From: Myxococcales bacterium
Lineage (GTDB): Bacteria > Myxococcota_A > Polyangia > Polyangiales > Polyangiaceae
Direction: 5' to 3'
Length of the DNA: 62,851 bases
Assembly: GCA_947473045.1 (NCBI GenBank)
Contig: CANJCO010000027.1
Span: forward strand, 1 to 62,851
Shown: positions 1-62,851 of the stretch, in pieces
Layout: each line of letters begins with the position of its first letter
Numbering within the stretch: the first letter of the stretch is position 1
The notes under the pieces: generated by a model
Told to the model about the DNA's origin: nothing
Database searches by the model: none
Seen by the model: only the letters and a program-made list of their open reading frames with translations
Position numbers and translations under genes: made by a program

Positions 1-190
1 CGCGGACGCATCGGCGGCGGCGCGGCGGACGGCGCGCGCGGACGCATCGGCGGCGGCGCGGCGGACGGCGCGCGCGGACGCATCGGCGGCGGCGCGGCGC
101 CTTGCATCGACGGCGCCCGCGGGCGCATCGGCGGCGGCGCGGCGGACGGCGCGCGCGGGCGCATCGGCGGCGGCGCGGCGGGCGGCCCGC
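1..190. repeat. 36-nt tandem repeat (about five units) inside coding sequence
   Basis: Units of 36 nt beginning CGCGGACGCATCGGCGG recur at 1, 37 and 73, with a 9-nt insertion in the third unit, then at about 118 and 154 with a G-for-A change. The period is a multiple of three and keeps the minus-strand frame, encoding the 12-residue proline-rich unit. The array continues to the window edge, so its full length is unknown. Confidence 0.85.
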
Positions 191-299
191 GAAACTCGCG
201 CGGGGCCGGCAACCGCGATGGCGCCGGCGGTTCGTACATGTCGGTCAGCCCCGCGCGGACTACGGTCGCCTCATCATCATCGTCGAACGGCGAGGTCAT
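1..299 (-). CDS. Proline-rich 12-residue-repeat protein, N-terminal part (runs off left edge)
   Basis: The reading frame opens with ATG at 299 and stays open to the window edge (99 codons), so the C-terminus is missing. The start overlaps the TGA of the upstream kinase as ATGA, which suggests translational coupling. The N-terminus is acidic (MTSPFDDDDEATVVRAG), a style common in myxobacterial proteins that accompany Ser/Thr kinases. After about 45 residues it becomes a repeat of the 12-residue unit APSAAPPPMRPR, with one variant unit near codons 63-66. The repeat is basic and proline-rich, probably an extended linker. It may be a kinase substrate or partner, but this is inferred only from coupling. 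No catalytic domain is visible in the part present. Confidence 0.7.
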   Translation of the reverse strand, partial: MTSPFDDDDEATVVRAGLTDMYEPPAPSRLPAPREFRGPPAAPPPMRPRAPSAAPPPMRPRAPSMQGAAPPPMRPRAPSAAPPPMRPRAPSAAPPPMRP

Positions 300-1573
300 G
301 CGCGACCTCCCACGTAGGAGGTTTGCGCTTCTGTGGAGCCGCTCTTGAGCTCCCACGCGAGCATCATCACGCGCCCCCACACGGCGATCGCGAGCAGCGT
401 CGCGATCGTGAGCGCAGGCCACACCCATTTGGGTGTGATCACGATCGGCGGCATCGTGCGCGATGGCTCTTCGGGAAGATCGGCGCCGCCGAGAAAAGCA
501 ACGCCGCCCGCAGCCTCGGGCGGGATCGTGGCCATGCGCGGCCGCCCCTGCGCCGACGCCGGGACCTCGCCCGCGGACGCCTGTTCGATCGCTGCGCGGA
601 TCTTTCCGCGACGCGACGCAGAGCGCGCACCGAGAAACGCGGCCATGCACTGCCCGACGTCGTCCATCGACGTGGGCGAAGTGGCGCACGTCTCGAGCGC
701 GCGCTCGAGCTCGAGCGCCGTCTGAAAGCGCCGCGCAGGCTCCGGATCGAGCGCCTTCATGAGCACGTCGGAGATCAGCGGAGCGACGTTCGAGGGGCGC
801 CGGGGCGCCTGCGCGGAGCCGATCTTCATCAGGCGCTGCGCGTCATTGGCGCCGTCGTGCACGACCTCTCCCGTGAGCACGTGATAGAGCACCGCGCCGA
901 GGGCATACGTATCGGTGCGTCGGTCGACGCGCGAATGCGAGATCACCTGCTCGGGTGCGGCGTAGTCGAGTTTGCCTTTGACGAGCCCCGTTTGCGTAGC
1001 CTCCGCGATTCGCCCTTTGGCCTTGGCGATGCCGAAGTCGATCACCTTCGCGACGCCCGACTCAGTGACCATGATGTTCTGCGGGGAGACATCCCTGTGC
1101 ACCACGCGCAGGAGCGCTCCGGTCTCGTCGCGCAGCTCGTGCGCAGCGTGAAGTCCGCCCGCCGCCTGCGCGCAAATCCGGAGCATGACGTCTACCGGCA
1201 TCGGCGCCCCTGCGCTCGAAATGGCGTCCGCTAGGCGGCTCCACGTGTCGCCTTGAATCCACTCGAAGACCATGAACGGCAGGCCTTCGTGCTCGCCCAT
1301 GTCTTCGATCGTGGCGACGTTGACGTGGCGCACCTGAGCCACGATGCGCGCCTCGTCGAGGAACATGTCGCGAAAACCTGCGTCTTCCGCGAACTCGGGC
1401 AGCATCGTCTTCACCGCGAAGAGCTTGGCAAAGCCGTGGGTGCCCTGCACGCGCGCCAGCCACACCGACGCCATGCCCCCCTTGGCCCATTCGGTCAGCA
1501 GCTCGTAGCGATCGCCGAGGCGCAGACCGGGCCGCAAGCGGGATTGAGCAGAGGGGTGACGCGGGCGGTTCAT
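296..1573 (-). CDS. Membrane-anchored Ser/Thr protein kinase
   Basis: Hanks-type protein kinase of 425 aa. The Gly-rich loop region lies at residues 24-40 (EWAKGGMASVW), the ATP-binding Lys at 55 (FAVKTML), the catalytic loop HRDVSPQN at 159-166, the metal-binding DFG at 179-181, and an APE-type motif (YAAPEQ) follows. A single hydrophobic segment near residues 384-405 suggests a C-terminal membrane anchor with a short tail outside. The ATG at 1573 is preferred over an in-frame start at 1633 because the extra 20 residues are basic and non-conserved and would leave only 38 bp to the divergent neighbour. It is translationally coupled to the proline-repeat gene downstream. The substrate is unknown. 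Confidence 0.9.
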   Translation of the reverse strand: MNRPRHPSAQSRLRPGLRLGDRYELLTEWAKGGMASVWLARVQGTHGFAKLFAVKTMLPEFAEDAGFRDMFLDEARIVAQVRHVNVATIEDMGEHEGLPFMVFEWIQGDTWSRLADAISSAGAPMPVDVMLRICAQAAGGLHAAHELRDETGALLRVVHRDVSPQNIMVTESGVAKVIDFGIAKAKGRIAEATQTGLVKGKLDYAAPEQVISHSRVDRRTDTYALGAVLYHVLTGEVVHDGANDAQRLMKIGSAQAPRRPSNVAPLISDVLMKALDPEPARRFQTALELERALETCATSPTSMDDVGQCMAAFLGARSASRRGKIRAAIEQASAGEVPASAQGRPRMATIPPEAAGGVAFLGGADLPEEPSRTMPPIVITPKWVWPALTIATLLAIAVWGRVMMLAWELKSGSTEAQTSYVGGRA

Positions 1574-1671
1574 CTGGCGCTTTCGGCGAGCACGATACAA
1601 CTGTAGGATAACAGGCTCACGCGACAACGACACGCGACAACGACACGCCGCAGCGCGTCGCCGAGGAACCC

Positions 1672-3465
1672 ATGGGCCAACGTACCAAGTTTATGGAAAT
1701 GCCGACGCAGCTCATCATGAACGCGATGAGCGGCGAGCGGCGCTGGAAGCGTATCGCGGTGCTGTCGATTCTGGGCATGATCGTGGCGGGCGGCGTCGGC
1801 GGGGCCTCGATGTACGTGCTCGGCCAGAACGAGCTCGCGTTGCTGCACAAGAACTGGTCGCAGGCCCAGGCCTGCATGCTCGGCGCGCCGCTGGCACAGG
1901 GCGAGGTTCCGGGCGCGCGCGTTCGGCTGCTGCAGATGGCGACAGTGTCGATCGATCCTGCAAAGCGCGCTGTCGAAAACGGCAAGTCGTGGCCGGGCTC
2001 GTGCATCGGACCGGTCAACGAGCTCGCGCAGCACGGGATTTCCGCCGAGGCCGGCGGAGACGACCTCGCGAAGGCAGCCAAAAACCTGGGCAAAATCCTC
2101 GTCGCAGAGGACGCGTCGGTCGACCTCCGCAAGCCCGTAGAAGAGCTCTGGAAGGCGGCCGGCGCGGCCAATCTGAAGGACGCGCCGTCGAGCCCGGGCT
2201 TCACGACTCCCAAGCCTCCGCCCCTGATGTTCGCCTCCGTCAGCGCGCTGCCGAAGCTGCTGGGCGCCGACGGACTCTCCAACGCCGTGCTCAGGGCGGA
2301 GCCCAGCGCGTCGCGGGCCGTGCGCTTTCTCGTCGACGACAAGGGCATTCCGAGCGGTCCTGTGGTGTGTACCGCGGGCGACAGCGACGCTCTGGCGTGC
2401 GCGCGCGTGTCAGGCGATGCGGCCGGCAAGAGCCCTGGCCTGCGCCTTCTGGGGTCGAGCGATCCCTCGTTTCCGGCTTTCGTTTTTGCCGGTGATCGCG
2501 GCAGCCTCGGCATCTACCGCGGTGCCGGAAAGTCGCTGCTCGCCGATGCCACCACCTATGGAGCCACCGTCGACGACGGCGGTCACGGCACGCTGCTGGT
2601 TCGCCGCAAAGACACGCAGGACTTCGCGATCGTTCATCAGGCCGCGGCCGGATCGGACGTCACCGAGGCGGGCGGTCTGTCCAGCAAGATGCTCGACAAC
2701 CTCAACGACGCGAGCCTGGCGTTCGGCTACGTCGTCTATCGCACCGTGGGCTCGGGGGCGCTCCCGCCGCACTTGATGGCCCGTCCGCTCGCGGACGCAA
2801 ACGCGGCCGCCGTCGATGTCGGAGAGCTCGCCGATCGCGCCGCGCCTCCGAAAGATCAGGCCCGTTACACGTCGTGCAGGAGCGGCGGCACGATCGCGGT
2901 TCGCTTCCGCGCCGCGCGCACTGATTTCGTCGCGCTCAATATTGGCGGGAGCTGGTCTCCGCCGGTCGCCGTTCCCGATGCGGGCCGCGACGGCGCCCTT
3001 TCATGCCGCGACGGCGAGGCCATGATCGTGCAGCTCACGCACAGCGAAGGCAACGATCGCGACCACGCGACCATCGACGCGTTCCGTTGCACGCCCGGCG
3101 CGTGCGCCGCCGCGGGACACCTGAGCATCTTCGACCTCGTGCACGGCTCCAAGCTCGGACTCCCCGAAAACCGCGAAAACGCGACGGTTGCCGCCATCGA
3201 CGGCAAGCTGCTCGTGGCCTGGAACGCGGGCGCTTCCGGGGGGCTTCGTGCCCGCTTCGCCGCGCCCGACAAGCTCGTCGCGGCCGAGGACGTACTGCTC
3301 GCCGACGAGATCGATCCCGCGTCGGGCCAGAGCGCGGTGCTCGACCTCAAGGCCATGTCGGCGGGCCGCGTGGGGGTTCTCCTCGTTCACACGGCGACCG
3401 GCGTGCGCGCCTTGCGCGTCGACAGCGACGGGCACTTCTCGCCAATGACCTCCGTGTTCCAGTAG
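1672..3465 (+). CDS. Single-pass membrane-anchored protein of unknown function
   Basis: A 597-aa protein I do not recognise. A basic N-terminus (GERRWKR) is followed by one transmembrane segment at about residues 27-50, leaving a large domain that is probably outside the cytoplasmic membrane. That domain has several Cys residues (TSCRSGG, ALSCRDGE, FRCTPGACAAAGH) and alternating beta-like stretches, possibly a propeller-like fold, but no motif I can name. It is divergent from the Ser/Thr kinase, with about 100 bp between starts, so the two may share a control region. A link in function is only a guess. Confidence 0.75.
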   Translation: MGQRTKFMEMPTQLIMNAMSGERRWKRIAVLSILGMIVAGGVGGASMYVLGQNELALLHKNWSQAQACMLGAPLAQGEVPGARVRLLQMATVSIDPAKRAVENGKSWPGSCIGPVNELAQHGISAEAGGDDLAKAAKNLGKILVAEDASVDLRKPVEELWKAAGAANLKDAPSSPGFTTPKPPPLMFASVSALPKLLGADGLSNAVLRAEPSASRAVRFLVDDKGIPSGPVVCTAGDSDALACARVSGDAAGKSPGLRLLGSSDPSFPAFVFAGDRGSLGIYRGAGKSLLADATTYGATVDDGGHGTLLVRRKDTQDFAIVHQAAAGSDVTEAGGLSSKMLDNLNDASLAFGYVVYRTVGSGALPPHLMARPLADANAAAVDVGELADRAAPPKDQARYTSCRSGGTIAVRFRAARTDFVALNIGGSWSPPVAVPDAGRDGALSCRDGEAMIVQLTHSEGNDRDHATIDAFRCTPGACAAAGHLSIFDLVHGSKLGLPENRENATVAAIDGKLLVAWNAGASGGLRARFAAPDKLVAAEDVLLADEIDPASGQSAVLDLKAMSAGRVGVLLVHTATGVRALRVDSDGHFSPMTSVFQ

Positions 3466-3505
3466 CTTCGGGCGCCGCTCAGCCCGCGGCAACGCGCGCC
3501 GGCGC

Positions 3506-4909
3506 TCAAGCTTTTCGCGACATCACGACTGGCAGGTGCGGGTCACGATAGAACGCTGCCTGGGGCGCCTCGGCCTCGATGTGGCGATGCGCGCCGCCGA
3601 TGCTCACTGTGACGCCGGGGAACGCACTGCCTAGCACCACGACCTCACCTGCGTGCTCAGCGAGCGCCCGTTGCACGATGTCGAGGCGGTCGATGGCGAG
3701 CGCCGCCCGGAGCTCCCGAATTTCGTCGCGCCGGATGACCACCTCGCGGGCGAACGAGCGGAGATCGTCGGCGAAGACGTCTTCGATGTCTTCGAGGGTC
3801 ACGCTCGCGCCTACTTTCGCCTCGAGATCGGCCAGCTCGCTCCGCAAGATGCGGTCGTCGGAGTCGATGACGTCGAGATCGGGCATTTTCAGATGCACCC
3901 CGACGCGCGTTTCGATCGACGCCGCCGAGCCAAGCTGCCGCGCCTCGATACCTTGCGAGGCGTGAGCGACGCCGCCTACGATCTTCCCCGTCTTGCCGAT
4001 GGCGACGATGCGGCCCCCCGACTGAAGGGTGCACCCCATCGCGCCGCCTGGCTGCACGATGATGTCGCCCGAAGCCTGAATCGTGGCGTTCTGCGCGTAG
4101 CCGATACGCACGCCGCCGCCGGCGCGAATGAGCCCCTTGCCGTGATGAACGACGCCGCCGCGAATCGTCACGTTGCCGCCGGCTTCGATGGTCGCGTCTT
4201 CGACCATGCCGTCGACTGTCACGTGCGTATCGGCGTGAACGGTAAAGCCCGACAGCACCGAGCCTTTGATGTGCACGGCGTTCTTGCTGTAGACGTTGCC
4301 TACCGCGAAGTTCACGTCGCCCTTGACGACGGCGACTTCGCTGACGGTCACCACGCCGCCCGCCACGACGAGCACGCCGTCGGCAGTGGGGGTAAACAGG
4401 GCGCCGTCGCTCGATACGGTGACGTTGGCGCCTGCGCGCAGCGCCGAGTCCGCGCCCTTCTGCGCGGGCAGTATTTTGCCGTGTACATCGACGCCGGCAA
4501 CGCCGGCGGTCGCCGGAACCACCTCGCACACCGGCTCCCCCGCAGACGCGGGAATGATCGTATTGCGTTCATGAAAGTCGACGTAGCCGTCATGAAGAAC
4601 CTCGCCCGCCACTTTCTCGATGGGGACGAGAAACGACAGCTTGGCGTCCCGGCCGCGCACCGGGGCGATGCCGCGCGCGACGACGACGCGAGCGAGGGGC
4701 TCATGCGACGCGGACACTTTGGCGATCGCTGCGTCGATGCTCTCGACGTCGATGCCCTGAACAATCTTTTGGGAGGCGAGTCGCTCGAGGACTTCTTCGC
4801 GGGTCACGCTGGCAAGCCCGTGCTCACTCACCATGACATTGAGCCAGACGGTCAGGGTGTCGGGAGATACCTCGAGGGTGTGGGCTGGACCGAGCGAACG
4901 AAGGGCCAC
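3506..4909 (-). CDS. DUF342/FapA-like polymer-forming cytoplasmic protein
   Basis: 467 aa. The central region (about residues 165-330) shows the regular short beta repeats of the FapA/DUF342 family, with phrases such as VVKGDVNFAVGNV, IKGSVLSGFTV, IEAGGNVTIRGGV and KIVGGVAHASQGIEA, expected to form a right-handed beta-helix. A charged, probably helical region (about 340-420) follows. Family members have been linked to polar flagellar placement in Vibrio and to bactofilin-like assemblies, but the role here is unknown. The start is GTG. It ends 40 bp from the end of the facing gene. The hairpin element lies in its upstream region. Confidence 0.8.
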   Translation of the reverse strand: MALRSLGPAHTLEVSPDTLTVWLNVMVSEHGLASVTREEVLERLASQKIVQGIDVESIDAAIAKVSASHEPLARVVVARGIAPVRGRDAKLSFLVPIEKVAGEVLHDGYVDFHERNTIIPASAGEPVCEVVPATAGVAGVDVHGKILPAQKGADSALRAGANVTVSSDGALFTPTADGVLVVAGGVVTVSEVAVVKGDVNFAVGNVYSKNAVHIKGSVLSGFTVHADTHVTVDGMVEDATIEAGGNVTIRGGVVHHGKGLIRAGGGVRIGYAQNATIQASGDIIVQPGGAMGCTLQSGGRIVAIGKTGKIVGGVAHASQGIEARQLGSAASIETRVGVHLKMPDLDVIDSDDRILRSELADLEAKVGASVTLEDIEDVFADDLRSFAREVVIRRDEIRELRAALAIDRLDIVQRALAEHAGEVVVLGSAFPGVTVSIGGAHRHIEAEAPQAAFYRDPHLPVVMSRKA

Positions 4910-5287
4910 TACACGTCCCCAGAGCAGAGACCGGCCACCTCACGTGCGCCCGCCGCAGTGAGGCTCATCGCGACGCAGCCCCGGCAATACCATGGAAGCA
5001 AAACACCCATCTTGACCCCTGGCAGGCCGTTGAAGCAGCGGCCTGCGAGCCTTTCATCTCGGGGAGGCATGCACCTCCCCGCCGCGAAAAACGCGGTTTT
5101 TCGGGGGCCCCACCCCACGCAATTGGCTTCGCCAATTCCGATCAGGGTGTTTTTCAAACACCCTGCGCGTGTGCACATACCATGACTGAGCCGTGGGCAC
5201 GGCATTTTGGGTAATCGCGGAGACGAATTGAGTGCACAGTGCAATCTTTGCACGCCGCAAACAATGCGCCATGAGTAGTGTGCTCGC
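4910..5287. other. Divergent intergenic region holding hairpin-element copy A
   Basis: This 378-bp region lies between the leftward DUF342-like gene and the rightward methylase gene. Its middle is the full hairpin element (5022-5165). The remaining 120 bp next to the methylase start is less GC-rich and probably carries its promoter, but I cannot assign -35/-10 boxes with confidence. A six-codon frame (ATG at 5271) ends in an ATGA overlap with the methylase start and could be a leader or chance. Confidence 0.6.
5022..5165 (+). repeat. Hairpin element, full copy A
   Basis: About 144 bp containing, in order: hairpin 1 (GCAGGCCG / CGGCCTGC, 5022-5046), hairpin 2 (CGGGGAGG / CCTCCCCG, 5060-5081), hairpin 3 (CGAAAAAC / GTTTTTCG, 5085-5103), a GGGGCCCCACCCC stretch, hairpin 4 (AATTGGC / GCCAATT, 5121-5137) and hairpin 5 (CAGGGTGTTT / AAACACCCTG, 5143-5165). 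Copies B (same orientation) and C (inverted) have the same order and nearly the same bases. The CTAG ends seen in B and C are not preserved here (CTGG on the left, GCGC on the right). It contains no conserved ORF. Confidence 0.9.
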
Positions 5288-7207
5288 ATGAGTCGCAAGC
5301 GATCGCCGGCCGAGCTCCAGCAGGCGGGTATCGCCGAGGCGTCGCGGCAGGCTGCGCTGGCGCTGGCCGCGGACAGCACATTCGAGGCCGGCGGCATCGA
5401 CCCCAACGACGCAGTCGTGGCCCTGCTCGTAGCCGTGGCTGCGCTGTCGTTGGCGCATGCCCGGCGGCGAGCCGAGGGCGCGACGCTCGGCGCGCTCGAG
5501 TCTGCCCCGTCGTGGAACGGCGTCGTCGAAGCGATGCACGAAGCAAGCGCCCGGCTCGGCGGGAGGCTCTACGGCCTCGCTGCCCGCGGCGCCGAGGCAC
5601 TTAATGGCTCCGACGCGGCGGCGGGGCGGCTGCTCGCGCGCCTCGGGCCGAGCGCGTGGCGGGACGTTCAGGGCGAGCGCGTAGGCACGGTGTACGAGGC
5701 TCTGTCGACGCTTCGAATCGGCGCTACCTCCAGCGGCGCCCTCTTCGCAGAGGCATCGACTGCGCGACTGCGCTCCGGCTCCCACTACACGCCGCGCGCG
5801 CTCGCCGATGACGTGGCACATCGCACGCTCGCTCCCCTCGCCGCCGCGGCGCAAGTCGCGGAGCTGCGGGTGTGCGATCCAGCGGTCGGCGGCGGCGCTT
5901 TTTTGCTGGCGGCGTGCCGCGCCCTCGCCACGCTCTCGGGGGGCGGGTCCGACGCGCTTCGGCACATCGCCGAGACCTGCGTGCGGGGCGTCGATCGCGA
6001 TCCCTTCGCCGTCGACGTGGCCCGCGAGGCCATTTGGATCGAGACCGGGGCGCGCCTCGCGCCTCACGCCCTGCTCGTGGGAGACGCGCTGATCGATGAG
6101 TCGCTTGGGTGGTCGGCTGCGTTTCCCGACGTCTTTGGCAGGCCGGGAAAATCAGGCTTCGATGCCATCGTCGGTAACCCTCCGTGGATCTCCTATTCCG
6201 GGCGCGCGGCCCAGCCGCTTGAGCCTGCACGTCGACGGCTGCTCGCGGACCGGTTTCGCGCCTTTGCCGGCTTTCGAAACTTGCAGGGCCTGTTCATCGA
6301 GCGCTGCTCCGCGCTGCTCGCTCCTGGCGGGCGCATGGGACTGCTCGTGCCGAGCTCGATGTCGGAACAGGCCGGCTACGCTCCCTCGCGCGCCGCGCAC
6401 GACGGCGCCTGCGCATGTGATGTGGACCTCCCGGATTTCGGTGACTCGTTCGAGGGGGTCGTGCAGCCGTGCATGGCGCTGATCTCGACCCGGCGCGATG
6501 CGCCCATCACCGCGACGGCCCAGCCGTGGCCGGTCGCGCGACCGGATCTCGACGAATGCGCGCGGGCGATCCTGCGGAAGCTCGACAGGGCGCCGCTGCC
6601 GCCTCACCTGTTTGGCGAGCGCGGTCTGCAGTCGTCGGGCTCAGACGTTCTGCACCTCGCAGCGGCGCCCGACGCGCAGCACGCTGTGCCGATCCGCGCC
6701 GGCTCCGATATTCAGGCGTTTTGCAGGCGCGATCCTTCCCGCCACGCGAGCGGACCGTGGTTCGGCAAGCGCCTGCGCGACGCGCAGCAGTTTGCCGAGG
6801 TAAAGTTGCTCATTCGGCAGACCGCGCGCGTTCCAACGGCCTGCCTGTCCGACGGCGCCGCGTTCCGGAACTCGATCCTCGCCGGCTTCGAAGACGCCAC
6901 GCACCCGGCAGCAGCCATGGTCGCGTATCTCAATTCGTCGCCGCTGCGATTTGTGCACTATACACGCAATCGCGACGCCCGTCAGGGACTCCCGCAAGTG
7001 AAGATCGGGCACCTGCGCGCCCTGCCCGACCTTCCGAACCATGAACTGACGGCGGCTCTGCAGCTGATCGGCGCCGCGATTTCCGAGACCAACCTGGGAC
7101 TCGGCGCCAGCGACAGCGCATCGATCGACCGGCTCGTCGCCGACGCGTTCGGACTCGGCGAAGCCGAGCGCGCGCACATCGCAGCGTGGGCTGCGGCGCT
7201 GCGATGA
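5288..7207 (+). CDS. Eco57I-type N6-adenine DNA methyltransferase (orphan)
   Basis: 639 aa. It has the SGSHYTP motif (residues 164-170) typical of Eco57I/TaqI-like enzymes, SAM-binding motif I DPAVGGGAF (197-205) and catalytic motif IV NPPW (297-300), so it should methylate adenine in a specific DNA target. The C-terminal half (about 440-600), with phrases such as KLLIRQTARVPTA and YLNSSPLRF, looks like the TaqI-type target-recognition region. I see no PD-(D/E)XK nuclease motif in the first 160 residues and no restriction gene beside it, so it is called an orphan. The ATG at 5288 is chosen. It converges with the MutS-like gene 10 bp away. Confidence 0.85.
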   Translation: MSRKRSPAELQQAGIAEASRQAALALAADSTFEAGGIDPNDAVVALLVAVAALSLAHARRRAEGATLGALESAPSWNGVVEAMHEASARLGGRLYGLAARGAEALNGSDAAAGRLLARLGPSAWRDVQGERVGTVYEALSTLRIGATSSGALFAEASTARLRSGSHYTPRALADDVAHRTLAPLAAAAQVAELRVCDPAVGGGAFLLAACRALATLSGGGSDALRHIAETCVRGVDRDPFAVDVAREAIWIETGARLAPHALLVGDALIDESLGWSAAFPDVFGRPGKSGFDAIVGNPPWISYSGRAAQPLEPARRRLLADRFRAFAGFRNLQGLFIERCSALLAPGGRMGLLVPSSMSEQAGYAPSRAAHDGACACDVDLPDFGDSFEGVVQPCMALISTRRDAPITATAQPWPVARPDLDECARAILRKLDRAPLPPHLFGERGLQSSGSDVLHLAAAPDAQHAVPIRAGSDIQAFCRRDPSRHASGPWFGKRLRDAQQFAEVKLLIRQTARVPTACLSDGAAFRNSILAGFEDATHPAAAMVAYLNSSPLRFVHYTRNRDARQGLPQVKIGHLRALPDLPNHELTAALQLIGAAISETNLGLGASDSASIDRLVADAFGLGEAERAHIAAWAAALR

Positions 7208-7217
7208 GCGGGCCGCG

Positions 7218-9017
7218 TCAGACCTCGCCGATGTCGAGACCGACGATTGTCATCAAGCGAAGCGCGTTGGAGCTCTGCACCACGCCGGGGCGCAGGGAGT
7301 AGTCGAACGTCATGACGTCGGCCGCGATCTGCTCCTGAAAGTGAACGTTGCGCACCTGCCTGGGGAGCTCGTCCTCGAGATCGGACAGACCCAGATCGTG
7401 CGTCGACACAGCCCCCAGCCCGCCGCGCTCGAGCAGGCTTCGGACGATCGCCCGGGCTCCGATGAGCCGCTCACGCGAGTTGGTGCCGTGGAGAATTTCG
7501 TCGAGCAGGAAGAACACGCCCGGCCCAGGCTTCGCGAGATCGAGCACGAGCTTGAGCTTCTTCAGCTCTGCGTAAAAGTGGGAGGTGCTGTCGGCCAGCG
7601 AGTCGGAGACGCGCATGCTTGTAGCCACGCGGAGCATGCCCAGCTTCAGGCTCGCGGCGCACGTCGGAGCGCCCGCCAGCGCGAGCACGGCGTTGGCGCC
7701 CATCGCGCGCATCAGCGTCGACTTGCCGCTCATGTTCGAGCCGGTCACGACGAGCGCGTGCCCCGCGGCCGGGAGCGTTACGTCGTTGGGAACGCGCTTG
7801 CTTGCGGCGATGAGCGGGTGCGCGAGCGCGGTCGCGGCGAAACAGGGCGCGCTTGATATCTCGGGCCAGCAGAGCCCTGGATCTTCGAACGCAACGCAGC
7901 CAAAGCTGGCCAGCGCCTCGAGCTCGCCGAGGGCGGTGAGCCATCCGCGCACACCGGATGCGTTGCGGACGCGCCACGACTCGAGCGCGAGCACCGCGCG
8001 CGGCTCGAAGCCGAAAATCGGCGCCACGAGCAGCCGAAAGACCTCGTTGCCGAGGGCGTCGGCGAAGCCGAGAATCGTAGAGAGGCTGCGCATTTCGCGC
8101 GTGGCCGGCAGCCCGTCGCTGCGCAGCCGCGCCCGAATCGACGCCAGCATGGGCGCCTTCATTTCAGCTTGTTCGATCAGCTCGAACAGCTCCGCATAGG
8201 CAGCGAGGCTGCTTTCGTTCGACGACACCATCGACAGCACGGGGGCAGTGCGACCGCGGAGCACGAGCGCCACCGCGACCGACAGCGCGTACGGAATGGC
8301 ACATACGGTGGCAGACAGCCCGAAGTGCGGGCCTAGCGCTGGCGGCAGGGCGACGACGAGCGGAAGAACAAACGGTGCCACACGCCACCCCGCCGAGGGC
8401 ACGGGCGCCGATCCCTTGTCGATCCAATCGAGCAGCGCCCCCGGATCCTGCCCGCCTCCCAGCGTCGCTCCCAACACCGCGAGTCGCTCGCGAAAATCGG
8501 GCATCGTCGCAAGCTCGCGCGCGGCCTGCTGGCGCGCGGCGACGGTCTCGGGGTCAGCTGCGGGCGCCTTCAGCCAGGCCGCGAGCGTCTGCTCGCCGAA
8601 GCGCGTTTGAGCCACCGAAACCCGCTGAAACAAGGACGATCGACCAAAGATGTCGAGGTCGCCTGCGTAGGGATGATCGGGCTCCGCGAACGCCTCGCCG
8701 GTGCGCGAGGCGGACCAGTCACCTCCCAGTCGCGCGAGCCCGTGGTCGAAATAGGCAACCGCGGCGCGCGCGCGAATGCGACGCGTCTCAACCCTGCCGT
8801 GAAGCACGACGAGCACGACAAACGCGACCAGAGCCACGAGGGCGAGCCACCACAGCGCGTCGGGCCCGTGGGCGAACACCATCGCTCCCACCGCGACAGC
8901 GGCGACGATGACGCACACAAACCGGCTGGTGCCGATCAACCGAAAGTGCGCGTCGCTCCGCGCCAGCTCGGCCGCCCTCGCCTCGCGCCGACTGACATAC
9001 AGGGTCCGAGCATCCAT
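7218..9017 (-). CDS. Membrane-embedded MutS-like ATPase
   Basis: 599 aa. The C-terminal third is a MutS family V ATPase: Walker A TGSNMSGKST at 425-434, Walker B FFLLDEILHGTN, and a STHDLGL motif. Unlike mismatch-repair MutS, it has hydrophobic pairs at about 32-50 and 54-72 and again at 213-231 and 235-253, predicting four membrane spans, and it lacks the mismatch-recognition domain. Such short membrane MutS homologues occur in several phyla without a known role, so I do not assign mismatch repair. It lies 11 bp downstream of the M14-like gene and is probably co-transcribed with it. Confidence 0.85.
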   Translation of the reverse strand: MDARTLYVSRREARAAELARSDAHFRLIGTSRFVCVIVAAVAVGAMVFAHGPDALWWLALVALVAFVVLVVLHGRVETRRIRARAAVAYFDHGLARLGGDWSASRTGEAFAEPDHPYAGDLDIFGRSSLFQRVSVAQTRFGEQTLAAWLKAPAADPETVAARQQAARELATMPDFRERLAVLGATLGGGQDPGALLDWIDKGSAPVPSAGWRVAPFVLPLVVALPPALGPHFGLSATVCAIPYALSVAVALVLRGRTAPVLSMVSSNESSLAAYAELFELIEQAEMKAPMLASIRARLRSDGLPATREMRSLSTILGFADALGNEVFRLLVAPIFGFEPRAVLALESWRVRNASGVRGWLTALGELEALASFGCVAFEDPGLCWPEISSAPCFAATALAHPLIAASKRVPNDVTLPAAGHALVVTGSNMSGKSTLMRAMGANAVLALAGAPTCAASLKLGMLRVATSMRVSDSLADSTSHFYAELKKLKLVLDLAKPGPGVFFLLDEILHGTNSRERLIGARAIVRSLLERGGLGAVSTHDLGLSDLEDELPRQVRNVHFQEQIAADVMTFDYSLRPGVVQSSNALRLMTIVGLDIGEV

Positions 9018-9028
9018 GGCTCACGTGA

Positions 9029-9937
9029 CTACCCCGCTGGGGCGCGGCCCGCGAGCAGGAAGTCATCCAGAGCAACGTTCGCGCGCGTGATCAGCGCCGA
9101 CGGATCGCGCGGGTTGAACCAGTCGAACGGAGACGACCACGCTCCCGCGCTGCGCGTGTGCTCGCGCGGGTCTCCGCAAGCGAGGCGCAGGGCGCACGCA
9201 TGAAAGGCCTCGTTCAGGTAGTCGAGCTCGGGCGCAGCGAAGGGCCCTGCCCCAAAGCGCGCCGACGCGGCTGCGCGAAACGGGGGCCCGATCACGCTCG
9301 CCGTGCGAACCGCACGCGCCTCGCAGTCGCGCGCTGCCCGGCCCCCTCTCGCGGTCGCGTCGCCCGTTGCCCGGGCGAACACGACGCGATCGCCGAGGCC
9401 GACGAGCGACATCGCGCGAAGATCGGTCGCGCCTCTGGCCAGCGCGCGATCGAGTGCCTCCGATACGCCGCGCGTCTCGGGCTCCGACAGCGGCGCCGAC
9501 CCTCGCCCCGACAGCGAGAGGCGCAGGTGGCGCGCGCCGGTGCTCGTCGGCCAGTTGCGGTTCAAATCGACGCCGCGCGCGTTGCCTGTGCGCAGTCTGC
9601 GGCGCCCCTCGACGAGGTCGCTCTCTACGGCCGCGTAGCCATCGACGTTGACGAGCGGAAACGCCACCACGCGACGGCCCTCCGGCGGCGCGTCGCACAG
9701 GGCCGCGAGCCAGGCGACGAGCGCCTCGACCGCAGCCCATTGCATCGGGTGCAGTCCGGCGATCGCGATCGAAAGCGACTTCGCGCGCGGCGAGCCGATC
9801 TCGACCGCGAGCACGCTCCTGCGCCCGGACGAAACTGCGCACTCGGTCACGCGCGCGCCCCTCGATTCGAGGCTGCGAACCGCCTGCAACACCGCGTGCG
9901 CGCCCCGGTAAGGGGTGGGTAATCGGTGCGGGTTCAT
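9029..9937 (-). CDS. M14-like carboxypeptidase fold, zinc site degenerate
   Basis: 302 aa from the ATG at 9937; an upstream in-frame extension to 10141 would run through the start of the neighbouring gene. M14 hallmarks are visible: GLHPMQW at the HxxE position, NVDGYAA, the substrate-binding RGVDLNRNWP and APLSEPET. However the HxxE motif reads HPMQ, and the usual LHSYGQ region carrying the third zinc ligand reads LVGLGDR. Two of the three expected zinc ligands are therefore replaced, and it may be a pseudo-peptidase with a binding role. It is probably in an operon with the membrane MutS-like gene. Confidence 0.75.
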   Translation of the reverse strand: MNPHRLPTPYRGAHAVLQAVRSLESRGARVTECAVSSGRRSVLAVEIGSPRAKSLSIAIAGLHPMQWAAVEALVAWLAALCDAPPEGRRVVAFPLVNVDGYAAVESDLVEGRRRLRTGNARGVDLNRNWPTSTGARHLRLSLSGRGSAPLSEPETRGVSEALDRALARGATDLRAMSLVGLGDRVVFARATGDATARGGRAARDCEARAVRTASVIGPPFRAAASARFGAGPFAAPELDYLNEAFHACALRLACGDPREHTRSAGAWSSPFDWFNPRDPSALITRANVALDDFLLAGRAPAG

Positions 9938-10022
9938 CAAAGCAGCGGGGCCAACAAGCTGCTTCACTGTAGTCGCGACCCGCGCGACATGCAGCAGCGT
10001 TATCGGCGGCGCGCGCGCGACG

Positions 10023-10490
10023 TCAGGGCATGACGGCGGATACCTCGCCGCGCTCAGGCGCAGACGCTGCAGCGAGGTGCTCGCCAATCGCCTGCGCCAT
10101 GTCTTCAGCGGCGCGCGACTTTTTGCAGAGCCCCGAGGCATACGACCACAGCGGATGCGCTGGGCACGCCACGCTCGCCTGCGCGAAGATTCGCGCAGCG
10201 ACCCGCGTCTGGCCGAGAAAGTCCTTCGGGGTCACCACGCACGGCGTCTGGTAGGCGCCGCAGCTCCGCCCACGATCTCCGCGAGCCCCGACCTGATATC
10301 CACTTTCGTGAGCCGCGATCACGTCGAGCGTCGCCGCGAATTCGAACGCCGAAGCGGGCGCTGCTTCGATCGCGACCTGAGCGATCGCCAGCGCAGCGGC
10401 TTCGGAGCGCGCGTGCGGATGGCCCGTCGCGTCGCATAACAAAGGAAGCGAGCCGACCCATGCGGCAAGATCCATAACAGTGACCGTCAT
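10023..10490 (-). CDS. Lysozyme-like / lytic transglycosylase-fold protein
   Basis: 155 aa. The stretch VIAAHESGYQVGARGDRGRS followed by CGAYQT matches the pattern of the SLT/lysozyme-like fold: catalytic Glu in HESGY, then a Gly-rich turn and the GAYQ motif, with WSYASGLCKK as a later helix. It should act on peptidoglycan if exported, but no clear signal peptide is present. The ATG at 10490 has GAGG five bases upstream, which decides it over a GTG two codons earlier. It lies 85 bp upstream of the M14-like gene on the same strand. Family assignment is moderate. Confidence 0.6.
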   Translation of the reverse strand: MTVTVMDLAAWVGSLPLLCDATGHPHARSEAAALAIAQVAIEAAPASAFEFAATLDVIAAHESGYQVGARGDRGRSCGAYQTPCVVTPKDFLGQTRVAARIFAQASVACPAHPLWSYASGLCKKSRAAEDMAQAIGEHLAAASAPERGEVSAVMP

Positions 10491-10588
10491 ACGCACCTCA
10501 GCGGGCGATCGCGCCCAACCGAGCGCGCCCGAATATCAATGTAATATACACTTAAACGAAAGGGACGCGGGCGGCGCCTGTGGCGGCG

Positions 10589-11101
10589 TCAGCCCTTGTG
10601 CGACTCCGTCGACACATCGATCTTTCGCGGCTGCTGCTCGGGTCGCTTCGGCACGTTGACGGTGAGCACGCCCTCGCTCAGCTCGGCGCGCACCTGCTCG
10701 ACAGCGGCCGCCGCGGGCAGCGTGAAGCTGCGTGAAAAAGAGCCGAACGTGCGCTCGTAGGCGTAATAGGAGTCCGACTTGTCGCCAGGCTCGGCCTCGC
10801 GCTTGCCGCTGATCGTGACGCGATTTCCGGTGAGCGAGACGTCGAGGTCCTTTTCATGAACGCCGGGAACGTCGGCGCGAAACAGGTACGCGTCCTTGGT
10901 CTCCTTCACCTCGAACGTCGGACTGAACGAGGCCGTGAGCGGGGACTCCGCCAGGAACGGCGAGACCTCCCGAAACGGGTCCCAGCCCCGCACGGGGTCC
11001 CATCCGAACATGCTGCGCATGATGCGGAGCGGAGTGTCTTCGCGCAGCGGCATCGCGAGGCTGCGGTTGTCTGCGTCTCTTCGAATTGTGACGTGGGCCA
11101 T
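10589..11101 (-). CDS. Small heat-shock protein Hsp20 / alpha-crystallin
   Basis: 170 aa. The alpha-crystallin domain runs from about FSPTFEVKETKDAYLFRADV to LTVNVPKRPE, with the family A-x-L-x-x-G-V-L motif seen as AELSEGVLTVNV and a C-terminal PRKIDV tail. It is an ATP-independent holdase that keeps unfolding proteins soluble in the cytoplasm. The ATG at 11101 is preceded by AGGAG, which excludes the longer frame. A sigma54-type promoter and a dyad lie just upstream, and an NtrC-type activator gene lies directly upstream on the same strand, so expression is probably sigma54-dependent. Confidence 0.92.
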   Translation of the reverse strand: MAHVTIRRDADNRSLAMPLREDTPLRIMRSMFGWDPVRGWDPFREVSPFLAESPLTASFSPTFEVKETKDAYLFRADVPGVHEKDLDVSLTGNRVTISGKREAEPGDKSDSYYAYERTFGSFSRSFTLPAAAAVEQVRAELSEGVLTVNVPKRPEQQPRKIDVSTESHKG

Positions 11102-11132
11102 GGGCAACTCTCCTTCGTGTGGGGAGCCCCTC

Positions 11133-11147
11133 GCAATCGGCGTTCCA
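11133..11147 (-). promoter_or_regulatory. Sigma54 (-24/-12) promoter of hsp20
   Basis: Read on the minus strand the sequence is TGGAACGCCGATTGC: GG, exactly 10 bases, then GC, with TTGC at the -12 end. It is close to the consensus TGGCAC-N5-TTGC. The expected start lies about 12 bases downstream, leaving room for AGGAG and the ATG at 11101. The adjacent gene encodes a sigma54 activator, which supports the call. Confidence 0.75.
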
Positions 11148-11199
11148 CGCCTATTTTCAGCCATTTTCTGACTCGGCCCCCCGCACCGGGGCGTCGCTT

Positions 11200-11215
11200 G
11201 TGCGCGCCTGCGCAC
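11200..11215 (-). promoter_or_regulatory. Candidate activator dyad upstream of the hsp20 promoter
   Basis: GTGCGCAGGCGCGCAC on the minus strand is a perfect inverted repeat with 6-bp arms and a 4-bp spacer. It lies about 80 bp upstream of the predicted start, where enhancer sites for NtrC-type activators usually sit. The match to a specific regulator is inference; GC-rich palindromes arise by chance in this genome. Confidence 0.4.
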
Positions 11216-11229
11216 CGATCGCGGCTTCG

Positions 11230-12600
11230 CTAGTTTCGGTTTCGCGTCACGCCGTATTCGTGCATGCGGTACTGGATGGTGCGCACGCTGATGTCGAGCA
11301 GCTCGGCCGCCTTCGTGGTCGAGTTGCCGCACGACTCGAGCGTCGACAAGATGGCGTGGCGCTCGATTTCGGCCATCGTCGCGCCCGGTATTCGGATCGC
11401 GCCGTGGGTGTCGGGCGCGGGCTCGAACGGCAGATCGTCTTCGTCGATACGCGTCGACTCACAGAGAACGACCGCGCGCTCAATGGCGTTTTCGAGGGCG
11501 CGAACGTTGCCCGGCCACCGATGTCCGGCGATCTTTTGCCGGGCTTTGTCGGTAAATGAGTCGATTCGCTTGTGGTTTTCAGCAGCAAATCTGCGCATGA
11601 AGTGATCGGCGAGCACGAGCACGTCTCCGCCGCGCAAACGCAGCGGCGGCATCTCGATGTGCACGACGTTCAGGCGGTAATAGAGGTCTTCGCGAAAGCG
11701 ACCGTCGCGCACGTCCTGGGCCAGATCGCGGTTGGTCGCGGCGATGACGCGCACGTCGGTGCGAATCGACTCGTTGCCGCCTACCCGCTCGAACGTTCGC
11801 TCCTGAAGCACGCGCAGGAGCTTGACCTGCGTCAGCGCCGGAATTTCTCCCACTTCGTCGAGAAAGAGCGTGCCGCCGTCGGCCTGCTCGAAGCGCCCCA
11901 CGCGCCGCCGATCCGCGCCTGTAAATGAGCCTTTTTCGTGGCCAAACAGCTCGCTCTCGAGCAGCGACTCCGCCAGGGCGGCGCAGTGCAGCCCGACGAA
12001 AGGCGCCTTCGCGCGCGGACCGAGCTCGTGGATGGCGCGCGCGAGCTCGCCTTTGCCAGTGCCGCTCTCACCGGTGACGAGCACGGTCGCGCGAGACCCC
12101 GCCACCTGCTTGGCCACACGATAGACTTTTTGCATCGCCGGGCTCGCGCCGATGAGCCCCTGAAGCCCCTCGCCGTCGCGCTCGCGGAGCTGGCGTCGAA
12201 GGTTCTCGGCTTCGACGCGAAGTTCGCGTCGCTCGATCGCGCGCTGCGTGATCACGAGCAGGGCATCGAACTCGATCGGCTTGGTGAGATAGTCCTGCGC
12301 GCCCTGGCGCATGGCCGCGACGGCGCTCGCGACGTCGCCGAACGCAGTCGCGACGATGACGGGCAAATCGGCGTCCTGATCATGGAGCCTTTTCATGAGC
12401 TCGAGGCCGTCCATGCGCGGCATTTTCAGATCGGTGACCACCACATCGGGCGGGCGTTCCGCGGCGACCGCGAGCGCCTCCGCGCCGTCGGCTGCCGTGT
12501 CGACGAGATAGCCCTCGTCGCGCAGAAGGCGCTCGAGCCCGCTGCGCGCAGCCGGCTCATCATCGACCACGAGGATCCTGCATTTTCGAACTTCTGCCAT
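11230..12600 (-). CDS. NtrC-family sigma54-dependent response regulator
   Basis: 456 aa in three domains. The receiver (about 8-122) has the acidic pair VVDDE, phosphoacceptor Asp57 (VVTDLKMP) and TKP. The AAA+ sigma54-interaction domain (about 143-370) has Walker [10 protein letters not shown], the sigma54-contact loop as GSFTGA, and Walker [14 protein letters not shown]. The Fis-type HTH at the end carries [17 protein letters not shown]. It should activate sigma54 promoters after phosphorylation by the histidine kinase encoded 31 bp upstream. The sigma54 promoter of hsp20 directly downstream is the obvious target. Confidence 0.95.
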
Positions 12601-12631
12601 GACAGCCTGTCATCCTCTCGATTGCGGTCGC

Positions 12632-14233
12632 CTACGCCCGAACGGGCATGCTGATGCGAAACACGGTGTGACCCTCGCGCCGCGACACGTCGACGCTGCC
12701 GCCGTGATCGGTGACGATGCGGTGGGTGATCGAAAGCCCGAGGCCCGTGCCTTGCGCCTTCGTTGAATAGAAGGCGTCAAAGATGGGCGCTTCGGGCGAA
12801 GAAAGGCCGGGACCGTCGTCCTCGACCTCGATGATGGCGAGCCGCGGCGCGCGCAGGCCGCGCAAGGTGACGTGTCCGCCCGATGGCGCGAGCGCCTCGA
12901 TGGCGTTCATCACCAGGTTCAGCAAGACCTGCTCCATCTTCGCCCGATCGGCAGGAAACACCAGCACCTTGGCCGGCAGCTCACGGGTCAGCTCCACTCC
13001 GCTCGACGCGGCCATGGCCGAGACGAGCGGCAGCACGCGGTCGAACAGGGCGCCGACCGAAACTTCCTCGTAGTCGAGCGCACGCGGACGCGCGAAGTCG
13101 AGGAAGTCGGTGACGAGCGACGCCAGGCGCTGAATCTCGTCGCCGACGATTCCCACCGCCTCGAGCGCCTCGCGCGACGCTCCGGTCTTTCCGAGCGAGC
13201 GGCTGAGAAACTCGAGATGCAGGCGCGCGCCGTTGAGCGGATTGCGAATCTCATGGGCGAGCCCCGCCGCGAGGGTGCCGATCGCCGCGAGCTTTTCGCT
13301 GCGGCGCGTTCGCTCGGCAAGCGAGCGCTCGTCAGTCTGATCGTGCCCGATCACAAACACGCTGATGCCCGAGGCATCGGCGGCTGCCGTGCGGGCAATT
13401 TGCCAGCGAACGTCGCGCAAATTGCCGCTGCGGGTGCAGAGCGGCAGCTCGACGGAGCGCGACCGCGTCAGGGCGTCTTCGCCCTCGCTTGCCTCAAACT
13501 TGGCGCCGTTCAACGCGAAATCGAACAGCGGCACGACGTCGGCGGGCAGCATGCGCTCTGCGAACGAAGTGCCGATCACCTCTTCGCGACCGTAACCGGT
13601 CACGCGCTCGGCGCCCGCGTTAAACAGCTTGATCGACCCCGCCGCGTCGAGGCCCACCACGAGCTCGCGCGCTAGCTCGACGGCCGTCATGTGGCGGTGC
13701 TCGCTCAGCGCGAGCGACTCGGCGAGCTGCTCGCGCTCGAGCGCCTGCAGGCGCGTGAGACGGTCCATCTGCGCGTCGCGATACGACTCGAGCATGACCG
13801 CAAGCTCGAGATCGACGGCCTTGCTGATGGCCCGCGCAGTCTTCGCGCCACCACCCGGCACCCTGGCGTGCGCGAGCGCCTCGAGCTCGCCGCGAATGAG
13901 CGCCATCGCGGTGAACATGTAGCGCTGGGCGAGGCCGATGCGCACGTGCACCTGCCCGATCTTCGCCGTCTGCGCGTAGTACGCCGCGTCGTAGACGCCG
14001 CCCAGCAGCCGATGTAGCCACCCGAGCAGCGACCGGTGAAGCCGCTCGATCTGCGCCTCGCCGGTAAACACGGCGTGGGCCTCTTCGTGCTCGCGAATGC
14101 GCTCGTAGAACTGGCGCGCGATACGCTCGAAGTCAGGCGCTGCGAGATCGTGAAACGCCGCGAGCAGCGCCGCTTCGTCGTCACCAAACTCGACGTAGCC
14201 GCGAATTTCAGAGACGCGCTCCGCGGAGATCAT
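12632..14233 (-). CDS. Globin-coupled sensor histidine kinase
   Basis: 533 aa. Residues 1-160 form a globin-sensor (protoglobin-like) domain: heme-proximal His is probably His96 in KIGQVHVRIGL, and Tyr43 in QFYERI is at the position of the distal Tyr of known globin-coupled kinases. A PAS domain (about 182-300) follows, then HisKA with His327 in AAGLAHEIRNP, the N-box NLVMNAIEAL, and the G boxes DDGPGLS and GTGLGLS. It should sense O2 or redox state through heme, autophosphorylate and pass phosphate to the adjacent NtrC-type regulator. No membrane segment is visible, so it is cytosolic. The layout recalls AfGcHK of Anaeromyxobacter, with an extra PAS domain. Confidence 0.9.
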   Translation of the reverse strand: MISAERVSEIRGYVEFGDDEAALLAAFHDLAAPDFERIARQFYERIREHEEAHAVFTGEAQIERLHRSLLGWLHRLLGGVYDAAYYAQTAKIGQVHVRIGLAQRYMFTAMALIRGELEALAHARVPGGGAKTARAISKAVDLELAVMLESYRDAQMDRLTRLQALEREQLAESLALSEHRHMTAVELARELVVGLDAAGSIKLFNAGAERVTGYGREEVIGTSFAERMLPADVVPLFDFALNGAKFEASEGEDALTRSRSVELPLCTRSGNLRDVRWQIARTAAADASGISVFVIGHDQTDERSLAERTRRSEKLAAIGTLAAGLAHEIRNPLNGARLHLEFLSRSLGKTGASREALEAVGIVGDEIQRLASLVTDFLDFARPRALDYEEVSVGALFDRVLPLVSAMAASSGVELTRELPAKVLVFPADRAKMEQVLLNLVMNAIEALAPSGGHVTLRGLRAPRLAIIEVEDDGPGLSSPEAPIFDAFYSTKAQGTGLGLSITHRIVTDHGGSVDVSRREGHTVFRISMPVRA

Positions 14234-14332
14234 GGATCCCCGGGCGCCAACGCGCTCAGGCAGCGTGCGCTGCAGCGCCGGAAAATCGTGGGGTACAACA
14301 TCGGTTTGGGGAGGCGTTATGAGCTTACGACG

Positions 14333-14791
14333 CTACTTGGACGACGACGCGCGCGGACCGTGAATCGTCAGCACCGGCAGCGTCGCCGAGCGGATGACCT
14401 TTTCCGCGACGCTTCCGATCAGGGCGTGCGCGAGGCCCTTGCGGCCGTGGGTGCCAATCACAATGAGGTCGCAACCGAGCTCTTCGGCTACCGAGTGAAT
14501 TTCGTCCCACGGCAGCCCCTGCCGAAGCACAGGCGCCATCTCGACGCCCTTGTCGCGACGCGACGCGCAGGTTTGGTCGAGGGCAGCCTGCGCCGCGTTC
14601 ATGATTCGCGTCGCCATGTCGACCGTGGCCACGAGCGCGCCGTCCGGAAAGCCGTAGATGGGAAGCTCGTAGGCGTGCAGCACGGTGACCTTGGCTCCGG
14701 TGACCTTGGCAAACTCGACCGCGTAGTCGACTGCCCGGTCGGACGTCTCGCTGAAATCGGTCGCAACCAGGATGGCCTTGGGGAGCAGCAT
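14333..14791 (-). CDS. Universal stress protein (UspA family)
   Basis: 152 aa. It starts with the family strand KAILVATDFSE and ends with the ATP-binding pattern G-2x-G-9x-G-S, seen as GTHGRKGLAHALIGSV, so it is probably a nucleotide-binding UspA. The ATG at 14791 is chosen because the family core begins directly after it; upstream codons are not conserved-looking. It lies about 100 bp upstream of the globin-coupled kinase on the same strand and may be the first gene of the stress module. A GG-N10-GC sequence lies just upstream. Confidence 0.9.
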   Translation of the reverse strand: MLLPKAILVATDFSETSDRAVDYAVEFAKVTGAKVTVLHAYELPIYGFPDGALVATVDMATRIMNAAQAALDQTCASRRDKGVEMAPVLRQGLPWDEIHSVAEELGCDLIVIGTHGRKGLAHALIGSVAEKVIRSATLPVLTIHGPRASSSK

Positions 14792-14803
14792 GCCGACCAC
14801 GTC

Positions 14804-14819
14804 TGCAAAAGCCCTGCCG
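14804..14819 (-). promoter_or_regulatory. Possible sigma54 promoter of the UspA gene
   Basis: The minus-strand sequence CGGCAGGGCTTTTGCA has GG-N10-GC spacing and a perfect TTGCA end. The predicted start would fall only about 2 bases before the ATG at 14791, so the mRNA would be nearly leaderless, which weakens the call. A 23-bp dyad with 7-bp arms lies just upstream at 14838-14860. Confidence 0.4.
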
Positions 14820-14837
14820 CACACCAAACGAACGCCT

Positions 14838-14860
14838 GGAGCGCACGTCATGCGCGCTCC
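14838..14860. promoter_or_regulatory. 23-bp inverted repeat upstream of the UspA gene
   Basis: Arms GGAGCGC and GCGCTCC are separated by nine bases. The inner bases also contain GCGCA/TGCGC half-sites like those of the dyad upstream of hsp20, though arranged in the opposite sense. It could be an operator or enhancer for the stress module, or serve the divergent gene at 15007. Inference from position only. Confidence 0.35.
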
Positions 14861-15006
14861 GGGGCCTCGGCGGCGGCTGTTTTCCAATACGGCCTGCGTT
14901 GCGCGGGTTCACCGCGAGCAGCTACCACGCAAAAGCTGCACCTCGGCGAAAACGCAGCACTTCACGGGCGGTGACGTCACGCCGCCCAAGCAGTAGGCTC
15001 GCGACC

Positions 15007-15471
15007 ATGTCGAGTGCGGTTCAGTGCAACAACTGCGGCGCGATGATGACCCCCCAGTGGGACGGGCGCGTCTACCAGTGTCCGTTTTGCAAAACGCAGA
15101 CGCAGGTCGCCATCGGCGCCGACCAAATCGCTGCCGGGATGGCCATCGATCTGGCGAACGTCGACGCATTTCTCGCCAAGCTCGCCGGTGCGCTCCAGCA
15201 GGGCTTCGCCGAGCGCGCGCGGATCCGCGCCGAGGGCGCCTATGTGCTCGCGATCGAAATCGACCTGGATCACGACCGCTTCATCGTCGAGCGCGAGGGA
15301 CAGGCAGCCGTCGCGCGCCACAAAAAAATGGTACGCGGCATCGCCCTTCGCACGAAAACGCTAGCCCTCGACGTGTGGTTTTCTCAGCTCACGACGGCCC
15401 TGGCTACCCACGCCAACTCGAACGCGCGCGCGGCGTGGGTGCTGGGCCAGCTCGGTCACCCCCAGCGGTGA
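15007..15471 (+). CDS. Zinc-ribbon protein of unknown function
   Basis: 154 aa. The N-terminus carries a zinc ribbon, CNNCGAMM then YQCPFC (CxxC...CxxC, residues 7-28). The rest is a compact alpha/beta-looking domain (AIEIDLDHDRFIVEREG) and a C-terminal helical part without a motif I recognise. The ATG at 15007 directly precedes the ribbon; the upstream frame has no support. It is divergent from the UspA gene, with about 215 bp between starts, and ends 9 bp from the end of mscL. Confidence 0.75.
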   Translation: MSSAVQCNNCGAMMTPQWDGRVYQCPFCKTQTQVAIGADQIAAGMAIDLANVDAFLAKLAGALQQGFAERARIRAEGAYVLAIEIDLDHDRFIVEREGQAAVARHKKMVRGIALRTKTLALDVWFSQLTTALATHANSNARAAWVLGQLGHPQR

Positions 15472-15480
15472 CCGAACGCA

Positions 15481-15948
15481 TCACGCCGTAACCGCCTCGA
15501 CATCCGAGGTGCACGAAGGGCAGCGGGTCGCCTTCGCCGAGATGCTGGTGACGCACTTCGGGCAGTCGCGCATCGGCGGAGCCGGGGGCGGGGGCGGCGG
15601 CGCGGGCGGCGCGTGCATGCGGTTGACGGCCTTGACGACCATGAAAATCGCGAACGACGTCAGCAGGAACACGACCACAGTATTAAGGAACAGCCCGTAG
15701 CGCACGGTGACCGCGCCCGCGGTCTTCGCGAGCTCGAGCGTCGCATACGGCCCCGCCTGCGTACCGTCTTTGATCGTCACGAAGAGGTTGGTGAAGTCGA
15801 CCTTGCCGAGCACGAGCCCAAGCGGCGGCATGAGAATGTCGTCGACGAGCGACTTTGAAATGCCGCCGAACGCGCCGCCGATGATGACGCCGACCGCGAG
15901 GTCGACAACGTTGCCGCGCATGATGAATTGCTTGAAATCTTGAAGCAT
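15481..15948 (-). CDS. mscL: Large-conductance mechanosensitive channel with zinc-ribbon tail
   Basis: 155 aa. Residues 1-110 are MscL: N-terminal helix MLQDFKQFIMRGNVVDLAVG, TM1 to about 36, a periplasmic loop, and TM2 about 80-107. It releases solutes when membrane tension rises on osmotic downshock. The tail is unusual: after a run of prolines (114-125) comes a CPKC...CPSC zinc ribbon (129-146) instead of the usual short amphipathic helix. The ATG at 15948 has AAAGGCGGG upstream and matches the family start. It is convergent with the zinc-ribbon gene. Confidence 0.92.
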   Translation of the reverse strand: MLQDFKQFIMRGNVVDLAVGVIIGGAFGGISKSLVDDILMPPLGLVLGKVDFTNLFVTIKDGTQAGPYATLELAKTAGAVTVRYGLFLNTVVVFLLTSFAIFMVVKAVNRMHAPPAPPPPPPAPPMRDCPKCVTSISAKATRCPSCTSDVEAVTA

Positions 15949-16089
15949 GAGCCCGCCTTTGAGAGCGCGCTTATAGCGACGATATTGGCTCGCACCAAGA
16001 CTTCCGTGCACGCTCGGGCCCGCGTCGGGGCCCGCGGAGCCAACAATTGACGCGCGGGGCGCCGCGACCCGTGGCAGGGTGAGCGCCCG

Positions 16090-17106
16090 ATGCCGCTCGA
16101 TCGCCACGAAAGAGGCCTTGGCACGCTGCGCATCAGCGTGACCGATCGGTGCAATTTGCGCTGCGTTTACTGCATGCCCGAAGACAACTACGTGTGGCTC
16201 GACGACGCGTCGATCCTCTCGGTCGACGAGCTCGCGCGGATCGCGAAGGCGTTCGTCGCCCAGGGCGTGCGGGAGGTGCGACTGACGGGCGGAGAGCCGC
16301 TCCTGCGCCCGGATCTCGAAGCGATTGTTCGGCGCCTGTCGCAGCTCGGCGTCGACCTCGCGCTGACGACCAACGGGGTGCTCTTCGGCCCGCGCGCGCG
16401 CGCGCTGCGGGAGGCCGGCCTGTCGCGCGTCACCATCAGCCTCGATACGCTCGATCCCGAGCGCGCACGCAAGCTGTCGAAAACCACCCGGCTCGGCGAC
16501 GTGCTCGCGTCGCTCGACGCCGCGCGCGAGGCCGGATTTACAGGCACCAAGCTCAACACCGTGGTCATGCGCGGGCGAAACGACGACGAGCTCGCGAACA
16601 TCGTGGACCTCGCGCGAAGCAAAGGCGCCGAGGCGCGGTTCATCGAGTACATGGACGTCGGCGGCGCCACGCGGTGGGAGATGAGCGACGTCGTCCCGAT
16701 GGCAGAAATCGTCGCGCGCGTGGGCCAGGCGTTCGGCGGGGCCACCGCGGCGTCAGCCCCTCGCGGCAGCGCGCCCGCGCAGCGATACCGCACCGGAGAC
16801 GGCGCGACGTTCGGCGTGATCGCCTCGACCACGCAGCCATTTTGCGGAACGTGCGATCGCGCGCGCATCACCGCCGACGGAGTGCTGTTTACCTGCCTTT
16901 ACGCCGAGCGCGGCGTCGATCTCCGCGGCCCGCTCCGCGCTGGCGCCAGCGCCGAAGCGCTCGGCGAACGCATCGCGCAAACATGGCGCGCGCGCGCCGA
17001 TCGCGGCGCCGAGGAGCGCCTCAACGCTCCCGAGCGCCGCGCGCTGGTGCCGGTTACGCGCCTGCGCGCCGACCCCCACCGCGAGATGCACACCCGCGGC
17101 GGATAG
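16090..17106 (+). CDS. moaA: GTP 3',8-cyclase MoaA (molybdenum cofactor biosynthesis)
   Basis: 338 aa radical-SAM enzyme that converts GTP to 3',8-cyclo-GTP in the first step of molybdopterin synthesis. The SAM-cluster motif CNLRCVYC (Cys21, Cys25, Cys28) is present, with LTGGEPLLR downstream, and the C-terminal substrate cluster ligands appear as FCGTCDR...LFTC. The protein ends in GG, like MoaA proteins whose C-terminal Gly-Gly reaches the active site. No other moa or moe gene is nearby, so the pathway must be completed elsewhere. Confidence 0.95.
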   Translation: MPLDRHERGLGTLRISVTDRCNLRCVYCMPEDNYVWLDDASILSVDELARIAKAFVAQGVREVRLTGGEPLLRPDLEAIVRRLSQLGVDLALTTNGVLFGPRARALREAGLSRVTISLDTLDPERARKLSKTTRLGDVLASLDAAREAGFTGTKLNTVVMRGRNDDELANIVDLARSKGAEARFIEYMDVGGATRWEMSDVVPMAEIVARVGQAFGGATAASAPRGSAPAQRYRTGDGATFGVIASTTQPFCGTCDRARITADGVLFTCLYAERGVDLRGPLRAGASAEALGERIAQTWRARADRGAEERLNAPERRALVPVTRLRADPHREMHTRGG

Positions 17107-17145
17107 CGCACGCGGCGCGCACCACGCGCGCTACCCTCGCATGCC

Positions 17146-17355
17146 ATGACGAGGCCCGGATGCAAGGTTCCAAGCTACGCGCAGCTACCGACAACGACGA
17201 TGCCCGATGACATCGCCGCGCAGCTCACCGCCGTCACGTCGGGGGAGTGGGAAGCCTGCTACCGCTGCACGCTGTGCGACGGCGAGGTGCGGGTGACCAT
17301 CGAGGACTACCACGCGCTGTTCACGGTGTTTCGTAAGGCTCCCTGCGAGGAGTAG
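17146..17355 (+). CDS. Small CxxC protein of unknown function
   Basis: 69 aa, or 51 aa if the second ATG at 17200 is used. The likely fold is the second part, with CYRCTLCDGEVRVTIEDYHALF, a possible zinc-binding or redox CxxC site, and a third Cys near the end. I do not recognise the family. It lies between moaA and a glycosyltransferase gene on the same strand, and its stop is followed within 10 bases by a solo copy of hairpin 1 of the repeat element, which may act as a terminator. Confidence 0.5.
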   Translation: MTRPGCKVPSYAQLPTTTMPDDIAAQLTAVTSGEWEACYRCTLCDGEVRVTIEDYHALFTVFRKAPCEE

Positions 17356-17361
17356 CCCCTC

Positions 17362-17384
17362 GCAGGCCGTTGAAGCAGCGGCCT
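17362..17384 (+). repeat. Solo hairpin 1 of the repeat element (copy D)
   Basis: GCAGGCCGTTGAAGCAGCGG plus CCT matches the first hairpin of copies A and B, then the similarity stops. It lies a few bases after the stop of the small CxxC gene, so it may serve as a transcription terminator hairpin, though no T-run follows. It is either a remnant or an independent unit of the element family. Confidence 0.7.
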
Positions 17385-17469
17385 CGCGCACCGCAGGCGC
17401 CCGCAGGCAGCCTCGCGGCGACGCCGCCGGCATCGCCCGAATGCGGCACAGTCCTCGCAGCCTCTACGC

Positions 17470-18450
17470 ATGATGATGCAGGGCAACGGCGCGACAGCGG
17501 CACCGCGCGACTTCGATCAGCACGCGTCGGCGCGCGGCAACGCCCACTGGAGCGGAGGCGCCCCGAAGCTGTCGGTGCTGATCCCCTTCTTTCGGCATGA
17601 TCCGTCGGGCCTGATTCGAGGCCTCGAGCGTCAGCTGTTGCGCGCTCCCGGAGACATCGAGATCGTCGGACTCGACGACGGCAGCGGCGACGACCTGCTC
17701 GCCGAGCGCGTGTTTTCCTCCATGAAAAAGGCGCTTTCGCCAGCGATGCTCATGCGCCTGTCTCGCAACGAAGGCCGCGCGCGCGGACGCAACCGCCTCG
17801 CGAGCGTCGCGCGGGGCGACTGGGTGCTGTTTCTCGACAGCGACATGCTGCCCGACAGCCGCACGTTTGTCGCCAACTATATCGATATCGCAAAGGCCTC
17901 GAATCCGCCTGTCGTCGTGGGCGGCTTCTCGATGAATCAAGCGCCAACCACGCCCTCGCTCGCGCTCCACCGCGCCATGTCACTGCGGACAGAGTGCGTT
18001 CCTGCGCGCCTGCGAAGGCTGGCCCCTGAAAAATATGTGTTTACCTCGAACCTGCTGATTCGGCGCGACGTGCTCGCGGCTACGCCATTCGACGAGCAAT
18101 TCAGGGGTTGGGGCTGGGAAGATATCGAGTGGGCCATGCGGATCGCCCGCCGTCACAGGATTGTTCATATCGACAATACTGCCAGCCATCTGGGGCTCGA
18201 CACCGCCGAAGACCTGATTGCCAAATATGAGCAGTCGGCGCCCAACTTCGCAAAGATGGTCGCCACCCATCTCGATATCGTCGCCGGGTACCCGACGTTT
18301 CGAGCGGCGCGCGTTCTGCGGCGCCTGCCGCTGCGCCGGCGATGGAGCGCCCTCTGCCGCGTCATCGCCACCGATGAGCAGGCTCCGCTTTACCTTCGGG
18401 AGGCCTGCATGCGCGTCTACCGCGCAGCGCTGTACGCGGAGTCGGTGTGA
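17470..18450 (+). CDS. Family 2 glycosyltransferase
   Basis: 326 aa. A GT-A fold begins at KLSVLIPFFRHD, with GLDDGSGDD, the SRNEGRARGRN segment and the metal-binding DSD (FLDSDMLP). The downstream GWGWEDIEWAMR matches the galactosyltransferase-type C-terminal motif. It should transfer a sugar from a nucleotide-sugar donor to a cell-surface glycan; donor and acceptor are unknown. It starts ATGATGATG and its TGA overlaps the GTG of the deacetylase gene, so the two are translationally coupled and probably act on the same polymer. Confidence 0.9.
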   Translation: MMMQGNGATAAPRDFDQHASARGNAHWSGGAPKLSVLIPFFRHDPSGLIRGLERQLLRAPGDIEIVGLDDGSGDDLLAERVFSSMKKALSPAMLMRLSRNEGRARGRNRLASVARGDWVLFLDSDMLPDSRTFVANYIDIAKASNPPVVVGGFSMNQAPTTPSLALHRAMSLRTECVPARLRRLAPEKYVFTSNLLIRRDVLAATPFDEQFRGWGWEDIEWAMRIARRHRIVHIDNTASHLGLDTAEDLIAKYEQSAPNFAKMVATHLDIVAGYPTFRAARVLRRLPLRRRWSALCRVIATDEQAPLYLREACMRVYRAALYAESV

Positions 18451-19217
18451 AGGCGTCGATCCAGGACAGTCCCCGCCGATCGCTGGGGAACTTTGTGGTG
18501 CGACAGGCCGCGAGGCTCGCCTGCAGGCGCCCTGCGCAGAGCGCTCCTGCCCGCCCCATGATCTCATTTACGTTCGACGACGCCCCCATGAGCGCGGCGA
18601 CGACCGGCGCCGACGTGCTCGAGGCGCGCGGCTTCCGTGGCACGTTTTACCTGAGCGGCGGACTCGTCGCCCGGGAGGACGACCGCCATCGGTACGTGAG
18701 CGCCGAGCAGGTGGTTCGCCTCGCTCGCGTCGGGCACGAGATCGGCTGTCACACCTATTCACACCGCGCGTGCGGCCGCGCCTCGCCCCGCGAAGTGCGC
18801 GCGGAGGTCGAACGCAATGGCGCGGCGCTGGCACGTTTGGGAGTGCCCGCGCCGGCTACGTTCGCCTTCCCGTTCGGGGATGTGTCGACGAGCGCGAAGC
18901 GAGCCCTGGGCGGCGAATTTTCACTGCTTCGCGCGGTGCATCACGGCATCATCGAAGCAGGAGGCGACCTCAATCAGGCCCCCGCCGTGCCCGTCTACGG
19001 AGCAAGCGGCGAGACCGCCGCGCGACGCTGGCTCGAGGTGGCCAAAGCCCGCCGGGCCTGGCTCATCGTGTTCACCCACGACGTCGCCCCGCTGCCTTCG
19101 GCGTTTGGGTGCACGCCGGGCGCGCTCGAGCGGCTTCTGGTCGCCGCGCTCGAGTCAGATTTCGACGTGGTTACGGTAGCGGAAGGAGCGCGCCGGATGC
19201 GCCCGCTTCGCGCGTGA
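18447..19217 (+). CDS. Polysaccharide deacetylase (NodB homology domain)
   Basis: 256 aa, starting with GTG in a GTGA overlap with the glycosyltransferase stop. NodB motifs are clear: motif 1 TFDDAPM (catalytic and metal Asp), motif 2 HTYSH (metal His pair), motif 3 FAFPFGD, and a late FTHDV. It is expected to remove N- or O-acetyl groups from a polysaccharide, probably the product of the coupled glycosyltransferase. No signal peptide is convincing: residues 15-30 are only weakly hydrophobic, so its location is uncertain. Confidence 0.9.
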   Translation: MKASIQDSPRRSLGNFVVRQAARLACRRPAQSAPARPMISFTFDDAPMSAATTGADVLEARGFRGTFYLSGGLVAREDDRHRYVSAEQVVRLARVGHEIGCHTYSHRACGRASPREVRAEVERNGAALARLGVPAPATFAFPFGDVSTSAKRALGGEFSLLRAVHHGIIEAGGDLNQAPAVPVYGASGETAARRWLEVAKARRAWLIVFTHDVAPLPSAFGCTPGALERLLVAALESDFDVVTVAEGARRMRPLRA

Positions 19218-19258
19218 CGCGCCCCCCGTACGCGGGGGCCGCTACGCACGCGCGCCGC

Positions 19259-21871
19259 TCAGTTTGCGAGGCGCGGTTTGAAGTCGAGCTCGTCGCCCTT
19301 CCGGTCGACATCGATGATCGATCCGGGCGCGAAATCACCCGAGATCACGCGCTTGGCGAGCGGGTCTTCGAGGTAGCGCTGAATAGCGCGCTTGAGCGGG
19401 CGCGCGCCGTACTGCGGATCCCACCCGACCTCGCCGAGGAAGTCTTTCGCGGCCAGGGTGAGCTCCACGCGCAGCTCGCGCTTGCCGAGGCGATCCGAAA
19501 AGCGCGAAAGCTGAATGTCGACGATGCTTCGAAGCTGCTCTTTTTCGAGCCTCCGAAAGATCACCAGCTCGTCGAGCCGGTTGACGAACTCGGGACGAAA
19601 GCTCTTTTTGACCTCGTCCATCACCGCCGTGCGAACGAGCTCCCTGCGGTCGATCGCCGACAGACCCGCGCGCTCCTCGATCGCCTGAAGGTGCATCGAT
19701 CCGATGTTGCTCGTGAGAATGATGACGGTGTTTTTGAAGTTCACCACGCGGCCCTGCGCGTCGGTGAGCCTGCCGTCGTCGAGCACCTGCAGCAGCACGT
19801 TCCACACGTCGGGATGCGCCTTCTCGACCTCGTCGAACAGCACGACCGAATAGGGCCGGCGGCGCACCGGCTCGGTCAGTTGCCCACCTTCGTCGTAGCC
19901 GACGTAGCCGGGCGGCGCGCCCACGAGCCGCGAGACCGAGTGCTTTTCCATGTATTCGCTCATGTCGATGCGGACCATGGCGCGCTCGTCGTCGAAGAGG
20001 AACTCCGCGAGCGCCCGCGCCAGCTCAGTCTTGCCCACGCCCGTCGGGCCCAAAAACAGAAAGCTGCCGATGGGCCGGTTTTCGTCGCCGAGGCCGGCGC
20101 GCGAGCGTCGCACCGCGTTGGCAACCGCCACGAGCGCCTCCTGCTGTCCGACGACCCGCTGCTGGAGGTTCGCCTCCATGTTCAGCAGCTTCTGCATCTC
20201 GCCCTGCAGCATCTTGCGCACCGGAATGCCCGTCCACTTCGCGACGATCCCGGCGATGTCCTCGTCGGTGACTTCTTCGCGCAGATAGCTGTGCTTTTCC
20301 TGAACCACCGCGAGTCGCTTGCGCAGCTCGTCGGCCTTCTTTTCAAGCGAAGGTATCTGCCCGTAGGAGATCTCGGCGACCTTCCCGAGATCGCCCCGTC
20401 GCTGCGCCTGCTCGGCCTCGGTGCGAAGGCGATCGATGTCGGGTTTGATCTCGCGGATCTGGTCGATGACTTCTTTCTCGCGCATCCACTGCGCGCGCAT
20501 GCCGTCGCCCTTTTCGCGCAGCTCGGCGATCTCGATCCTGGCCACTTCGAGGCGCGCCTTGCTGGCGGCGTCGCGCTCCTTTTTGAGCGCCTGCTCCTCG
20601 ATCTGGAGCTGGGTGAGCTTGCGCATCACGACGTCGAGCTCGGCCGGCATGCTGTCGGACTCGATTTTGATCTTCGCCGCAGCTTCGTCGATGAGGTCGA
20701 TCGCTTTGTCGGGCAGGAAGCGCTCGGTTACGTAGCGATCGCTGAGCGTGGCCGCGGCGACGATGGCGGCGTCTTGAATGCGGATGCCGTGATGCAGCTC
20801 GTATCGCTCCTTCAAGCCACGCAAAATGGCGATGGTGTCTTCGACGGAAGGCTGCGCGACGACGACGGGCTGAAAGCGCCGCTCAAGGGCCGCGTCTTTT
20901 TCGATTCGTTTTTTGTACTCGTCGAGCGTCGTGGCGCCGATGCAGCGCAGTTCGCCTCGCGCGAGCGCCGGCTTGAGCAAATTCGCAGCGTCCATCGACC
21001 CCTCGGAGGCGCCTGCGCCCACGATGGTGTGGATCTCGTCGATGAACAAAATGAGCTGCCCCGCCGCGGCCTCGACTTCCTTGAGCACGGCCTTCAAGCG
21101 CTCTTCGAACTCACCCCGATACTTCGCTCCTGCGACGAGCGCGCCCATGTCGAGCGACACGAGGCGCTTGTGCTTGAGCGACTCGGGGACGTCGCCGTTG
21201 ACGATGCGCTGGGCGATGCCCTCGACGATGGCGGTCTTTCCGACGCCCGGCTCGCCGATGAGCACGGGGTTGTTCTTCGTGCGACGCGACAGCACCTGCA
21301 TGACCCGACGAATCTCTTCGTCGCGACCGATGACCGGATCGCTCTTTCCCTTTTTGGCGGCGTCGGTCAGATCGCGGCAGTACTTTTCGAGCGCTTGAAA
21401 CTTCGCTTCCGGGTCTTTGTCGGTGACCCGCTGGCTGCCGCGCACCGTCGCGAGCGCCGACAGAAGCTTGTCGTAGGTGACGCCTCCGGCGAGCTCGAAC
21501 ACGGCCATCAGCTCGCGATCGCTCTTCGCGAGCGCCAGGATGAAATGCTCTACTGAAACGAAATCGTCCTTGAGCTGGTTTGCTTCGTCGTCGGCCTTTC
21601 GAAGCATGTCGTTGGTGCGCCGCGACAGCGAGGGCTCGGCGCCGCCGGACACGCGCGGATAGCCCTCGACGCGCCTCGCGATCTGCGACTCGAGCTGCGC
21701 GACGTCGCCGCCGGCCTTTTGAAACAGCGGCCGCGCGACGCCCTCGTCCTGCGCGAGCATCGCCCCGACCACGTGCTCGGGGGTCAGCTCGGGGTTGCCA
21801 CGACGGCTCGCCGCTTCGGCGCCGACGCGAAGGGCTTCCTGGCTCTTGGTCGTAAGGCGATCAGGACGCAT
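19259..21871 (-). CDS. clpB: ClpB disaggregase
   Basis: 870 aa, the usual length. The N-terminal Clp repeat domain is followed by AAA-1 (Walker [10 protein letters not shown]), a long coiled-coil middle domain (about 410-530; [22 protein letters not shown]) and AAA-2 (Walker [10 protein letters not shown], sensor LTSNIGS). It resolubilises aggregated proteins with DnaK/DnaJ in the cytoplasm. The ATG at 21871 has GGAGAA upstream and matches the family start, so the longer frame to 21955 is rejected. It is convergent with the deacetylase gene. A dnaJ gene lies far away at 46 kb. Confidence 0.95.
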
Positions 21872-22053
21872 GAGGTTCTCCGAGGGGTTGGCGAGCGAAG
21901 GGCCCCGCCGTGGCGAATGGGCTGCGCGCGGCCACGAAGAGCAACAGGGCCCCATGGCGATCGCGTCAGCGAGTCAGCGCCAAGTTAAGTCGGAGGCGCG
22001 CAGGCGCAAGCGTCCCGCGAGCTTCGCCAACGGACGCAAAATCAGCGCAGCGA

Positions 22054-22377
22054 CTACGCCACGCAAACCAGCGCGCGCCCTGGACGAAGCGACTTGGCTT
22101 CGAGCTCGCCAAGGCACGCGCGGGAGCCTTGGCTGAGCTCGCGGCAAGTTTCGGGGCGCCGCTCGTAGATCGAGCACGAATAGCGGCGCGGGCCCGCGCG
22201 CACGTCGAGCGCCGCGCAGTGCCCCTCGAACAAGTGCATGAAGGCCTTGTTGCCGACGAAATGCACGAGACGCGCAGCCTCTTCGCCGATGCGTTCGTAG
22301 TCGTCGCCGCTGACCGGCACATAGCTTTCGAGCGTTGAAAAGCAGCACACGCCGCACGCGAGGCAATCGTCGCTCAT
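22054..22377 (-). CDS. YkgJ-like Cys-cluster protein
   Basis: 107 aa. CLACGVCC near the N-terminus, GHCAALD, YSCSIYERRPETCRE and a later Cys form the cysteine cluster of the UPF0153/YkgJ family, thought to bind zinc or iron-sulfur. Function is unknown. The ATG at 22377 starts just before the cluster. It is divergent from the hydrolase gene. A second, more diverged member of the same family lies at 52.2 kb. Confidence 0.8.
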   Translation of the reverse strand: MSDDCLACGVCCFSTLESYVPVSGDDYERIGEEAARLVHFVGNKAFMHLFEGHCAALDVRAGPRRYSCSIYERRPETCRELSQGSRACLGELEAKSLRPGRALVCVA

Positions 22378-22446
22378 GGGCCGTCGTAGCACGCCCGCCA
22401 CGCGACGACTTGCGGGCCCCCCGCGCGCGACGTATCGCACGGGCGC

Positions 22447-23283
22447 ATGAGCGACCTCCGCGAGTCTTTCGTGACGACCAGCCGCGGCAAGCGCCTCGCG
22501 GTCACATCCAGCGGTAGCCCCGATGCCGAGCCTGTGCTGCTCGTGCACGCGTCGGGCCTCTCGGCGGCAGCGTGGCGGCGCGCGGTCGCGCACCTTTCGG
22601 GCTCGCATCAACCGATCGCGATCGACCTGCTCGGCTACGGCCGAAGCGATCCCGCGACGCGCGGCGCGCCCGCGTTCGCGAGCGACGATCTCGAAGGGAT
22701 CACCGCCACGCTCGCGTCGCTTGGTCGACCGGCCCACCTCGTCGGACACTCGTATGGCGGCTACCTCGCGGCGCGCGCGGCGCTCAGCGCGCCTGTCGCG
22801 AGCTTGTTGCTCATTGAGCCGGTGCTGTTCGGCGCGCTCCGCACGGCAAGCGATCCGGAGGCGGCGCCGGAGCTTTCGCTGCTCTACGACGATCCGGCGT
22901 TTCTCGACGACGAGACCGGCGGCAGCGAAGCGTGGATGGAGCGATTCATCAACTATTGGAGCGGCGAGGGCGCGTGGGCAACGCTGCCCGAAGCGCACCG
23001 CCGGGCCAATCTGCGCGTCGCGTGGAAAGTCTACTGTGAGGTGCGCGATCTGTCGGGAGATCCGCGTCCGTTTTCGACCTACGGAGCGTTACCGGCGATG
23101 ACCACGCTCGCGCGCGGAGAGCACACCACGACGTGCGCGAGGCGCATCATCGATCACTTGTCGCAGGCCCTGCCGCGCGCCGCTGTCCGCACCATCGCAG
23201 GCGCGGGCCACATGTGGCCGCTCACGCACCCCGACGCGCTGCGCGAAACGCTGACCTGTCACCTCGCGCGCGCTCAGCGCTGA
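22447..23283 (+). CDS. Alpha/beta hydrolase
   Basis: 278 aa. The fold is shown by VLLVHASGLSAAAW (oxyanion region), the nucleophile elbow GHSYGG and the C-terminal GAGHMWPLTHP with the catalytic His. The substrate cannot be read from the sequence. No signal peptide is seen, so it is probably cytosolic. The 3' end overlaps that of the facing lipoprotein gene by 10 bp. Confidence 0.9.
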   Translation: MSDLRESFVTTSRGKRLAVTSSGSPDAEPVLLVHASGLSAAAWRRAVAHLSGSHQPIAIDLLGYGRSDPATRGAPAFASDDLEGITATLASLGRPAHLVGHSYGGYLAARAALSAPVASLLLIEPVLFGALRTASDPEAAPELSLLYDDPAFLDDETGGSEAWMERFINYWSGEGAWATLPEAHRRANLRVAWKVYCEVRDLSGDPRPFSTYGALPAMTTLARGEHTTTCARRIIDHLSQALPRAAVRTIAGAGHMWPLTHPDALRETLTCHLARAQR

Positions 23284-23651
23284 TCGGGCGGCGGCGGCGG
23301 ATCGCCTGTGTTTACAGGGCGAGGGCCCATGGGCACGACAAACGGACGAGGCGCGTTGGCGCCCAGCGGCACGCGGGGCTCGGTGGGGGCTACCGCTGCA
23401 GCAGTCGCCGCGTTCGACGGAGCCCTGCCGGTGGCGCCGCCCGGCGAAGGCGCGACCGTTGTATTCTGCACCTGTGCCGCGCCCGCGGGCTGCTGCGGAT
23501 CGTTCGCGGGCACGCGCACGAGCCCCTCGCGGTCCGGAGGAAGCGGAGGACCGGCGGCGCGGTCGCACGCGAGCGCTGCGGCGAGCACAACCGCGAGCGA
23601 GAGAAAGGTGAAGGTCGAACCGTACGCGAATGAGTTGGGCGGATGACGCAT
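23274..23651 (-). CDS. Small proline-rich lipoprotein
   Basis: 125 aa. A signal peptide with lipobox (LAAALAC) at residues 18-27 predicts a lipid-anchored envelope protein. The mature part is a low-complexity Pro/Ala/Val linker (PLGANAPRPFVVP, TGDPPPPPDQR) without a folded domain. The ATG at 23651 places the signal peptide at the N-terminus. The role is unknown; it may be a tether or linker protein. Confidence 0.7.
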   Translation of the reverse strand: MRHPPNSFAYGSTFTFLSLAVVLAAALACDRAAGPPLPPDREGLVRVPANDPQQPAGAAQVQNTTVAPSPGGATGRAPSNAATAAAVAPTEPRVPLGANAPRPFVVPMGPRPVNTGDPPPPPDQR

Positions 23652-23792
23652 TCCCTGGGCGTTTGCAATCGTGGGACCACGCGACCTGCGGCCCCAAATG
23701 CCCTCGGCGCAGCCCGAAACTACGCGAAGCGCGCGCACTTCACGCAAACCGGGCAGCGGCCTCCCCGCCGCTCGCCAGCGCTGAAGCGGCAG

Positions 23793-24476
23793 TTAGAACT
23801 GGCCGACGACGGACGCGCCTCCGAGCGTCGGGACGACCCAAACCGAGGCGCGATCAACGGCGGCGCGGGCGGCTCCCATCGGCTGCGTGAAAATCTGCAA
23901 CTCGCACACGGCCATGCCCCCTGCGAAAGCGAGCGCTCCCTGCGCGGCTTGGTCATCGTGGAGCCACAAGTACAGCCCCGCGCCGCCGTTCACGAGCAAT
24001 CCCCCGAGCTGCATCCACACGCTCCGACCGTCGCGCTGCGCCTCGGCCGAGCTCGCAAGCAGCGCCTCAGCCAACTTCGCTTTGTCGGCGCGTTCGAGCG
24101 GCGTTGCTGCGGGCGCGCGGCGAAGACGGCTCGCCGCGTTGACGAACGGCGTCGGCATGACCAGCGTCGAGATCACGCCGATCGCCGAAGTCACCGTGCC
24201 CACGCGCGCGCCGGCCCGAAGGGGCGCATCGGTGGTCGCGCCCCAGACGACTCCCTGCGCGATCGTCGAGGCCGAGTAGGCGCTCAGCCACCCGTAGTAC
24301 CAAAGCCGGCTCGGCCCCTGCGTCGCGTCGAGGATCGCCTGAATCTCCGCGGTGCGCGCGTCGAACGCGGCGGGCTCATCAGCGCTTGCGTTTCGAGGCA
24401 GCGAGGCGACGCAGGCGACCGCCGCTGCGACTCCGATCGCGCGGAGCGTGGCAGTCGGCGAGGTCACGGCAGGCAT
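23793..24476 (-). CDS. Exported membrane protein of unknown function
   Basis: 227 aa. A signal peptide (LRAIGVAAAVACVASLPRNASA) is followed by a mature part with several hydrophobic stretches: ASTIAQGVVWGA, VTSAIGVISTLVM, MQLGGLLVNGGAGLYLWL and GALAFAGGMAVCEL. It may be an outer- or inner-membrane protein of the kind seen in many myxobacterial genomes. I do not recognise the family. It is preceded on the same strand by the lipoprotein gene at 25551. Confidence 0.65.
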   Translation of the reverse strand: MPAVTSPTATLRAIGVAAAVACVASLPRNASADEPAAFDARTAEIQAILDATQGPSRLWYYGWLSAYSASTIAQGVVWGATTDAPLRAGARVGTVTSAIGVISTLVMPTPFVNAASRLRRAPAATPLERADKAKLAEALLASSAEAQRDGRSVWMQLGGLLVNGGAGLYLWLHDDQAAQGALAFAGGMAVCELQIFTQPMGAARAAVDRASVWVVPTLGGASVVGQF

Positions 24477-24594
24477 GGTCAGGCTCTTTCATGGCTTGCG
24501 CGAACGCAAAGGAGTCCTGCCTTGTACGCGCTGCGGCCGCCGGCGTATGCGCGTTCGTTTGGGCGCGATCAAAACGCGATGCCCGCGCGCGGCG

Positions 24595-25551
24595 TCACTT
24601 GCAGAAGGAAGCTACGTCCGAGGCCTTGAGCCCGAGCTCGCTGTAGAGCGCAGCGACCACCTGCGCTCCGGTCGAAGCGGTCGTCACGCCTGCGCCGTGC
24701 AGCAGCGCCCAAAGCTTCTCGACGAAGTGCGGGTTGTCAGGCGAGCTCCACGACGCGAGGTGATTGCCGACGCACTCGGAATACCAGGCCTGCGTGTCTC
24801 CCTGCGCGTACCCGACGCGCGCGCGGCACGCCGCGACCGTTTCGAGTCCGTGAGCGCCGCGATAATCGCAGTACATGCCGCGCGTGAGCGAGTTGATGCG
24901 GCAGTAGGCGTGCGGCTCGCCCGAGGGACAGTTATCGGCGACGCCGTCGGTGAACGGATATCCGATGTAGTGAGAGCCCGACATGTCCTCGCCGATGATT
25001 CCCTTGAGCGGAAAGATGCGTCCCGACTGGTAGGAAACATCGACGGCCATGATTTGCATCGCGACGAGGAAGTGCGCCGGATCGCTCTTTTCGAGCTGCG
25101 CAACTGCGGGCACGGCGCGCGCGGCCGACAGAATCCAGATGGCGACGCGCGAAGCAGAGGGGTTGGCCACGTCGACAGTGAGAGCGCCAATCGGCGAACC
25201 GTAAGTGCAGCGCTGCGCCGGATAGGGCCACCCTTTCACAGTGACCGGAACGCACTTTTCTTCGACATACGGCTTCGCGTCCATGCACGTCACTACAGCC
25301 GCCGGAGGCACCGGATCGGGCTTGCTCGCGTCGGGCGGCAGCGGCGTCGCGGCTTCGCGGGCGTCGTGGCCGGCGTCGAGGAGCGGATGCGGCGCAGGCA
25401 GCGCGTCGGCGTATCCGGCAGCAGCATCGGCGACTTCGAGCGGAGCGACTTCGGCGACCTCAGCGGAGCACGCGGCGATGCCGAACGCGGACGCGGAGAT
25501 GACAACGACGGCGAACAATCGATGAGCAACCATGACGGCACGCTTGAGCAA
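24595..25551 (-). CDS. Cys-containing lipoprotein of unknown function
   Basis: 318 aa, or 312 from the second ATG at 25533. A signal peptide with lipobox FGIAAC predicts a lipoprotein. After a Pro/Asp/Ala linker (about 45-85), the mature domain contains many Cys (MDAKPYVEEKC, QRCTYG, DNCPSG, AYCRINS, MYCDYRG, SECVGN, SFCK), probably disulfide-bonded outside the cytoplasm. I do not recognise the domain. No functional context is visible. Confidence 0.7.
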   Translation of the reverse strand: MLKRAVMVAHRLFAVVVISASAFGIAACSAEVAEVAPLEVADAAAGYADALPAPHPLLDAGHDAREAATPLPPDASKPDPVPPAAVVTCMDAKPYVEEKCVPVTVKGWPYPAQRCTYGSPIGALTVDVANPSASRVAIWILSAARAVPAVAQLEKSDPAHFLVAMQIMAVDVSYQSGRIFPLKGIIGEDMSGSHYIGYPFTDGVADNCPSGEPHAYCRINSLTRGMYCDYRGAHGLETVAACRARVGYAQGDTQAWYSECVGNHLASWSSPDNPHFVEKLWALLHGAGVTTASTGAQVVAALYSELGLKASDVASFCK

Positions 25552-25880
25552 GACCGGTGCCGCGCGAGCGGATCGGATCGGCGGCCTGCGCGCTCGCGAC
25601 TGCCCGCGATCGATCGCGAAACATCATCGATTTGCGGGTCGCGAGCGATCGCGAGGGCGCGCGACGACGCGGCTGCGCGCTGCCGCGTGGATCGCATCGC
25701 GACCACCGGGGGCGCGGAAGCACCACGGGCCGCTGCGTACGAATCGGCCCGGCCCGAACGCCACAATTAGCTCGATAGTCGGGCAGCGGCGCTTTACGGT
25801 GACGCTCACGGCCCAGCGTCCGCGGCGCATGCGCGGCTTCCGGCGCCGCCCGCTTTCGGAAGCCACACAGGAGTTCCCGC
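25552..25880. other. Divergent intergenic region, no gene seen
   Basis: This 329-bp stretch lies between the divergent starts of a lipoprotein gene and a small membrane protein gene. Its left part is rich in overlapping CGATCG/GCGATCGC palindromes (about 25605-25660). A GGAG lies before the ATG at 25881. I see no ORF with plausible composition and no clear promoter boxes. Confidence 0.5.
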
Positions 25881-26171
25881 ATGAAGCTCGCCAGCTTGTT
25901 AGTGACGCTCGGGATCATCCTCGCGATCGTCTATTTCACCTACTCGCGAACTGCGGCGGCTCCGATCGCCGCCCCTGCCCCGCCAAGCTCGCTCGGCGAG
26001 GCGCCGGCCGCCGACTACGCCCGCAACGCGAAGAGCACTGCGGACTACACCAAGCGGCAAGTGTGCCTCGCGAACTGCGCGGCCGAAATGCAAGTCTGCA
26101 CGGGCATCTCGCCCGACGACCCGACGAAATGCGGGCCGGCAAAAGACGCCTGCGAAGCCGCCTGCCCCTGA
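25881..26171 (+). CDS. Small membrane-anchored Cys-rich protein
   Basis: 96 aa. An N-terminal transmembrane or signal-anchor segment (LASLLVTLGIILAIVYFTYS) is followed by an Ala/Pro linker and a small domain with five Cys: VCLANCAAEMQVC, TKCGPAKDACEAACP (spacing C-x3-C-x6-C). This could be a disulfide hairpin outside the membrane. The start is well placed, with GGAG upstream. Function unknown. Confidence 0.7.
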   Translation: MKLASLLVTLGIILAIVYFTYSRTAAAPIAAPAPPSSLGEAPAADYARNAKSTADYTKRQVCLANCAAEMQVCTGISPDDPTKCGPAKDACEAACP

Positions 26172-26202
26172 CGTGCGGTCGCGGCTCGCAGCCGGGGCCC
26201 GG

Positions 26203-26682
26203 TCACGCCTCGCGTGTCATCTCGACCATCGTGCGTCGGAATCCGAGCGATGCGAAGAGCGCCTGGGCCGAGCGGTTCGCCTCCGCAGCGTGCAGCACCA
26301 CCCGAGGGGCGCCCCTGGCGACGAGGCCAGTCACGATCGCGTCGACGAGCGCTTTGGCGATCCCCGAGCCGCGCGCCTCGGGCTCGACCCACAGATCGTG
26401 CAGCGCGCCGCTCGCATCGAGGAGCTGATTCCAGTCGCGCGCTTCGAGTCGCCCGTACGCGTAGCCGGCAATCCTGCCACCCACGACGGCGACGAGGAGC
26501 AGCACCTCGGGCCGGCCGAGCTCCTGCCCAAACCACCACGCGTACCCCTCGGCGACGCGCTCGGGCAAGAAGAACCGCGCGGCGTCGAAGTCGTGGTGAA
26601 GCGCGACGAGCTTCGCCGCAAGCGCAGCAACCTCGGCGACGTCACCAGCCTCTGCCGGGCGAATTTGGAAGCGATCGGTCAT
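26203..26682 (-). CDS. GNAT-family N-acetyltransferase
   Basis: 159 aa. GNAT motifs: the N-terminal RPAEAGDVAEVAALAAKL, motif A with the acetyl-CoA pyrophosphate loop VEPEARGSGIAKALV (R/Q-x-x-G-x-G/A), and motif B NRSAQALFASLGFRR. It transfers an acetyl group from acetyl-CoA to an amine; the acceptor is unknown. The ATG at 26682 fits the family start. It is convergent with the small membrane protein gene. Confidence 0.9.
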   Translation of the reverse strand: MTDRFQIRPAEAGDVAEVAALAAKLVALHHDFDAARFFLPERVAEGYAWWFGQELGRPEVLLLVAVVGGRIAGYAYGRLEARDWNQLLDASGALHDLWVEPEARGSGIAKALVDAIVTGLVARGAPRVVLHAAEANRSAQALFASLGFRRTMVEMTREA

Positions 26683-26826
26683 GCGCCCAGCGTAGCGCAG
26701 GTTGGCGGCGCCGGTCGCCCGCGCACGGGCCGCAGTCAGGCGCGCGCGCTCGTAACCCACGAGGCTGCCCGCTTCACGACGACCCCCTGAGCCGAGCAGC
26801 AATCGTCAGGTCAACTTCATCTGCTT

Positions 26827-27891
26827 CTATTGAGTGCGTAGCGGCTGCGACTCGCGTCCCTTGCGCTTTAGAAGGGTGGCCAGCTCAGTGGCGGCGTGGG
26901 CGAGCAGCGCGAGCGCGTCGTCATCCTTTTTGCGCCCCTTCGCACTGAAGAGCTCAAACACCGCGACGACTGTTCCATCCACGAGGACGGGCACGGCGAC
27001 CCCCGTAGCAAGGCGTGCCGACAGCGCTGGCGTCAGCCGTGGCAGGGCAGGCTCATCGACCAGGTTGTCGAGCCAGACGGCACGCGCGCGGCTCCACGCG
27101 AGGCCGAGGATACCCACTTCGCGGAAGAACGCGACCGACAGTGTCGCCTCGCGGAATGCAGAAAGTTCGGAGTGGGCCGTCCAGTACCCACCTACGTTCA
27201 CGAGCGGGCCGGAGCCCTGCGGGCACAACCACACTCCCCCAGCCGACCAATCGAGAGTCTCGCCAATGCGCGCAATCATCGAGGCCATTGCGGCTTCCAG
27301 ATCAACGGATTCGGAGGCGCACTTCTGCAGCGAGTAGACGAGACCGAGACGCTTCACCGCCTCGTCGCGTGACGCGAGGGCTTCCTGCAACTCCGCCTGC
27401 TTGCGTCTCAGTTCGAGCTGCGCCCCGATCTGTCGCGCCAGGATCTCGAGCATCTTCTGCTGCGCCGGCTCCAGCGACCGCGGGCTGCTGTCGAGCACAC
27501 ACAACGTTCCGACGCGGGCACCTTCGGACGTAGTCAGAGGGACTCCGGCATAGAAGCGCACCCCCGCCTCACCCGTGGTGTACGGGTTGTCTCGGAAGCG
27601 AGAGTCCGCAGTCGCGTCGGGGATGACGAGGGTGCCGCTCCCCTGAATTGTGTAGTTGCAGAATGCATAGGTTCGCGGCATCGACGTGCCGGGCTCGATG
27701 CCGCGCCCGGCCTTGAACCACTGTCGGTCCGAATCGATAAACGAGATCGCTGCGGCGCTTGTGCCGCAGACGCGCTGGGCAAGCTCGACGAGGTCCTCGA
27801 AGGCCGACTCGGGGAGCGTATCGAGAATCTCGCACGCATAGAGGGCTGCAAGGCGGGCAAGTTCGTCGAGCGCAGGAGGCGGAACGTTCAT
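26827..27891 (-). CDS. Tandem GAF-domain protein
   Basis: 354 aa, two GAF domains. The first (about 15-150; LDTLPESAFEDLVELAQ, GVRFYAGVPLTTSEGARVG, TLCVLD) belongs to the same GAF subfamily as the divergent adenylate cyclase. A helical linker (about 150-190) joins a second GAF (about 195-340; GVAVPVLVDGTVVAVFELF). No kinase, cyclase or HTH domain follows, so it is either a stand-alone sensor or a partner. GGAGA lies upstream of the ATG at 27891. It is divergent from the cyclase gene, with about 113 bp between starts. Confidence 0.8.
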   Translation of the reverse strand: MNVPPPALDELARLAALYACEILDTLPESAFEDLVELAQRVCGTSAAAISFIDSDRQWFKAGRGIEPGTSMPRTYAFCNYTIQGSGTLVIPDATADSRFRDNPYTTGEAGVRFYAGVPLTTSEGARVGTLCVLDSSPRSLEPAQQKMLEILARQIGAQLELRRKQAELQEALASRDEAVKRLGLVYSLQKCASESVDLEAAMASMIARIGETLDWSAGGVWLCPQGSGPLVNVGGYWTAHSELSAFREATLSVAFFREVGILGLAWSRARAVWLDNLVDEPALPRLTPALSARLATGVAVPVLVDGTVVAVFELFSAKGRKKDDDALALLAHAATELATLLKRKGRESQPLRTQ

Positions 27892-28004
27892 GGCAGTCTC
27901 CAAAGAACCGTACGATAGCCCAAGATGCCCGGGCGACGGTCCGTCTTCATGGTTATCCATGAGGGCGTCGCCGCTGCGGGGGAGCGTGCTAGCTTCATCT
28001 GCCG

Positions 28005-29312
28005 ATGAAGCCGTACCCGGTACCTGCGAACGAGGCAGAACGAAACGACTCCCTGCGGTCGTTCCTAATCATGGATACTCCGCCGGAGCTTCCGTACGAC
28101 GAGATCGGCGAGCTCGCGGCCCATATCTGCGGCTGCCCCGTGTCGTACGTGAGCTTCATCGAGGAAGACCGATTCTGGTTCAAAGCCAAGTACGGGCTTC
28201 CGGCCGACTTCATCTCGTGCCCTCGTGAGATTGCCTTCTGCTCTGTGACTGTGTGCGGGCAAGAAGTCATCCACGCTCCGGACCTGCAGAAGGACCCGCG
28301 GTACATGAGCTTTCCGTTCGTCGTCGGGGACCCGAAATTTCGGTTCTACTGCGGCGTTCCTCTGGTGACGCGTGAGGGGTACTCCATCGGTACGGTTTGT
28401 GTGATGGACTTCGAGCCGCGCGAGCTGACGGCCGAGCAGATCGAGTCGGTCAAGCGCCTTGCGCGCCAGCTGATGTGTCAGCTCGAACACAGGAGGCAGC
28501 TCATCGAGCTCGCCGCGCTCAATCGTCGCCTCGACGAAGCACGCCAGGTCGCAGAGCAAGACCAGGCACGAACCGACAGCCTGCTCGCCAGCATCTTGCC
28601 GCGGTCGATCGCCGAAGAGCTAAAGTCGAAGGGGGGGGTGGAGCCGCGTTTTCATGCGTCGTCGTCGATTCTATTCACCGACTTTGCAGGCTTCACTCGC
28701 TTCGCGGAAACATCAGAGCCTGCGGTGCTCGTGAGCTTTCTCGATCAAGTGTTCTCAGCGTTCGACGAAATCGCCGTCGCCCGAGGGCTTGAGCGACTCA
28801 AGACCATAGGGGACGCATTCATGGCCGTGGGGGGCGTGCCGACCGCGAACCGAACGCACGGTATCGATGCGTGCCTCGCTGCGCTCGAAATGCAGCGTGC
28901 GATAAGGCTTTTGAACGAGCGGCGCTCGAAGCTGCGTTTGCCGACGTTGGAGCTGCGGGTTGGCGTACACACTGGACCGGTGATGGCAGGCATCGTCGGC
29001 AAGCGGAAGTTTACGTACGACGTTTGGGGCGACGCCGTAAACCTTGCGGCGCGCCTGGAGTCGGCAAGCGAGCCGAAGCGAACGAACGTGTCGGCGGCAG
29101 TGGTGGCGCAAACCAAGGCGTTCTTTGAATTCTCACCGCGGGGCCCCATCGCCTTGAAGAACAAGGACCCGATCGAGATGTACTTCCTCGAGCGGCTAAA
29201 GCCGGATTATTCGGCTGATGCTACGGGAGAGGTACCCAACGCGGCCTTCGCGCGGAAGCGAGCCGAACTGGCCGAGGCGGGCATGAGCGCGCTACCCAAC
29301 GCCCTCGGCTGA
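28005..29312 (+). CDS. GAF-regulated class III adenylate cyclase
   Basis: 435 aa. An N-terminal GAF domain (about 15-165) is followed by a short coiled coil (about 165-200) and a class III cyclase domain (about 218-400). The two metal Asps are at 226 (FTDFAGFT) and 270 (LKTIGDAF), the adenine-selecting pair is Lys266 and Asp343 (WGDAVN), and the transition-state residues are Asn346 and Arg350. It should make cAMP in response to a ligand bound by GAF; the ligand is unknown. It is cytosolic. The GAF domain is visibly related to that of the divergent neighbour, suggesting a duplicated sensory module. Confidence 0.9.
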   Translation: MKPYPVPANEAERNDSLRSFLIMDTPPELPYDEIGELAAHICGCPVSYVSFIEEDRFWFKAKYGLPADFISCPREIAFCSVTVCGQEVIHAPDLQKDPRYMSFPFVVGDPKFRFYCGVPLVTREGYSIGTVCVMDFEPRELTAEQIESVKRLARQLMCQLEHRRQLIELAALNRRLDEARQVAEQDQARTDSLLASILPRSIAEELKSKGGVEPRFHASSSILFTDFAGFTRFAETSEPAVLVSFLDQVFSAFDEIAVARGLERLKTIGDAFMAVGGVPTANRTHGIDACLAALEMQRAIRLLNERRSKLRLPTLELRVGVHTGPVMAGIVGKRKFTYDVWGDAVNLAARLESASEPKRTNVSAAVVAQTKAFFEFSPRGPIALKNKDPIEMYFLERLKPDYSADATGEVPNAAFARKRAELAEAGMSALPNALG

Positions 29313-29855
29313 CGCACGCGTCGCGCGACCGTGGCGCATCCTCCGCGACGGCACGCGTCACCCTGGCGCATAGAGGCCTTCGCCGGGCAGCGATGCGTCA
29401 ATGTCGCCCAGGCGGGCTGCTCTTCCGACTGCGCCTGCGTCGCCGTCGACGTTTGCGGATAACCATTCGGCGTGACTCGGCCGCGCGCGAGCGTTCCGTG
29501 CTGGCGCTGAGCTGCTTGAAGCACCGATCGACGCAGCGCAGACCATCCCGACGGCCGCGTAAGGTCGGAGGCCCCGCTCGGAAGGTCATTTCGCGCGGGG
29601 GGGAAGGCGCCCGGCGCTCGCGCTCGCGTCGCGGAGGGCTCCGCCAGCCCCCTCGCGTGCCGCATCGGGGCATCTTGCCGCGCCGGGCGCGGGGTCGCGC
29701 TCACGCCCCGCGGCGCCGCGTCGCAGCCGTTCGCGCGCGGCGACGGATTGGAGGCGCTCGCGGCCGCTCGACAGGGTCTGCCAACCTTACGTCAAGGTGA
29801 CCCGACCTTACGTCAAGGTGACCCGACCTTCTGCGTGGGTGCGAGCGTCGGCGCG
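29313..29855. other. Convergent intergenic region with phased dyads, no gene seen
   Basis: This 543-bp region lies between the ends of two facing genes, which is unusually long for this genome. It contains GC-rich hairpin-forming stretches (29631-29655, 29692-29715) and, at its right end, the 21-bp tandem repeat described separately. Frames through it have no convincing start or composition. It may be the remains of a lost gene. Confidence 0.5.
29784..29830. promoter_or_regulatory. Two and a quarter phased copies of a 21-bp dyad-containing repeat
   Basis: The palindrome ACCTTACGTCAAGGT (ACCTT arms, 5-bp centre) occurs at 29784-29798 and again at 29805-29819, with a third ACCTT half-site at 29826. 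The spacing is exactly 21 bp each time, two helical turns, as expected for a protein binding one face of DNA. The arms-plus-short-centre layout resembles MerR-type operators. It lies between two gene ends, with no promoter-facing gene, which is odd for an operator. Confidence 0.5.
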
Positions 29856-30860
29856 CTAGAAGCTACCCGAAACGCCGAGCGTTCCGAGGCCCACCACAGG
29901 GTGCACCGTGATGGCGGAAGGAGGCGAAGACGCGCGGTTTGGCAGCAGCAGAAGCACCGCGCCGCCGACAAGGCCCACGCCGCCGACGATAAACCCCACG
30001 GTCGACACCGTTCCGAACGCGTAGGCCGTGTCGATCGCGCCCTGCGTGCCCGTGGGGCACACCTTGCTCAGACACTGACCGTCGAGGGAGGTCTTCTTGC
30101 TCACGGCAATCAACCCGAAAACCGTGCCCGCGGCGAGGGCGACGCCGCCAACGGCGAGCGACGAAAGCCCTGCGACGCGGCGAAAGCCGAGGCCCTCCGA
30201 GGGCGGCGGCCCGGCGACCGGCGCCTTCGGTGCCGCCGTCGCAAGCGAGGTCGGGTCCGCTTCGAGCGTGAGCGCGACCGACTCCGAACCTCCCGGAGCG
30301 AGGGTGACGCGGCGGGTGGCAGGCGTGAACCCGGGGGCCGACGCGAGCACGACGTGTTCGCCCGGATCGGTAGGCCGAGCGACGCCAAAGAAGGCGCTCG
30401 AGACCGTCTCGCCGTCGACCGTCAAGGTGAGCGCGTCGCGCGGAGCGCCGGTCACCGTGAGCACAAGCTTCGCGACCTTGGGGCGTGCAGCGTCGAGCGC
30501 CTTTTGCGCACGCGCTTTCGCCGCCACGAACACTGCGGGGGCGTTGGGCGGCAGCTCCTCGCGCACGACGCGTTGCAGGCTCTCGGTTCCGTCGACGAAC
30601 TTGCCTGTCGCGACCTGACACTCGCCCAGCCGCTCGAGCACCGACGGCGCGTGATGGAGCTGCTCGGAGCGCGAGAGCCGGTCGATGGCGTCTTCGCACT
30701 TACCGCTGTCGGCCAGCTTCATGCCCTCGATACCCAGCGCGCGCGCTGCTGCCATGTCGGCGGAGGCGCCGTCGGCCCGGGCCGCACGCGAAAGGCAAAG
30801 CGCGCCAAGGCACGCGGCCACGACCACGGCGATGCGGCTCGAATTCGAAAGGCAGTGCAC
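29856..30860 (-). CDS. Secreted TPR-like protein with PEGA-like domain and C-terminal membrane segments
   Basis: 334 aa from the GTG at 30860, which places a signal peptide (RIAVVVAACLGALCLSRAARA) at the N-terminus. A TPR-like region (about 40-120; GKCEDAIDRLSRSEQLHHAP, LGECQVATGKFVDG) precedes a PEGA-like beta domain (about 125-205; LTVDGETV, EHVVLASAPGFTPATR). Two C-terminal hydrophobic segments (about 228-250 and 287-310) suggest membrane anchoring. Such proteins are common beside kinases in myxobacteria. It is divergent from the kinase gene, with about 100 bp between. Confidence 0.75.
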   Translation of the reverse strand: MHCLSNSSRIAVVVAACLGALCLSRAARADGASADMAAARALGIEGMKLADSGKCEDAIDRLSRSEQLHHAPSVLERLGECQVATGKFVDGTESLQRVVREELPPNAPAVFVAAKARAQKALDAARPKVAKLVLTVTGAPRDALTLTVDGETVSSAFFGVARPTDPGEHVVLASAPGFTPATRRVTLAPGGSESVALTLEADPTSLATAAPKAPVAGPPPSEGLGFRRVAGLSSLAVGGVALAAGTVFGLIAVSKKTSLDGQCLSKVCPTGTQGAIDTAYAFGTVSTVGFIVGGVGLVGGAVLLLLPNRASSPPSAITVHPVVGLGTLGVSGSF

Positions 30861-30962
30861 CCTCTCAAAGTACCACAAGAGCCGGGCGTGAGCGCGCGCG
30901 CCCATCCGCGCTTTTCGTGCAGCGCAGCAGCAAGTGGTGCACAATGCGAAGATAAGCGCGCC

Positions 30963-32681
30963 ATGCACCCGTCCGTGACCCAACTGCCCTACGGAGAGAA
31001 GCGCTTTGGCCGCTACAAGCCTCTCGCCGTGCTGGGGCGGGGCGGCATGGCCAACGTCTATCTCGCCGTGTCGAGCGGCCCCGGCAACTTCAACAAGCTC
31101 GCGGTCATCAAGGAGCTCAAGCCCGAGCTCGTCAGCGATCCCGAGTTCGTGTCGATGTTCGTCGACGAGGCCCGGCTCGCGGCGCGGCTGCAGCATCCCA
31201 ACGTCGTGCATACGTACGAGGTTATCGAAGGCGCCGGCGAACACGCGTTCGTCATGGAATACCTCGACGGTCAGCCAATGAACCGCGTGCGGATGCGCCT
31301 CTCCGACACGAGCCCCACGCTCGCGATGGGCGCTCAGCTGCGCATCGTGGCCGAAGCCCTGGCCGGTCTGCACTATGCCCACGAGCTTTGCGACTACGAC
31401 GGCTCGCCCCTGTGCATCGTTCACCGCGACGTGAGCCCGCACAACATCTTCATCAGCTACTCCGGGCAGGTCAAAGTCGTCGACTTCGGCATCGCAAAGA
31501 CGAGCGACTCGTCGGCGCAAACGCAGGTCGGCGTGATCAAGGGCAAGCTGAGCTACATGGCCCCCGAGCAGGCCCTCGGCGAGCCGGTCGACCGACGCGC
31601 CGACATCTTCGCGATGGGGCTGGTGCTTTGGGAGGCCGCCAGCGGTCAGCGTATCTGGCAGGGCATGCACGACGGTGCCATCCTGAACTTGCTGTCGACT
31701 GGCAAGTTGCCCCAGCTGCAGGTGATCGCCCCGAGCGCGCCCGCCGAGCTCACGCGCATCTGCGCGCGCGCGCTGGCGGCCCACGCCGACGATCGCTACG
31801 CCACGGCCGCCGAATTTCTCGCGGACCTCGAAGGGTTCATGCGCGGCATGCCCACCTGCCCCGCCGCGCGCGAGCTCGGTGAGCTCATCTCGCAGGCTTT
31901 CGAGGGCGAGCGAAAAGGCATCCGCGAGCTCATCGACGAGCAGATGCGCGCGCTCAAGCCCGGAACGACCGGCGAGTTCCCCCCGGGCCACCTCGCCGAG
32001 TTCCCGCAGCGCCCGTCGTCGATGCAGCCCGATCCCCTGGCCCTCACGCGCGACTCGGCGGCGGTCACCGAGATCTCAAACGTCGGCCTGATTCAGCCGC
32101 ACCCGAGCCCCAGCGTCAGCCCGCCCGCGGTAGTCGAGCTCAGCGCGAGCCCGCTGAGCTCACCGAGCGCCGTCTCGCAGCTCACGATGGCGACGACTCC
32201 CACGGCATCCCCCCCGCTTCGCGTGGCCGCGATCGCCGCCGGCGCGGTGTTGCTCGTATGCGTGACGCTCGGCGGGGCGTTCCTCGCGTTTCGTAGGCCC
32301 GCGTCCGCTGCCCAAGCGCCGACGACGAGCGCTCCGACGACCCCGCCCCTGAGCGCGCAGAGCCCTACGCCCGTGACCAACGTCCGACTGCGCATCAACA
32401 TCGTCCCGCGAGGCGCGCACGCGACCCTCGACGGCCAGACCGTGCTCACGCCGGGACCGACGCTGCTGGCCGCCGACAACAAGCCGCACGCGCTCGAAAT
32501 CGACGCCCCGGGCTACGAGCGGCGCTCCCTCGAAATCAGCCTCGACAGCGACAAAGAGCTCGACGTCACGCTCGACAAGAGCCCGGCGCCGCCAAGCGCA
32601 CCCGTCACGGTGACCCGACCTCCGCGGCCGCCCACGACGAAGCCGGCCGCGAGCGCCGGCGAGCCCGACCTCGGCTACTGA
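30963..32681 (+). CDS. Ser/Thr protein kinase with transmembrane segment and PEGA domain
   Basis: 572 aa. Kinase domain about 18-290: Gly-loop LGRGGMANVYLA, Lys50 (LAVIKELK), HRDVSPHN with Asp156, DFG at Asp174, YMAPEQ. A Ser/Pro-rich linker (about 325-410) leads to one TM segment (about 417-438; VAAIAAGAVLLVCVTLGGAF), then a PEGA domain (about 470-540; RGAHATLDGQTV, APGYERRSLEI) and a Pro-rich tail. It is a transmembrane kinase whose outer PEGA part may sense the envelope. The ATG at 30963 follows the divergent promoter region. It overlaps the facing small gene by 7 bp. Confidence 0.92.
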   Translation: MHPSVTQLPYGEKRFGRYKPLAVLGRGGMANVYLAVSSGPGNFNKLAVIKELKPELVSDPEFVSMFVDEARLAARLQHPNVVHTYEVIEGAGEHAFVMEYLDGQPMNRVRMRLSDTSPTLAMGAQLRIVAEALAGLHYAHELCDYDGSPLCIVHRDVSPHNIFISYSGQVKVVDFGIAKTSDSSAQTQVGVIKGKLSYMAPEQALGEPVDRRADIFAMGLVLWEAASGQRIWQGMHDGAILNLLSTGKLPQLQVIAPSAPAELTRICARALAAHADDRYATAAEFLADLEGFMRGMPTCPAARELGELISQAFEGERKGIRELIDEQMRALKPGTTGEFPPGHLAEFPQRPSSMQPDPLALTRDSAAVTEISNVGLIQPHPSPSVSPPAVVELSASPLSSPSAVSQLTMATTPTASPPLRVAAIAAGAVLLVCVTLGGAFLAFRRPASAAQAPTTSAPTTPPLSAQSPTPVTNVRLRINIVPRGAHATLDGQTVLTPGPTLLAADNKPHALEIDAPGYERRSLEISLDSDKELDVTLDKSPAPPSAPVTVTRPPRPPTTKPAASAGEPDLGY

Positions 32682-32977
32682 TCGGCCGAGCGACGGTCGA
32701 TTCCGCTGCGATCACGATTCGCAAACGCCGCGCTGAGCGCGTCACCAAGCGCGTCGCCGCCCTCGCCGCGACGCTCGTCGCGCTGCCTGCGCTCGCCCGC
32801 CATGGCGATGAGCGCGGCGATCGACGATGCCGGCGCCTCGCTGCGCCTGTGCATCAGCTCGTGCGAGCCGCACACGACGACGTGCGCGCCGCCCTCGAGG
32901 CGGGTCGTGCACAGTCCCCTCGCGTCGGTCGATCCACAAACAACGCAGCTTCCGGCGATATGAGGGGCGCGATTCAT
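32675..32977 (-). CDS. Small zinc-binding-like protein
   Basis: 100 aa. The first half has CVVCGSTDARGLCTTRLEG followed by VVVCGSHELMHRR, a four-Cys/His pattern that probably binds zinc. The second half is charged and low in complexity (AGERRQRDERRGEGGDALG). Function unknown. The last 7 bp overlap the end of the kinase gene on the opposite strand. Confidence 0.6.
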   Translation of the reverse strand: MNRAPHIAGSCVVCGSTDARGLCTTRLEGGAHVVVCGSHELMHRRSEAPASSIAALIAMAGERRQRDERRGEGGDALGDALSAAFANRDRSGIDRRSADQ

Positions 32978-33083
32978 CGTTTAACGCTTACGGCGGCGGC
33001 GCGCGCGGGGCCAAATTTCCGGCAAACGCAAGGGCTTCGGTAGGTCTGGTCGCCGCATCTCAACTCCGGTACTAAGCTTGCCC

Positions 33084-34025
33084 ATGACCACTTATCTCGT
33101 CACCGGCGGCGCCGGCTTCATCGGCTCGAGCATCGCGGCAGCGCTCCTCGCGGCGGGCGAGCGCGTGCGGGTGCTCGATGACCTTTCTTCGGGTCGCGAA
33201 GAGAACCTCGCGAGCCTGTCGGGCGATCTGGAAATCATCCGCGGCACCATCCTCGATCCTGAGGTGGTCGCGCGGGCGATGAAGGGCGCCGAGGTGGTGT
33301 TCCACGAAGCGGCCATCCCAAGCGTCGTCCGATCGGTCGAGCGCCCGCAACCCTCGATGCTCGCGAACGTGCAGGGCACGACGGTCGTGCTCGATGTGGC
33401 GCGCCACTCGGGCGTGCGACGCGTGCTGTTCGCGGCAAGCTCGTCGGCCTACGGCGATACACCGGTGCTGCCCAAAATCGAGACGATGCCGACGCAGCCG
33501 CTGTCTCCCTACGCGATCTCGAAGCTGACCTGCGAGCACCTGCTGCGCGTGTTCGCCTCGCTCTACGGGCTCGAAACGCTCAGCCTGCGCTACTTCAACG
33601 TGTTCGGTCCGCGTCAGGATCCGACCAGCCAGTACGCCGCCGTCATCCCCAACTTCATCACCGCGGCGCTCACCGGCCAGCGTCCGCGGGTCTTCGGCGA
33701 CGGCGAGCAGACGCGCGATTTTTGCTTCATCGACAACGCAGTGAGCGCCAACCTCCTGGGCGCGAGCGCGAGCGCAAAGCTCACAGGCCAGGTCGTCAAC
33801 GTGGCGTGCGGCGAGCGCACGAGCCTCAATCAGCTGCTCGCGTACATCGGCGAAGCCACCGGCGGCAAGCTCGAGGCCGACTACAGCCCGACGCGCGCTG
33901 GCGATGTGCGCGATTCGCTGGCCGACATCAACGCGGCCCGCGAGCTCATCGGCTACGCGCCGATCGTCGACGTGCGCGCCGGGCTCGCGCGCACTGTGGC
34001 CGCGTTCAAGACGTTCACCCGGTAA
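33084..34025 (+). CDS. NAD-dependent nucleotide-sugar epimerase
   Basis: 313 aa short-chain dehydrogenase-type epimerase. The NAD-binding motif TGGAGFIGS is at residues 8-16; catalytic Ser lies in AASSSAYGD and Tyr/Lys in PYAISK (YxxxK). FGPRQDPTSQYAAVIPNFI and TRDFCFIDNAV resemble the UDP-GlcNAc/UDP-glucose 4-epimerase group. It interconverts sugar nucleotides for surface polysaccharide; the exact substrate cannot be fixed by eye. The ATG at 33084 starts at MTTYLVTGG. It is convergent with the GT-C-like gene 8 bp away. Confidence 0.9.
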   Translation: MTTYLVTGGAGFIGSSIAAALLAAGERVRVLDDLSSGREENLASLSGDLEIIRGTILDPEVVARAMKGAEVVFHEAAIPSVVRSVERPQPSMLANVQGTTVVLDVARHSGVRRVLFAASSSAYGDTPVLPKIETMPTQPLSPYAISKLTCEHLLRVFASLYGLETLSLRYFNVFGPRQDPTSQYAAVIPNFITAALTGQRPRVFGDGEQTRDFCFIDNAVSANLLGASASAKLTGQVVNVACGERTSLNQLLAYIGEATGGKLEADYSPTRAGDVRDSLADINAARELIGYAPIVDVRAGLARTVAAFKTFTR

Positions 34026-34032
34026 GCGAGCC

Positions 34033-35556
34033 TCAACGCGCAGGCGCACGCGTCAGCACGAGCGCGTGAAACACCCCGATGTCGATCCGCTCGGCATCCG
34101 GAGCGAATGCGCCCGAAGCGAGCCAGTCACGCTCGGTGTCAGCGCGCGATTCGAAGCTGCGCAGCTCATCGAACACGTATGCGACGCGCGGCGCGCGCTC
34201 GAACCTCGCGCGGTACGGCGCGTAGCGATCCTGCGCGGCATGCAGCGGCACGAAGACGACGCGCTCACGCGCAAGAAAGGTGAGCCGGTAGGCCGACCAG
34301 TAGTCCGCGATCGCCTCGCGCACGCCGCGAGCTTCGAGCGCGCGAACGAGCGCCGCCTCGTCATTCGCACGGCCCGAGGCCGTGAGCACGATGGTCGCTC
34401 CGCTCACGTAAGGCCCGAACCCGAGCCACCCCCCAATCGCGGCCTGCACGAGGTAGGGCGACAGCGCGAGCACAAGTCGCGTCGCACCCAGCCGAACGCC
34501 GAGCGGAAGCAGGGCAAACGGAAGCACCACGACGATCGCGGCCAGGTAGCGCATCGAAAACTGGTCCATCACCATGCGCGACAGAAGGAAGCCTCCGAGG
34601 GTCGACGCGATCGCGACCCACGCGAACGCCGCGAGCCTCCGCACGCCCGGCGCAACGCCAGCGCGCGCCATCGCCAGCGCGCCATAAACGGCTGCCGCGC
34701 TCACAACCGCGACGCCCAACCACTGCGTCGCCTGCAGCGGCAGCGACACGGCGAGGCGCTCGTAGTCCATCCAGTGCGCGGGCGCGTAGATCGCAGCGCC
34801 GCTCATCCACGGAAAGCACGAATCGACCAGCAGCGCCGCGTTGTGCGAGACCACGCTGAAGCTGAGCGCCGCTACGCTCCGCTGCGCCTGCGGATGAAGG
34901 GCGAGCGCGGCGAGCAGCGCCCCGCCGATACCAAGCCCCGCGAGCCACGCGGCAGCGGACCGCCATCGATCACGTGACGCGTGCAGCCCGAGCGCGGCCA
35001 GCGCACACAGGGCGGGAAACAGCAGCATGGCGTACGGATCGGCCAGCCACGCGAAAGTCGTCAGCAGCCCGCCGGCCGCGAAGCGCGCGCGCGACGTGGC
35101 GCCGTCGAGCGCGAGCAGCGCCGCCATCGCGAGGGTGAGCGAGAGCTGCCGCGGCGGATAGAGCGCATACGAATGCAGGCAGCTCGTGGTGAGCACGAGC
35201 GTGAGGGAGAGCACCGCGGCGGTCGTCACCGGCACATGCCGGCGCAGCGCCAGCATCGCCATGAGGGTAAGCGCCACGTGCAGCGTCAGCGACGACAGCA
35301 TCAGCGCGAGCGGCGTCGGGCCGAGCGCCGCGAAAAACCCTGCGGCCACCACCGAGTCCGCCGACGTCTGGTACGTCGACCCGAACAGCAGGGCCGACCA
35401 CTCGCCGCGAAGCAGGTGCATCGCCTGCAGGCCCACGATGGCGGCGTCCGAGTTGGTGGCGGCCGCGTTGATGAGCGCGGGGAGGCGAAACAGAAGCGAC
35501 AGCGACGCGACGCCGACCCACGGCAGCAGCTGACGCAATGAGCCCCTCGCGTTCAT
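34033..35556 (-). CDS. Polytopic GT-C-like glycosyltransferase
   Basis: 507 aa with about ten hydrophobic segments in the first 400 residues (SLSLLFRLPALI, LALMLSSLTLHVAL, LLTTFAWLADPYAMLLF and others) and a soluble C-terminal part. The NSDAAIVGLQAMHLLRG loop after TM1, with an acidic residue, is where PMT/ArnT-type GT-C enzymes place their catalytic Asp. It probably uses a lipid-linked sugar outside the cytoplasmic membrane. Alternatively it is a membrane protein of unknown type. It starts 7 bp after the giant kinase gene ends, so it is likely in one operon with rlmE and the kinase. Confidence 0.65.
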   Translation of the reverse strand: MNARGSLRQLLPWVGVASLSLLFRLPALINAAATNSDAAIVGLQAMHLLRGEWSALLFGSTYQTSADSVVAAGFFAALGPTPLALMLSSLTLHVALTLMAMLALRRHVPVTTAAVLSLTLVLTTSCLHSYALYPPRQLSLTLAMAALLALDGATSRARFAAGGLLTTFAWLADPYAMLLFPALCALAALGLHASRDRWRSAAAWLAGLGIGGALLAALALHPQAQRSVAALSFSVVSHNAALLVDSCFPWMSGAAIYAPAHWMDYERLAVSLPLQATQWLGVAVVSAAAVYGALAMARAGVAPGVRRLAAFAWVAIASTLGGFLLSRMVMDQFSMRYLAAIVVVLPFALLPLGVRLGATRLVLALSPYLVQAAIGGWLGFGPYVSGATIVLTASGRANDEAALVRALEARGVREAIADYWSAYRLTFLARERVVFVPLHAAQDRYAPYRARFERAPRVAYVFDELRSFESRADTERDWLASGAFAPDAERIDIGVFHALVLTRAPAR

Positions 35557-35562
35557 GCGACG

Positions 35563-38500
35563 CTACGACTTGACGGAAAACGACTCGAGCTCGCGCGGGA
35601 CGAGCCCGTAGGCCTCGGCCGCCGCCAGCAGCCCAGCGTTCGCGGGGAGGTGCGAGAGAAAGTCGCGGGCGTAGGGCGTTGCCGAAAGTCCGAGCACGCG
35701 CGTCGCCAGGCGCGGCATCGCCCGGGCGATCGCGTCGCGCGCCTCCTCGGGCAAGCCAAGGTCGACGCAGGCGTCGTGCAACGCAAGAAAGACGGGCGCT
35801 TCGTTAAGCAAGCTCGGCGAGCCGAGGGCGAGCAACTCGGCGGCCTCGCGCGCGATGTCGCGCGCGTGATCGGCGGCGCCGCAGCGCCTCTCGGACTCGG
35901 CGAGCACCCCCAGCGCGACGGGCACGACATCGAGCATTTTCGTTGCCCGATAGCCCTGCGCTGCAATTCGGAGAACCGTGCGCGCGGCCTCACAGGCCAT
36001 CGGCGCGCCGAGCCTGAGCAGCTCTGCGCCGCGGTAGAAGAGCACGCCGAGCGTTGCGCGATCGTGCGGCACCCAGCTCCCGGCGGCCGCGCTGTCTGCG
36101 AGGCCGCGCGGATCGGCTAAGATGGCGTCGAGGATGGGATCGGGTCCGAACGTGGCGGTCCAGCAGAGCAGGTTCATCTGCCCGTGCCGCACCGTGCCCG
36201 GAGAGCCAATGGCTTGCGCGAGCGCGATGCCGCTCTCGATGGCGAGCCTCGCCTCGCTGCGCGCGCCCATGGTCGTCAGCGCAAAGCCGACGTTGATCGT
36301 CAGCATCGCCTCGCGCGTCTTGAGGCCTGCCTGACTCGCTGCGCGCGCCGCGCTCCTGCGCGCTTCGAGCGCGGCGCCGACCTGCCCGCGAGCCTGCCGC
36401 ACCACCGCCAGGGTCTGCCACGCGTCGACCGCCGACGATGAAAATCCGTGCCGCTGCGAGAGCGACAGCAGGTGCTCGGCTGCGTCGGCAGCGAGGTCGA
36501 GCTCGCCGGCGAAGGCGCGTCGGGTAGCGAGCGCTGCCTCACAGCGCGCCTCTTCATCGACGAGCCCTGCAGCCTCGGCAGCCCCGCGAACTTCGTCGAG
36601 GCGCGCGCTCGTGTCGGCGTCGCCGCCGCACGCGTCTTCGTAGCGAACGCGAGCCCCCCGAGCGCGCACTTCGCTCGCTGCATCGTACACGGAATCTTCC
36701 ATCGCCCGCACCGCGGAGTCGCGTTCGCCGGCGCGCGCATCGAGGCGATTCCAAGCCTCTTCGAGCACCAGCGCCCTCGCGAACTGCGTCGGTTTGTCGT
36801 CGGCGTATGCCAGCGCCTTCTCGGCCATCGCGACAGCGTCGCCCAGCGCGTGCGCCGCCAGCGCGCGCCGCGCGGCTTTGTCGAGATACACCGCGGCTTC
36901 GCTGTGCGCGCCGCCCAGCTCGAGGTGCCGCGCCACAGTCGCGTCGTCTTCGCCCATGCTCGCCAGCCAGCGGCCCGCGCGCACGTGCAGCTGTTTCATC
37001 GAGTCGTCTCCAAGCGACGCGTACGCCACCTCTCGCATCAGCGCGTGCTTGAAGGCGTACTCGCGGGCTCCCTTGAACCGGGCGCTCGCCTGCTCGACCA
37101 GAACCTCGCTCGCGGCGAGCATCCGCAGGAGCGCGACCGGCTCGGCAACACCGAGCGACTCGCACGCGGAATCCCACGAATTGAGGCCAAATACCGACAG
37201 TCGTGAGGCGAGATCGCGCGCTTCGTCGTCGAGCGCATCGAGCTGCACCTGCATCGCCGCCTCGATCGTCGGCGCAGACGTCGCGTCTCTGCCCTGCGCC
37301 GTGAGCCGCGCGAGCTCTTCGGCGAAGAGCGGAGAGCCGCCCGCTTGCGCTGCGATCGTGTCGGCGATCGCTTCGCCATCGACTGAGCTGGCCTTCTCGC
37401 GCAAGATCGCCAGAGCGATCGACCGCACGCTTCGCTTCGACAGCGGTCGCAGCTCGACCTTCACGTGATCGCGCCCGGAGAACCGATCCGGCTCGTCGCG
37501 CCAGAGCGTCGGCCTCGCCGTGATGAGCAGCCAGAGCGAGCATCCGGACGCGCGCGCGAGGATGTGGTCGAGCCACGACAGACTCTCCGCGTCCGCCCAC
37601 TGCGCATCCTCGATGCTCAGCACGAGCGGGCTGCGGCGCGAGAGGGCGACGACCAGCTCGGTCAGGGTCATCCACAGCACGTCGCGCGCCGCCCTCGCCT
37701 CGGTGTGAGCCGGAAGCGGCTCGTTGGCGAGCAGCCGCGCGATCAGATCGGCGGCCTCGTCCGGGAGCACCACACCGGTCAGCGCCGCCAGCGTCGCCGT
37801 GGCCTGCCGCGCTTCGACGAGCGACGCGCCTCTGGGACCGCCGCCGAGCGAGCGTGCGATCTCCGCCACGACACCGAGCGCCTGTCCCTTGCCGAAGGTC
37901 TCGCACCGGGCCACCGCGACCCGCGCGCCCGACGGGTGCGACGAAATGCGCAGCACCGCCTCGCGGCGCAGTCGCGTCTTGCCGATGCCGGGCGCCCCGG
38001 TCACGGTCACAAGCACCGGCGTGTTGTCGTCGAGCGATCGCTCGAAGCTGCTCGTGATCTGCGCCAGCTCGATCTCGCGACCGACGAACGGGGCGCCGCC
38101 TACGCCCTCGCGCTTGCCGTCGCCCACGCCGCTCACGATGCTCGCGCCGTCGTCGCGGGCCTGGAACTCGTAGCGCCCTCGCGCGAGCTCGGTCGTCGTG
38201 GTGTCGGTGAGAACCTGGCCGCGCTGCGCGTTTCGGGCGAGCGCCGCGGCGCGGTCGACGACCTCGCCGATGGGTCGCGTACGCTCGACCCGGCTTCGAC
38301 CGGTGGCGATGCCAACGGCTGCGTTCAGCTTCGCCAGTCGCAGCGCAAGATCGACCGCGCGCGGGACCTCGTCACCAAGCGATCGCGTCACGCCTAGATG
38401 CGCGACGATCGCGTCGCCCCCGAGCTCCGTCGCCTCCGCGCCGCGCGCCCGCAGGTGCGCCACGAGGCGCGAGCGCGCAGGCCCCTTCGGCACCTGCGTC

Positions 38501-39480
38501 GCAAGAATCGTCGTCACGAGGCGCGAGCCGCTGCCCGCTCCCGAAGACGCCAGCATGCTCACCGGGCCGGAGCCGCTCGCCGGCGCCACGTCGTCGTCAG
38601 CGTCATCCGGCGTCGCGTCTCGGCTGCGCGCGACCTCGGCTGCGATCGCGCGAAGGCGGTCGGCCACGAGCGTGGCGTTGGCGGGGCGATCCGACGGATG
38701 GGTCGCGAGCAGGTCGGCCATGAGGTCGTCGAGCATCGGCGGCGTCGACGGATGCACGTGCGAAAGCCGGGGCGGCGCCGTCGTCACGAGGCGCGCGAGG
38801 ATCGCGATCGGCGTCGGACCAACGTGCGGCGGTCGCCCCGCTACCAGCTCGAACAACGTCGCTCCGAGCGCGTACAGGTCGGCGCGATGGTCGACCTCGA
38901 CGTCGCCGCGCGCCTGCTCCGGCGCCATGTAGGCAGGGGTCCCGATGATGGCGCCCGTTCGCGTCAAACGCACGTCGTGGGTCGCCGCAACGCCGAAATC
39001 GACGAGCTTGGCGTCGACCGCGCCCTCGACGCCACGCGCGCTCGCGGTCAGGAAGATATTCGACGGCTTTACGTCCCGGTGCACGATGCCGGCAGCGTGC
39101 GACGCGGCGAGTGCATCGGCGACCTGAGCCGCGATGTCGATGGCTTGCGCGAGCGCGATCGCACCGCGAGCCCGGCGCTGGGCCACGTCTTCGCCTTCGA
39201 GCCACTCCATGGCGACGTAAGGAGCGCCGTCGTCGAGCTGACCGAAGGCCACAAGGCGCACAATGCCCGGGTGATGAAGCCCGGCCAGCGCGCGACCCTC
39301 CCGATGGAACCGCGCCTCCTCGCCGGCGTCGACCCCCGAAATTGCGATGACCTTCAGCGCGACGGTCGTGAGCGTGACCGAGTCGTGAGCGCGGTAGACG
39401 ATGCCCACGCCGCCACGGCCGACTTCGCGCTCGATGACGAAGCGCCCGCCCACCTGCGCCTCGCACGCGTACGCGCTCAC
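35563..39480 (-). CDS. Ser/Thr kinase fused to cyclase-like, AAA ATPase and TPR regions
   Basis: 1305 aa. Kinase domain about 12-280: GRGGVGIVYRA, Lys43, HRDVKPSN with Asp136, LVDFGVA, YMAPEQ. After a low-complexity linker, about 310-455 resembles a degenerate class III cyclase fold (TTILATQ, RTRPIGEVVDRAAALA) lacking the metal Asp pattern. A signal-transduction ATPase follows (PFVGRE, Walker A GAPGIGKT) with a long helical TPR-rich tail. This architecture is typical of large cytosolic myxobacterial signalling kinases. The GTG start overlaps the rlmE stop as GTGA, so expression is coupled to rlmE. Ligands and substrates are unknown. Confidence 0.9.
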   Translation of the reverse strand: MSAYACEAQVGGRFVIEREVGRGGVGIVYRAHDSVTLTTVALKVIAISGVDAGEEARFHREGRALAGLHHPGIVRLVAFGQLDDGAPYVAMEWLEGEDVAQRRARGAIALAQAIDIAAQVADALAASHAAGIVHRDVKPSNIFLTASARGVEGAVDAKLVDFGVAATHDVRLTRTGAIIGTPAYMAPEQARGDVEVDHRADLYALGATLFELVAGRPPHVGPTPIAILARLVTTAPPRLSHVHPSTPPMLDDLMADLLATHPSDRPANATLVADRLRAIAAEVARSRDATPDDADDDVAPASGSGPVSMLASSGAGSGSRLVTTILATQVPKGPARSRLVAHLRARGAEATELGGDAIVAHLGVTRSLGDEVPRAVDLALRLAKLNAAVGIATGRSRVERTRPIGEVVDRAAALARNAQRGQVLTDTTTTELARGRYEFQARDDGASIVSGVGDGKREGVGGAPFVGREIELAQITSSFERSLDDNTPVLVTVTGAPGIGKTRLRREAVLRISSHPSGARVAVARCETFGKGQALGVVAEIARSLGGGPRGASLVEARQATATLAALTGVVLPDEAADLIARLLANEPLPAHTEARAARDVLWMTLTELVVALSRRSPLVLSIEDAQWADAESLSWLDHILARASGCSLWLLITARPTLWRDEPDRFSGRDHVKVELRPLSKRSVRSIALAILREKASSVDGEAIADTIAAQAGGSPLFAEELARLTAQGRDATSAPTIEAAMQVQLDALDDEARDLASRLSVFGLNSWDSACESLGVAEPVALLRMLAASEVLVEQASARFKGAREYAFKHALMREVAYASLGDDSMKQLHVRAGRWLASMGEDDATVARHLELGGAHSEAAVYLDKAARRALAAHALGDAVAMAEKALAYADDKPTQFARALVLEEAWNRLDARAGERDSAVRAMEDSVYDAASEVRARGARVRYEDACGGDADTSARLDEVRGAAEAAGLVDEEARCEAALATRRAFAGELDLAADAAEHLLSLSQRHGFSSSAVDAWQTLAVVRQARGQVGAALEARRSAARAASQAGLKTREAMLTINVGFALTTMGARSEARLAIESGIALAQAIGSPGTVRHGQMNLLCWTATFGPDPILDAILADPRGLADSAAAGSWVPHDRATLGVLFYRGAELLRLGAPMACEAARTVLRIAAQGYRATKMLDVVPVALGVLAESERRCGAADHARDIAREAAELLALGSPSLLNEAPVFLALHDACVDLGLPEEARDAIARAMPRLATRVLGLSATPYARDFLSHLPANAGLLAAAEAYGLVPRELESFSVKS

Positions 39481-40079
39481 GCCGGTCTCCGACCTTCCGC
39501 GATCACGAACACCTCGTAGCTGCCCGTGCGCGTACCCTCGGGGCGAATCAGGCGCTCCTTTTCGAACGCGCGCTTCACGCCCGCCCGCGCGAGCGGCAAG
39601 TCTTCGCCCATGAAGATCTTGCCGATAAACGCCCCGCCCGGCGCGAGCAGCGCCTGGGCAACCTCGAGCGCGCCCATGAACAACTCGAAGCTCCGCGTCT
39701 GGTCGCCGAGGCGATTACCGGTCGTGCGCGGAGCCATGTCGCTCAGCACCACGTGGTAGGGCGCGAACGTCGCGAGCGCGCTGTTGCCGAGCGACAGCGC
39801 GTCGCCCTGAACGAACGTGGCGTGGGCTGGCAGCGTCGTGGTGAGCGGGTCGAGGTCGATGGCCATCAGCCTTCCGCTCGGACCGATCTTGTTTGCAGTA
39901 TACAATGACCAGCTGCCCGGAGCCGCCCCGAGGTCGAGCACGCGCATGCCCTGCTTCAGCAGCCGCGTACGCCGGTCGATCTCCTCGAGCTTGAAGACGC
40001 TGCGCGCCGGGTATCCGGCTTTTTTGGCCGCGACAGTGAAACGATCAGGCTTCTTGTAAGGATTTTGCGGGCGAGACAT
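39477..40079 (-). CDS. rlmE: RlmE/FtsJ-family 23S rRNA 2'-O-methyltransferase
   Basis: 200 aa. The SAM motif LDLGAAPGSWS and the K-D-K-E catalytic set are visible: Lys in ARSVFKLEEID, Asp in LSDMAPRTTG, Lys in GKIFMGED and Glu in SYEVFVIA. RlmE methylates U2552 of 23S rRNA in late 50S assembly. The ATG at 40079 starts MSRPQNPYKKPDRF. It is the first gene of a coupled set with the giant kinase and GT-C-like genes, an unusual partnership for a ribosome enzyme. Confidence 0.92.
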   Translation of the reverse strand: MSRPQNPYKKPDRFTVAAKKAGYPARSVFKLEEIDRRTRLLKQGMRVLDLGAAPGSWSLYTANKIGPSGRLMAIDLDPLTTTLPAHATFVQGDALSLGNSALATFAPYHVVLSDMAPRTTGNRLGDQTRSFELFMGALEVAQALLAPGGAFIGKIFMGEDLPLARAGVKRAFEKERLIRPEGTRTGSYEVFVIAEGRRPA

Positions 40080-40315
40080 CGTGAGGTCCGGAGGCATGGT
40101 AGCGAGGCTGAGCCACCGATGTACGGCCACATCCCGCCCAAAATTCATGCGCGCGCGATTTTGATGACTCGCCCCGCGGCGGACCCCGATTGGACCACCT
40201 CACAAGACTACGGCATGCGCGCGAGGCGCGTGCGACAATTGCGCGACCGCCAGACCCGCCAGCTCTTGCGCGCCGCCGCGCTCGGGCAACGCGTAAACTG
40301 CAGACAAGAGGCTCC

Positions 40316-40795
40316 TTGCTTCGCACGATTCGCATTCACGACCAGCACTGGGAAGCCGCCCCTCGCGCCAGACGCGACGACTGGCGCACGACCATCGTCG
40401 ACTTGCTCGACGACGGGGGCATCGGCGACCGCCACGACTCCCTCGTCATCCACGCCAGCTCCGAGGCCGTCATGCTGACGCTCGACGGCGACGACGGTGA
40501 GCTTCGCTTCACGATCGAGGCGGCGCGCGTCTCGCCGCTCGTGGCCGAATACCTCCACGTCATTCGGCGAATGCAGGCCGAAGAAGTCGCCGAATCGAGC
40601 GCAAAGATGCAGGCCCTCGACATGGCCAAGCGCGTCGTTCACGACAAGGGCGCCCGCGTGATCGCCGCCGCCGCCCCGCAGCTCGCGGCCGCGCACGAGA
40701 CTTATCGCAGGCTCTTTACGCTGGTGCTCTCGGTGCTGGTCGACGTCACCGCGCTGCCCGGCGCCGCCGCGCATCGCAGGCACGTGGGCTACTGA
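40316..40795 (+). CDS. UPF0262-family protein
   Basis: 159 aa. The pattern ALDMAKRVVHDKGARVI followed by AHETYRRLFTLVLSVL, and an N-terminal RRDDWRTTIVDLLDDG, match what I recall of the uncharacterised UPF0262 family. The role is unknown. I choose the TTG at 40316 because AGAGG precedes it and the family begins near this point; the frame is open to a TTG at 40190 but contains no ATG or GTG before 40316. The assignment is from memory of the family. Confidence 0.65.
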   Translation: MLRTIRIHDQHWEAAPRARRDDWRTTIVDLLDDGGIGDRHDSLVIHASSEAVMLTLDGDDGELRFTIEAARVSPLVAEYLHVIRRMQAEEVAESSAKMQALDMAKRVVHDKGARVIAAAAPQLAAAHETYRRLFTLVLSVLVDVTALPGAAAHRRHVGY

Positions 40796-40801
40796 GCCGC
40801 G

Positions 40802-41536
40802 TCAGCTCGACTTGCCAAGCGCAGCGTCTATGTCGCGGGGGTTGAAGCCCACGAGGATCTTGCCGCGAATATCGATGACCGGAATCGAGCCGGTTCGCAT
40901 GCCGCTCTTGGCGAGCTTGCGCTGCATGTCGCGCGCCGCCGCCGCGTCCTGGTCGATGTCTTTATCGATGAAGGCAATGTTCTTCGAGCGCAGGTACGCC
41001 GCCGCCTGATGGCAGGGCCCGCACCACGACGCGCCGTAAATGACGATCGGGGCCTGCTGCGCCACCTCGACCGAGCCGGCCGGTGCGCTGGCGAGGTCAC
41101 GCGCGCCGCCCGCCGGGTTGGCAGCGCCGCCGGCCGCCGCCAGCGTCGGGCCGACCTTCTGCCGTCGCGCGATCGCGAGGGCGTCGAAATCGGCGCGCGT
41201 CATCGGCGTCACTCCGAAGGTTCCGTCCGCGCGAGCGTTGCGCAAATCGGCCACCAGCACGCGCGCGTCGTGGGTGCCTTCGTCCTTGTTGGGGTCAACG
41301 ACGCGCACAGCATCGCGGCCCACGATAGGAACATCGGCGACCCGCTGCTCCACGTGAAAATCGCCCTTTTCGTCGATCCACGTGAGCAGAAGCCCTTCGC
41401 TCGACTCCTTCACGACGACCGATGCCGACTCGTCTACCGCAGGCGCGCCTACTGGTTTTTTTCGGGAGCATGCGCCTAGCGTTCCGACCAGCGCGCACGC
41501 CAGCACCAAGGCTCCGAGCCTCCGCCGCGCGCTCAC
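40802..41536 (-). CDS. Lipoprotein with C-terminal thioredoxin/glutaredoxin fold
   Basis: 244 aa from a GTG that overlaps the ABC-F stop as GTGA. A lipobox (ALVGTLGAC) predicts lipid anchoring in the envelope. The C-terminal 80 residues are glutaredoxin-like: IVIYGASWCGPCHQAAAYL with the CGPC redox pair, then FIDKDIDQD, the cis-Pro region GSIPVIDI and KILVGF. It probably reduces or shuffles disulfides outside the cytoplasm. The middle part is unknown. The six genes from 48.8 to 40.8 kb are all on this strand. Confidence 0.85.
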   Translation of the reverse strand: MSARRRLGALVLACALVGTLGACSRKKPVGAPAVDESASVVVKESSEGLLLTWIDEKGDFHVEQRVADVPIVGRDAVRVVDPNKDEGTHDARVLVADLRNARADGTFGVTPMTRADFDALAIARRQKVGPTLAAAGGAANPAGGARDLASAPAGSVEVAQQAPIVIYGASWCGPCHQAAAYLRSKNIAFIDKDIDQDAAAARDMQRKLAKSGMRTGSIPVIDIRGKILVGFNPRDIDAALGKSS

Positions 41537-43467
41537 GCCAGCACCTCTCCGAGCTTCGTCCACTCCGACATCATAGCCTCGACGCGGCGCGCGAGCGCTT
41601 GTTCCGTTGCGGCGAGCCCGGCCAGCTTCGCCCAGTCGCCGGCCGGATCCTGCTTCAGCTTCTCGCGCAGCATCTCGAGCTCGGTCTCGGCGAGCGCGAT
41701 CGCGTTCTCGAGCTCGGCCATCCGCCGCTTCTGCTTTTCGCGGTCGCGCGTCGCCGTGCGCTGCTCCTCGTACTTCTTCTTTCCGCCATCGTCGGGCGCA
41801 GGAGGCGGCGGCTGCTCGCTCTTTTTTCGGCGTGATTCCGCGCGCGACGGAGGCGCTTCGATGCGGGGCGTCTGCGCGGCGACAAAATCGCGGTAGCCCC
41901 CCGCGAAGACCCGAACCTCGCCATCGCGCACCGACACGACGCGCGTCGCCACGTTCTCGAGAAAGCGCCGATCGTGAGAAACGAAGAGCACCGAACCCTC
42001 GAAGCCGGCCACGAGCGCCTCCTCGAGGATCTCCGCTGCGGGGATGTCGAGGTGGTTGGTCGGCTCGTCGAGAAAGAGCAGGTTGCGCGGTTCGAGCAGC
42101 AGCTTGGCCAGCGCGAGGCGCGAGCGCTCACCGCCGGAATATCCGCTCACCACCCGGAGCGGATCGTCTCCCCAAAAGCGAAACCGCGCGAGGTACTCAC
42201 GCGCCTTTTCGACAGTATAATCGCCGCGAACGCGCCTGATTTCCTCGACGGCCGTGTTCTTCGGATCGACCTCGCCGAGGTGCTGATCGAAGTAGCCTTC
42301 CTGCAAGTTCGTGCCCCGGCGCACCCTGCCGCTGTCGCCCGCAGGCGCCCGCCCGGCGAGGATGTTGAGCAGCGTCGTCTTGCCCGAACCGTTCGGCCCG
42401 ACGATGCCGATGCGCTCGCCGCGGCGGAGCAGGAGATCGACCCCCGAAAAGAGTTGCCGACCGCCGCGCGAGGCGCCGAGGTTTTCGCATTCGAGCGTGA
42501 TGTCGCCGCTGCGGCTCGCCGGTGAGAACGAAAACCGCACCCGCTCAGCGACCGCCCAGACGTCTTCGGGGCGCGCAGCGCGATCGAGCTTGTCGAGCAT
42601 TTTGCGACGGCTCTGCGCCTGCTTGGTGTTTTGTCCGGCGATGTTCTTGCGGATGAAGTCTTCGGTCTTGTCGATGAACGACTGCTGGCGTTCGAGCACC
42701 GCGCGCTCGCGCTCGAGGTCTTCTTGCCGGGCGACCGCATAGTCGCTGTATTTGGCGTAGTAAGCGCGCAGTCCGCGGGTGCCGAGCTCGAGGGTGACAG
42801 GGCACACATTGTCGAGAAACGCGCGGTCGTGCGACACGACGAGCACCGCTCCGCGATAGCCCACGAGGAAGCTCTCGAGCCAGGCGATCGTGTCGAGATC
42901 GAGGTGGTTGGTGGGCTCGTCGAGCAGGAGCAAATCGGGCTGCTGCGCGAGGATGACACCGAGCGTCAGGCGCCCGCGCTCGCCTCCCGAGAGCGAGGCC
43001 ACCGGGCGCTCCAGGTCGCGATCGGAAAAGCCCAGTTTGTGGGCCAAAATGCCGACCTCGCGCTCGAGCTCGTCGCCGCGCTCGAGGTGGTAGCGATCGG
43101 TCAAGTGGGCCAGCCGATCGAGGGCCTCGGCGGCGCCCGTCGCGGCGTCGTGCTGCGCCTGGGTCAGCTCCGCGCGCAGGCGCACGACCTCGCGAAAACC
43201 CGACAAAAACCCTTCGAGGACGGTGCCCTGCGCGTCAATCTCGTGAGACTGCCGATAGTAGCCCACCGAGACATCGCGCTTGATGACGACCTGCCCCTGA
43301 TCGGCCTCGATCTCCTTCATGATCAGCCGCAGCAGGGTCGACTTTCCAGCTCCGTTCGGGGCGACCAGAGCAGCCCGCTCGCCGAGCGCGAGGCTGAACG
43401 TGACGCCCTCAAAAAGGGTGTCACCGGCGTAGCCGAAGCGGAGGTCTCCGACCTGAAGGACGGTCAT
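41533..43467 (-). CDS. ABC-F family ATPase (Uup/Ettlike)
   Basis: 644 aa with two ABC modules and no membrane domain: Walker A APNGAGKST and GPNGSGKTT, signatures LSGGERGRLTL and YSGGERSRLAL, and Walker B LLLDEPTNHLD and LFLDEPTNHLD. The C-terminal coiled coil (about 560-644; RDREKQKRRMAELENAI) suggests the Uup-like subgroup. ABC-F proteins act on ribosomes or DNA structures rather than transport. The ATG at 43467 matches the family start MTVLQVGDL. It is coupled to the thioredoxin-fold lipoprotein gene by GTGA overlap. Confidence 0.92.
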   Translation of the reverse strand: MTVLQVGDLRFGYAGDTLFEGVTFSLALGERAALVAPNGAGKSTLLRLIMKEIEADQGQVVIKRDVSVGYYRQSHEIDAQGTVLEGFLSGFREVVRLRAELTQAQHDAATGAAEALDRLAHLTDRYHLERGDELEREVGILAHKLGFSDRDLERPVASLSGGERGRLTLGVILAQQPDLLLLDEPTNHLDLDTIAWLESFLVGYRGAVLVVSHDRAFLDNVCPVTLELGTRGLRAYYAKYSDYAVARQEDLERERAVLERQQSFIDKTEDFIRKNIAGQNTKQAQSRRKMLDKLDRAARPEDVWAVAERVRFSFSPASRSGDITLECENLGASRGGRQLFSGVDLLLRRGERIGIVGPNGSGKTTLLNILAGRAPAGDSGRVRRGTNLQEGYFDQHLGEVDPKNTAVEEIRRVRGDYTVEKAREYLARFRFWGDDPLRVVSGYSGGERSRLALAKLLLEPRNLLFLDEPTNHLDIPAAEILEEALVAGFEGSVLFVSHDRRFLENVATRVVSVRDGEVRVFAGGYRDFVAAQTPRIEAPPSRAESRRKKSEQPPPPAPDDGGKKKYEEQRTATRDREKQKRRMAELENAIALAETELEMLREKLKQDPAGDWAKLAGLAATEQALARRVEAMMSEWTKLGEVLA

Positions 43468-43519
43468 GGGATCGGCGGGCGTTGTAGCACGATCCTGAAG
43501 GCGAGCGACGCCCGGCGCT

Positions 43520-44818
43520 TCACGTGACGGCGCTGACGAGCGAGGCGACCGAGGCGGCAAAGGGGACGTGTTCGCGGGCGTCCTGCCTGAGAATCGACTC
43601 GATTTTCGCGTTCTTCGCGATCGCTTCATCGAGCGCCGGATCGCTCCCCTTCGCGTACGCGCCCAGCGTCACGAGATCGCGCTTCTGCTCGAAGAGCGCG
43701 AGGAGCGCGCGCAGCTTTCGCGCCGCTTGCCGATGCTCGGGCGTGACCACGGAATCCATGATCCGCGACAGCGACGCCGTGACGTCCACCGCGGGATATC
43801 GGCCGCGCCCTGCGATCGCGCGATCGAGCACGACATGGCCGTCGAGCACCCCGCGCACCTCGTCGGCGATGGGCTCGTCCATGTCGCCACCCTCCACGAG
43901 AACCGTGTAGATCGCAGTTATCGACCCACGCTCCCCCTGCCCGGCCCGTTCGAGCAGCCGCGGCAACATCGCAAAGACGCTCGGCGGATAACCGCGCCGC
44001 GCGGGAGGCTCTCCTGAAGCCAGCCCTACCTCGCGCTGCGCCCGCGCAAACCGCGTGACCGAGTCGACGAGGAGCATCACGCGCTTGCCCTGATCGCGGA
44101 AGTACTCGGCGTAGGCCGTCGCTACCTGCGCCGCGCGGAGACGCTCGAGCGCGGCCACATCGCTCGTGGCGACGACAACGACGCTGCGCGCTCGGCCTTC
44201 CGGACCAAGCGCGTGCTCCAGAAACTCCTGCACCTCGCGCCCGCGCTCGCCGACGAGCGCCACGACTACGACGTCGGCCGCGACCCCGCGCGCGACGGCT
44301 CCGAGCAGGGTGCTCTTTCCGACTCCCGACCCGGCAAACAGGCCCACGCGCTGGCCCTCGCCGAGCGTCAGCAGGGCGTCGAGCACGCGCACGCCGGTGG
44401 CGAGAGGGCGGTCGACCGGACGCCGCGAAAGCGCGGCAGGAGGATCGCGATCAACCGGCACGGCAGCGCCCTTATCGAGGCTCGCGCCGCCGTCGATCGG
44501 CACGCCGAGCCCGTCGACCACACGGCCCAGGAGCGCATCGCTCGCGCGCACGGTGAACGCGCCGCCGGTGGCCTCGACCACGTCGTCGGGACCGACGCCG
44601 ACGAGCGATCCGAGCGGCATCGCGATGGCTTCGGATGCCGAAAACCCTACGATCTCACACGCGAGCGGCTCGCCGCGCCTGCGCACGTGCACCACGTCGC
44701 CAACGCGCACTCCCGGGAGGGCGAGTCGCATCGACAGGCCGGTGACCGACCTCACCCGGCCTTGCGCGCGCAAGGTCGGCGTGGCGGCAAGCTGAGCGCG
44801 CAGCGCGTCGAGGTCCAC
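43520..44818 (-). CDS. Orphan FliI/SctN-type export ATPase
   Basis: 432 aa. Matches the flagellar/type III secretion ATPase: an N-terminal beta barrel, Walker A GLFAGSGVGKSTLLG, the DSVTRFARAQREVGLASGEPP region, GSITAIYTVLVEGGDMDEP and DGHVVLDRAIAGRGRYPAVD. These enzymes energise export of substrates through a flagellar or injectisome base. No other flagellar or type III gene is in the window, so its partner machine is unknown. The start is GTG at 44818. It lies 52 bp upstream of the ABC-F gene, and the hairpin element B lies just upstream of it. Confidence 0.9.
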   Translation of the reverse strand: MDLDALRAQLAATPTLRAQGRVRSVTGLSMRLALPGVRVGDVVHVRRRGEPLACEIVGFSASEAIAMPLGSLVGVGPDDVVEATGGAFTVRASDALLGRVVDGLGVPIDGGASLDKGAAVPVDRDPPAALSRRPVDRPLATGVRVLDALLTLGEGQRVGLFAGSGVGKSTLLGAVARGVAADVVVVALVGERGREVQEFLEHALGPEGRARSVVVVATSDVAALERLRAAQVATAYAEYFRDQGKRVMLLVDSVTRFARAQREVGLASGEPPARRGYPPSVFAMLPRLLERAGQGERGSITAIYTVLVEGGDMDEPIADEVRGVLDGHVVLDRAIAGRGRYPAVDVTASLSRIMDSVVTPEHRQAARKLRALLALFEQKRDLVTLGAYAKGSDPALDEAIAKNAKIESILRQDAREHVPFAASVASLVSAVT

Positions 44819-44851
44819 CCCCTGACGGTAGCAAAGCCGGGCGACCGCTGC

Positions 44852-45003
44852 CTAGCAGGCCGTTGAAGCAGCGGCCTGCCAGCGTTTCTTCTCGGGGAGG
44901 CAGGCACCTCGTCGCCTCGAAGAACGCGGTTTTTCCCGGGTCCCCACCTCACGCGATTGGCTTCGCCAATCCCTGGCAGGGTGTTGTTCGACCGCCCTGC
45001 TAG
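44852..45003 (+). repeat. Hairpin element, full copy B
   Basis: 152 bp, same orientation as copy A, beginning CTAGCAGGCC (44852) and ending CCCTGCTAG (45003), so the ends form an inverted repeat of about 8 bp. Internal order is as in A: hairpins 1, 2 (partly mispaired), 3 (one change), GGTCCCCACC, hairpin 4 (GATTGGC / GCCAAT) and a decayed hairpin 5. The right CTAG supplies the TAG stop of the glycosyltransferase gene read from the right. Confidence 0.9.
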
Positions 45004-45878
45004 CGCGGGACGAGCTTGGCGACCGCCGCAGGGATCGGGCCCATCCGGCGCAGCGCCGCCAGCAGCGTGGGCCGCGCAAACGCGCCGTCGGCACGCAGCA
45101 TCGCGGTGGCCTGCGCCGCCCGAGCCTGGTCTCCGGCGAGCACGAACTGCCCCGCGGCGTTCCAGACGAAGCGACGAAACGCGCGCGAGCTCCAGCTTCG
45201 CAGCAGCGACAGGTACTCCGGATCGCACTCAAAAAGCGCCTTGTACCGTTCGTAGTCGCTGGCGCTCGGGCCGGTCAGGCGGTCGTCACCCTCAGTGTGG
45301 TAGACGCGAAGCCCCTGTTGCAGGTGGTACCAGCGCGCGCCGGCGTGAATGCGGTGCCAGAGCGTCGACTCGAAGCCCTTGATGCGCTCGTCGAAGCGCC
45401 GCTTGCCGAGGATGCGTGCATGAAAAATGCCCCAGTGCTCGCCGCGCGCATGGTCGATGACCGTGCGCACGTCGATAGGCCCTTCGCGCAGGCCCGTGCC
45501 GGTGAGCTTGCCGGTGCGGGAGTCGACGCAGTTGGTCGATACGGCATCGAGCAGCGGATCGACCTCGCGAACGGCCCGCACGAGGCGCTCGAGCGCGGTT
45601 GGCACGAGCTCGTCGTCGCTGTCGAGGGTGGTGATCCACTCGCCGCGCGCGTGATCGAAGCCCGTATTTTTGGCCGCCGTGACGCCGCGGTTGCGCTCGT
45701 GCGCGACGTAGCGAACCCGAACGTCGGCGTAGCTCGTGACCAGCTCGCGCGTGCCGTCGGTGGAGCCGTCGTCGACGACGATGAGCTCGAAGTCGCCGTG
45801 CGTCTGCGCAAGCACGCTCCCGATCGCGCGCGGCAGCGTGCCGGCGCGCTGGTAGGCGGCCATGACGACGGAAAACAC
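45000..45878 (-). CDS. Family 2 glycosyltransferase
   Basis: 292 aa. GT-A motifs: FSVVMAAYQRAGTLPRAI, VVDDGSTDGTRE, RNRGVTAAKNTGF and the metal-binding DSDD (TLDSDDELV). It transfers a sugar to a surface glycan; donor and acceptor are unknown. The GTG start lies 3 bp after the dnaJ stop, so it is translated from the same mRNA as dnaJ. Its TAG stop is formed by the CTAG end of hairpin element copy B, so the original C-terminus may have been changed by insertion. Confidence 0.88.
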   Translation of the reverse strand: MFSVVMAAYQRAGTLPRAIGSVLAQTHGDFELIVVDDGSTDGTRELVTSYADVRVRYVAHERNRGVTAAKNTGFDHARGEWITTLDSDDELVPTALERLVRAVREVDPLLDAVSTNCVDSRTGKLTGTGLREGPIDVRTVIDHARGEHWGIFHARILGKRRFDERIKGFESTLWHRIHAGARWYHLQQGLRVYHTEGDDRLTGPSASDYERYKALFECDPEYLSLLRSWSSRAFRRFVWNAAGQFVLAGDQARAAQATAMLRADGAFARPTLLAALRRMGPIPAAVAKLVPR

Positions 45879-45881
45879 AGG

Positions 45882-46979
45882 CTACTTCGCCGCAGACTTC
45901 TTCTTGGAGGCGCTCACGCCGTCTTCGCCGAGCTCGCGCTCCAGCTCACGCAGCAGCTCTTTGGCGCGCGCGGAGAGGCGCGTGGGAACGTCGACCTTGA
46001 CCTCGACGACCAGCGCGCCGCGGCCGCGACCGTCGAGCCGGGGAACGCCCTTGCCCTTGAGCGAGACCACGTGACCGGGCTGCGTGCCCGGAGGCAGCGT
46101 GAGCCTGGCGACCCCAACGCCTTCGTTCGGATCGAGCGCGGGGACCTCGATTTCAGCTCCGAGCGCAGCGTCGGTGAGGCTGATGTGAGCTCGGGTTACG
46201 AGATCGGCCCCGTCGCGCTCGAAGCGTGGGTCCTCCTCGACGTCGATCTCGACGTAAAGGTCGCCGGCGCTGTTCGGGCCGGCCATGCCCTGGCCTGGCA
46301 CGCGCAGTCGCTGCCCCGCATCGATGCCGGCGGGAAAAGTGACGGTGACCTTCCTGGCCTTGGCAACCACGCCGCCTCCGGAGCACGGGCGGCAGGGCGA
46401 CTTGATGAACACCCCGCGTCCCTGACAGCGCGCGCAAGGGGCAGAAAACATGACAAATCCGCGCGAGCTGGTGACCTGGCCCGTGCCGCGGCAGGGGCTG
46501 CACGCCTCGGCTTTGGTGCCCTTCTCGGCGCCGCTGCCGCCGCACTCATCGCAAGCGCCGGGCGCCTGAACGATGAGCTCGCGCTTGCACCCGAAGGCCG
46601 CCTCGACCAGTGTAATCCGCTGCTGCACGCGAAGATCGCCGCCGCGGCCGCGGCTCGACCGACCGCCGAACCCGCCCGAGAACATCTCGGAGAAGAGGTC
46701 CTGCATCTGCGAAAACATGTCGCCCGAGTTTCCGCCACCGCCGCCGCCGCCCTCGAGGCCGGCATGCCCGAACTGATCGTAGACGCCGCGCTTGTCCTCG
46801 TCGGACAAGACCTGAAACGCTTCGTTGATCTGTTTGAAGTTCGATTCCGCGTCGGGATTGTCGGGGTTTCGATCGGGGTGATGCTTCAGCGCCTCGCGCT
46901 TGTAGGCCTTGCGCACCTCGTCGGGCGGCGTAGTGCGCTCGATACCGAGCACCTCGTAATAACAACGCTTGTCGCTCAT
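45882..46979 (-). CDS. dnaJ: Chaperone DnaJ
   Basis: 365 aa type I J-protein: J-domain with HPD (KHHPDRNPDNPD), a Gly-rich linker (about 75-110; GGGGGGG, GGFGGRSS), four zinc-finger CxxCxGxG repeats (CDECGGSG, CSPCRGTG, CARCQGRG, CRPCSGGG) and the C-terminal peptide-binding domain. It delivers clients to DnaK and stimulates its ATPase; with ClpB it disaggregates proteins. No dnaK or grpE is nearby. It is followed with a 3-bp gap by a glycosyltransferase gene. Confidence 0.95.
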   Translation of the reverse strand: MSDKRCYYEVLGIERTTPPDEVRKAYKREALKHHPDRNPDNPDAESNFKQINEAFQVLSDEDKRGVYDQFGHAGLEGGGGGGGNSGDMFSQMQDLFSEMFSGGFGGRSSRGRGGDLRVQQRITLVEAAFGCKRELIVQAPGACDECGGSGAEKGTKAEACSPCRGTGQVTSSRGFVMFSAPCARCQGRGVFIKSPCRPCSGGGVVAKARKVTVTFPAGIDAGQRLRVPGQGMAGPNSAGDLYVEIDVEEDPRFERDGADLVTRAHISLTDAALGAEIEVPALDPNEGVGVARLTLPPGTQPGHVVSLKGKGVPRLDGRGRGALVVEVKVDVPTRLSARAKELLRELERELGEDGVSASKKKSAAK

Positions 46980-47058
46980 GAGCTGGGGCACCCGATTGAA
47001 GCGCGTGCGAGCAAAGGCCCGACGCGGCCGGCTGAAGGTAAATCTGCGCGAGGCCGTG

Positions 47059-48819
47059 TCAACGCGCGCCTGCTTCGGAATCGCGCTGCGCGCCGCTGAT
47101 TTGTGCGAGCAGCGCGGCCTGCCGGGCGAGTTGGGCCTGCGCATGCGCGAGCGCCTCGCCCGACTCCGCGGCCACGCGAGCCGCATGTTCCTGTGCGAGA
47201 GCCTGACGAAGCGCGGCGATTTGCTCTTCGAGCGGACCGCTGCCCGCCGGCGAAGCGGCCACCGCGAGCGGCGCCGCGTCGACTTCCGCAGCGGCCACTT
47301 CGGCAGGCGCGGGCGGCGCTGCATGACGGGCCGTTTCGAGTCGTGATTCGAGCTCCGACACCTTCCAGGCAGAGGCCTCTAGCGCGCTCTGGTGGCGGGC
47401 CCATGCGAGCGCCGCAGCGTCGAGCTTCTTGGTGAGGGCAGCGTTTTCTTCAAGCAGCGCGGCCGACGGCGAGGGCGCCTCGGCGATCACGGGCGCGTGC
47501 AGCTGGGCCACGATTTCGCGGGCGATCCGCTCGCGCAGCAGCAGCTGGTGCTCGGCTTCGCGCAGGGCGACGGCGCGCTCCTGCAGCCGGTCCTCGAGCA
47601 GGGTCAGCTCGTCTTCGTGGGCCGCGAGCGCCTCCTCGAGCTGCGACTCGATCGCGGCGGGCGCTGCGTGCGCGCGCTGCAGCTCGGCGCGCAGCGCTTC
47701 GAGTTCGCGCGCGTGCGCCTGCGCCAGGGACCGGCGCTCCGAGCGCGCGACATCGCTCGCGGACCGCGCCCCCGCGAGCTCGGCCTGAAGCGCGGAGACC
47801 TCGCCGATCAGCGCGAGCATCCGGGGGTCGTCCGACGGCGGCGCCGGGCTGCGGAGCGCGTCGACCTCGGCGGTCAGCACCAGGACCTCTTCGTCGCGCT
47901 GGCGGAGCGCAGACTCGAGCGCCGCGACGCGCTCTCGCGACGAAAACGCACGCTCTTCGGCCACGTGGAGGCTGGACTCGAGCGCCGCGGCCCGCTCGCG
48001 GGCGACGATAAGGTCTTCTAGCGACACCGATCCGCGCTCGGCGGCCGCGCGAGCCGATTTTTCGCTGATCAACGCCTCGACGAGCCGGTGCACTTCGCGC
48101 TCTTGCGCGTGACGCAGGGTGCGCTCCTGTTCGAGCTGCGTTCGCTGAACGTCGGCGATGAGGCGCGCCTCGGCGATCTGCGCCACGGACGTGGCCTCTT
48201 CGGCCGCGACCGCGTCGTCGTCACGAGCCGCAGGGAGCTCGACGAGCGCGTAAGAAGCAAGGTGCAGGTCTTCCTGCGCGACGAGTGCCGCAAAGCCGAT
48301 CGGTCCGGCGGCGTGCGTAATGAGCTGCGTGTCGACGCTCACCTCGACATCACCCTCTGCCCGCCCGAGCTCGGCGATCGCGAGTCCGCGAAACGGCACG
48401 TTCGCCAGCATGACGACGCTGGCAAACTGCAGCGCGACGGCGTCGTAGAGCGCGTAGTACGCGTCGTCGCCCGCACGGCTCGTCGCCACGAGCGCTGCGC
48501 CGCGCCCGCCGAGCACACGACGCAGCCTCGCGAGAAGCGCCGCCGGATCGCGCAGCTCACCGAGCTCCGCGACGATGGCAAAATCGAACGCGCCGTCGCG
48601 CACATCAAAGTCACCGTCGGGCAGCGGCTGAACGACCACCGAGCGGTCGTCGATTTGCGCGCCGCTCGTCACCGGCTCGAACAGGTGCACCGCCCGCGCT
48701 CCCAGCTGCGCGAGGCGCTCAGCAACCCCTGCGTGTGCGCTCCCCACGACGAGCACGCGACGCCCCGCGACGAGTGACTCGGCGTACACGGAGAGCGCGG
48801 CGGAGATCCAGCTTCGCAT
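47059..48819 (-). CDS. Methyltransferase-like domain fused to long coiled coil
   Basis: 586 aa. Residues 1-200 read like a Rossmann methyltransferase: RRVLVVGSAHAGVAERLAQ (motif I-like), GAFDFAIVAELGELRDPAAL and an ALVAT strand. Motif I (VVGSAHAG) is weak, so SAM binding may be lost. Residues about 225-560 are Ala/Glu/Arg/Leu-rich heptad-like helices, a long coiled coil with many Glu-Arg pairs. It might be a structural or filament-forming protein. It lies 79 bp upstream of dnaJ on the same strand. No established function. Confidence 0.65.
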   Translation of the reverse strand: MRSWISAALSVYAESLVAGRRVLVVGSAHAGVAERLAQLGARAVHLFEPVTSGAQIDDRSVVVQPLPDGDFDVRDGAFDFAIVAELGELRDPAALLARLRRVLGGRGAALVATSRAGDDAYYALYDAVALQFASVVMLANVPFRGLAIAELGRAEGDVEVSVDTQLITHAAGPIGFAALVAQEDLHLASYALVELPAARDDDAVAAEEATSVAQIAEARLIADVQRTQLEQERTLRHAQEREVHRLVEALISEKSARAAAERGSVSLEDLIVARERAAALESSLHVAEERAFSSRERVAALESALRQRDEEVLVLTAEVDALRSPAPPSDDPRMLALIGEVSALQAELAGARSASDVARSERRSLAQAHARELEALRAELQRAHAAPAAIESQLEEALAAHEDELTLLEDRLQERAVALREAEHQLLLRERIAREIVAQLHAPVIAEAPSPSAALLEENAALTKKLDAAALAWARHQSALEASAWKVSELESRLETARHAAPPAPAEVAAAEVDAAPLAVAASPAGSGPLEEQIAALRQALAQEHAARVAAESGEALAHAQAQLARQAALLAQISGAQRDSEAGAR

Positions 48820-48903
48820 AGGAGGCGGCTACGTTAGCAATCGCGAGCCTCCGCGGAAAGCGCGCGATTGGAGGCCCGCGCCGAGCCAGCGGCAAGTTGC
48901 TGG

Positions 48904-48943
48904 CAGGGTAAAGCTGGCAGGCCGCTGTTCAACGGCCTGCTAG
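48904..48943 (+). repeat. Reduced hairpin element (copy E)
   Basis: A left end CAGGGT like the start of hairpin 5 is joined directly to hairpin 1 (GCAGGCCG...CGGCCTGC, 48917-48940) and a terminal CTAG (48940-48943). The middle hairpins are missing, as in an internally deleted copy. Hairpin 1 here reads TTCAACGGCCTGC at its right arm, as in copy C. It lies between two minus-strand genes. Confidence 0.65.
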
Positions 48944-49026
48944 GCAGCGCGGGGGCGTCTCGCCATAAACAGACCCACGACCGTCATCACAAAAATCGCG
49001 CAGCCAAGGAAGACAACCCTGGGCAC
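48940..49026 (-). CDS. Possible 28-residue membrane peptide
   Basis: From GTG at 49026 the frame reads PRVVFLGCAIFVMTVVGLFM then RRPRAA, one hydrophobic helix followed by a positive tail, and stops at the TAG formed by the CTAG end of hairpin copy E. No ribosome-binding site is evident. It could be a real small membrane protein, a C-terminal fragment of a lost gene, or chance. It would be the second frame ended by an element's CTAG. Confidence 0.2.
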   Translation of the reverse strand: MPRVVFLGCAIFVMTVVGLFMARRPRAA

Positions 49027-49124
49027 ATAAGGTGCTGCAGTCGATCGTGCCGACGTTCGCCATCATCGGTCCGAGCGCAGCGAGGGCCCAGTCCTCGACG
49101 TCGTAGCGCGCGGGTGCTCCGCAA

Positions 49125-50321
49125 TCACTGACAAGCGCAGATCGACCTGCGCGAGCCCGGGCCGCACGCCACGCCGAGCTGGTCCATGTTGGTGCGATGG
49201 TTGGTCGGGCACATCGAGTAGCTCGAGCACAGAATCGGGCCGACCAGACCGCCTGCGATCGCGTGCGTTCCCGTCGAGTCTTCGAGGCACGCGTACGTAT
49301 AGCTGCTGACGCTCACCGCGCTGACGATGCCCAGAGCATTGCTGATGTTCTGACACAGCGCCGGCGAATTTTGAGCGTTGAACGCGGTGGCGTCGTTCAC
49401 CGGCGTCATGCCGAGCGACGAGCACACGGAAGTGCAGGCGTTGCCGCAATTGGTATTGTCGAAGCACCAACTCAGGCCGTTGGCGATCACGCACGTCGCC
49501 GAGGCCTTCTTGCAGGCTCCGCCGATGCAGTACAGCCCTGCCCCGCATACGGCTCCGCAGCCGCCGCAGTTGAGATTGTCGGTGAGCGCGTCGATGCAGT
49601 AGTTCGCGCCGCCGTCGCCCGGGCACTGCAGCTGCTCCGGTCCGCAGACCGACGTGCACGCACCCGACACGCACGACTCCATGGCCGCGCACTTCACGCC
49701 GCATCCGCCGCAGTTGCCGTTGTCGCTCTGCTGGTTGGCGCAGTACGCGGCGCCTGCGTCACCGCCGCACCGCGTTTGATCGGGCGCGCACGCGCTCTGG
49801 CACACGCCCGACGCGCACACCTGGTCGGCCGAACACGACACGCCGCACTTTCCGCAGTTCGACCGATCGGCCTTGAGGGCCGCGCAGTAAGGCGAGCCGC
49901 CGTCACCGCCGCAGAGCGTCTGGCCGCTGAGCGAGTCTCCGCACGTGCCCGAGCAAAATCCGCCGTTGCAGACCTCCCCCGACTTGCACGACTTGCCGCA
50001 AGCGCCGCAGTTGGCGTTGTCGGTCTTCGCGTTCACGCACGACGTCGCTCCGCCGTCGATCGTACACTTCGTGTTGCCCGCAGGACACTCAACCGCGCAG
50101 GCGCCGCCCGCGCACATCTGCCCGGCGCCGCACCGGGCGCCGCACTTGCCGCAATTTTCCGTGTCGTTCGCGAGGGTCACGCACACTGCGCCGCAGGCCT
50201 CCTGCCCGGCGGAGCATTCGACGAGCGACTGCGCCGTGGCGCAATGCGCGAGCACTGTCGCGGCCCCGAACGCGAGCCCGACGCCGAGCAACCATCGATT
50301 CGCGCGTGCGGCTGAACTCAT
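49125..50321 (-). CDS. Secreted Cys-rich Stig1-like repeat protein
   Basis: 398 aa. A signal peptide (about 9-32; NRWLLGVGLAFGAATVLAHCATA) leads to five repeats of about 45 residues with the pattern C-x-x-x-x-x-x-C-G...NCGxCGxxCxxGxxCxxGxC (for example ENCGKCGARCGAGQMCAGGAC). These are Stig1-type Cys-rich modules, plentiful in myxobacterial genomes and sometimes misannotated as tryptophan synthase. A distinct Cys-rich C-terminal domain (about 285-398; SWCFDNTNCGNACTSVC) follows. It is expected outside the cell or in the outer envelope, disulfide-bonded; role unknown, possibly adhesion. ATG at 50321. Confidence 0.85.
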   Translation of the reverse strand: MSSAARANRWLLGVGLAFGAATVLAHCATAQSLVECSAGQEACGAVCVTLANDTENCGKCGARCGAGQMCAGGACAVECPAGNTKCTIDGGATSCVNAKTDNANCGACGKSCKSGEVCNGGFCSGTCGDSLSGQTLCGGDGGSPYCAALKADRSNCGKCGVSCSADQVCASGVCQSACAPDQTRCGGDAGAAYCANQQSDNGNCGGCGVKCAAMESCVSGACTSVCGPEQLQCPGDGGANYCIDALTDNLNCGGCGAVCGAGLYCIGGACKKASATCVIANGLSWCFDNTNCGNACTSVCSSLGMTPVNDATAFNAQNSPALCQNISNALGIVSAVSVSSYTYACLEDSTGTHAIAGGLVGPILCSSYSMCPTNHRTNMDQLGVACGPGSRRSICACQ

Positions 50322-50371
50322 GCGTTGCAGCGTATCGCAGCGGCCGTAGCCGCGTGCGACTTTGCTTGTCT

Positions 50372-52093
50372 TCAGCCCGCGGCGAGCGCCGACGTCGCGG
50401 CGATGGCCTCTCGCGCGGCGCGGCGATTGGAACCCTCGTAGATGAATTCGCCCTTCATGCGGCGGTCCATGAGCAGCGCGGCCAGGTCGCTCGCGAGCGC
50501 CGCGATCGCGGCCTCGGTCGGCCACTCGGCCTCGAAACGAAAGACGCGCTCCTCGGGCTTTCGACCCGCCAGCGGGCGCAGACCTGCGTGGCGGGAAGCC
50601 ATTTTGGCCGACGCCGGGCTGTCTCCCTGGACCCGCACGAGCACCTCGGCGGCCGGCACGAACGAGCCGCCGCGCTGCTCCCACGCGGCAGCCACTTCGA
50701 CGCCGAACACGCCCGGCATCGGCGCGCGCGGCATCACGAGCAGTCGCACTTCGTCGGGGTGCTGCGACCCCATCGGCAGGCGTGCGCGCGGCGAGACCTT
50801 CACCTGCGCGGCTCGCGAGAGCCGGTCAAAGACTCCCCGCAGCGCCGAGGCGTTGCGCGCCGCGTCGGGCAGCAGGTCAGCGCGCGTGCCGCTGAAAAAC
50901 AGGCCTGCGTGCGCCGCGAGGAGCAACAGCGGCAGGTCGGCCGCGTCGGCGCCGCGGCGCGACAGAACCATGGCGCTGACCGAAGCGATCACAGTGAGGA
51001 GCGCCACGACGCGGCGACCACGCGGCGACCGCGCATCAAACGCGTCGCCTTCCGCGCCTGCAGGCCACAGGCGCACGCGCGCCACAGGCGCGAACACATC
51101 ACGAGGACGCAGCATCACCCACTGGCCGGGACCTCGCACGGTCGGCCGCGCGATCGCCCTGAGCATCGTCACCGCGATGGTGAGCGCCACGCACGCACCT
51201 GCGATGACCGGCATGCCCGACAGCCGCGCGTAGATCGCCGCCGCGCACGCCAGCGTGGACGAGGCGAGCAGGAGCGAAGGGCGCAGGCCCGAGATCTCCG
51301 CGCCGGCTCCCGCGCAGACCCTCGCGAACGAGGCGCGCTTGAGCAGCGCCACGCAACCGAAGATCAACCCGGCGAGCAGCGCGATCAGCGCCGAACGATC
51401 GACCGGCAGAGCCGCCGGTGGGAGCGCGCGCGGCGCTGCGGCGAGCCTGGCTGCCAGCGCGAGCGGATCGACTCGAATCGTCCAGCTGAGCGCCTCACCG
51501 CGCGAGATGTGCGGCCGAACCAGCTCGAGCTCGTCGCGGTCCGGGCTGCGGCGCAGCGTGGCGAGGACGCCCGCCTGCTCGGCGCCCGCAGCGATGCGCG
51601 GCTCGGTCGGAGCGGCCGGCAGATCGAACACCACGCGCACGCCGTCGACGCCTTCAGGCAGCGGCGGGGTCATCACCGTCAAGCGCTGCAACACACCGTC
51701 GCGGCTGAGATGGCCCTGCGCGAGATCGAGATGATAACGCACGACAAATACATAGTCGCCACGCTTGAGGGCATCCTGCGTCATCGCCTGGACATACGTG
51801 TCGCCGTCGCGACCGACCGCCAGCGCGAACGTGCCTCCGTCGTCGGACGTGACCTTTCCCTCCGCCTCGAACATCGCGTCGGCGCCGTATCCCGTCAGCG
51901 AGAGGGACCGAAGCGTCCCGGCCACGACGCGCACCGACAGGCGCTGCTCGACCACGGCCTTCGCGTCGCGATCGACGATCACCCGCGCGTCGCTGCCTGT
52001 GTAGTGCCACTCGGAATAGGCCGCGCGTGCCGATCGCGGGAGCGCGAAGGCCGCGAAGGTCACGAGCACGATTGCCAGGAGCCGCGTGTACAT
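50372..52093 (-). CDS. Large exported membrane protein of unknown function
   Basis: 573 aa. A signal peptide (RLLAIVLVTFAAFALPRSARA) is followed by a beta-rich region (about 25-215; AYSEWHYTGSDARVIVDRDA, DYVFVVRYHLDLAQGH) that resembles the outer domain of DUF2207-like proteins, then several TM segments (about 237-260, 273-312, 360-385) and a soluble C-terminal part (about 420-560). I cannot assign a function. It is divergent from the Cys-cluster gene at 52218. Confidence 0.65.
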   Translation of the reverse strand: MYTRLLAIVLVTFAAFALPRSARAAYSEWHYTGSDARVIVDRDAKAVVEQRLSVRVVAGTLRSLSLTGYGADAMFEAEGKVTSDDGGTFALAVGRDGDTYVQAMTQDALKRGDYVFVVRYHLDLAQGHLSRDGVLQRLTVMTPPLPEGVDGVRVVFDLPAAPTEPRIAAGAEQAGVLATLRRSPDRDELELVRPHISRGEALSWTIRVDPLALAARLAAAPRALPPAALPVDRSALIALLAGLIFGCVALLKRASFARVCAGAGAEISGLRPSLLLASSTLACAAAIYARLSGMPVIAGACVALTIAVTMLRAIARPTVRGPGQWVMLRPRDVFAPVARVRLWPAGAEGDAFDARSPRGRRVVALLTVIASVSAMVLSRRGADAADLPLLLLAAHAGLFFSGTRADLLPDAARNASALRGVFDRLSRAAQVKVSPRARLPMGSQHPDEVRLLVMPRAPMPGVFGVEVAAAWEQRGGSFVPAAEVLVRVQGDSPASAKMASRHAGLRPLAGRKPEERVFRFEAEWPTEAAIAALASDLAALLMDRRMKGEFIYEGSNRRAAREAIAATSALAAG

Positions 52094-52217
52094 GTCTTAC
52101 ATCTACTTACCGATCGCAGTTGGGCCAAAATAGCAGCGGGCTTGCGTGAGTGCTTCGGTAAGTGATTCGCACGTTGGCCTTTCGCCCGGGCGGGGTTGCG
52201 TGCACAGTGCAAATACC

Positions 52218-52712
52218 GTGAGCCGAGCACAAAAATGGGGTGACGATGTAGCCAGGCCTGCGCTGCTTGCGATCTACCGCGAAGTCGACGCGCTCCTCGC
52301 TCCCTACGGCTGCGAGCTGTCGGGAGACTGCTGCGACGTGGGCATTTCGGGCCGCGAGCCCGCGCCGACCACCGTCGAAATCGCCGAAGTCCTCCACGCC
52401 GCCAAGCGCGCGCCGCACTTAAAGAGCAGGCGCCTGCCGCTCGCCGAGGCTCCGCAGCGCTGCGCCATGCTCGGCGACGACGGACGTTGCCGCATCTACG
52501 CCAGCCGGCCGTTCGGGTGCCGAACATTTTTCTGCGAGCGAATGACCGGCCCGCGCAAGCTGCCCCGCGCTGCGATTTTAGCGCTGTCGAGGCGCATCGC
52601 GGAGCTGTCGGAGCAAACGTTTTCGCGCGACCCGCTGCCCCGGCCGCTGTCGCGCTGGCTGAGCGATGCCAAGGGCGCCGACGCGCACGAGGCCCTCGCC
52701 CGCAATCGCTGA
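52218..52712 (+). CDS. YkgJ-like Cys-cluster protein (second copy)
   Basis: 164 aa from GTG at 52218. The cluster CELSGDCCDVGISG, RCAMLGDDGRCRIYASRPFGC and FFCE are the paired Cys motifs of the UPF0153/YkgJ family, probably binding metal. Weakly related to the protein at 22.1 kb. The start is uncertain: the frame is open upstream to 52146, and GTG 52218 is chosen because the family core begins about 12 residues later. It precedes the sulfatase pair by about 80 bp on the same strand. Confidence 0.7.
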   Translation: MSRAQKWGDDVARPALLAIYREVDALLAPYGCELSGDCCDVGISGREPAPTTVEIAEVLHAAKRAPHLKSRRLPLAEAPQRCAMLGDDGRCRIYASRPFGCRTFFCERMTGPRKLPRAAILALSRRIAELSEQTFSRDPLPRPLSRWLSDAKGADAHEALARNR

Positions 52713-52795
52713 CGCCGCCCGTGAAGTGCGGTATCGCCAAGGTCGTCTTGTCCGTCGCGAAAATCACTCTGCGCAAGGCCCTCGCGAGGGCGACC

Positions 52796-54958
52796 ATGCG
52801 GCCGTCGTCGCTCGGAGCCGCCTACCTGCTGGCGCTGACGGCCTGGGCGTCGCGCGCGCCGATCGTCGACGAGACCGACCACGCGCTGGGCCATCAGGCG
52901 CGCCAGGTGGGGGACCTCGTCGAGGCGCACTTTTCGGGCGATGTGCGGCACATCACGATCGCGATCGTCGCTGCGGCGCTGGGCGTGGGCGCCGCCCTGG
53001 GAGCGCTGTCGTCGCTGCTCGTGCGCGCGCGCGCCCGGCTCGCCGGAAGACCCGCTCCCGAAGGGCCGCGTCTGGCGGTGCGCTCCCTCGCGTTGCTGGT
53101 GCCACTGCACGCGTGGCTCGTGATGTGGGGCATGGCGCGCGCGCCGCAAGCGTATGCCCCCAGCTTTTATGCCCGAGGCGGCGTGCGCAGACTCGCCCAG
53201 ATTGTCGCGACCGACACGCTCGGCGTCCGCGGCTGCGTGCTGGTCGGCCTCGTAGCCGTGGCGCTCTACGTCCTGGGACCTCCCTCCCGGTGGCGAGCCC
53301 ACCTGGCGCGACTCTCCTACTTTTACGCCCTCATCCCAAAACGAAGCGCGATCGGCCTGCTGCTGCTGGCCGCCGGCATCTCGGCGCTGCTGCGGGTGCC
53401 TGCCGCGCACGCGGACGCCCCTCGCCACGACCACCCGAACATCATCATTCTCGCCGCCGATTCGCTTCGCGCCGATCGGCTCACGCCGCAAATCGCTCCG
53501 CACTTGTCGGCGCTCGCTGCGCGCGGCTCACGGTTTGATCGGGCGTATGTGTCGCTGCCGCGAACCTTTCCGTCGTGGGTCACGATCCTCACAGGTCGGC
53601 ACGCGCACCACCACGGGGTACGCAGCATGTTTGCGCGCTACGAAGACCGCGCACGCGACCTCGACGCCCTGCCCGCGCACTTCGCGAAGGCCGGCTACCG
53701 CACTGGCGTGGTGAGTGACTACGCCGGCGACATCTTCGGGCGCGTCGATCTCGGCTTTGGCACGGTAGACACGCCGACCTTCAACTTTCACGAGCTCATT
53801 CGGCAGCGCGCGATCGAGCGACAGTTGCCGCTGCTACCACTACTCGATTCACGGGCCGGCCGCGCCCTGTTTCCGGTGATTCGGGAGTGGAACGAGGCCG
53901 CCGACGCCGACCTGCTCGCGGGCGATGCCATCGACGCGGTCGATCGCATGCAAGATGCACCTTTTCTTCTCACGGTGTTCTTCTCGACCGCCCACTTCCC
54001 CTACGCAGCGCCTGCTCCGTACTACGCGCGCTTCACCGACCCGAACTACCGCGGGCGGTACAAATATCACAAGCCGGTAGGCCTCGGCTCCGACGACACC
54101 CCCGACGAAGCCGACGTGAGGCAGATCCGCGGTTTGTACGACGGCGCAGTCGCGAGCATCGATGACGCGGCGGCGCGCATCGCCCGGCATCTCGAAAAGC
54201 GCGGTCTGGCGGGCAACACCATCGTCGTCATCACCGCCGATCACGGCGAGACGCTCTTCGACAACGGGCATGGTCAGGGCCACGGCGATCACCTGTTCGG
54301 CGATGAGGGGACCCATGTTCCGCTCGTGGTGTTCGACCCGCGAAGGCCCGAGCCCCTGCGCCACGGCGCCATCGCCCGCGACGTGGACATCGCGCCCACG
54401 CTCTACGATTTGGCCGGAGTTCCTGCGCCGAGGGATCTCGATGGCCGGAGCCTCGCTCCCGCCATGGCCGGTGGCCGCGTCGCCCCTGCGTTCGCCTACG
54501 CCGAGACAGAGTTGTGGATGGGCGATGTGCCCGCCCTGCCCGACGCGATGCGCCTGCCATATCCGACCCTCTCGCGCATCAGCGAGGTCGATGTCGCCCA
54601 CGGCTACGAGGTGGTGCTGCGCAAGGAGTACGAGAACGTCACGACTGTGGCGCGCCACCGCATGATCCGCGACGAGCGCTACAAGCTCATCTACATTCCT
54701 GCGCGCAGGGGTGTGACCTACCAACTCTACGACACGCAGGTTGACCCAGCGGAGATCTACGACATCGCGGACGACCATCCCGACGTCACCGCGCGCCTCA
54801 AGGGCGAGCTGTGGAGGTGGATGCTCACCGACGGCGCGATGGTGGAGCGCAGCGGCTTTTTGCAGCCGCGATCGATCGAGGTTCAGCGGGGCGCGAGCGA
54901 GGGCGTGCTGCGAATCGGCGACAGCGCCGACCTCGCGCCGGGCGGAGCGACTCCATGA
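52796..54958 (+). CDS. Membrane-anchored sulfatase-fold protein with Thr at the nucleophile position
   Basis: 720 aa. Five hydrophobic segments (about 5-22, 52-76, 93-113, 147-163, 184-200) precede a sulfatase-type alkaline-phosphatase-superfamily domain (about 212-650): metal Asp222 (LAADSLRADR), TADHGETLFD and the late RDVDIAPTLYDLAG. The nucleophile motif reads T-F-P-S-W-x4-T-G starting at Thr257, where sulfatases have Cys/Ser. Thr at this place is seen in LtaS- and EptA-like phospho-transferring relatives, so sulfate may not be its substrate. The ATG at 52796 has GAGGG upstream. It is coupled to the next gene by ATGA. Confidence 0.85.
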   Translation: MRPSSLGAAYLLALTAWASRAPIVDETDHALGHQARQVGDLVEAHFSGDVRHITIAIVAAALGVGAALGALSSLLVRARARLAGRPAPEGPRLAVRSLALLVPLHAWLVMWGMARAPQAYAPSFYARGGVRRLAQIVATDTLGVRGCVLVGLVAVALYVLGPPSRWRAHLARLSYFYALIPKRSAIGLLLLAAGISALLRVPAAHADAPRHDHPNIIILAADSLRADRLTPQIAPHLSALAARGSRFDRAYVSLPRTFPSWVTILTGRHAHHHGVRSMFARYEDRARDLDALPAHFAKAGYRTGVVSDYAGDIFGRVDLGFGTVDTPTFNFHELIRQRAIERQLPLLPLLDSRAGRALFPVIREWNEAADADLLAGDAIDAVDRMQDAPFLLTVFFSTAHFPYAAPAPYYARFTDPNYRGRYKYHKPVGLGSDDTPDEADVRQIRGLYDGAVASIDDAAARIARHLEKRGLAGNTIVVITADHGETLFDNGHGQGHGDHLFGDEGTHVPLVVFDPRRPEPLRHGAIARDVDIAPTLYDLAGVPAPRDLDGRSLAPAMAGGRVAPAFAYAETELWMGDVPALPDAMRLPYPTLSRISEVDVAHGYEVVLRKEYENVTTVARHRMIRDERYKLIYIPARRGVTYQLYDTQVDPAEIYDIADDHPDVTARLKGELWRWMLTDGAMVERSGFLQPRSIEVQRGASEGVLRIGDSADLAPGGATP

Positions 54959-57657
54959 AGCGCTCGGCGTTCGCGCGCGCAGTCGTTTTCGCCCTCATCG
55001 GCGCCTGCGGCGTGGTGGCGTATCGTCAGGGCGGCGGCTCCGATCCGAGGCCGCCCCTCCCCTCGGTGGCTGCGGCCCCTGCGGCCTCGGCGCCAGCTCC
55101 GCTACCAGCAGCTACCCCCGCGAAGTCCAAGCGCCGCGCCGCGTCGGCCGATGGCGACGAGATCACGCTGCGCCTCGTCGACGCGCTCCCTGAGGCGCGC
55201 GTCATCGCCCCCAACAAAGACCGCGGGCTGCAACTTCTCGGCGCGCACTGGCGCAAGATGAAGCCGCCGTTCATCGCGATCGACGGCGACAATAAGCGTC
55301 TGGCCACGAGCCTCGCGCTGCGCACGAGCGACACTGAAATTCAGTGGGCGGTGCCCACTTCGAGCGGAGGCACCTGGGCGCCCGATGCGCGCGTCTGGAA
55401 CATGAGCGAAGGCAGCTTCGACCAGCGCGAGGCTCTCTTTGCACCCACGCCGTGCACGCTCACGTACCGCGTGCGCGTGCCGACGGGCGGCAGGCTGACC
55501 TTCGCGCCGGGCAGCGCCAACGCCTCAGGCGAAGCCATCACATTTCGGGTCACTGTGGTCGACGGCGCCACCACGAAGGTCGTATTCGACGAGCGCCTCC
55601 TGCCGGAGGTGACCCGAAGCTGGACTGATCGCAGCGCCGATCTGTCGGAGTTTTCGGGCAAGACGATCGAGCTGTCGCTCGTCACCGAGTCGAGCCCGCG
55701 ATCACCAACCGATCCGAGACCGGTCGCCGCGCCGAAGCGCGACGCGGGAGCCGCCGAAGCTATCGCGCCGTTGGGAGGTCCCGCCCTCGCATTGTGGGGA
55801 AACCCCACGGTGCTTTCACACGGCGCCACGCAGGTGCCTTACAATGTGCTCTTTGTGGTGGTCGACGCCCTGCGACCGGATGTCATCGCCAGCTTTCACG
55901 ACGAAACCGAAGACGCGCGCAAGCGGAGCGCCAGGTATGCGCCGCAGGACGCGCTGCTTCCGCGCGTAGCCGGGCTGGTTCCGAACCTCGACGCCCTCGT
56001 GGCGCGCGGCGTGCGCTTTCGCCACGCCTATTCCGGCGGAGCGTGGACGCGACCGGGAACGCTGTCGATGCTCGCCGGAGCGCGCTCGAGCGAGCTCGGC
56101 CTCGACACGCTGCCGTGGGTGCTTCCAGAGGCGCAGACCTCCCATTTTTACGGCTCAGACCCTCCCTTGTTGCCGCTTCTGCTGCGCAAGCGCGCCGTCG
56201 CGACGCGCGCGTTCGTGAACAACTACTTCATGGTGGGCTACGCGCCCGTCGGCGTCGATATGGGCTTCGAGCGCGTCGACGACCATCGCTTCCGCACGAA
56301 GGACACGGCGCTCGTCACGGCGAGCGCGATCGCGTGGCTCAAGGCGCACGCCAGCGAGCGATTCTTTGCATTTTGCAACTACAACTCACCCCACGAACCC
56401 TGGGAGCCTCCTGCGCAGTTCCTCGCGCGCGTGCCCCCTCCGCCCGACGGCCCGCGCGATGACATCGCCCGACGCTACATGGCCGAAGCCGCCAAGGACG
56501 ACGAGGCGATCGGGCTGCTGCTCCAGACGCTCGACGAGCTCGGACTGCGCGACCGCACGCTCGTGGTCGTGACCGCCGATCACGGCGAGACGCTGTCGTT
56601 CGACCACGACGGCATCAGCGACCTCGATAAAATGCGCGTGCGCTACCACCACGCAGTCTCGAACTACGAAGAGACAACGCGCGTGCCCATCGTGATGTCG
56701 CTCCCAGGAGTGCTCCCGGAGAACAAGGCCGTTGAGGCCCGCGTGCGCAACGTGGACATCGCGCCGACGCTCCTCGAAATACTTGGCCTCGACCTGCCGC
56801 ACGGAACGAGCGGTCGATCGATGATGCCGCTGGTGCGCGGGCAGGCCGAAGTCGACGAGCGGGTGGTGCTCAGCGAAGGACGCGGCACGCGAGGCCTCAT
56901 TTTCGGTCACTACCGGCTACTTTCGCGCGAGGGGCGCGCGCAGACGACCACGCGGGGAGACAAACGCGTCACCGCCACCGACGAGCTCTACGATCTCGAC
57001 AGCGATCCGGGGGAGCGCCACGATCTGGCGCGCGAGCGTCCCGAGGTGGTCAAGGAGATGCGCGCCCGCCTCGAGGCCGCCAAGGCGAACGTGCCGGCCG
57101 CGGACGCGAAGCAGCAGGAGGCCGACGCAGCGCCCAGCCCCCGCGTTCGGCTCCGCTTCAGCGGCGGCGCGCGCCCCAGGCGAATTTCGGGAAGGCTGGC
57201 GAGCGGCGACGACAAGGCCGGCGCGACCATGACCTTCGAGCTTGCGGGGCTCCCGAAGGAGGCTGTGCGCGCGACGCCCGGGGAGATTCAGCTCGCGTTC
57301 ACCACGAGCCCCGACGAGGCCGTCGGACTCGACCTGCGGGTGGAGCCTCCCTCCGCGTCGCTGCACTGGGACTTGTATATGGACGACGCCCCGTGGCCGA
57401 AGTCGGCGGTGTACACGGGCCCCTACGGGCTGCACGACGGCAGCGCCGATTTGGGACTGTTCGACGACGCCTCGCGCGCGTCCGCGTATGCGCTGAGCCT
57501 GCCGGAAATCGACCCGGCGCGCGACGTGGGGTTGTTTGTGATCCGCGAAAAAAAGGCGGAGGCCGCCGTGGCCGGACGCGAGGCGAACGCCGAGGGTGCG
57601 AAGGAAATGGACCGCCTGCTCAAAGAGTGGGGCTACGCGCACGGCAAGACGAAATGA
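54955..57657 (+). CDS. Sulfatase-fold protein with N-terminal beta domain, Thr at the nucleophile position
   Basis: 900 aa. A signal anchor (ARAVVFALIGACGVVAY), an Ala/Pro linker and a beta-sandwich-like domain (about 68-245; YRVRVPTGGRLTFAPGSAN) precede the sulfatase-type domain (about 296-770): metal Asp304 (VVVDALRPD), nucleophile motif T-R-P-G-x5-A-G at Thr365, TADHGETLSFDHDG and VRNVDIAPTLLEILG. As in the upstream protein, Thr replaces Cys/Ser. A C-terminal domain (about 780-900) is unknown. The ATGA overlap makes it co-translated with the upstream enzyme; they may act in sequence on an envelope polymer. Confidence 0.85.
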   Translation: MKRSAFARAVVFALIGACGVVAYRQGGGSDPRPPLPSVAAAPAASAPAPLPAATPAKSKRRAASADGDEITLRLVDALPEARVIAPNKDRGLQLLGAHWRKMKPPFIAIDGDNKRLATSLALRTSDTEIQWAVPTSSGGTWAPDARVWNMSEGSFDQREALFAPTPCTLTYRVRVPTGGRLTFAPGSANASGEAITFRVTVVDGATTKVVFDERLLPEVTRSWTDRSADLSEFSGKTIELSLVTESSPRSPTDPRPVAAPKRDAGAAEAIAPLGGPALALWGNPTVLSHGATQVPYNVLFVVVDALRPDVIASFHDETEDARKRSARYAPQDALLPRVAGLVPNLDALVARGVRFRHAYSGGAWTRPGTLSMLAGARSSELGLDTLPWVLPEAQTSHFYGSDPPLLPLLLRKRAVATRAFVNNYFMVGYAPVGVDMGFERVDDHRFRTKDTALVTASAIAWLKAHASERFFAFCNYNSPHEPWEPPAQFLARVPPPPDGPRDDIARRYMAEAAKDDEAIGLLLQTLDELGLRDRTLVVVTADHGETLSFDHDGISDLDKMRVRYHHAVSNYEETTRVPIVMSLPGVLPENKAVEARVRNVDIAPTLLEILGLDLPHGTSGRSMMPLVRGQAEVDERVVLSEGRGTRGLIFGHYRLLSREGRAQTTTRGDKRVTATDELYDLDSDPGERHDLARERPEVVKEMRARLEAAKANVPAADAKQQEADAAPSPRVRLRFSGGARPRRISGRLASGDDKAGATMTFELAGLPKEAVRATPGEIQLAFTTSPDEAVGLDLRVEPPSASLHWDLYMDDAPWPKSAVYTGPYGLHDGSADLGLFDDASRASAYALSLPEIDPARDVGLFVIREKKAEAAVAGREANAEGAKEMDRLLKEWGYAHGKTK

Positions 57658-57705
57658 CAGTGCTCCGCGGCCGGAAAAAGCCCGGACGCGCGGGCGCAAC
57701 GTCAT

Positions 57706-57740
57706 AAGAAAAAGCGCCGACCGCGTCGTGCGGCCAGCGC
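57706..57740 (-). terminator. Probable intrinsic terminator of the Rieske gene
   Basis: Read leftwards, an 11-bp stem with two mismatches (57714-57740, arms GCGCTGGCCGC and GCGGTCGGCGC) is followed by TTTTTCTTAT. Stem plus T-run just after the stop of the leftward Rieske gene fits a rho-independent terminator. Confidence 0.5.
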
Positions 57741-57776
57741 CTCATCGGGTCTGCGTTTTCGGCCTCGGCTCTTGAC

Positions 57777-58346
57777 TCAGAGCGTAAAGCGCGTCGCCGC
57801 GGGCACGGTCTTGCTCTTGTCGATCGCGACCTTGCCGCCCGACGTCAGGCACAGCGCGTAGTGCACGAGCGCGCTCTTTGCGGGGCCGCCAGTGACAGTG
57901 CCCGCCGCGTCGAAGGTCGCTCCGTGACACGGGCACGAATAGCCGCTGCCCGAAGCGTTGATGGTGCAGCCCTGATGGGTGCAAACGGCGGAGACGGAGT
58001 AGAGGCCGCCGGCGTCTCGCGCGACGAAAGCAGGGATAGACGCAACCATCACCGGCTTTCCCTGAACGATAGCGCTCGGGGCCGCCCCGCTGTCTTTGGC
58101 GTTCGCCGGACAGGACGAAGGCTGCGCGGAGTCGACGCCAACACTCGCGTCACGAGGCGCGCTGCTGTCGTCGGGCGCGCTGGCGTCGTCGGGCACGCTG
58201 GCATCGTCGGGCGGGACGTCTGCATCGCCCGCTACGTGCACGATGCTGTCGGAGCAGGCGGCCGCGCCGGCGAGCAGCGCGCATCCGGTCAGGAAGGTGC
58301 GACGCTCGACCGTGGCTTCAATCATGGGCAGAGGACGTTTCGACAT
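57777..58346 (-). CDS. Tat-exported Rieske iron-sulfur lipoprotein
   Basis: 189 aa. The N-terminus has a twin-Arg signal (ERRTFLTGCALLAGAAAC) with a possible lipobox. A long Asp/Ala/Ser/Pro linker (about 35-70; PPDDASVPDDASAPDDSSAP) is followed by a Rieske domain with both 2Fe-2S motifs, CTHQGC and CPCHG (Cys/His ligands). It probably acts in electron transfer outside the cytoplasm; no cytochrome b or oxygenase partner is nearby. ATG at 58346; the alternative ATG at 58325 would also keep the twin-Arg. Confidence 0.9.
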   Translation of the reverse strand: MSKRPLPMIEATVERRTFLTGCALLAGAAACSDSIVHVAGDADVPPDDASVPDDASAPDDSSAPRDASVGVDSAQPSSCPANAKDSGAAPSAIVQGKPVMVASIPAFVARDAGGLYSVSAVCTHQGCTINASGSGYSCPCHGATFDAAGTVTGGPAKSALVHYALCLTSGGKVAIDKSKTVPAATRFTL

Positions 58347-58432
58347 GGCCGCTGATTGTACACCCCGCGGCCGCACGTGTCGACGTCCGCCGCGGGCGGC
58401 CCCACGACTTTCAGCCCCCCGCAAGCTCTGAG

Positions 58433-59281
58433 CTAGTTCGGGGGCGGAACGAGCGGACACCCGGAGGGCGCGACCCACCCGAAGATGTTCACCCAAAGCG
58501 ACTTGATCTCGGGAATCGTGTTCCACTCGGAGTCGAACTCAATCCACTCGTCACCCCAAACGAAGGCGCGGCCGGCCGAGGCCTGCACGGCAAAAGCTAT
58601 GTTTCCCTCTGGCAGCGAGGCGATCGGCGTGCGCGTGTTGTTCGATGCGCCCGTGGTCGTCACCGCGTAACCTCCCAGGAAGGTCACAGACGTGAGCCCT
58701 TGGGTAATGGGATGCGGCACGAACGCGGTGACCGGCCCGTCGATCAGTGCGCCGCTGTAGTTTACGCCAAGGGTGGCGATGAGAGGGTTGGCGTACCAGT
58801 CGGCGTTGTTGTTCACGTAGCCGGTCATCGAGACGAGGCCACCGCCCGCTTCGACGAACGCCTTGACCACGGCAGCCTCGGCGGGCCCATAGGCGCGCGG
58901 CAGGTGATCGAGGACAATCACGTTGAAGGGGGCGAGCGACTGCGCCGTGAGCGGGTCGTTCGCGGTCGTCTGAATGCGCTGCACGGTCGTGCCCGCTTTG
59001 GTGAGCCACTGCTGGAAGTTCGACGAGGCGTTCGCGCCTGGATTGCCCAAAATGCCTATATTGATGACGTTGCAGGCCGCGGCGTCGGCGGCGTCGGCGC
59101 CCCCTGCGTCTACGAACGCGGGGTCCGTATTCGACGCGTCGGACGCGTCCGGATTCGCGGCGGGGCCGGCCTCAGGAGTCGCGTCGGGAAGCGGCGCAGG
59201 CGAGGAATCGTGCGCCGTGCCGCAGGCTGCCAGGGCGACGGCGAGCGCGAGTCGCCAGCCGGTTGATGCGCGGCTCACCAT
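58433..59281 (-). CDS. Lipoprotein with ThuA/glutamine-amidotransferase-like domain
   Basis: 282 aa. Signal peptide with lipobox (ALAVALAAC), then an Asp/Ala/Pro linker (PDATPEAGPAANPDASDAS). The mature domain (NVINIGILGNPG, FNVIVLDHLPRAYGPAEAAV, AFVEAGGGLVSMTGY, FVWGDEWIEFDSEW) reads like the ThuA/type 1 amidotransferase-like fold used in sugar-binding or unknown lipoproteins. No catalytic Cys is evident. The ATG at 59281 lies inside the last codons of the 48-aa zinc-ribbon gene, so they are translationally coupled. Confidence 0.75.
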   Translation of the reverse strand: MVSRASTGWRLALAVALAACGTAHDSSPAPLPDATPEAGPAANPDASDASNTDPAFVDAGGADAADAAACNVINIGILGNPGANASSNFQQWLTKAGTTVQRIQTTANDPLTAQSLAPFNVIVLDHLPRAYGPAEAAVVKAFVEAGGGLVSMTGYVNNNADWYANPLIATLGVNYSGALIDGPVTAFVPHPITQGLTSVTFLGGYAVTTTGASNNTRTPIASLPEGNIAFAVQASAGRAFVWGDEWIEFDSEWNTIPEIKSLWVNIFGWVAPSGCPLVPPPN

Positions 59282-59421
59282 CCCCGGCCACACTCGGGGC
59301 AGCGATTGACGGTGCGGTGCGCCGGATACTTCTTGCACGGAATGTGGAATTCGCAGCCGCAGTGGGGGCACTTCGATCCGCCGTACTGACCGTTGCAATT
59401 CGCGCATCTTATCGTCGCCAT
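59275..59421 (-). CDS. 48-residue zinc-ribbon protein
   Basis: A complete short frame, ATG at 59421 with GGAGG seven bases upstream, TGA at 59277-59275. It contains CANC, CPHCGC, a lone Cys (HIPCKKYP) and CPEC: several CxxC pairs expected to bind zinc. The last codons overlap the start of the lipoprotein gene by 7 bp. Probably a nucleic-acid or protein-binding ribbon; function unknown. The Cys spacing and good Shine-Dalgarno argue it is real. Confidence 0.75.
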   Translation of the reverse strand: MATIRCANCNGQYGGSKCPHCGCEFHIPCKKYPAHRTVNRCPECGRGW

Positions 59422-59548
59422 AAAAACGCCTCCAGGTGACGCTGCGGGCGGCAGCCTCCACTGCTGAGTCTACCCGCGAGCAAGCGCGCGAGCACCCGCA
59501 TTTGGCGCTCGCGAATCGAGCGGCGCGCGCTTAGTCTGCGACCCGCTC

Positions 59549-60934
59549 ATGCGCCTGGCAACCCTCCTCGGCCCCGACCTCAAGCAACTGCTTAAGGATG
59601 ATCCAGACCAGGCGAGGCTGCTGCTCGACGAGCTGCACGCGGAAGACATCGCCGATCTCGTCAGCGAGCTCGAGCCCGACGAAGCGGCCAAGCTGCTCGA
59701 GCACCTCCCCGCGGAGGACGCGGCGCCGATCTTCGAGCGCCTCGAGGAGCACGAGCAGGAAGAGCTCGTCGAGCAGATGGCCCCCGAGAGCGTGGCGCTG
59801 ATCGCGAGCGAGATGGAGCCCGACGATCGCGCCGACCTGTTCTCGGCGCTGCCCGAAGACGTCGGCGACGAGCTGATGCGCACCCTCGAGCGCGTCGATC
59901 CCGAGGCCGCACAGGACGTTCGCGACATCGAGAAATACGCCGACACCGCGGCCGGTCACCTGATGACCACCAAGTTCGTGTCGGTGCCCTCGAAGGCGAC
60001 CGTGGCCGACGCGCTCGCCGCCGTTCGCGCGTTCGTCAAAGACAACGAAGAGTCGCCACTTTACAACGTGTACGTTCTCGATAACGATCGCCTCTTCGGC
60101 ATCATTTCGCTGCGCGAGCTCGTCGCCAACGAGCCCGGCGATCGCGTAGACGCGCTGTCGCTGACGAACATCATCTCCGCTCCGCCCGACATGGACCAGG
60201 AAGAGGTCGCGCGGTGCATGGCGAAGTACGACCTCGCCGCCATGCCGGTCATCGACTCGGCGGGCGATCTGCTCGGGATCATCACGATCGACGACATCAT
60301 CGACGTGCTCACCCAGGAGCAGACCGAAGACGTGCAGCGCATCGGCGGCGTCGAGCCGCTCGACGTCCCGTACTTCCAGACGAGCTTTCTCGAATTCATC
60401 AAAAAGCGCGGGATCTGGCTGGTTGTTCTGTTCGGCGAGGAGTTTTTCACCCAGACGGCGCTCCGCTTCTACGACCCTGTTTTCGAGGCCATCAAGGGGG
60501 CCAGCTATTACGTTCCGCTGCTCATCTCCACGGGCGGAAACTCGGGCTCCCAGTCTTCGACGCTCGTCATTCGCGGGCTGGCGATCGGCGAGATCAAGCC
60601 GCGCGACTGGTGGCGCATTTTGGTGCGCGAGGCAGGCATGGGGCTGGTGCTCGGCCTGATGCTCGGCTCGATCGGGTTTCTGCGCGTGCTCATGTACAAA
60701 GACCAGCACATCCCCTTCGCGCTCACGGTCGCGGGCACGCTGGTCGGCATCGTGATGACCGGCTGCACCGTCGGCTCGATGATGCCGCTGATCCTCAAGC
60801 GATTCGGCGTCGACCCCGCCACCAGCTCCACGCCCTTCATCGCGAGCCTGGTCGACGTGCTCGGCATCATCATCTTCGTGCACGTCGCGAAGATCATCAT
60901 GGCCGACGTCATCCTCGCCGGCGGCGTGCACTGA
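59549..60934 (+). CDS. mgtE: Magnesium transporter MgtE
   Basis: 461 aa. An N-terminal Mg-sensing superhelical N domain (about 1-130; ELHAEDIADLVSELEPDEAA, PEDVGDELMRTL), two CBS domains (about 140-260; GHLMTTKFVSVPSKATVADAL and LGIITIDDIIDVL), and five TM segments (about 285-455) with the conserved GGNSGSQS motif in TM2. It imports Mg2+ and is gated by cytosolic Mg2+ through the N and CBS domains. ATG at 59549, 127 bp from the divergent zinc-ribbon start. No riboswitch is evident upstream. Confidence 0.95.
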   Translation: MRLATLLGPDLKQLLKDDPDQARLLLDELHAEDIADLVSELEPDEAAKLLEHLPAEDAAPIFERLEEHEQEELVEQMAPESVALIASEMEPDDRADLFSALPEDVGDELMRTLERVDPEAAQDVRDIEKYADTAAGHLMTTKFVSVPSKATVADALAAVRAFVKDNEESPLYNVYVLDNDRLFGIISLRELVANEPGDRVDALSLTNIISAPPDMDQEEVARCMAKYDLAAMPVIDSAGDLLGIITIDDIIDVLTQEQTEDVQRIGGVEPLDVPYFQTSFLEFIKKRGIWLVVLFGEEFFTQTALRFYDPVFEAIKGASYYVPLLISTGGNSGSQSSTLVIRGLAIGEIKPRDWWRILVREAGMGLVLGLMLGSIGFLRVLMYKDQHIPFALTVAGTLVGIVMTGCTVGSMMPLILKRFGVDPATSSTPFIASLVDVLGIIIFVHVAKIIMADVILAGGVH

Positions 60935-60987
60935 AGCCGCGCGCATTTCGCGAGGCCGCGGCGGCGAGTTCGTGGTGTAGTGGGGCG

Positions 60988-61521
60988 ATGACGTTCGAGA
61001 TTTCCCGCCTCACGCGACACGCTGTTTTCGGTCTCGCCTCGGCGGCCCTCACCCTCGCGGCGTGCGGCGGAAAGCCGGCAGAAGACGCCTCGACCGCCCG
61101 CGAGACGACCACTGCTGACTCGGATCCGGGGCCGAAAGAAGAAGCGGCTCCCCCGCCCCGCAAGGCTTCTCCGCCCCCGCCGCCGGACACCACACCGAAG
61201 ACGGTGTACGACAAAGAGGCTGTCGAAATCGATCTGAAGCGCGCTGCGCGGCAAGTGCTCGCCAACTGCGGCGCAGCGAGCGACGATCAGGGCAAGGCCA
61301 ACGGCCCGTGGGGCAAGACGACCATCACAGTGCAGCTCGGCCACAACGGCCACTCGAAAGGCGCCACCATGCAGGCGCCGTTCGAGGGCTCGCCCACGGG
61401 CAAGTGCATCTTCAATTCGTTCAACAACCTCATTTACCCGCCGTTCGCGGGCGGCGACACCACCGTCGAGTGGGAAGTCGAGAGCGTGAAGCCTGCCGCT
61501 GCACCCGCCGCAAAGAAGTGA
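60988..61521 (+). CDS. Small lipoprotein with TonB-like C-terminal pattern
   Basis: 177 aa. Signal peptide with lipobox (ALTLAAC) then a Pro/Ala/Glu linker. The C-terminal part (about 85-165; RAARQVLANCGAASDDQG, GKTTITVQLGHNGHSKGATM, GKCIFNSFNNLIYPPFAG) has two Cys that could form a disulfide, and resembles the small AgmX/TonB-like domain common in myxobacterial lipoproteins. The assignment is tentative. It ends in a GTGA overlap with the RCC1-repeat gene, so the two are co-translated. Confidence 0.7.
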   Translation: MTFEISRLTRHAVFGLASAALTLAACGGKPAEDASTARETTTADSDPGPKEEAAPPPRKASPPPPPDTTPKTVYDKEAVEIDLKRAARQVLANCGAASDDQGKANGPWGKTTITVQLGHNGHSKGATMQAPFEGSPTGKCIFNSFNNLIYPPFAGGDTTVEWEVESVKPAAAPAAKK

Positions 61522-62675
61522 CGCGCCGCTCGCCAATTCGTCCGGGCGGCCCCAGCCTCGCGCCGGCCCGGGTCGCCGCGGTCGCCCTGTGCGCGCTCGC
61601 CCTCGGGGGCGGGTGCGGCAAGCGCGCGAAGGGCCCTGCCTACAAAGTCGTCGACTTTGCGATCGGCGCCCACGCGACCTGCGCAGCGATGCAGGACGGC
61701 AGCGTGCGCTGCTGGGGCGACAACGCCGGAGGGCTGCTGATCGCGGGCGCGCCTGAAGCTGTGGTGGTGCCGACCATCGTAGCTGGGATCGACGACGCGC
61801 AACGGGTCGCCGTCGGCGACGGCTTCGCGTGCGCGTTGCAGCGCGACGGGCATGTGAGCTGCTGGGGTGACAACAGCGCAGGGCAGCTCGGCGACGCGTC
61901 AAGCGCCTCGCGGGCGATGCCGATGCCGGTGCGAGAGCTGGAAGCAGTCGACGCGATCGGCGCAGGCCGCGCACACGCGTGCGCTCACGTCGCGAACAAA
62001 GGCGTATTTTGCTGGGGTGAGGGAGGTCGCGGACAGCTCGGCGACGCCGCTACGACCAGCCGCAGCCTGCCCGTTGCCGTCGCAGGCGGGCTCGCCACGG
62101 CGACGTCGCTCGCGCTCGGCGGCGACACGTCCTGCGCTGTACTCCGCGACACCTCGGCGCGCTGCTGGGGAGACGGATCGCGGGGGCAAATCGGCAACGG
62201 CAAGCGCGTCAGTCCCGCGACGCCGTCGCTGGTCGCGGCGCTCGGCTTCACGCAAATTGCGGTTGGCTCTGAACACGTGTGCGCCCGCATGCAGGACGAG
62301 AGCGCGCTATGCTGGGGCGCCGGTGCGTTCGGGCAGCTCGGCGACGGCGCGGGCGCCGATCAGTCGCAGCCTTCGCGCGTCCGCGACCTCATCGGCGTCA
62401 GCCGCATCGCCGTCGGCGCGGGCCGCTCGTGCGCGCGCATCGGAGACAGCACCCTGCACTGCTGGGGACAGCCGGAGCGCGCGGCCGGTTCCACGTTCGC
62501 GACCGCGGAGCGCGTGCAGGGCATTTACGAAGGCGAGAGCGTGGCGATGGGCGGCAAGACCCGCTGCGCGCAAATGAAAGACGGCTGGCTGCGGTGCTGG
62601 GGCGAAAACGCGCGCGGCGAGCTCGGCGACGGCACCACGGCGACGCGCAGCGTTCCGACACCGATTCGGTACTGA
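61518..62675 (+). CDS. RCC1-repeat lipoprotein
   Basis: 385 aa from GTG overlapping the previous stop. A lipobox (ALALGGGC) predicts lipid anchoring. Seven repeats with the RCC1 signature C-W-G-(D/E)-(N/G)...G-Q/E-L-G-D follow (VRCWGDNAGG, VSCWGDNSAGQLGD, LRCWGENARGELGD), predicting a seven-bladed propeller in the envelope, each blade also carrying a second Cys. RCC1-like proteins are abundant in myxobacteria with unknown roles. It is followed by hairpin element copy C. Confidence 0.9.
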   Translation: MTRRSPIRPGGPSLAPARVAAVALCALALGGGCGKRAKGPAYKVVDFAIGAHATCAAMQDGSVRCWGDNAGGLLIAGAPEAVVVPTIVAGIDDAQRVAVGDGFACALQRDGHVSCWGDNSAGQLGDASSASRAMPMPVRELEAVDAIGAGRAHACAHVANKGVFCWGEGGRGQLGDAATTSRSLPVAVAGGLATATSLALGGDTSCAVLRDTSARCWGDGSRGQIGNGKRVSPATPSLVAALGFTQIAVGSEHVCARMQDESALCWGAGAFGQLGDGAGADQSQPSRVRDLIGVSRIAVGAGRSCARIGDSTLHCWGQPERAAGSTFATAERVQGIYEGESVAMGGKTRCAQMKDGWLRCWGENARGELGDGTTATRSVPTPIRY

Positions 62676-62703
62676 GCCGCGCGGCGCAGCGCAGCTGCGG
62701 GAC

Positions 62704-62851
62704 CTAGCAGGGTGTTGAAAAACACCCTGATAGTAATTGGCGAAGCCAATTGCGTGGGGTGGGGACCCCGAAAAACCGCGTTTTTCGGGGCGGGGAGGTG
62801 CATACCTCCCCGAGATGAAAGGCTAGCAGGCCGTTCTTCAACGGCCTGCTA
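62704..62851 (-). repeat. Hairpin element, full copy C (inverted, reaches the window edge)
   Basis: Read on the minus strand it matches copies A and B end to end: terminal TAGCAGG, hairpin 1 with perfect arms (GCAGGCCGTT / AACGGCCTGC), hairpin 2 (CGGGGAGGT / ACCTCCCCG), hairpin 3 (CCCCGAAAAA / TTTTTCGGGG), hairpin 4 (AATTGGC / GCCAATT) and hairpin 5, then CCTGCTAG. It begins 29 bp after the RCC1 gene stop and the last base visible is the A of the terminal CTA; the G is cut off by the window edge. Confidence 0.95.

Follow-up and report, generated by a model that had tools for sequence, protein, structure and literature searches.

A MITE-like element with a conserved three-hairpin core and exchangeable terminal hairpins in a Myxococcales genome

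The element in the window and in its genome

The window, that is, the whole stretch of DNA that was analysed (62,851 nucleotides), is the entire contig C27 of a Myxococcales genome of 5.15 Mb in 138 contigs. It contains three copies (A, B and C) and two relics of an element that has no gene, is bounded by CAGG...CCTG, is composed of five hairpins and is 141 bp long in its young type. The features are as follows.

5023..5165 (+): copy A, older and decayed; its flanking 4-mers, CTGG and CGCG, do not match
5054-5144: core of copy A, match to model R1 with 93.1 bits
17363..17385 (+): relic, solo left terminal hairpin
44852..44855: left target duplication of copy B, CTAG
44856..44999 (+): copy B, which looks the oldest of the three
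44887-44978: core of copy B, match to model R1 with 61.6 bits
45000..45003: right target duplication of copy B, CTAG, overlapping the stop codon of ORF 45000-45878 (-)
48904..48943 (-): relic composed of a left hairpin (48918-48939), CTAG (48940-48943) and a right-end stump
62704..62707: target duplication of copy C on its right-end side, CTAG
62708..62848 (-): copy C, young type, 141 bp, the same as 29 further full-length sequences of the genome
62849-62851: opposite flank of copy C, TAG only, cut there by the contig end
62824..62851 (-): terminal hairpin 1 of C (left end, CAGGCCGTTGAAGAACGGCCTG, plus flanking TAG/CTA), from folding
62791..62812 (-): core hairpin 2 of C, from folding and covariation
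62766..62790 (-): core hairpin 3 of C (CCCCGAAAAAC/GTTTTTCGGGG), from folding and covariation
62752..62765 (-): unpaired core linker of C (TCCCCACCCCACGC), more conserved than any other unpaired stretch in the family
62735..62751 (-): core hairpin 4 of C (AATTGGC TTC GCCAATT), from folding and covariation
62704..62733 (-): terminal hairpin 5 of C (right end), CTAG duplication included, from folding

All three copies and both reduced copies described in an earlier note on this DNA are thus present in the sequence, but the bounds given there (5022-5165, 44852-45003 and 62704-62851) must be drawn inwards; the outer CTAG is a target duplication and not part of the element. The placement of the copies between genes holds for A and B, which lie between long ORFs, apart from the overlap of the right CTAG of B with a stop codon. 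For the end motif CAGGNNGTTGAANNAC, with up to one mismatch allowed, the window has 6 occurrences, where 0.09 would be expected.

When one strand of copy C was folded as DNA, the five hairpins appeared in the order that had been claimed. The minimum free energy was -52.8 kcal/mol, and that of shuffled sequences (n=200) was -20.2 on average (sd 3.0); the z value was -10.7, and none of the 200 shuffles folded as well. Folded as RNA, the same copy gave a z value of -8.6.

The core word, with up to 3 mismatches, has 111 matches in this genome. All of the 100 matches listed are exact, and 41 of them are no more than 120 bases away from the start of a contig. Since the assembly is interrupted by the repeat, a copy at a contig end may be counted twice; the element accounts for where this genome assembly breaks. 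From the retrieved loci, which are a subset of all places in the genome, we obtained 67 distinct left and 64 distinct right flanks, each of at least 150 bases, and 59 full-length sequences. The latter are of 25 kinds, and 30 of the 59 are identical; the older kinds, for example A and B, differ at scattered places. The top pair of hairpin 2 is T-A in 54 of the 59, C·A in 4 and A·A in 1. In relatives this pair is C-G (GGC..GCC), and A and B are mismatched (GGC..ACC). The commonest subfamily may therefore be one in which the pairing of hairpin 2 was restored, a single case that could also have arisen by chance.

At three loci (L085, C62 24505-24790; L084, C53; L082, C7 75779-75830), copies and solo hairpins stand head to tail with CTAG or TTAG in common, and elements there seem to insert into one another's duplications. 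In a genome of another genus (G006), a piece of the young element lies at the end of contig C52 (L201, 1-117; 99% identity over 117 bases), which reflects either a recent transfer or a contaminating contig.

Ends of the element and an IS5-family insertion sequence

The element has imperfect terminal inverted repeats of 16 bp (CAGGCCGTTGAAGAAC and CAGGGTGTTGAAAAAC), which are alike at 13 of 16 positions. The 4-mers on the left (n=67) were CTAG in 32 flanks, CTAA in 17, TTAG in 9 and others in 9, and those on the right (n=64) were CTAG in 32, CTAA in 14, TTAG in 5, TTAA in 1 and others in 12. That is, YTAR adjoins the element in 58/67 left and 52/64 right flanks. Among the 40 copies that could be read on both sides, the two 4-mers were identical in 21, of which 11 were non-palindromic and direct; in the other 19 they were not identical, being inverted in 1 and different in 18. 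These flanks amount to a 4-bp YTAR target duplication, and duplications of this kind are reported for IS5 in the accessible part of PMC10359306.

The same genome contains an insertion sequence of 1,339 bp with CTAA on each side (L081:1570-2908, contig C83). It has an intact 366-aa frame, which scores 273 bits as an IS5-family transposase (NF033581, cut-off 140). Its ends, CAGGACGTTGAGAAAC and CAGGGTGTTGAAATTC, agree with those of the short element at 13/16 and 14/16 positions, so that they are similar and not identical, and its interior is unrelated to that of the short element. A protein search with its transposase found 1 copy in its own genome and placed the protein in 3/58 relatives. In two of these three relatives (G019 and G043) the related transposases are bounded by CAGGCTGYTGAA ends beside TAG/TAA.

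Given the similar ends and the CTAA duplication of this IS5-family element, the reading that we prefer is that an IS5-type transposase acts in trans and is the likely mover of the short element. The proposal of a MITE-like unit moved in trans is supported by the terminal inverted repeats, the direct duplications, the many near-identical copies and this insertion sequence.

An IS701-family element (NF033540) beside a copy on contig C54 was also considered as the partner and was rejected, as its ends differ (CACTACTTTGACA). This element (L080:1-1540) is inserted in the CTAG adjoining the copy, a target that is common to the two families.

The conserved core and its exchangeable terminal hairpins

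When 183 genomes of the order were searched at the DNA level, 16 gave matches, mainly to the interior alone. In these relatives the stems of the interior are changed on both sides and the outer hairpins are different. We then described the 92-nt core by a covariance model of 27 sequences, with the structure written by inspection. At E <= 1e-5 the model found the core in 25/183 genomes of the order (own genome included) and in 14/83 genera, with counts that are lower bounds, as up to 23 candidates were scored per genome. Twenty-four of the 25 genomes belong to one family, which we take to be Polyangiaceae, and 1 (G056) belongs to another. Of 377 genomes sampled across the phylum, 12 matched the model, two of them (G465 and G405) outside the order. 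The 66 stretches found by a pattern search for hairpin 2 are all from Polyangiaceae, Labilithrix or Myxococcales, and none of the virus contigs searched for the core matched. Thus the further copies that had been asked for exist both in the genome and in relatives. At the gathering score Rfam gave no match in the window or in 5 loci of relatives; at a lax threshold the matches were at chance level, the best having 19.1 bits against a cut-off of 93.

The core shows strong covariation. In an alignment of 85 copies (A3), 93.3% of cells pair (78.8 when shuffled), and two-sided changes occur in 21/24 pairs, amounting to 308 cells against 91.5 in shuffled alignments and 11-59 in slid structures. In an alignment of one copy per genome from 25 genomes (A4), which excludes a cut copy (G006) and G130, 95.6% of cells pair (77.8 when shuffled). 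Two-sided changes occur in 19/24 pairs (9.9 when shuffled) and in 99 cells, against 28.1 shuffled and 6-17 slid, and 0/500 shuffles were as high. Both alignments were fitted to the structure drawn by inspection, and these counts lean towards that structure. By helix, 99% of cells pair in hairpins 2 and 3 and 81% in hairpin 4. RNAalifold on a plain MAFFT alignment found hairpin 2 but missed hairpins 3 and 4, and some of the linker was paired in their place; in that alignment, the rows whose hairpin 3 loop is shorter have the 3' arm of this hairpin shifted out of register.

The compensatory conservation suggested by the earlier note therefore stands across the 25 genomes and does not follow from A, B and C alone. 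Within the window the change in hairpin 2 is one-sided (GGC..ACC in A, GGT..ACC in C), so that its arms do not change together there, and in hairpin 3 copy A simply has one broken pair.

Several cores carry additions. In both L276 (G005) and L282 (G133) an insert containing ATTCGCATTT enlarges the hairpin 3 loop, and in L289 (G001, own genus) there is additional sequence within hairpin 2. In L204 and L280 (G133) the core sits in a longer repeat with flanks in common on both sides. A kissing interaction between the loop of hairpin 3 and the linker, considered by eye, was dropped, since this loop differs in G022-type copies.

In contrast to the core, the left terminal hairpins of these genomes fall, as judged by eye, into five or more types that do not resemble one another:

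Type 1, CAGGCYGNTGAA: G000 (own genome), G006, G001, G005, G124
Type 2, CTRAATGACCGAGCATGATT: G132, G135, G137; a variant in G143
Type 3, CTCAAGAGCTGYC: G022, G115, G116, G163
Type 4, CTAGAACGCCGATCGG: G023, G149
Type 5, AACAAAATGAATGAGGGCC: G151

The left hairpin CTCAGAGCGCGGGA of G056 may be akin to type 3. Within this one genome, a similar core is accompanied by differing left hairpins (L318, L319, L322). Some core copies have no left hairpin. In G022, the sole genome that was checked for paired inverted ends, an end-motif search gave 63 motifs (0 and 1 in controls); among those listed there are 9 elements of 151-152 bp, in which a constant TCA masks any duplication. No partner transposon with CTSAAG ends was found in the listed places by the spacing of end motifs, and single ends were viewed at 5 loci. 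That the inner fold recurs although the outer ends around it are quite different points to a role for the fold as such, and the core may function in cis.

Mechanism, alternatives and relation to known repeats

From the arrangement of the sequences we propose the following explanation. An IS5-type DDE transposase would cut at YTAR, move the MITE in trans and leave the 4-bp duplication. The inner three hairpins and the linker would be an older module, common across Polyangiaceae and sparse beyond, that lies between dissimilar terminal palindromes. This module may act in cis as DNA, its hairpins forming when the strand is exposed or supercoiled, and the folded module may aid mobilisation or amplification whichever transposase reads the ends. 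Only active lineages would feel this pressure, and inserted copies would then decay. Taken as a whole, we consider this account of an IS5-moved MITE with an older DNA module, active in cis between exchangeable ends, to be moderately probable.

A wider reading, which we put forward tentatively, is that the element is modular: one DNA-hairpin core would be inherited across genera and repeatedly refitted with the terminal palindromes of whichever transposon family is active, so that the core would be the lasting selfish unit and would raise its mobility through DNA structure. The C-rich linker gives the other strand the form GGGG-N-GGGG ... GGGG-N-GGGG, which is of quadruplex type. This pattern is found in 67/85 copies, against a mean of 1.15 and a largest value of 4 in 40 shuffles. 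Stems ending in CCCC yield a part of the pattern for free, and we therefore treat the quadruplex as a lead only.

The perfection of the hairpins could also come from mutation alone. That is, template switching would copy one arm onto the other and generate covariation without function. The arms do change together with hairpins 2 and 3 still almost fully paired, there is no strand asymmetry, and the terminal palindromes are near perfect too despite their differing sequences. However, the best conserved parts are the linker CCCCACCCCACGCG (identity 0.90) and the hairpin 2 loop (0.89), both above the helices (0.80), which templated correction does not explain (the value just after hairpin 4 is 0.37), and old copies in the own genome retain mismatches, such as those at the top pair of hairpin 2. 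We think this explanation unlikely.

Another possibility is that the core is a functional RNA, or a terminator or insulator at gene ends, and that mobility merely spreads it. The hairpins are strong, and the insertion sites gave it some support. A coding-like frame, taken here as 60 codons or more with third positions rich in G+C, has its stop codon in the final three bases of the duplication in 19/67 left and 20/64 right flanks, and the same holds for 11/76 YTAR sites of the window on both strands. This excess (39/131 vs 11/76) is about twofold and modest (Fisher p 0.018), and it can stem from YTAR being the target. In other genomes, six copies that lack the left hairpin (L274, L278, L281, L282, L311, L334) start directly after TAG/TAA in one orientation, as judged by eye. 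In the own genome, by contrast, left and right adjacency to stops is equal (p 0.85, orientation being counted with an asymmetric search word), so that insertion is without orientation bias, and a search of 62500-62851 for terminator-like or promoter-like sites found none; the core also belongs to no Rfam family.

RNA helices generally tolerate G·U. In hairpins 2 and 3, G·T/T·G and A·C/C·A were 18 to 18 among about 1,574 cells, and with one copy per genome they were 4 and 3, 467/475 cells being Watson-Crick; that is, G·U and A·C are equally rare. Only in hairpin 4 does G·T exceed A·C, 11 to 6. The helices thus look conserved as DNA and not as RNA. DNA is favoured because of this rarity of G·T, the equal orientations and the lack of a terminator-like site, and of the structured RNA/DNA signal proposed earlier it is the DNA part that we retain. 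We regard an RNA or terminator function as improbable.

A REPIN/RAYT-like element moved single-stranded by a Y1 tyrosine transposase is very improbable indeed: a pair of inverted hairpins at the ends, with a tetranucleotide at their foot, many copies and solo-hairpin relics would fit it, but the direct non-palindromic duplications in 11 copies are expected of DDE and not of Y1 enzymes, and an insertion sequence with a DDE transposase has similar ends.

Returning to the IS5-moved MITE, the element is of an already-known kind: it has terminal inverted repeats and direct duplications, is too short at 141 bp for a transposase, is dispersed in many copies and has ends like those of an autonomous element in its host. 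What is unusual is the conserved structured core with exchangeable ends. Like the bacterial MITEs of IS5-type elements, it has inverted repeats related to an IS of the same genome, a 4-bp YTAR duplication (the IS5 motif in the accessible part of PMC10359306), no coding room and many copies. Unlike them, its ends are complete hairpins, and its interior is conserved, covarying and common to elements with other ends; according to the portion of PMC3119063 available, MITEs usually have ends, not interiors, in common with the transposon.

With REPINs, as described in part of PMC3116915, it shares two inverted hairpins, dispersal and non-autonomy, but it differs in its direct target duplications and DDE-type ends. 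It resembles the PATEs and small mobile repeats of Haloquadratum (PMC3119063, available portion) in that palindromes lie in or close to its ends, it lacks a transposase and it targets other mobile DNA, whereas PATEs are defined there by the lack of inverted repeats and duplications, both of which are present here. ERIC, BOX, RUP, NEMIS and similar repeats are likewise intergenic, of 100-200 bp and of strong secondary structure, and the accessible parts of PMC3733652 and PMC10969869 report no single core between dissimilar terminal repeats for them. In the literature searched, with subscription journals thinly covered, we found no account of the present element.

It is normally the ends that define a non-autonomous element, the interior being of no account; here the interior is conserved and the ends change. 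The covariance model is ready for finding further such elements. Should the core promote mobility, it would act in cis as a DNA structure serving several transposases, and a parasite of this kind could outlive its enzyme.
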